Assembly (NCBI GenBank): GCA_021156245.1
Contig: JAJNBO010000079.1
Coordinates: forward strand, 1-11,479
Source: Ramlibacter sp.
Lineage (GTDB): Bacteria; Pseudomonadota; Gammaproteobacteria; Burkholderiales; Burkholderiaceae_C
DNA length: 11,479 nt
Direction: 5' to 3'
Shown here: positions 1-11,479 of the stretch, piece by piece
Position numbering within the stretch: the first letter of the stretch is position 1
Layout: every line of letters starts with the position of its first letter
Made by a program: the position numbers and the translations under genes
Notes under the pieces: model-generated
What the model saw: only the letters and a program-made list of their open reading frames with translations
The model's database searches: none
Told to the model about the DNA's origin: nothing

Positions 1-951
1 GAAGGACTGGGGCAGCTCGATGCGGCTCTTGCGCACGTGCAGGAAGTAGCGGTCGTACAGGGTCTGCAGGCCCAGGTAGTCGAACTTGAGGTCTCGCTCG
101 GCCTTGATCGCGCCGGCCAGCTTCTTCAGGTCGAACTGCAGCAGCTTTTCGTCCAGCAGCTCGTTCTCGACGCCCTTCTTGATGAACTGCGGGAAGTTGT
201 CGGCGTAGGCTTCGGCGCGCTCGCCGGGAGCCACTTCGCGGCCGATCACTTCCTTGAAGATGGTGTGCAGCAGCAGGCGGGCCGTGACGAAGGTGTAGTC
301 GGGCTCCTTCTCGATCAGCGTGCGGGCGGCCAGGATCGAGGCCTTGTACACCTCGTCGAGCGGCACGCCGTCGTACAGGTTGCGCTGCGTCTCGGCGAAG
401 ATCGGCTCCGGCTTGACGTCGGCGCCCAGGCCTTCGCAGGAGGCGACGATCAGCGCGCGCAGCGCGTTGGTGTCCAGCGGCACGCGCTGGCCGTCGTCCA
501 TCACGTGGAACTGCGGGGCGGCGGGGGCTTCCTGCTGCGCCTGCTTGGCGCGCTCCTGCGCGCGGCGCTCGCGGTAGAGCACGTACGCGCGGGCGACGTC
601 GTGCTGGCCGCTGCGCATCAGGCCCAGTTCGGCGGCGTCCTGGATGTCCTCGATGTGGAAGGTGCCGCCGCCCGGGCGCGAACGCACCAGCGCGCGCACG
701 ACCTGCTGCGTGAGCACGTCCACCGTTTCACGCACGCTGGCCGAAGCGGCGCCCTGGGTGCCGTGCACCGCCAGGAAGGCCTTCATCATCGCGATGCCGA
801 TCTTGCTCGGCTCGAAGGGGACCACCGCGCCGTTGCGGCGGATGATCTGGTATTGGGCCAGCGGGTTGGTGGCCTGCGCCGCGGCGGTGGGCGCGGCGGC
901 GTTGCCGGCGCCAAGTACGGAAGACGACGGGGTGGACAGGGCAGGTTGCAT
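1..951 (-). CDS. nrdA: Ribonucleoside-diphosphate reductase alpha subunit, class Ia (N-terminal 317 residues, runs off the left edge)
   Basis: This is the large subunit of aerobic ribonucleotide reductase, which reduces ribonucleoside diphosphates to deoxyribonucleotides together with the NrdB radical subunit in the cytoplasm. Only the N-terminus is present. After a low-complexity Ala/Pro/Thr-rich leader of about 30 residues comes an ATP-cone domain (about 34-124, QIIRRNGAVVPFEPSKI then later FHIEDIQD), the allosteric activity site that senses ATP/dATP. The start of the all-alpha R1 N-terminal domain follows (about 185-317, with ETQRNLYDG, ARLLLHTIF and LQTLYDRYFL). The catalytic cysteines and barrel lie outside the window. 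The ATG at 949-951 was chosen because GAGGAA (957-962) lies just upstream at normal Shine-Dalgarno spacing and because a promoter with NrdR boxes lies 70-115 bases further up. nrdB is expected next, to the left. Family identity is secure from the domain sequence. Confidence 0.96.
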   Translation of the reverse strand, partial: MQPALSTPSSSVLGAGNAAAPTAAAQATNPLAQYQIIRRNGAVVPFEPSKIGIAMMKAFLAVHGTQGAASASVRETVDVLTQQVVRALVRSRPGGGTFHIEDIQDAAELGLMRSGQHDVARAYVLYRERRAQERAKQAQQEAPAAPQFHVMDDGQRVPLDTNALRALIVASCEGLGADVKPEPIFAETQRNLYDGVPLDEVYKASILAARTLIEKEPDYTFVTARLLLHTIFKEVIGREVAPGERAEAYADNFPQFIKKGVENELLDEKLLQFDLKKLAGAIKAERDLKFDYLGLQTLYDRYFLHVRKSRIELPQSF

Positions 952-956
952 AGGCG

Positions 957-962
957 TTCCTC
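957..962 (-). promoter_or_regulatory. Ribosome binding site of nrdA
   Basis: The minus strand reads GAGGAA, 5 bases before the ATG at 951. It supports the nrdA start over the other in-frame codons of the low-complexity leader. Confidence 0.7.
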
Positions 963-1018
963 GTGCTGCAGTTGTTCTTCGTTGGGTCGCGCAGTGTAGC
1001 GTCCCACCGGTGTGCGAT

Positions 1019-1034
1019 CCACTATATCTAGTGG
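1019..1034. promoter_or_regulatory. NrdR box, proximal
   Basis: The plus strand reads CCACTATATCTAGTGG, a 16-base palindromic site close to the NrdR consensus (acaCwAtATaTwGtgt, as recalled). NrdR is the zinc-ribbon/ATP-cone repressor of ribonucleotide reductase genes. The site overlaps the -10 element of the nrdA promoter. Confidence 0.85.
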
Positions 1035-1049
1035 CCGGCGGCATGACAA
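1021..1049 (-). promoter_or_regulatory. Sigma-70 type promoter of nrdA
   Basis: On the minus strand a -35 element TTGTCA (1044-1049) and a -10 element TATAGT (1021-1026) are separated by exactly 17 bases. Each has one mismatch to consensus. The start of transcription would lie near 1014, giving a leader of about 60 bases before the nrdA ATG. The -10 lies inside the proximal NrdR box and the -35 abuts the distal one, so a repressor bound to both would block polymerase. Confidence 0.75.
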
Positions 1050-1065
1050 GCACTATAGGTAGTGG
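1050..1065. promoter_or_regulatory. NrdR box, distal
   Basis: The plus strand reads GCACTATAGGTAGTGG, a second NrdR-type palindrome. It starts 31 bases from the proximal box, close to three helical turns, which is the usual spacing of paired NrdR boxes. It abuts the upstream side of the -35 element. Confidence 0.82.
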
Positions 1066-1240
1066 TTGTCACCGGGTCGCTGGTGCGTAAGCCTGTGGAG
1101 AACTTGTGCAGCGCCTGTGACGTGCGCGCTGAGCGCGCAAATGCTCATCCGGTGCGAGGCGCGGCGCGGCTTCGCGCTCGAAATGCGCGCGCAGGGCGCA
1201 TCGCCACACGCGCGACGCTTGCGCGCAAGCCCGTTGCCGG
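1066..1240. other. Spacer between ampD and the nrdA promoter, rich in GC hairpins
   Basis: No gene is seen in these 175 bases. They hold several short GC-rich inverted repeats: GCTTGCGCGCAAGC (1217-1230, a perfect 14-base palindrome), ATGCGC/GCGCAT (1183-1188 with 1196-1201), GCGCG/CGCGC (1164-1168 with 1173-1177) and TGCGCGC/GCGCGCA (1123-1129 with 1133-1139). None is followed by a run of T on the minus strand, so this is not a classical intrinsic terminator. It may help end or process the ampD transcript. Some of this pairing is expected by chance at such GC content. Confidence 0.5.
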
Positions 1241-1837
1241 TCAGCAACTTCCCTGCGGAAACCAGCCGGAAGGCCAGCCCAGGTTGCGGCGCAGCAGCGC
1301 CCAGTCGAAGCCTTCGCCGGGGTCTTTCTTGCGTCCGGGCGCGATGTGCTCGTGGCCCGCGACGTGCCGGATCGGGTAGTGCTGCGCGAGCGCTGCGCAC
1401 ACGCTGGCGAGCGCCTCGTACTGCTCCTGCTCGAAGGTGCCGCCCTCCAGGCCCTCGAGCTCGATGCCCACGGAATCGTCGTTGCAGTTCGGCCGGCCGC
1501 GCCACGACGATGGCCCCGCGTGCCAGGCCCGCCGGTCGCAGCTGACGAACTGCCACAGCCCGCCGTCGCGCCGGATGTAGAAGTGCGCCGACACCTGCAT
1601 GCCTTCGATGCTCTTGAAATAGGGATGCGCGTCCCAGTCGAGCGCGTTGGTGAACAGGCGCTGCACCTCGTCCCCGCCGTACACGCCCGGGGGCAGGCTG
1701 ATCGAATGCACCACCACCAGGTCCACCGCCGCCGCCTCGGGACGCGGCCCGAAATTGGGCGAGTCCAGCCGCCGCGCGAAGCGGTACCAGCCCGCGTCCC
1801 ACAGGCCGGCGCCGGCGTCAGGGGCTGGTGGGGTCAT
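1241..1837 (-). CDS. ampD: 1,6-anhydro-N-acetylmuramyl-L-alanine amidase AmpD
   Basis: AmpD is a zinc amidase of the cytoplasmic peptidoglycan recycling pathway. It splits the peptide from 1,6-anhydro-MurNAc, and its loss can derepress AmpC beta-lactamase in organisms that carry AmpR. The 198-residue product is one amidase_2 domain with no signal peptide, as expected for AmpD rather than periplasmic AmiD. The predicted zinc ligands are H44 (VVVHSIS), H162 and D172 (GHEHIAPGRKKDPG), with E126 (VGIELEG) and K170 as the catalytic pair. All match E. coli H34, H154, D164, E116 and K162 with constant offsets of 8 to 10. The ATG at 1837 lies inside the last codons of pilR (20-base overlap) and is preceded on the minus strand by GAAGAGG. 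It is probably the last gene of the ypjD-pilSR operon. Confidence 0.95.
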   Translation of the reverse strand: MTPPAPDAGAGLWDAGWYRFARRLDSPNFGPRPEAAAVDLVVVHSISLPPGVYGGDEVQRLFTNALDWDAHPYFKSIEGMQVSAHFYIRRDGGLWQFVSCDRRAWHAGPSSWRGRPNCNDDSVGIELEGLEGGTFEQEQYEALASVCAALAQHYPIRHVAGHEHIAPGRKKDPGEGFDWALLRRNLGWPSGWFPQGSC

Positions 1838-3296
1838 CGGCCTCTTCGCTGCCGGGCGTGGCGATCGCCAGCCGGGCGATGCGATAGCGGATCTGGCGCA
1901 GGCTCAGGCCGAGGCGCTGGGCCGCCGCCGTGCGGTTGAAGTTGGTTTCGCGCAGCGCCTTCACCAGGATCTCGCGCTCCTGCTGGTCCAGGTAGGCCTG
2001 AAGGTCCGAAGGCACGCCCGCGGCAGTCGCGGCCACCGTCGGCGACGCCGCCGCCGCGGCCGCCGGCTCGTTGACTGCGGCGGTGGCGGTGGACGGCGCG
2101 AAGTCCACCTGCAGCTCGCTCCCGTCGCTCAGGGCGAGCGCGCGGTGCAGCAGGTTCTCCAGTTCGCGGACGTTGCCGGTGAGCGGATGCGCCTGCAGCT
2201 GCGCGAGCACCGACGGCGACAGCACCGGGGGCGTGATGCCTGCCTCCTGTCCGATGCGCGCCAGCAACGCCTCGCACAGCATCGGCAGGTCCTCGCGGCG
2301 TTCGCGCAGCGGCGGCACCACGATCTCGATGACGTTGAGCCGGTAGAACAGGTCCTGGCGGAAGCGGCCCGCCTGCACGTCCGCGGCGAGGTCGCGGTGC
2401 GTCGCGCTGACGATGCGCACGTCGACCTCTTCCTCCTGCGTGGAACCGAGCGAGCGCACATGGCGCTCCTGGATGGCGCGCAGCAGCTTGGACTGCATGG
2501 CCAGCGGCAGGTCGCCGATCTCGTCGAGGAACAGCGTGCCGTTGCGCGCTGCCTGGAAATAGCCCTGGCGGTCCGCCGCCGCGCCCGTGTAGGAGCCCTT
2601 CTTGGCGCCGAAGAATTCCGCCTCGAGCAAGGTCTCCGGGATCGCGCTGCAGTTGACGGCCACGAACGGGCCTTCTGCGCGATGGCTGCAGGCATGGATG
2701 GCGCGCGCGGCCAGTTCCTTGCCGGTGCCCGATTCGCCGCGCACCAGCACGGGCGCCATGCTCCGCGCCACCTTCCCGATGCGCTCCTTCACCTGCCGCA
2801 TCGGCGCCGATTCACCGACCAGGCGCTGGAGGGCGCTGCTGCCGGTGCCGCGCTCTGCGCTGGACGCGGCGGGCCGTGCCTGCGCGCCCATCGGGCGCGG
2901 CTTGTCGCTCGCTGCGGTCTCCAGGATCGCGGAGGCCACCACGCTGCGGAACTGCTTGAGGTCCACGGGCTTCGTGAGGTAATCGAAGGCACCCGCCTTC
3001 AGGGCCTCCACCGCGTTCTCCGCGGAGCCGTACGCCGTCATCACCACGCAGCGTTCGCTGCGCTGCTGCGCACCCATGCGTTGCAGCAGGTCGAGGCCGA
3101 GCCCGTCCGGCAGCCGCATGTCGGTGATCACCGCGTCGAACTTCGATTGGCCGAGAAGCTGCCAGGCTTCTTCCAGCGTCCCGGCGGCGTCGACCCGGTA
3201 GCCTTCACGCAGCAGCGTCAGTTCGTACAGGGTGCGCAGGTCCGGTTCGTCGTCGACGACCAGGACATGGGCCGGGGTGGCGGGAGTGGAAGCCAT
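1818..3296 (-). CDS. pilR: Sigma-54 dependent response regulator PilR (type IV pilus regulation)
   Basis: A 492-residue NtrC-family activator. The receiver domain (about 10-122) has the acidic pair D15/D16, phospho-acceptor D59 (VITDMRLPD), T87 and K109. The AAA+ domain (about 158-395) has Walker A GESGTGKE (187-194), the sigma-54 contact loop as GSYTGA (234-239, the GAFTGA motif with Tyr for Phe), Walker B GTLFLDEIGD (253-262) and the RxDLFYRLNV stretch. An Ala-rich linker (about 402-430) leads to a Fis-type helix-turn-helix (about 443-480, ILVKALRETNFNRTAAAQRLG). In PilSR systems the regulator turns on sigma-54 transcription of pilA; no pilA is visible here. The ATG shares one base with the pilS stop (TGATG, 3294-3298). 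No Shine-Dalgarno lies before it, which suggests translational coupling. Its pairing with a six-helix membrane kinase is what separates PilR from other NtrC-like proteins. Confidence 0.9.
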   Translation of the reverse strand: MASTPATPAHVLVVDDEPDLRTLYELTLLREGYRVDAAGTLEEAWQLLGQSKFDAVITDMRLPDGLGLDLLQRMGAQQRSERCVVMTAYGSAENAVEALKAGAFDYLTKPVDLKQFRSVVASAILETAASDKPRPMGAQARPAASSAERGTGSSALQRLVGESAPMRQVKERIGKVARSMAPVLVRGESGTGKELAARAIHACSHRAEGPFVAVNCSAIPETLLEAEFFGAKKGSYTGAAADRQGYFQAARNGTLFLDEIGDLPLAMQSKLLRAIQERHVRSLGSTQEEEVDVRIVSATHRDLAADVQAGRFRQDLFYRLNVIEIVVPPLRERREDLPMLCEALLARIGQEAGITPPVLSPSVLAQLQAHPLTGNVRELENLLHRALALSDGSELQVDFAPSTATAAVNEPAAAAAASPTVAATAAGVPSDLQAYLDQQEREILVKALRETNFNRTAAAQRLGLSLRQIRYRIARLAIATPGSEEADDPTSP

Positions 3297-5005
3297 CAGG
3301 CGCGTATTGTGGCAAAGGGCGCGCCCAGCACCACGCTGGCTCGCGTGCGGAATGCCACGGTAAAGGCATTCCCCTCACGCCCGCTGCCATCCGGCGCCGG
3401 TCCGCGCGCAAAGGCGATGGCCGCTCCGTGGCGGTCGCACAACTCGCGGCAGATGTACAGGCCCAGGCCGCTGGAGCGGCTTTCGGAGGAGAAGAAGGGC
3501 TCGAAGAGATGGCGCTGCACGCCGGGGTCGAGCGGCGCGCCGTCGCTCCACACCTGCACGCGCGACTGGTCGCCGTCCAGGGAGGTGGCCACCAGGATGG
3601 CGCCCGGCGCCATCGATGCATAGCGCAGCGCGTTGTCCAGGAGGTTCACCAGGACGCGGCGCAGGTGCTCCCCGTCGAAGGCGGCCCACGCGGTGCCTGC
3701 GCGGGGCAGCAACTGGAGGCGACCGCCTGCCTGCGAGTGCCGCTGCCACTCCAGGGTCACCGCGCCGACCGCCTGGTCTAGTTCCAGCCAGTCGGTGGTG
3801 GGCTGCTGCACCCGGGCCAGGTTCAGGATCTCCTCCACGATCTGCGAGAGGCGCTGCGCGTTCTTGCGCACCAGGGCGCTGAGCTGCTGCTGCTCGGCGT
3901 CGACCAGCTGCTCCGCGAGCAGCGAGTTGGCCTGCGCGATGGCGGCCAGGGGATTGCGGATTTCGTGCGCGACGGCCGCCGACATGCGCCCCATGGCCGC
4001 GAGCTTCTCGGTGCGCACCTGCGCTTCGGCCTCGCGCAGGTCCTGCATGAACATCACGCACAAGGGCTCGATCAGCGGATCCTGCGGCGGCGTGAGCCGG
4101 GTGCGCACGCGCAGGTGCAGCCGCTCGCCCGGCCGCAGTTCCAGCGCCAGCTCTGCCTCCTGCGGGCCCAGCTCGGAGAATGTGCGCTGCGCCAGCGCCG
4201 CCAGCGGCTTCCAGCCGGGGCGCGACACCAGGGCCAGCGACGCCGGCGCCTCGCGCGCCTGCCAGCCCAGGAGCATGCGCGCCGAAGGATTGGCGGCGTG
4301 CAGGCGCCAGTCCGGCGCGACCACCAGCACGCCGTCGGCCAGCGTTTCGATGACGACCTCGTTGACGTGCGCCTGGGTACGGGCGGCGGACAGCCCGCGC
4401 CGCGCCGCCTGCTCTTCGCGGGCCAGCCGCATCGCCAGCTGGTTGGCCAGCAACGCCACGACGAAGTAGCCGCCACCGGCCAGCCCCGCCTGGACCATGC
4501 GCGAGGTGTGGTCCGACAGCTCCAGGGCGTACAGCCAAGCGTCGGCGAGCAGGAGGATGGTGACGGCGGCCGCGGTGCCCAGCGCCAGCAGGGTCGAACC
4601 GAGCACCGAGGCGGTCAGCACGGGCAGCGCGAACAGCGCCGAATAGTTCAGGCCCGCGGCCTGCAGGAAGTGCAGGGTCGAGAACGCCAGCAGGTCGACG
4701 CCGATGGTGGAGACCCACTGCGGATCGAACGTGCGGCCGGGCGGCGACGGGCGGGAGAACAGCCGGACCGCCAGCGATGCGGCGAAGTACGTCGCGCAGA
4801 GGGCGAGCAGCCAGACGTTGAACGGCGCCAGGCCCAGCGCCATCATGCCGCCCAGCAGCGCCAGCAGCACCAGCGCGATGCCGGCGCGGGCCATCATGAA
4901 GCCGAGCCACAGGCGGTGGAACGCCGAAGACTCCGGCGACGGCACCGGCACCGGTGTTTCCCAGGTCCACGTGGACTGCGAGAAACCGGTGGTGTCGGTG
5001 GCCAT
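3296..5005 (-). CDS. pilS: Membrane sensor histidine kinase PilS
   Basis: A 569-residue kinase that would phosphorylate PilR. The N-terminal half has about six membrane helices (roughly 36-58, 61-82, 98-117, 121-138, 140-162 and 173-194) with no large periplasmic loop, as in PilS, which senses within the membrane. A PAS-like domain follows (about 212-320, VVIETLADGVLVVAPDWRLHAANPSA). HisKA comes next, with the phospho-acceptor H347 in AAVAHEIRNPL, then the HATPase domain: N box LVNLLDNALRYA (452-463), F box LFEPFFSS (500-507) and G2 SSGLGLYICREL (511-522). The G1 box is unusual: VWSDGAPL where DxGxG is expected (see findings). The ATG at 5005 is 5 bases after the stop of the preceding small gene. 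A family of kinases close to PilS cannot be fully excluded, but the pairing with PilR fits. Confidence 0.88.
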   Translation of the reverse strand: MATDTTGFSQSTWTWETPVPVPSPESSAFHRLWLGFMMARAGIALVLLALLGGMMALGLAPFNVWLLALCATYFAASLAVRLFSRPSPPGRTFDPQWVSTIGVDLLAFSTLHFLQAAGLNYSALFALPVLTASVLGSTLLALGTAAAVTILLLADAWLYALELSDHTSRMVQAGLAGGGYFVVALLANQLAMRLAREEQAARRGLSAARTQAHVNEVVIETLADGVLVVAPDWRLHAANPSARMLLGWQAREAPASLALVSRPGWKPLAALAQRTFSELGPQEAELALELRPGERLHLRVRTRLTPPQDPLIEPLCVMFMQDLREAEAQVRTEKLAAMGRMSAAVAHEIRNPLAAIAQANSLLAEQLVDAEQQQLSALVRKNAQRLSQIVEEILNLARVQQPTTDWLELDQAVGAVTLEWQRHSQAGGRLQLLPRAGTAWAAFDGEHLRRVLVNLLDNALRYASMAPGAILVATSLDGDQSRVQVWSDGAPLDPGVQRHLFEPFFSSESRSSGLGLYICRELCDRHGAAIAFARGPAPDGSGREGNAFTVAFRTRASVVLGAPFATIRA

Positions 5006-5010
5006 GGTCT

Positions 5011-5247
5011 TCAGGCCCCTGCGCGCAGCCGGTGTTCCTGGCTGCAGTAGGCCAGGCCATTGGTGCCTGCCACGGCATCCGCCCGCGGCAGGTGCAGGCC
5101 GCAGACCGGGCAGGCGATCATTTCCTGGGGGCCGGCTCCGTCGGCGTCCCGCCGCTTCGGCGGCGTGCCGGCGCCATCCTTGACGCGGTTGCTGCGCCAG
5201 ACCATGTAGGCGATGACCAGGATGGCGAGCAGCACGAGGTATTTCAT
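5011..5247 (-). CDS. Small membrane-anchored zinc-ribbon protein, PP0621 family
   Basis: A 78-residue protein of unknown function. Residues 1-18 form one hydrophobic helix (MKYLVLLAILVIAYMVWR). A basic and Gly/Pro-rich linker follows, then a small metal-binding motif: C46-P-V-C49 and C68-x-x-x-H72 (CPVCGLHLP ... YCSQEHR). This resembles the family annotated as PP0621. The ATG overlaps the ypjD stop by four bases (ATGA, 5244-5247), with GAGG eight bases upstream of the start. The overlap and tight spacing to pilS show it is part of the operon. It may bring a zinc knuckle to the membrane beside PilS or YpjD, but that is only suggested by position. Confidence 0.85.
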   Translation of the reverse strand: MKYLVLLAILVIAYMVWRSNRVKDGAGTPPKRRDADGAGPQEMIACPVCGLHLPRADAVAGTNGLAYCSQEHRLRAGA

Positions 5248-6041
5248 GCGGTCCGCCTCAGGATCACCTCGATCACGAAGCGCGAACCCACGTAGGCGAG
5301 CAGCAGAAGCAGCGAACCCACGTAGATCACGCGCACCGCCTTGCGTCCACGCCAGCCGAAACGCGCCCGGCCCAGCAGCAGGGTCGCGAAGACCACCCAC
5401 GACAGCACCGAGAACACCGTCTTGTGGTCCCAGCGCCAGCCCCGGCCATAGAGCACTTCGGAGAAGAACACGCCGGCGAGCAGCGTGGCCGTGAGAAGGA
5501 TGAAACCGGCGGTCGCGAACCGGAAGGTGAGGCGCTCCAGCGTCAGCAGCGGCAGGCCGGCCTGCGGCTCCTGCGCGTGCCGCATGGTGTGCTCCACCCG
5601 CTGCATCAGCCACGCGTGCACCACGGCGGCGGCGAAGAGGCCGTACGACGCGATCCCCAGCGCCCAGTGCAGCGGCAGCCATGCCGACGTCGTGCCCTGC
5701 AGGGGCGTGCCGGGGAAGATGAAGGCCAGCAGCACGGCGGCGGCGCCCAGGCCGGCCAGCGCCCAACGCCCGCGCAGTTCGGGAAAGACCTTGGTTTCCA
5801 CGGTGTACACGGTCAGCACCAGCCAGGCCGTCACCGAGACGGCGGGCGCGAAGCCGAAACGCGGCGAGTCGCCGACGAGTCCCCAGGCCAGCACGCACGC
5901 ATGCAGCACCCATGCGGCCACCAGGGCGGTGCGGGCGGCGTGCTCGCTCAGCCGCGACGCGCCCGCGGCGGGTACCGCGTAGGCTACGGCGGCCGCCAGC
6001 GTCAGCGCCACCCCTGCGGGAGACGCACTGGATAAAATCAT
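5244..6041 (-). CDS. ypjD: YpjD / CcsA-HemX-like cytochrome c assembly family membrane protein
   Basis: A 265-residue integral inner-membrane protein with about eight hydrophobic helices and little soluble sequence. The conserved core is recognisable: LHWALGIASYGLFAAAVVHAW (two of its histidines are H125 and H142) and RGWRWDHKTVFSVLSWVVF (with H206). This corresponds to the Trp-rich haem-handling region of CcsA/HemX proteins, so haem binding or transport is the likely role. E. coli ypjD also sits divergently next to ffh, which supports the name. True system II CcsA is normally encoded beside resB, and that gene is not here. No Shine-Dalgarno precedes the ATG at 6041, and a -10-like TAAACT (6048-6053) ends six bases before it, so the mRNA may be leaderless. 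It is the first gene of the operon. Confidence 0.85.
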   Translation of the reverse strand: MILSSASPAGVALTLAAAVAYAVPAAGASRLSEHAARTALVAAWVLHACVLAWGLVGDSPRFGFAPAVSVTAWLVLTVYTVETKVFPELRGRWALAGLGAAAVLLAFIFPGTPLQGTTSAWLPLHWALGIASYGLFAAAVVHAWLMQRVEHTMRHAQEPQAGLPLLTLERLTFRFATAGFILLTATLLAGVFFSEVLYGRGWRWDHKTVFSVLSWVVFATLLLGRARFGWRGRKAVRVIYVGSLLLLLAYVGSRFVIEVILRRTA

Positions 6042-6124
6042 GGGACGAGTTTAGCCCCTGGCATCCTGCCCTCCCCCGCGCCGGCACGCCGCGTGTGGCG
6101 CAACCCCCACTCACACTCCCCCCA
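6042..6124. promoter_or_regulatory. Divergent promoter region of ypjD and ffh
   Basis: These 83 bases separate the two divergent starts. Toward ypjD (minus strand) a -10-like TAAACT lies at 6048-6053. Toward ffh (plus strand) a -10-like TAAAAT lies at 6033-6038, just inside the first ypjD codons, and would give a leader of about 80 bases. Neither has a convincing -35 at 16-18 bases, so both calls are weak. The stretch just before the ffh ATG is C-rich and has no purine-rich ribosome site. Confidence 0.35.
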
Positions 6125-7492
6125 ATGGCCACGTCCGCGCTCTCCGACAAACTTTCCCGCCTGGTCAAGCAGATGCGGGGCCAGGCCCGCATCACCGAGG
6201 ACAACGTGCAGGAGATGCTGCGCGAAGTGCGCATGGCGCTGCTGGAAGCGGACGTCGCGCTGCCGGTGGTGCGCGACTTCATCGCCCGGGTCAAGGAAAA
6301 GGCGCTGGGCCAGGAGGTGGTGGGCTCGCTCAATCCGGGGCAGGCGCTGGTGGGCATCGTCAACCGCGAGCTGGTCGCCACCATGGGCGCGGGCGTCAGC
6401 GACATCAACCTGGCCGCGCAGCCGCCCGCCGTCATCCTGATGGCGGGCCTGCAGGGCGCCGGCAAGACCACCACCACCGCCAAGCTCGCCAAGCACCTGA
6501 TCGAGAAGCGCAAGAAGAAGGTGCTCACGGTGTCGGGCGACGTCTACCGGCCGGCCGCCATCGAGCAGCTCAAGACGGTGACGAAGCAGGCCGGCGCCGA
6601 ATGGTTCCCCAGCACGCCGGACCAGAAGCCGGCAGACATCGCCCGCGCAGCGATCGACTACGCGCGCAAGCAGTACTTCGACGTGCTGCTGGTCGACACC
6701 GCCGGCCGGCTGGCGATCGACGAAGTGCTGATGAAGGAGATCAAGGACCTGCACGCCATCCTGAACCCGGTGGAGACGCTCTTCGTGGTGGACGCGATGC
6801 AGGGCCAGGACGCGGTCAACACCGCCAAGGCGTTCAGGGAGGCGCTGCCGCTGACCGGGATCGTTTTGACCAAGCTGGATGGCGATTCACGCGGGGGCGC
6901 GGCGCTGTCGGTGCGGCAGATCACGGGGGCGCCGATCAAGTTTGCCGGCGTCAGCGAGAAGATCGACGGGCTGGAGGTGTTCGACGCCGAGCGGCATGCC
7001 GGGCGCATCCTGGGCATGGGCGACATCGTGGCCCTGGTGGAGCAGGTGCAGGCGGGCGTCGACATGGAGTCGGCGCAGAAGCTGGCCGCCAAGATGAAGA
7101 GCGGCGAGGGCTTCGACCTCAACGACTTCCTGATGCAGCTGCAGCAGATGAAGAGCATGGGCGGCCTGCAGAACCTGATGGACAAGATGCCCGCGCAGGT
7201 GCAGGCCAAGGCCGGTCAGGTGGACATGGACAAGGCCGAGCGCGACATCCGCCGCAAGGAAGGGATCATCTCCAGCATGACCAAGCTGGAGCGCCGCAAG
7301 CCCGAGATCATCAAGGCCACCCGCAAGCGCCGCATCGCCGCGGGCGCAGGGGTTCACGTGCAGGAAGTGAACCGTCTGCTGAACGAGTTCGAGCAGATGC
7401 AGACCATGATGAAGAAGATGAAGGGCGGCGGCATGATGAAGCTCATGAAGCGCCTGGGCGGCGGCAAAGGCATGCCGAAAATGCCGTTCTGA
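6125..7492 (+). CDS. ffh: Signal recognition particle GTPase Ffh
   Basis: Ffh (SRP54 homologue) binds 4.5S RNA and signal sequences emerging from the ribosome and delivers nascent inner-membrane proteins to FtsY and the Sec translocon. The 455-residue product is full length for the family. The N domain (about 1-90) holds the ALLEADVALPVV motif. The G domain (about 100-295) has G1 GLQGAGKTTTT (108-118), the SGDVYRPAA loop (137-145), DTAGR (191-195), TKLDGDSRGGAA (249-260) and GRILGMGD (293-300). The Met-rich M domain (about 318-455) ends in RRIAAGAGVHVQEVNRLLNEF and MMKKMKGGGMMK. The frame stays open upstream to 5912, but that part is antisense to ypjD and homology begins at MATSALSDKLSRL, so the ATG at 6125 is used. 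Oddly, no Shine-Dalgarno precedes it. Confidence 0.97.
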   Translation: MATSALSDKLSRLVKQMRGQARITEDNVQEMLREVRMALLEADVALPVVRDFIARVKEKALGQEVVGSLNPGQALVGIVNRELVATMGAGVSDINLAAQPPAVILMAGLQGAGKTTTTAKLAKHLIEKRKKKVLTVSGDVYRPAAIEQLKTVTKQAGAEWFPSTPDQKPADIARAAIDYARKQYFDVLLVDTAGRLAIDEVLMKEIKDLHAILNPVETLFVVDAMQGQDAVNTAKAFREALPLTGIVLTKLDGDSRGGAALSVRQITGAPIKFAGVSEKIDGLEVFDAERHAGRILGMGDIVALVEQVQAGVDMESAQKLAAKMKSGEGFDLNDFLMQLQQMKSMGGLQNLMDKMPAQVQAKAGQVDMDKAERDIRRKEGIISSMTKLERRKPEIIKATRKRRIAAGAGVHVQEVNRLLNEFEQMQTMMKKMKGGGMMKLMKRLGGGKGMPKMPF

Positions 7493-7638
7493 GAAGGGGA
7501 GCGGACCCCCGAACAGCCGGACGCAAAGGACGCGAAGGTTTCGCAAAGGGCGCAAAAGGACATCCAGAAGGATCTCGAAGTCTTTTGCGTCCTTTGCGTC
7601 CGGCTGTTCGATCCCGCATTCTTCCTATATTGGCGCTC
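7493..7638. other. Convergent intergenic gap between ffh and opgH
   Basis: The stops of ffh (7490-7492) and opgH (7639-7641) face each other across 146 bases. The only structure seen is the large inverted repeat at 7510-7610. No gene is apparent. Confidence 0.8.
7510..7610. repeat. Perfect 24-base inverted repeat made of CGCAAAGGA-type units, possible two-way terminator
   Basis: The left arm 7510-7533 begins CGAACAGCCGGACGCAAAGG and is the exact reverse complement of the right arm 7587-7610. The loop is 53 bases. The left arm and loop hold degenerate tandem units: CGCAAAGGA (7522-7530), CGCGAAGGT (7531-7539), CGCAAAGGG (7542-7550) and CGCAAAAGGA (7551-7560). A rival 8-base-pair hairpin is possible, CGCAAAAG (7551-7558) with CTTTTGCG (7582-7589). 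Sitting between converging genes, it could end transcription or protect 3' ends from both sides, but no T-run follows either arm. It looks like a dispersed extragenic repeat rather than a standard intrinsic terminator. Confidence 0.8.
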
Positions 7639-9516
7639 TCATACGGTGGCAGCGGCGTGCTGCCAGGCGCGCCGCAGCACCGCCGGGGAGCGCGACTCCT
7701 CGGGGATCAGCAGGACGCCACGCGAGCGCACCCAGCCGCCCAGCGCCACGTGGCTGGTCACCACCGCCAGCGGCACGGCCAGCAGCAGCGGCAGCGCCAC
7801 CGGCGCCAGCCAGATCAGCGCGCCCAGCTGGATCGCAGCGATGCCGGCGGCATGCAGCACGATCACGGCGGTCATGGGCGCCAGCTGGCGCGCTGCGGCG
7901 GCCCAGCTGAGGCCTTCCGCCTCCCGCGGGGGCGACTTCCATTCCAGCTTCCACCCGGTCAGCGCGACGAGCACGAAGAAGGAGTGCGCGAGCATGCGCA
8001 CGGGCGACTGCAGCAGCGCCACCAGCGTCTCCAGCAGCGCGCTCGCCAGCAGCGCGGGGGTGCCGCCGAAGCCCGCCTGCGCGCGCTTCAGGAGCACGGC
8101 CACCACGCCGAGGACGCGCGGCATGAACAGCATCGCGAGGGTCCAGGCCCACAGGCTGCGCAGTTCCGCGGGCACGGCGTGCCAGTCCGGCGCAATGGCC
8201 GCGCCGCTCATCCACAGCGTGGTGCCGAAGGTGAGGAACGCCAGCCACAGCGGCGCGGACAGGTACGACATGGCGCCGATGGCGAACATCGCGCGGTGCA
8301 CGCGATGCAGTCCGGGCTCGGCGATCAGCCGCGCGTTCTGCAGGTTGCCCTGGCACCAGCGGCGGTCACGCTGCAGCTCCGACAGCAGGTCCGGCGGCTG
8401 CTGCTCGTAGCTGCCGTCCAGGTCCGACACCAGCCAGACATGGAAGCCGGCGCGGCGCATCAGGCGGATGATCGCGTTATGGCCCCAGTAGTGCGACTCG
8501 CCGAGTTGCCAGAACTGCATGCCCAGCGTGAACAGGCGGCCGGTGACCCGCGCCGCGAACTGCTGCGCGCGCGCATGCAGGGTGGCGTGGCCCACGGCCT
8601 GGCTGGCGGTCTGGATGATGCCGGCGCGCGGATGCGCCTCCATCAGCTTCACGAGGGAGGCGATGCAGTCGCCGCTCATCACGCTGTCGGCGTCCAGCAC
8701 CACCATGTAGCGGTAGTCGCGGCCCCAGCGCCGGCAGAAGTCGGCCACGTTGCCGGACTTGCGATGGGTGCGCCGCGCGCGCAGGCGGTAGTACACCTCG
8801 ATCTGCGGCTGGCGCGGGTGGGTGGCGAGCGCGCTGCGCAGCTCCTCCCAGGCGGCGCGTTCGGCCGCGATGATGGCCGGATCGTTGCTGTCGGACAGCA
8901 CGAACACGTCGAAGACCGGGGCGTGCCCCGTGGCCGCGACCGACTCGCAGGTGGCGCGCAGGCCGGCGAACACCGTGGCCACGTCCTCGTTGCAGATCGG
9001 CATGATCAGCGCGGTGCGCGCCTCGGGTGCGATGGAATGGTCGGCCACCGCCCGGGCGGAGATCGCATGCGGGTCGCCGCGCAGGCTCACCCAGAAGCCC
9101 ATGAGCGCCGTGACGAACCCGGTGACCACCCAGGTCGAGAGGATGGCGAACAGCGCGAGCTGGCCCCACTCCAGCAGGTCGTTGCCGTAGTCCGGCTGCG
9201 CCAGCGCGAACAGCCAGGTGGCGATGGCGGTGGACAGCACCGTGAGCATGGCGAAGGTGAAGCGGCGGCGGTCCGCTGCGTCCTGCCACGCTTCGCGCGC
9301 CTCGGCCGAGCGCGAGGCGCGTGCGCCCCCCGGCAGCAGGCGCATCGCGCTGGAGAGCATCGCGGTCAGCACGCTGTTCCAGAAGCCGCGCCAGGGGCGC
9401 GGGGTCATGGAGCCGCGGCGGATGGGGGGCGCGGTGACGGAGTTCGGATGCCGCTCCTCGCGGGGCAGCGCCTGGCGCGGGACGGCGCTCACTCGGGAAG
9501 GATGATGTTGCTCCAT
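7639..9516 (-). CDS. opgH: Glucan biosynthesis glucosyltransferase OpgH (MdoH), with an apparent internal deletion
   Basis: OpgH is the inner-membrane family 2 glycosyltransferase that makes the beta-1,2-glucan backbone of osmoregulated periplasmic glucans from UDP-glucose. In the 625-residue product two helices (about 87-106 and 119-143) precede the catalytic domain: TALIMPICNEDV (168-179), HRKSGNVADFCRRWG (251-265), the DxD motif in MVVLDADS (271-278), FWQLGESHYWGHNAIIR (335-351) and QRDRRWCQGN (382-391, the QxxRW motif). Several more helices follow from about 418 to 594. After GHNAIIR the protein jumps directly to LMRRAGFHVW; canonical OpgH has about 32 further residues here, ending in SHDFVEAA, which supplies the presumed catalytic base. 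The ATG at 9516 overlaps the end of opgG by 28 bases. The frame is open further upstream, but that stretch is antisense-like shadow of opgG. The protein also stops soon after LLIPEES, lacking the long tail of the E. coli protein. Identity is secure; activity is doubtful. Confidence 0.92.
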   Translation of the reverse strand: MEQHHPSRVSAVPRQALPREERHPNSVTAPPIRRGSMTPRPWRGFWNSVLTAMLSSAMRLLPGGARASRSAEAREAWQDAADRRRFTFAMLTVLSTAIATWLFALAQPDYGNDLLEWGQLALFAILSTWVVTGFVTALMGFWVSLRGDPHAISARAVADHSIAPEARTALIMPICNEDVATVFAGLRATCESVAATGHAPVFDVFVLSDSNDPAIIAAERAAWEELRSALATHPRQPQIEVYYRLRARRTHRKSGNVADFCRRWGRDYRYMVVLDADSVMSGDCIASLVKLMEAHPRAGIIQTASQAVGHATLHARAQQFAARVTGRLFTLGMQFWQLGESHYWGHNAIIRLMRRAGFHVWLVSDLDGSYEQQPPDLLSELQRDRRWCQGNLQNARLIAEPGLHRVHRAMFAIGAMSYLSAPLWLAFLTFGTTLWMSGAAIAPDWHAVPAELRSLWAWTLAMLFMPRVLGVVAVLLKRAQAGFGGTPALLASALLETLVALLQSPVRMLAHSFFVLVALTGWKLEWKSPPREAEGLSWAAAARQLAPMTAVIVLHAAGIAAIQLGALIWLAPVALPLLLAVPLAVVTSHVALGGWVRSRGVLLIPEESRSPAVLRRAWQHAAATV

Positions 9517-11054
9517 GTCTCGCTCACTACGTGGTTGTCTTGCTGCAGGAACGCGCGCAGTTCGACCGGTCGGGACGGGTCGAGGCGCTGCACGCGCAGG
9601 GTCACCCGCCAGCGCTGGCCGGCAGGGTGGGGGTAGGCGATCTGTTCCAGCACGCGCCCGTTGGCGTCGGCGGTGACGACGGCGCGCACGGGGGCGTCGC
9701 CAGGCAGCGCGGCGAGCGCGGGGCCGGCGAAATCCAGCACGTACTGCACCTGCCCGGAGAGCTCCAGCGGCGTCAGGCGCGTGAAGCCCACGCCCCGGCG
9801 CGACTGCAGCACGCGGCTGCCGGGGGGCTGCGCCTGCGTGTCGCCCTGCCACGCGATCTCGTAGCTGAAGTCCAGCGGCACGCCGGCCGCCGGCGTCTGC
9901 GCGGGCACCCAGTACGCGACGATGTTGTCGTGCGTCTCGTCCGGCGTCGGCAGTTGCACCAGCTCCACGCGGCCCGGCCCCCAGTCGGACAGCGGCCGCA
10001 CCCAGGCGCTGGGCCGGCGCTCGTAGCGCGCCTCGGTGTCTTCGTAGCTCGCAAAGGAGCGGTCGCGCTGCATCAGGCCGAAGCCGCGCAGCTGCTGCAC
10101 GGCGAAGCTGGTCACCACCGGCTTCTTCGGGTTCTGCAGCGGCCGCCAGAGCCACTCGCCGTCGCCCGAGGCGACCATCAGGCCGTCGGAGTCGTGCACC
10201 TCGGGTCGGAAGTCCCCGGCGCGCGGCTGGTTCTCGCCCGAGAAGAACATGCTGGTGAGCGGCGCGAGGCCCAGCGTCGCGATCGGGCGTTCGCCCTCGC
10301 GCAGGAACAGGCGCGCCTGCACGCGCACCACCGTCTGCTCGCCGGGCACCACCTCGAAGCGCCAGGCGCCCGTCGCGCGCGGCGACTCCAGCAGCGCGAT
10401 GAGGGCGACGGCCTGCGCCTGGGGCGCCGGCCGCTCCAGCCAGAACTCGGTGAAACGCGGAAACTCCTCGCCGCTGCCGCTTGCGGTGTCAATGGCGAGC
10501 CCGCGCGCGGACAGGCCGTACTGCTGCCCGGCGCCCAGCGCGCGGAAGTAGCTCGCGCCGAGGAACACCAGCAGCTCGTCCTTGTACTGCGGCGAGTTCA
10601 GCGGGTAGTGGATGCGGAAGCCCGCATGGCCCAGGTCGCCCCAGCCCTGCGGCTGCACCGTGTTGCGGCCGAAGTCGTAGTCGCCGCTGTCATAGCCGAG
10701 CGGGCGCACGCCTTGCGGCGTGATCTCGTGCAGCCGCACGGGTTCACGCTGGTACAGGCCGCGATGGAAGAACTGCGCTTCGAACGGTAGTTGCGCATCG
10801 CGCCACAGCGAGCGCGCGGGGCGGAAACGGATGTCGCGGTAGCCGTCGTAATCGAGCGACTGCAGCTCCGACGGCAGAGCGGGCCACGCGGCGACGTAGG
10901 GCTGGCCGGCACGCTGCTGCGCGATGCGGGCGACATCGTCGAAACCGAAGCTTGCCGTCTGGGCGGCGGCTTTCTGCTGGCTGATGGCGAGGACCGCGAG
11001 CACCGCCAGCAAGGTGACGATCAGCAGTTGGACAAGCCGGGACAGCGCTTTCAT
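9489..11054 (-). CDS. opgG: Periplasmic glucan biosynthesis protein OpgG (MdoG)
   Basis: OpgG is the periplasmic partner of OpgH, needed for osmoregulated periplasmic glucan synthesis; the family adopts a beta-sandwich fold and has been linked to beta-1,2-glucan cleavage or branching. The 521-residue product is close to the 511 of E. coli and complete. A Sec signal peptide spans about 1-31 (hydrophobic core LIVTLLAVLAVLAI, likely cleavage after AAA or AAAQ). Conserved blocks are FGFDDVARIAQ (36-46), LGASYFRALGAGQQYGLSA (165-183), SGEEFPRFTEFWLERP (194-209), APLTSMFFSGENQP (264-277), RPEVHDSDGL (283-292), GEWLWRPLQNP (299-309) and DETHDNIVAYW (372-382). The start codon lies only about 12 bases from the -12 element of a sigma-54 promoter, so the transcript would be nearly leaderless. 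The opgH start overlaps its 3' end by 28 bases, showing an opgGH operon. Confidence 0.96.
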   Translation of the reverse strand: MKALSRLVQLLIVTLLAVLAVLAISQQKAAAQTASFGFDDVARIAQQRAGQPYVAAWPALPSELQSLDYDGYRDIRFRPARSLWRDAQLPFEAQFFHRGLYQREPVRLHEITPQGVRPLGYDSGDYDFGRNTVQPQGWGDLGHAGFRIHYPLNSPQYKDELLVFLGASYFRALGAGQQYGLSARGLAIDTASGSGEEFPRFTEFWLERPAPQAQAVALIALLESPRATGAWRFEVVPGEQTVVRVQARLFLREGERPIATLGLAPLTSMFFSGENQPRAGDFRPEVHDSDGLMVASGDGEWLWRPLQNPKKPVVTSFAVQQLRGFGLMQRDRSFASYEDTEARYERRPSAWVRPLSDWGPGRVELVQLPTPDETHDNIVAYWVPAQTPAAGVPLDFSYEIAWQGDTQAQPPGSRVLQSRRGVGFTRLTPLELSGQVQYVLDFAGPALAALPGDAPVRAVVTADANGRVLEQIAYPHPAGQRWRVTLRVQRLDPSRPVELRAFLQQDNHVVSETWSNIILPE

Positions 11055-11065
11055 GCGCTCTCTAG

Positions 11066-11081
11066 GGCAAACCCCGTGCCA
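11066..11081 (-). promoter_or_regulatory. Sigma-54 (-24/-12) promoter of opgG
   Basis: The minus strand reads TGGCACG-gggt-TTGCC, which matches the RpoN consensus TGGCACG-N4-TTGCW at every defined base except the last. The -12 C is at 11067, so transcription should begin at about 11055-11054, at or next to the A of the opgG ATG. An unlinked occurrence of this many fixed bases, in the correct strand and place, is very unlikely. A sigma-54 promoter needs an enhancer-binding activator, and the neighbouring gene encodes one of that class. Confidence 0.85.
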
Positions 11082-11100
11082 GCGCCGATTTTCCCTTTCG

Positions 11101-11113
11101 GATCAACAACTTA
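11101..11113 (+). promoter_or_regulatory. IHF-like binding site
   Basis: The plus strand reads GATCAACAACTTA against the IHF core WATCAANNNNTTR; only the first base differs. It lies between the operator and the sigma-54 promoter, where IHF bending typically brings the activator to polymerase. The core is short, so the call depends partly on this position. Confidence 0.55.
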
Positions 11114-11176
11114 CGAGCAACGCGCGGTTGTGGATCCGGGTTTTCCCCTAACTGCCGAGCGAAAAACTGCTCTTCC

Positions 11177-11194
11177 TGTCGCCATTCAGCGACA
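11177..11194. promoter_or_regulatory. GlrR-type upstream activator site (TGTC-N10-GACA)
   Basis: The plus strand reads TGTCGCCATTCAGCGACA, an exact match to the TGTC-N10-GACA operator described for GlrR upstream of glmY in enterobacteria (from memory). The palindrome extends to seven bases per arm (11176-11182 with 11189-11195). Its centre is about 110 bases upstream of the -24/-12 promoter, a normal enhancer distance. Read as RNA it could also form a hairpin that ends the glrR transcript, but the nearest T-run is about nine bases further on, so the operator reading is preferred. Confidence 0.7.
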
Positions 11195-11233
11195 GCCCAT
11201 CCGGGATATTCCGAAAAATACCTTTGAAATCAA

Positions 11234-11479
11234 CTACTTGTCGTCGTCGCCGGGCGGCGACAGGCCGCGCTCGACGCCACTGGACTGGAAGTGTCCGGGC
11301 GTCAGCGCGTGCTTTTGCAGCAGCCGATAGAACTCGGTCCGGTTGCGGTCCGCCAGCCGCGCGGCATCGGCCACGCTGCCGTCCGTGAGCTTGAGCAGGC
11401 CGACCAGGTACTCGCGTTCAAAGCGCTGCTTGGCCTCGGCGTACGTGAGCACCTGCACGGACGGCACGCGCAACGCGCG
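11234..11479 (-). CDS. glrR: C-terminus of a sigma-54 response regulator, GlrR/QseF-like (partial, runs off the right edge)
   Basis: Only the last 81 residues and the TAG stop (11234-11236) are present. They show the Fis-type helix-turn-helix that ends NtrC-family activators: AKQRFEREYLVGLLKLTDGSVADAARLA followed by DRNRTEFYRLLQKHAL. The string RNRTEFYRLL plus the spacing closely resembles E. coli GlrR (QseF), whose C-terminus has GRNRTEFYKLLSRHEL. A Gly/Ser/Asp-rich tail (about 20 residues) follows. The receiver and AAA+ domains lie outside the window, so the assignment to GlrR rather than another family member rests on this domain and on the GlrR-type operator next door. A partner kinase (GlrK) would be expected to the right. 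Confidence 0.8.
   Translation of the reverse strand, partial: RALRVPSVQVLTYAEAKQRFEREYLVGLLKLTDGSVADAARLADRNRTEFYRLLQKHALTPGHFQSSGVERGLSPPGDDDK
11245..11262. promoter_or_regulatory. Possible second GlrR-type site in the 3' end of the glrR-like gene
   Basis: The sequence CGTCGCCGGGCGGCGACA has one mismatch to TGTC-N10-GACA. On the minus strand it shares the longer arms TGTCGC-N6-GCGAC with the first site. The centres are 68 bases apart. It lies in the last codons of the gene (around GLSPPGDD) and in GC-rich coding sequence, so chance is harder to exclude. Confidence 0.35.

Follow-up and report, generated by a model that had tools for sequence, protein, structure and literature searches.

The window, i.e., the whole stretch of 11,479 nucleotides that was analyzed, is one entire contig (C510) of a Ramlibacter draft assembly that is 69% complete. 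On its minus strand the 3′ part of glrR is followed by a control region and by the genes opgG and opgH (Table 1), and in relatives the gene order is glrK-(qseG-like)-glrR-opgG-opgH. The N-terminus of OpgG resembles a signal peptide on visual inspection. The opgH start, which overlaps opgG, was taken from the open frame. Within the opgH frame (8440–8480) about 30 residues that are present in relatives are missing, including a conserved SHDF stretch, and the matches of relatives break near residues 308/309. This gap could be either a true loss or an artefact of the draft assembly.

Table 1. Genes and putative control elements of the opgGH locus. Negative distances are counted from the T of TGGCAC.
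Feature	Sequence	Position	Strand	Remarks
glrR, 3′ end (DNA-binding end)		11479–11234	minus	contig stops inside the gene; 46% identity to E. coli GlrR (65 aa aligned)
Second putative GlrR site	TGTCGCCGCCCGGCGACG	11245–11262	minus	one mismatch; 68 bp from the first site; within the glrR 3′ end
Second IHF-like site	AATCAACTACTTG	11228–11240	minus; consensus reads on plus strand	no mismatch; -159
First putative GlrR site (operator)	TGTCGCTGAATGGCGACA	11194–11177	minus	exact TGTC-N10-GACA; -113
First IHF-like site	GATCAACAACTTA	11101–11113	minus; consensus reads on plus strand	one mismatch to WATCAANNNNTTR; -32
Sigma-54 -24/-12 promoter	TGGCACGGGGTTTGCC	11081–11066	minus	all specified bases of TGGCACG-N4-TTGC
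Predicted transcription start		11054 (A of opgG ATG) or 11055 (preceding C)	minus	deduced from the 27-nt spacing between the A and the T of TGGCAC; same offset as the annotated 5′ end of glmY
opgG (mdoG), 521 aa		11054–9489	minus	MdoG PF04349, 630 bits
opgH (mdoH), glucosyltransferase		9516–7639	minus	NCBIfam MdoH, 971 bits

Control Elements in Front of opgG

A preliminary description of the locus had placed an operator, an IHF-like site and a -24/-12 promoter upstream of opgG, and all three were recovered at the same positions. The promoter sequence TGGCACGGGGTTTGC has the GG at -24 and the GC at -12 with the correct spacing. The present analysis added a second GlrR site and a second IHF site, the spacing of 27 nt, a version of the locus with opgH, the likeness to glmY and the leaderless geometry. 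The second IHF-like site sits between both GlrR palindromes, and the second palindrome is found at about -181 from the T of TGGCAC. Neither a sigma-70 promoter-like site nor a terminator-like site on the minus strand was called between 10950 and 11479. The genome itself encodes sigma-54, as the rpoN gene is present.

Chance expectations were determined for the window. The operator was found once versus 0.09 expected occurrences, and at least one copy was present in 18 of 200 shuffles. The IHF pattern with at most one mismatch occurred twice (0.63 expected). The promoter pattern with at most two mismatches occurred seven times (7.33 expected), and the site at 11066–11081 was the sole exact match. 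These window-only statistics are mildly unusual and too weak to decide. As the chance evidence from the window is modest, the case depends on conservation.

The Activator GlrR and Its Gene Neighborhood

The neighboring gene had been described as the DNA-binding end of a GlrR-like activator, and by sequence comparison it is a GlrR orthologue, an assignment that was obtained with family models as well as with searches using E. coli GlrR. The NCBIfam GlrR model was the best model for both proteins tested (619.2 and 612.1 bits; next models 413 and 415 bits), with both scores below the curated cut-off of 763 bits of NF011695. When E. coli GlrR was used as query, the top match was the opg-adjacent glrR in five of five genomes, which had been selected for carrying the locus. 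Over long matches the GlrR proteins of relatives share about 55–62% of their residues with E. coli GlrR, and short end fragments like that of the window share 46–53%. In the GlrR of locus L061 the Pfam models Response_reg, Sigma54_activat and AAA lid matched and the HTH models did not; the part of GlrR encoded in the window, i.e., the C-terminus alone, gave no Pfam match.

The recognition helix of the window fragment reads RNRTEFYRLL, versus RNRTEFYKLL in E. coli GlrR. Among 159 GlrR C-termini (repeats included) RNRTEFYRLL was found in 137, RNRTDFYALL in three and RNRTEFYKLL in one. Among 12 of the other 18 helices, 11 read RNRTEFYRLM and one KNRTEFYRLL. In relatives a GlrK-like kinase (29–39% identity to GlrK) is encoded upstream, and the order glrK-qseG-glrR was found. 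One open reading frame (ORF) lies between the kinase gene and glrR in L061 and in L103; its product matched QseG weakly in L103 (E = 2.5e-4) and gave no match to QseG in L061.

Conservation of the Elements and Co-occurrence With glrR

Loci with opgG or opgH were gathered at genus, family and order level and from GTDB contigs. In total, 208 loci (L008–L140 and L143–L217) were screened, of which 179 with an opgG/opgH match near the gene start were kept and 29 were dropped; the 179 loci include the window itself and some places that had been fetched twice. A glrR gene was called at 50% identity or more to the GlrR of L061, upstream and on the same strand. A promoter with IHF site was called at a -24/-12 score of at least 13 of 17 (own weights) and an IHF score of at least 7 of 9 at -29 to -33, and a palindrome was called for YGTC-N10-GACA at most 330 bp from the promoter. 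According to these thresholds, 144 of the 179 loci have glrR upstream in the same orientation. The promoter with IHF site was present in 137 of these 144 loci, the palindrome likewise in 137, and both in 130; seven loci each fell below the thresholds for the palindrome and for the promoter with IHF site. Where the fetched stretch contained no glrR (35 loci), seven loci had the promoter with IHF site and six the palindrome.

After near-identical promoters had been removed, 118 promoters remained, 112 of them with glrR upstream. As the preliminary description had envisaged for relatives, operator and -24/-12 element recur before opgG beside glrR, and they do so at fixed spacings. A GlrR site with at most one mismatch was found at -100 to -117 in 92 of the 118 promoters (exact in 71) and at -170 to -189 in 90 (exact in 56), versus 0.6% in shuffled sequences at either place. 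A second IHF match (8–9 of 9) lay within -170 to -130 in 79 promoters, while three shuffled sets gave 0, 2 and 4 of 118. For the first IHF site the promoter was picked on the sigma-54 score alone, with the IHF match ignored. With this choice, a match of at least 8 of 9 was located at -29 to -33 in 86 of 99 distinct opgG loci holding a glrR match, while two loci had it elsewhere and 11 lacked it. Among loci without glrR, 4 of 20 had the match at -29 to -33. The bases GG and TTGC were invariant in all 62 promoters that have an offset of 27 nt to the start codon (see below), whereas the flanking columns vary more.

As controls, 12 opgG/opgH loci were fetched from genomes without a GlrR match (E ≤ 1e-130). 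TGTCN10GACA was present in none of them; three had a -24/-12-like string, none of which was accompanied by a good, correctly placed IHF match. A composite pattern was found in 28 of 200 family genomes versus 1 of 200 for the reversed control, and in 19 of 300 order genomes versus 1 of 300. At class level it was found in 10 of 369 genomes, including the own genome and an already seen family member, and the reversed pattern in 2 of 369. Inspection covered the new class-level loci L219, L221, L222 and L225, among which only L221 had a GlrR match; L218, L220, L223, L224, L226 and L227, as well as the order-level loci L209, L215 and L216, lie outside the inspected set. Of the 28 composite places in the family, 22 adjoin a GlrR orthologue, one precedes opgG without GlrR (G176), one lies beside a less similar activator and four beside neither.

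A GlrR at least 72% identical to that of L061 was encoded in 45 of the 200 family genomes, 43 of which have opgG or opgH in the same orientation within about 1.8 kb downstream; in G176 opgG/opgH are 50 kb away, and in G123 neither gene was found. Such a GlrR was present in 44 of 61 genomes with opgH versus 1 of 138 without opgH, the own genome being omitted because its contig is cut within glrR. Since the genomes and loci are related, these counts are not independent events. The distribution of opgG is patchy, with a match in 22 of 59 genus genomes and 65 of 200 family genomes, and the genus members L028 and L029 have opgG without these elements.

The Sites Stay With the Glucan Genes

Seven of the 28 composite places lie before opgG, 15 before opgH and one before a BON-domain gene, and five are unrelated. 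The promoter precedes opgH where opgG is absent from this place. In 12 of the 15 opgH-type places opgH is the first gene, and in three it comes after a short ORF; of these three, opgH was recognized in the sequence of L164, and its place in L167 and L168 was deduced from coordinates. In these three loci the ATG at +27 opens similar ORFs of 66–67 aa ahead of opgH. That of L164 gave no Pfam match, and the ORFs could possibly encode a leader peptide on the same promoter.

Three genomes with rearrangements are informative. The sites are parted from glrR by an inserted ORF in G147 and by about 0.8 kb of inserted DNA in G207; in both they adjoin opgG/opgH. In G176 a distance of 50 kb separates glrR from the sites, which are located at opgG, and no palindrome was present in the stretch that follows glrR. 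The ORF between glrR and the opgG control region in G147 (L179) encodes an HPFLDGNGR stretch, which we take to be a Fic-like motif.

In other families of the order glrR and the promoter were likewise found. They are followed by opgG in L203 and L204 (ATG at +65), by opgH in L211 and L212 (assigned by sequence likeness; ATG at +27) and by BON-like genes in L205, L206 and L208. Two further arrangements were observed. In L177, which belongs to the 2.5 Mb genome G123, glrR, two palindromes, an IHF site and the promoter are retained. In L182 (G054) two palindromes, an IHF match and an imperfect -24/-12 element come after a GlrR-like gene (57% to the GlrR of L061), as does an ORF that looks globin-like by eye.

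The Distance Between Promoter and Start Codon

In 94 of the 118 non-redundant promoters (81 opgG, 13 opgH) an in-frame ATG or GTG follows the T of TGGCAC at a distance of 26–30 nt, and the offset is exactly 27 in 62 of them; the remaining 24 of the 118 have no in-frame ATG or GTG at +26 to +30. With the usual -24/-12 numbering, an offset of 27 puts the transcription start at the A of the ATG or one base earlier. In the 62 promoters with this offset an A was present in 98% and a TG in 100% at the predicted start. The start region mostly reads GGCATGC (G 0.92, C 0.89, ATG, C 0.69), and T-runs at -10 to -6 are conserved; this context and the T-runs may possibly be extra initiation signals. In the accessible part of a published study the mapped leaderless starts are all AUG, and non-AUG starts are inefficient (PMC3616915), which fits the near-invariant ATG at an offset of 27.

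The region around the start codons was also analyzed for signals of translation initiation. A Shine-Dalgarno-like tetramer preceded 4 of 94 leaderless-type starts versus 2 of 22 candidate starts in 15 leadered-type loci. Over -20 to -5 the leaderless-type starts paired with the anti-Shine-Dalgarno sequence no less strongly than the controls did, and slightly more strongly than the stretch before opgH. The comparison is weakened by the poorly defined start codons of the controls and by leadered relatives that also have no Shine-Dalgarno motifs, and these tests do not favor leaderlessness. The mismatch rates at codon positions 1, 2 and 3 were 0.39, 0.35 and 0.41 after the ATG versus 0.58, 0.60 and 0.59 in the upstream stretch, so the third-position signal is faint.

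Discussion

The layout of the control region resembles that of glmY of E. coli. Both share an orthologous activator, the palindrome and the -24/-12 element. The palindromes of glmY are found at -203, -170 and -107 from the T of TGGCAC, compared with -181 and -113 in the window, and the IHF matches are at nearly equal distances (-150 and -31 versus -159 and -32). The annotated first base of glmY is at +27, as is the A of the opgG ATG. The differences are that glmY has the third palindrome at -203, that its IHF match at -31 is opposite in orientation, and that its product is a small RNA encoded upstream of glrK, whereas a protein-coding operon downstream of glrR is found here. In the 400 bp upstream of E. 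coli opgG neither TGTCN10GACA nor TGGCA-N6-TTGC is present, and there is one loose GG/GC pair. The available text of an earlier study gives TGTCN10GACA as the QseF/GlrR consensus and describes three QseF sites and two IHF sites for Proteus glmY; it also reports that the glmY promoters of E. coli and Proteus overlap a sigma-70 promoter, unlike the window, in which none was called between 10950 and 11479 (PMC8745638).

Similar regulation has been described for other genes. QseF activates glmY and rpoE from sigma-54 promoters (PMC6075780, as far as accessible). The rpoE case is thus likewise an envelope-related gene under sigma-54 and QseF/GlrR, but the target is a sigma factor gene and not glucan synthesis. 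In Dickeya envelope two-component systems, i.e., RcsCDB and EnvZ/OmpR, also act on an OPG gene, yet both the regulators and the gene are others (opgC, succinylation; accessible part of PMC4726272). In other Burkholderiales (L152, L178, L205, L206 and L208) glrR and a GlrR-type sigma-54 promoter occur with a BON-domain or BON-like (OsmY-like) gene, which was identified with Pfam for L152 and L205 (90 printed residues) and by eye for L178, L206 and L208. These loci differ from opgGH in that the target is a small BON-domain protein and no printed ORF of the five loci starts at +26 to +30. In L178 all palindromes have one mismatch, and L207 has the promoter and a BON-like gene and no GlrR match in the stretch.

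It is highly probable that the region represents a sigma-54 promoter of the glmY kind, which would depend on GlrR and IHF and drive opgGH, with the start at the A of the ATG or one base before. The preliminary description had already proposed direct control by GlrR and sigma-54, and we infer this link for both opgG and opgH from the comparison of loci, by which it is well supported. In the proposed mechanism GlrK, together with the QseG-like protein encoded between GlrK and GlrR, would sense the state of the envelope or periplasm, and GlrK would phosphorylate GlrR. With the T of TGGCAC as reference, GlrR would then occupy both palindromes (about -113 and -181), IHF would introduce bends near -159 and -32, and the GlrR ATPase would open the complex that sigma-54 RNA polymerase forms at the -24/-12 element. 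The predicted transcription start is the A of the opgG ATG or the base before it, and the opgGH mRNA from this promoter would thus be leaderless or nearly so.

Several other explanations were considered. It is very improbable that the elements serve a small RNA, i.e., a counterpart of GlmY, and not opgG, although an arrangement of a similar kind drives GlmY in E. coli. The predicted start coincides with the start codon of opgG or opgH and leaves no room for an RNA before the gene, and in the three rearranged genomes the promoter goes with opgG/opgH and not with glrR, and thus a GlmY-like RNA was rejected. There is an equally slight chance that another sigma-54 activator uses the promoter, e.g., the PilR-like regulator at 1818–3296. 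A PilS/PilR-like pair is indeed encoded in the window, and relatives encode several activators of this type; however, the palindrome is identical to the published QseF/GlrR consensus (available text of PMC8745638), its presence tracks glrR, and the helix RNRTEFY is common to E. coli GlrR and not to the PilR-like protein. Control by PilR was discarded for these reasons. That the motifs have arisen by chance, or are an ancestral relic without present function, is strongly disfavored and very improbable. The presence of the operator in 18 of 200 window shuffles speaks for chance, but it is outweighed by the invariance of GG and TTGC amid more variable flanks in the 62 offset-27 promoters, by spacings that are fixed over many genera and by the nearly empty reversed-pattern controls (1 of 200 and 1 of 300 genomes), and this reading was also rejected.

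A different question is whether the message is functionally leaderless. Direct GlrR/sigma-54 control might be true and the mRNA might nevertheless not act as a leaderless one, because OpgG is made mainly from longer transcripts or because the start varies by several bases; this is possible, but rather doubtful. Longer transcripts could originate from another promoter or from read-through of glrR, which could supply a leader, as glrR is co-oriented with opgG and no minus-strand terminator-like site was called between 10950 and 11479. The 24 promoters without a start codon at +26 to +30 and the start codons at +43 to +81 in some loci are also in line with a leader. Against it stand the offset of 26–30 nt, which is kept in 94 of 118 promoters of the opgG and opgH versions, recurs in another family of the order (L211 and L212) and equals the annotated glmY start, and several loci (e.g., L096, L112, L120, L130 and L131) without another start codon in the stretch that was checked. 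On balance it is probable that Burkholderiales have a conserved class of sigma-54-dependent leaderless mRNAs with the A of the opgG/opgH AUG as first base.

The preliminary description had regarded the circuit as undescribed, and in agreement with this a literature search found no account of GlrR or sigma-54 control of opgG or opgH and no description of a link between GlrR/QseF/RpoN and opgG/mdoG, with most subscription papers and supplements being outside its scope. A leaderless sigma-54 message class was also not described in the literature searched, which did not extend to supplements; a sigma-54 promoter may be among published leaderless starts, e.g., the 171 in PMC3616915, which was accessible in part. 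A word search of the main texts of two comparative sigma-54 studies of 2011 and 2025 (PMC3162934, PMC12316311) yielded no glucan gene. The parts are known, and as far as seen the combination and the target are new.

Taken together, a probable direct and testable switch can be named for glucan synthesis in a large group of bacteria. Periplasmic glucans affect the osmotic balance and envelope signaling in many Gram-negative bacteria. One regulator with one promoter layout appears to have three outputs, namely a small RNA in E. coli and, depending on the lineage of Burkholderiales, the glucan genes or BON-domain proteins. If the messages are indeed leaderless, an envelope two-component system would fire a message that is read without a ribosome-binding site, and the state of the envelope, glucan synthesis and a leaderless translation route would be linked. 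The locus, which recurs in many species, also lends itself to asking how leaderless translation can be supplied by a sigma-54 promoter that depends on an activator.
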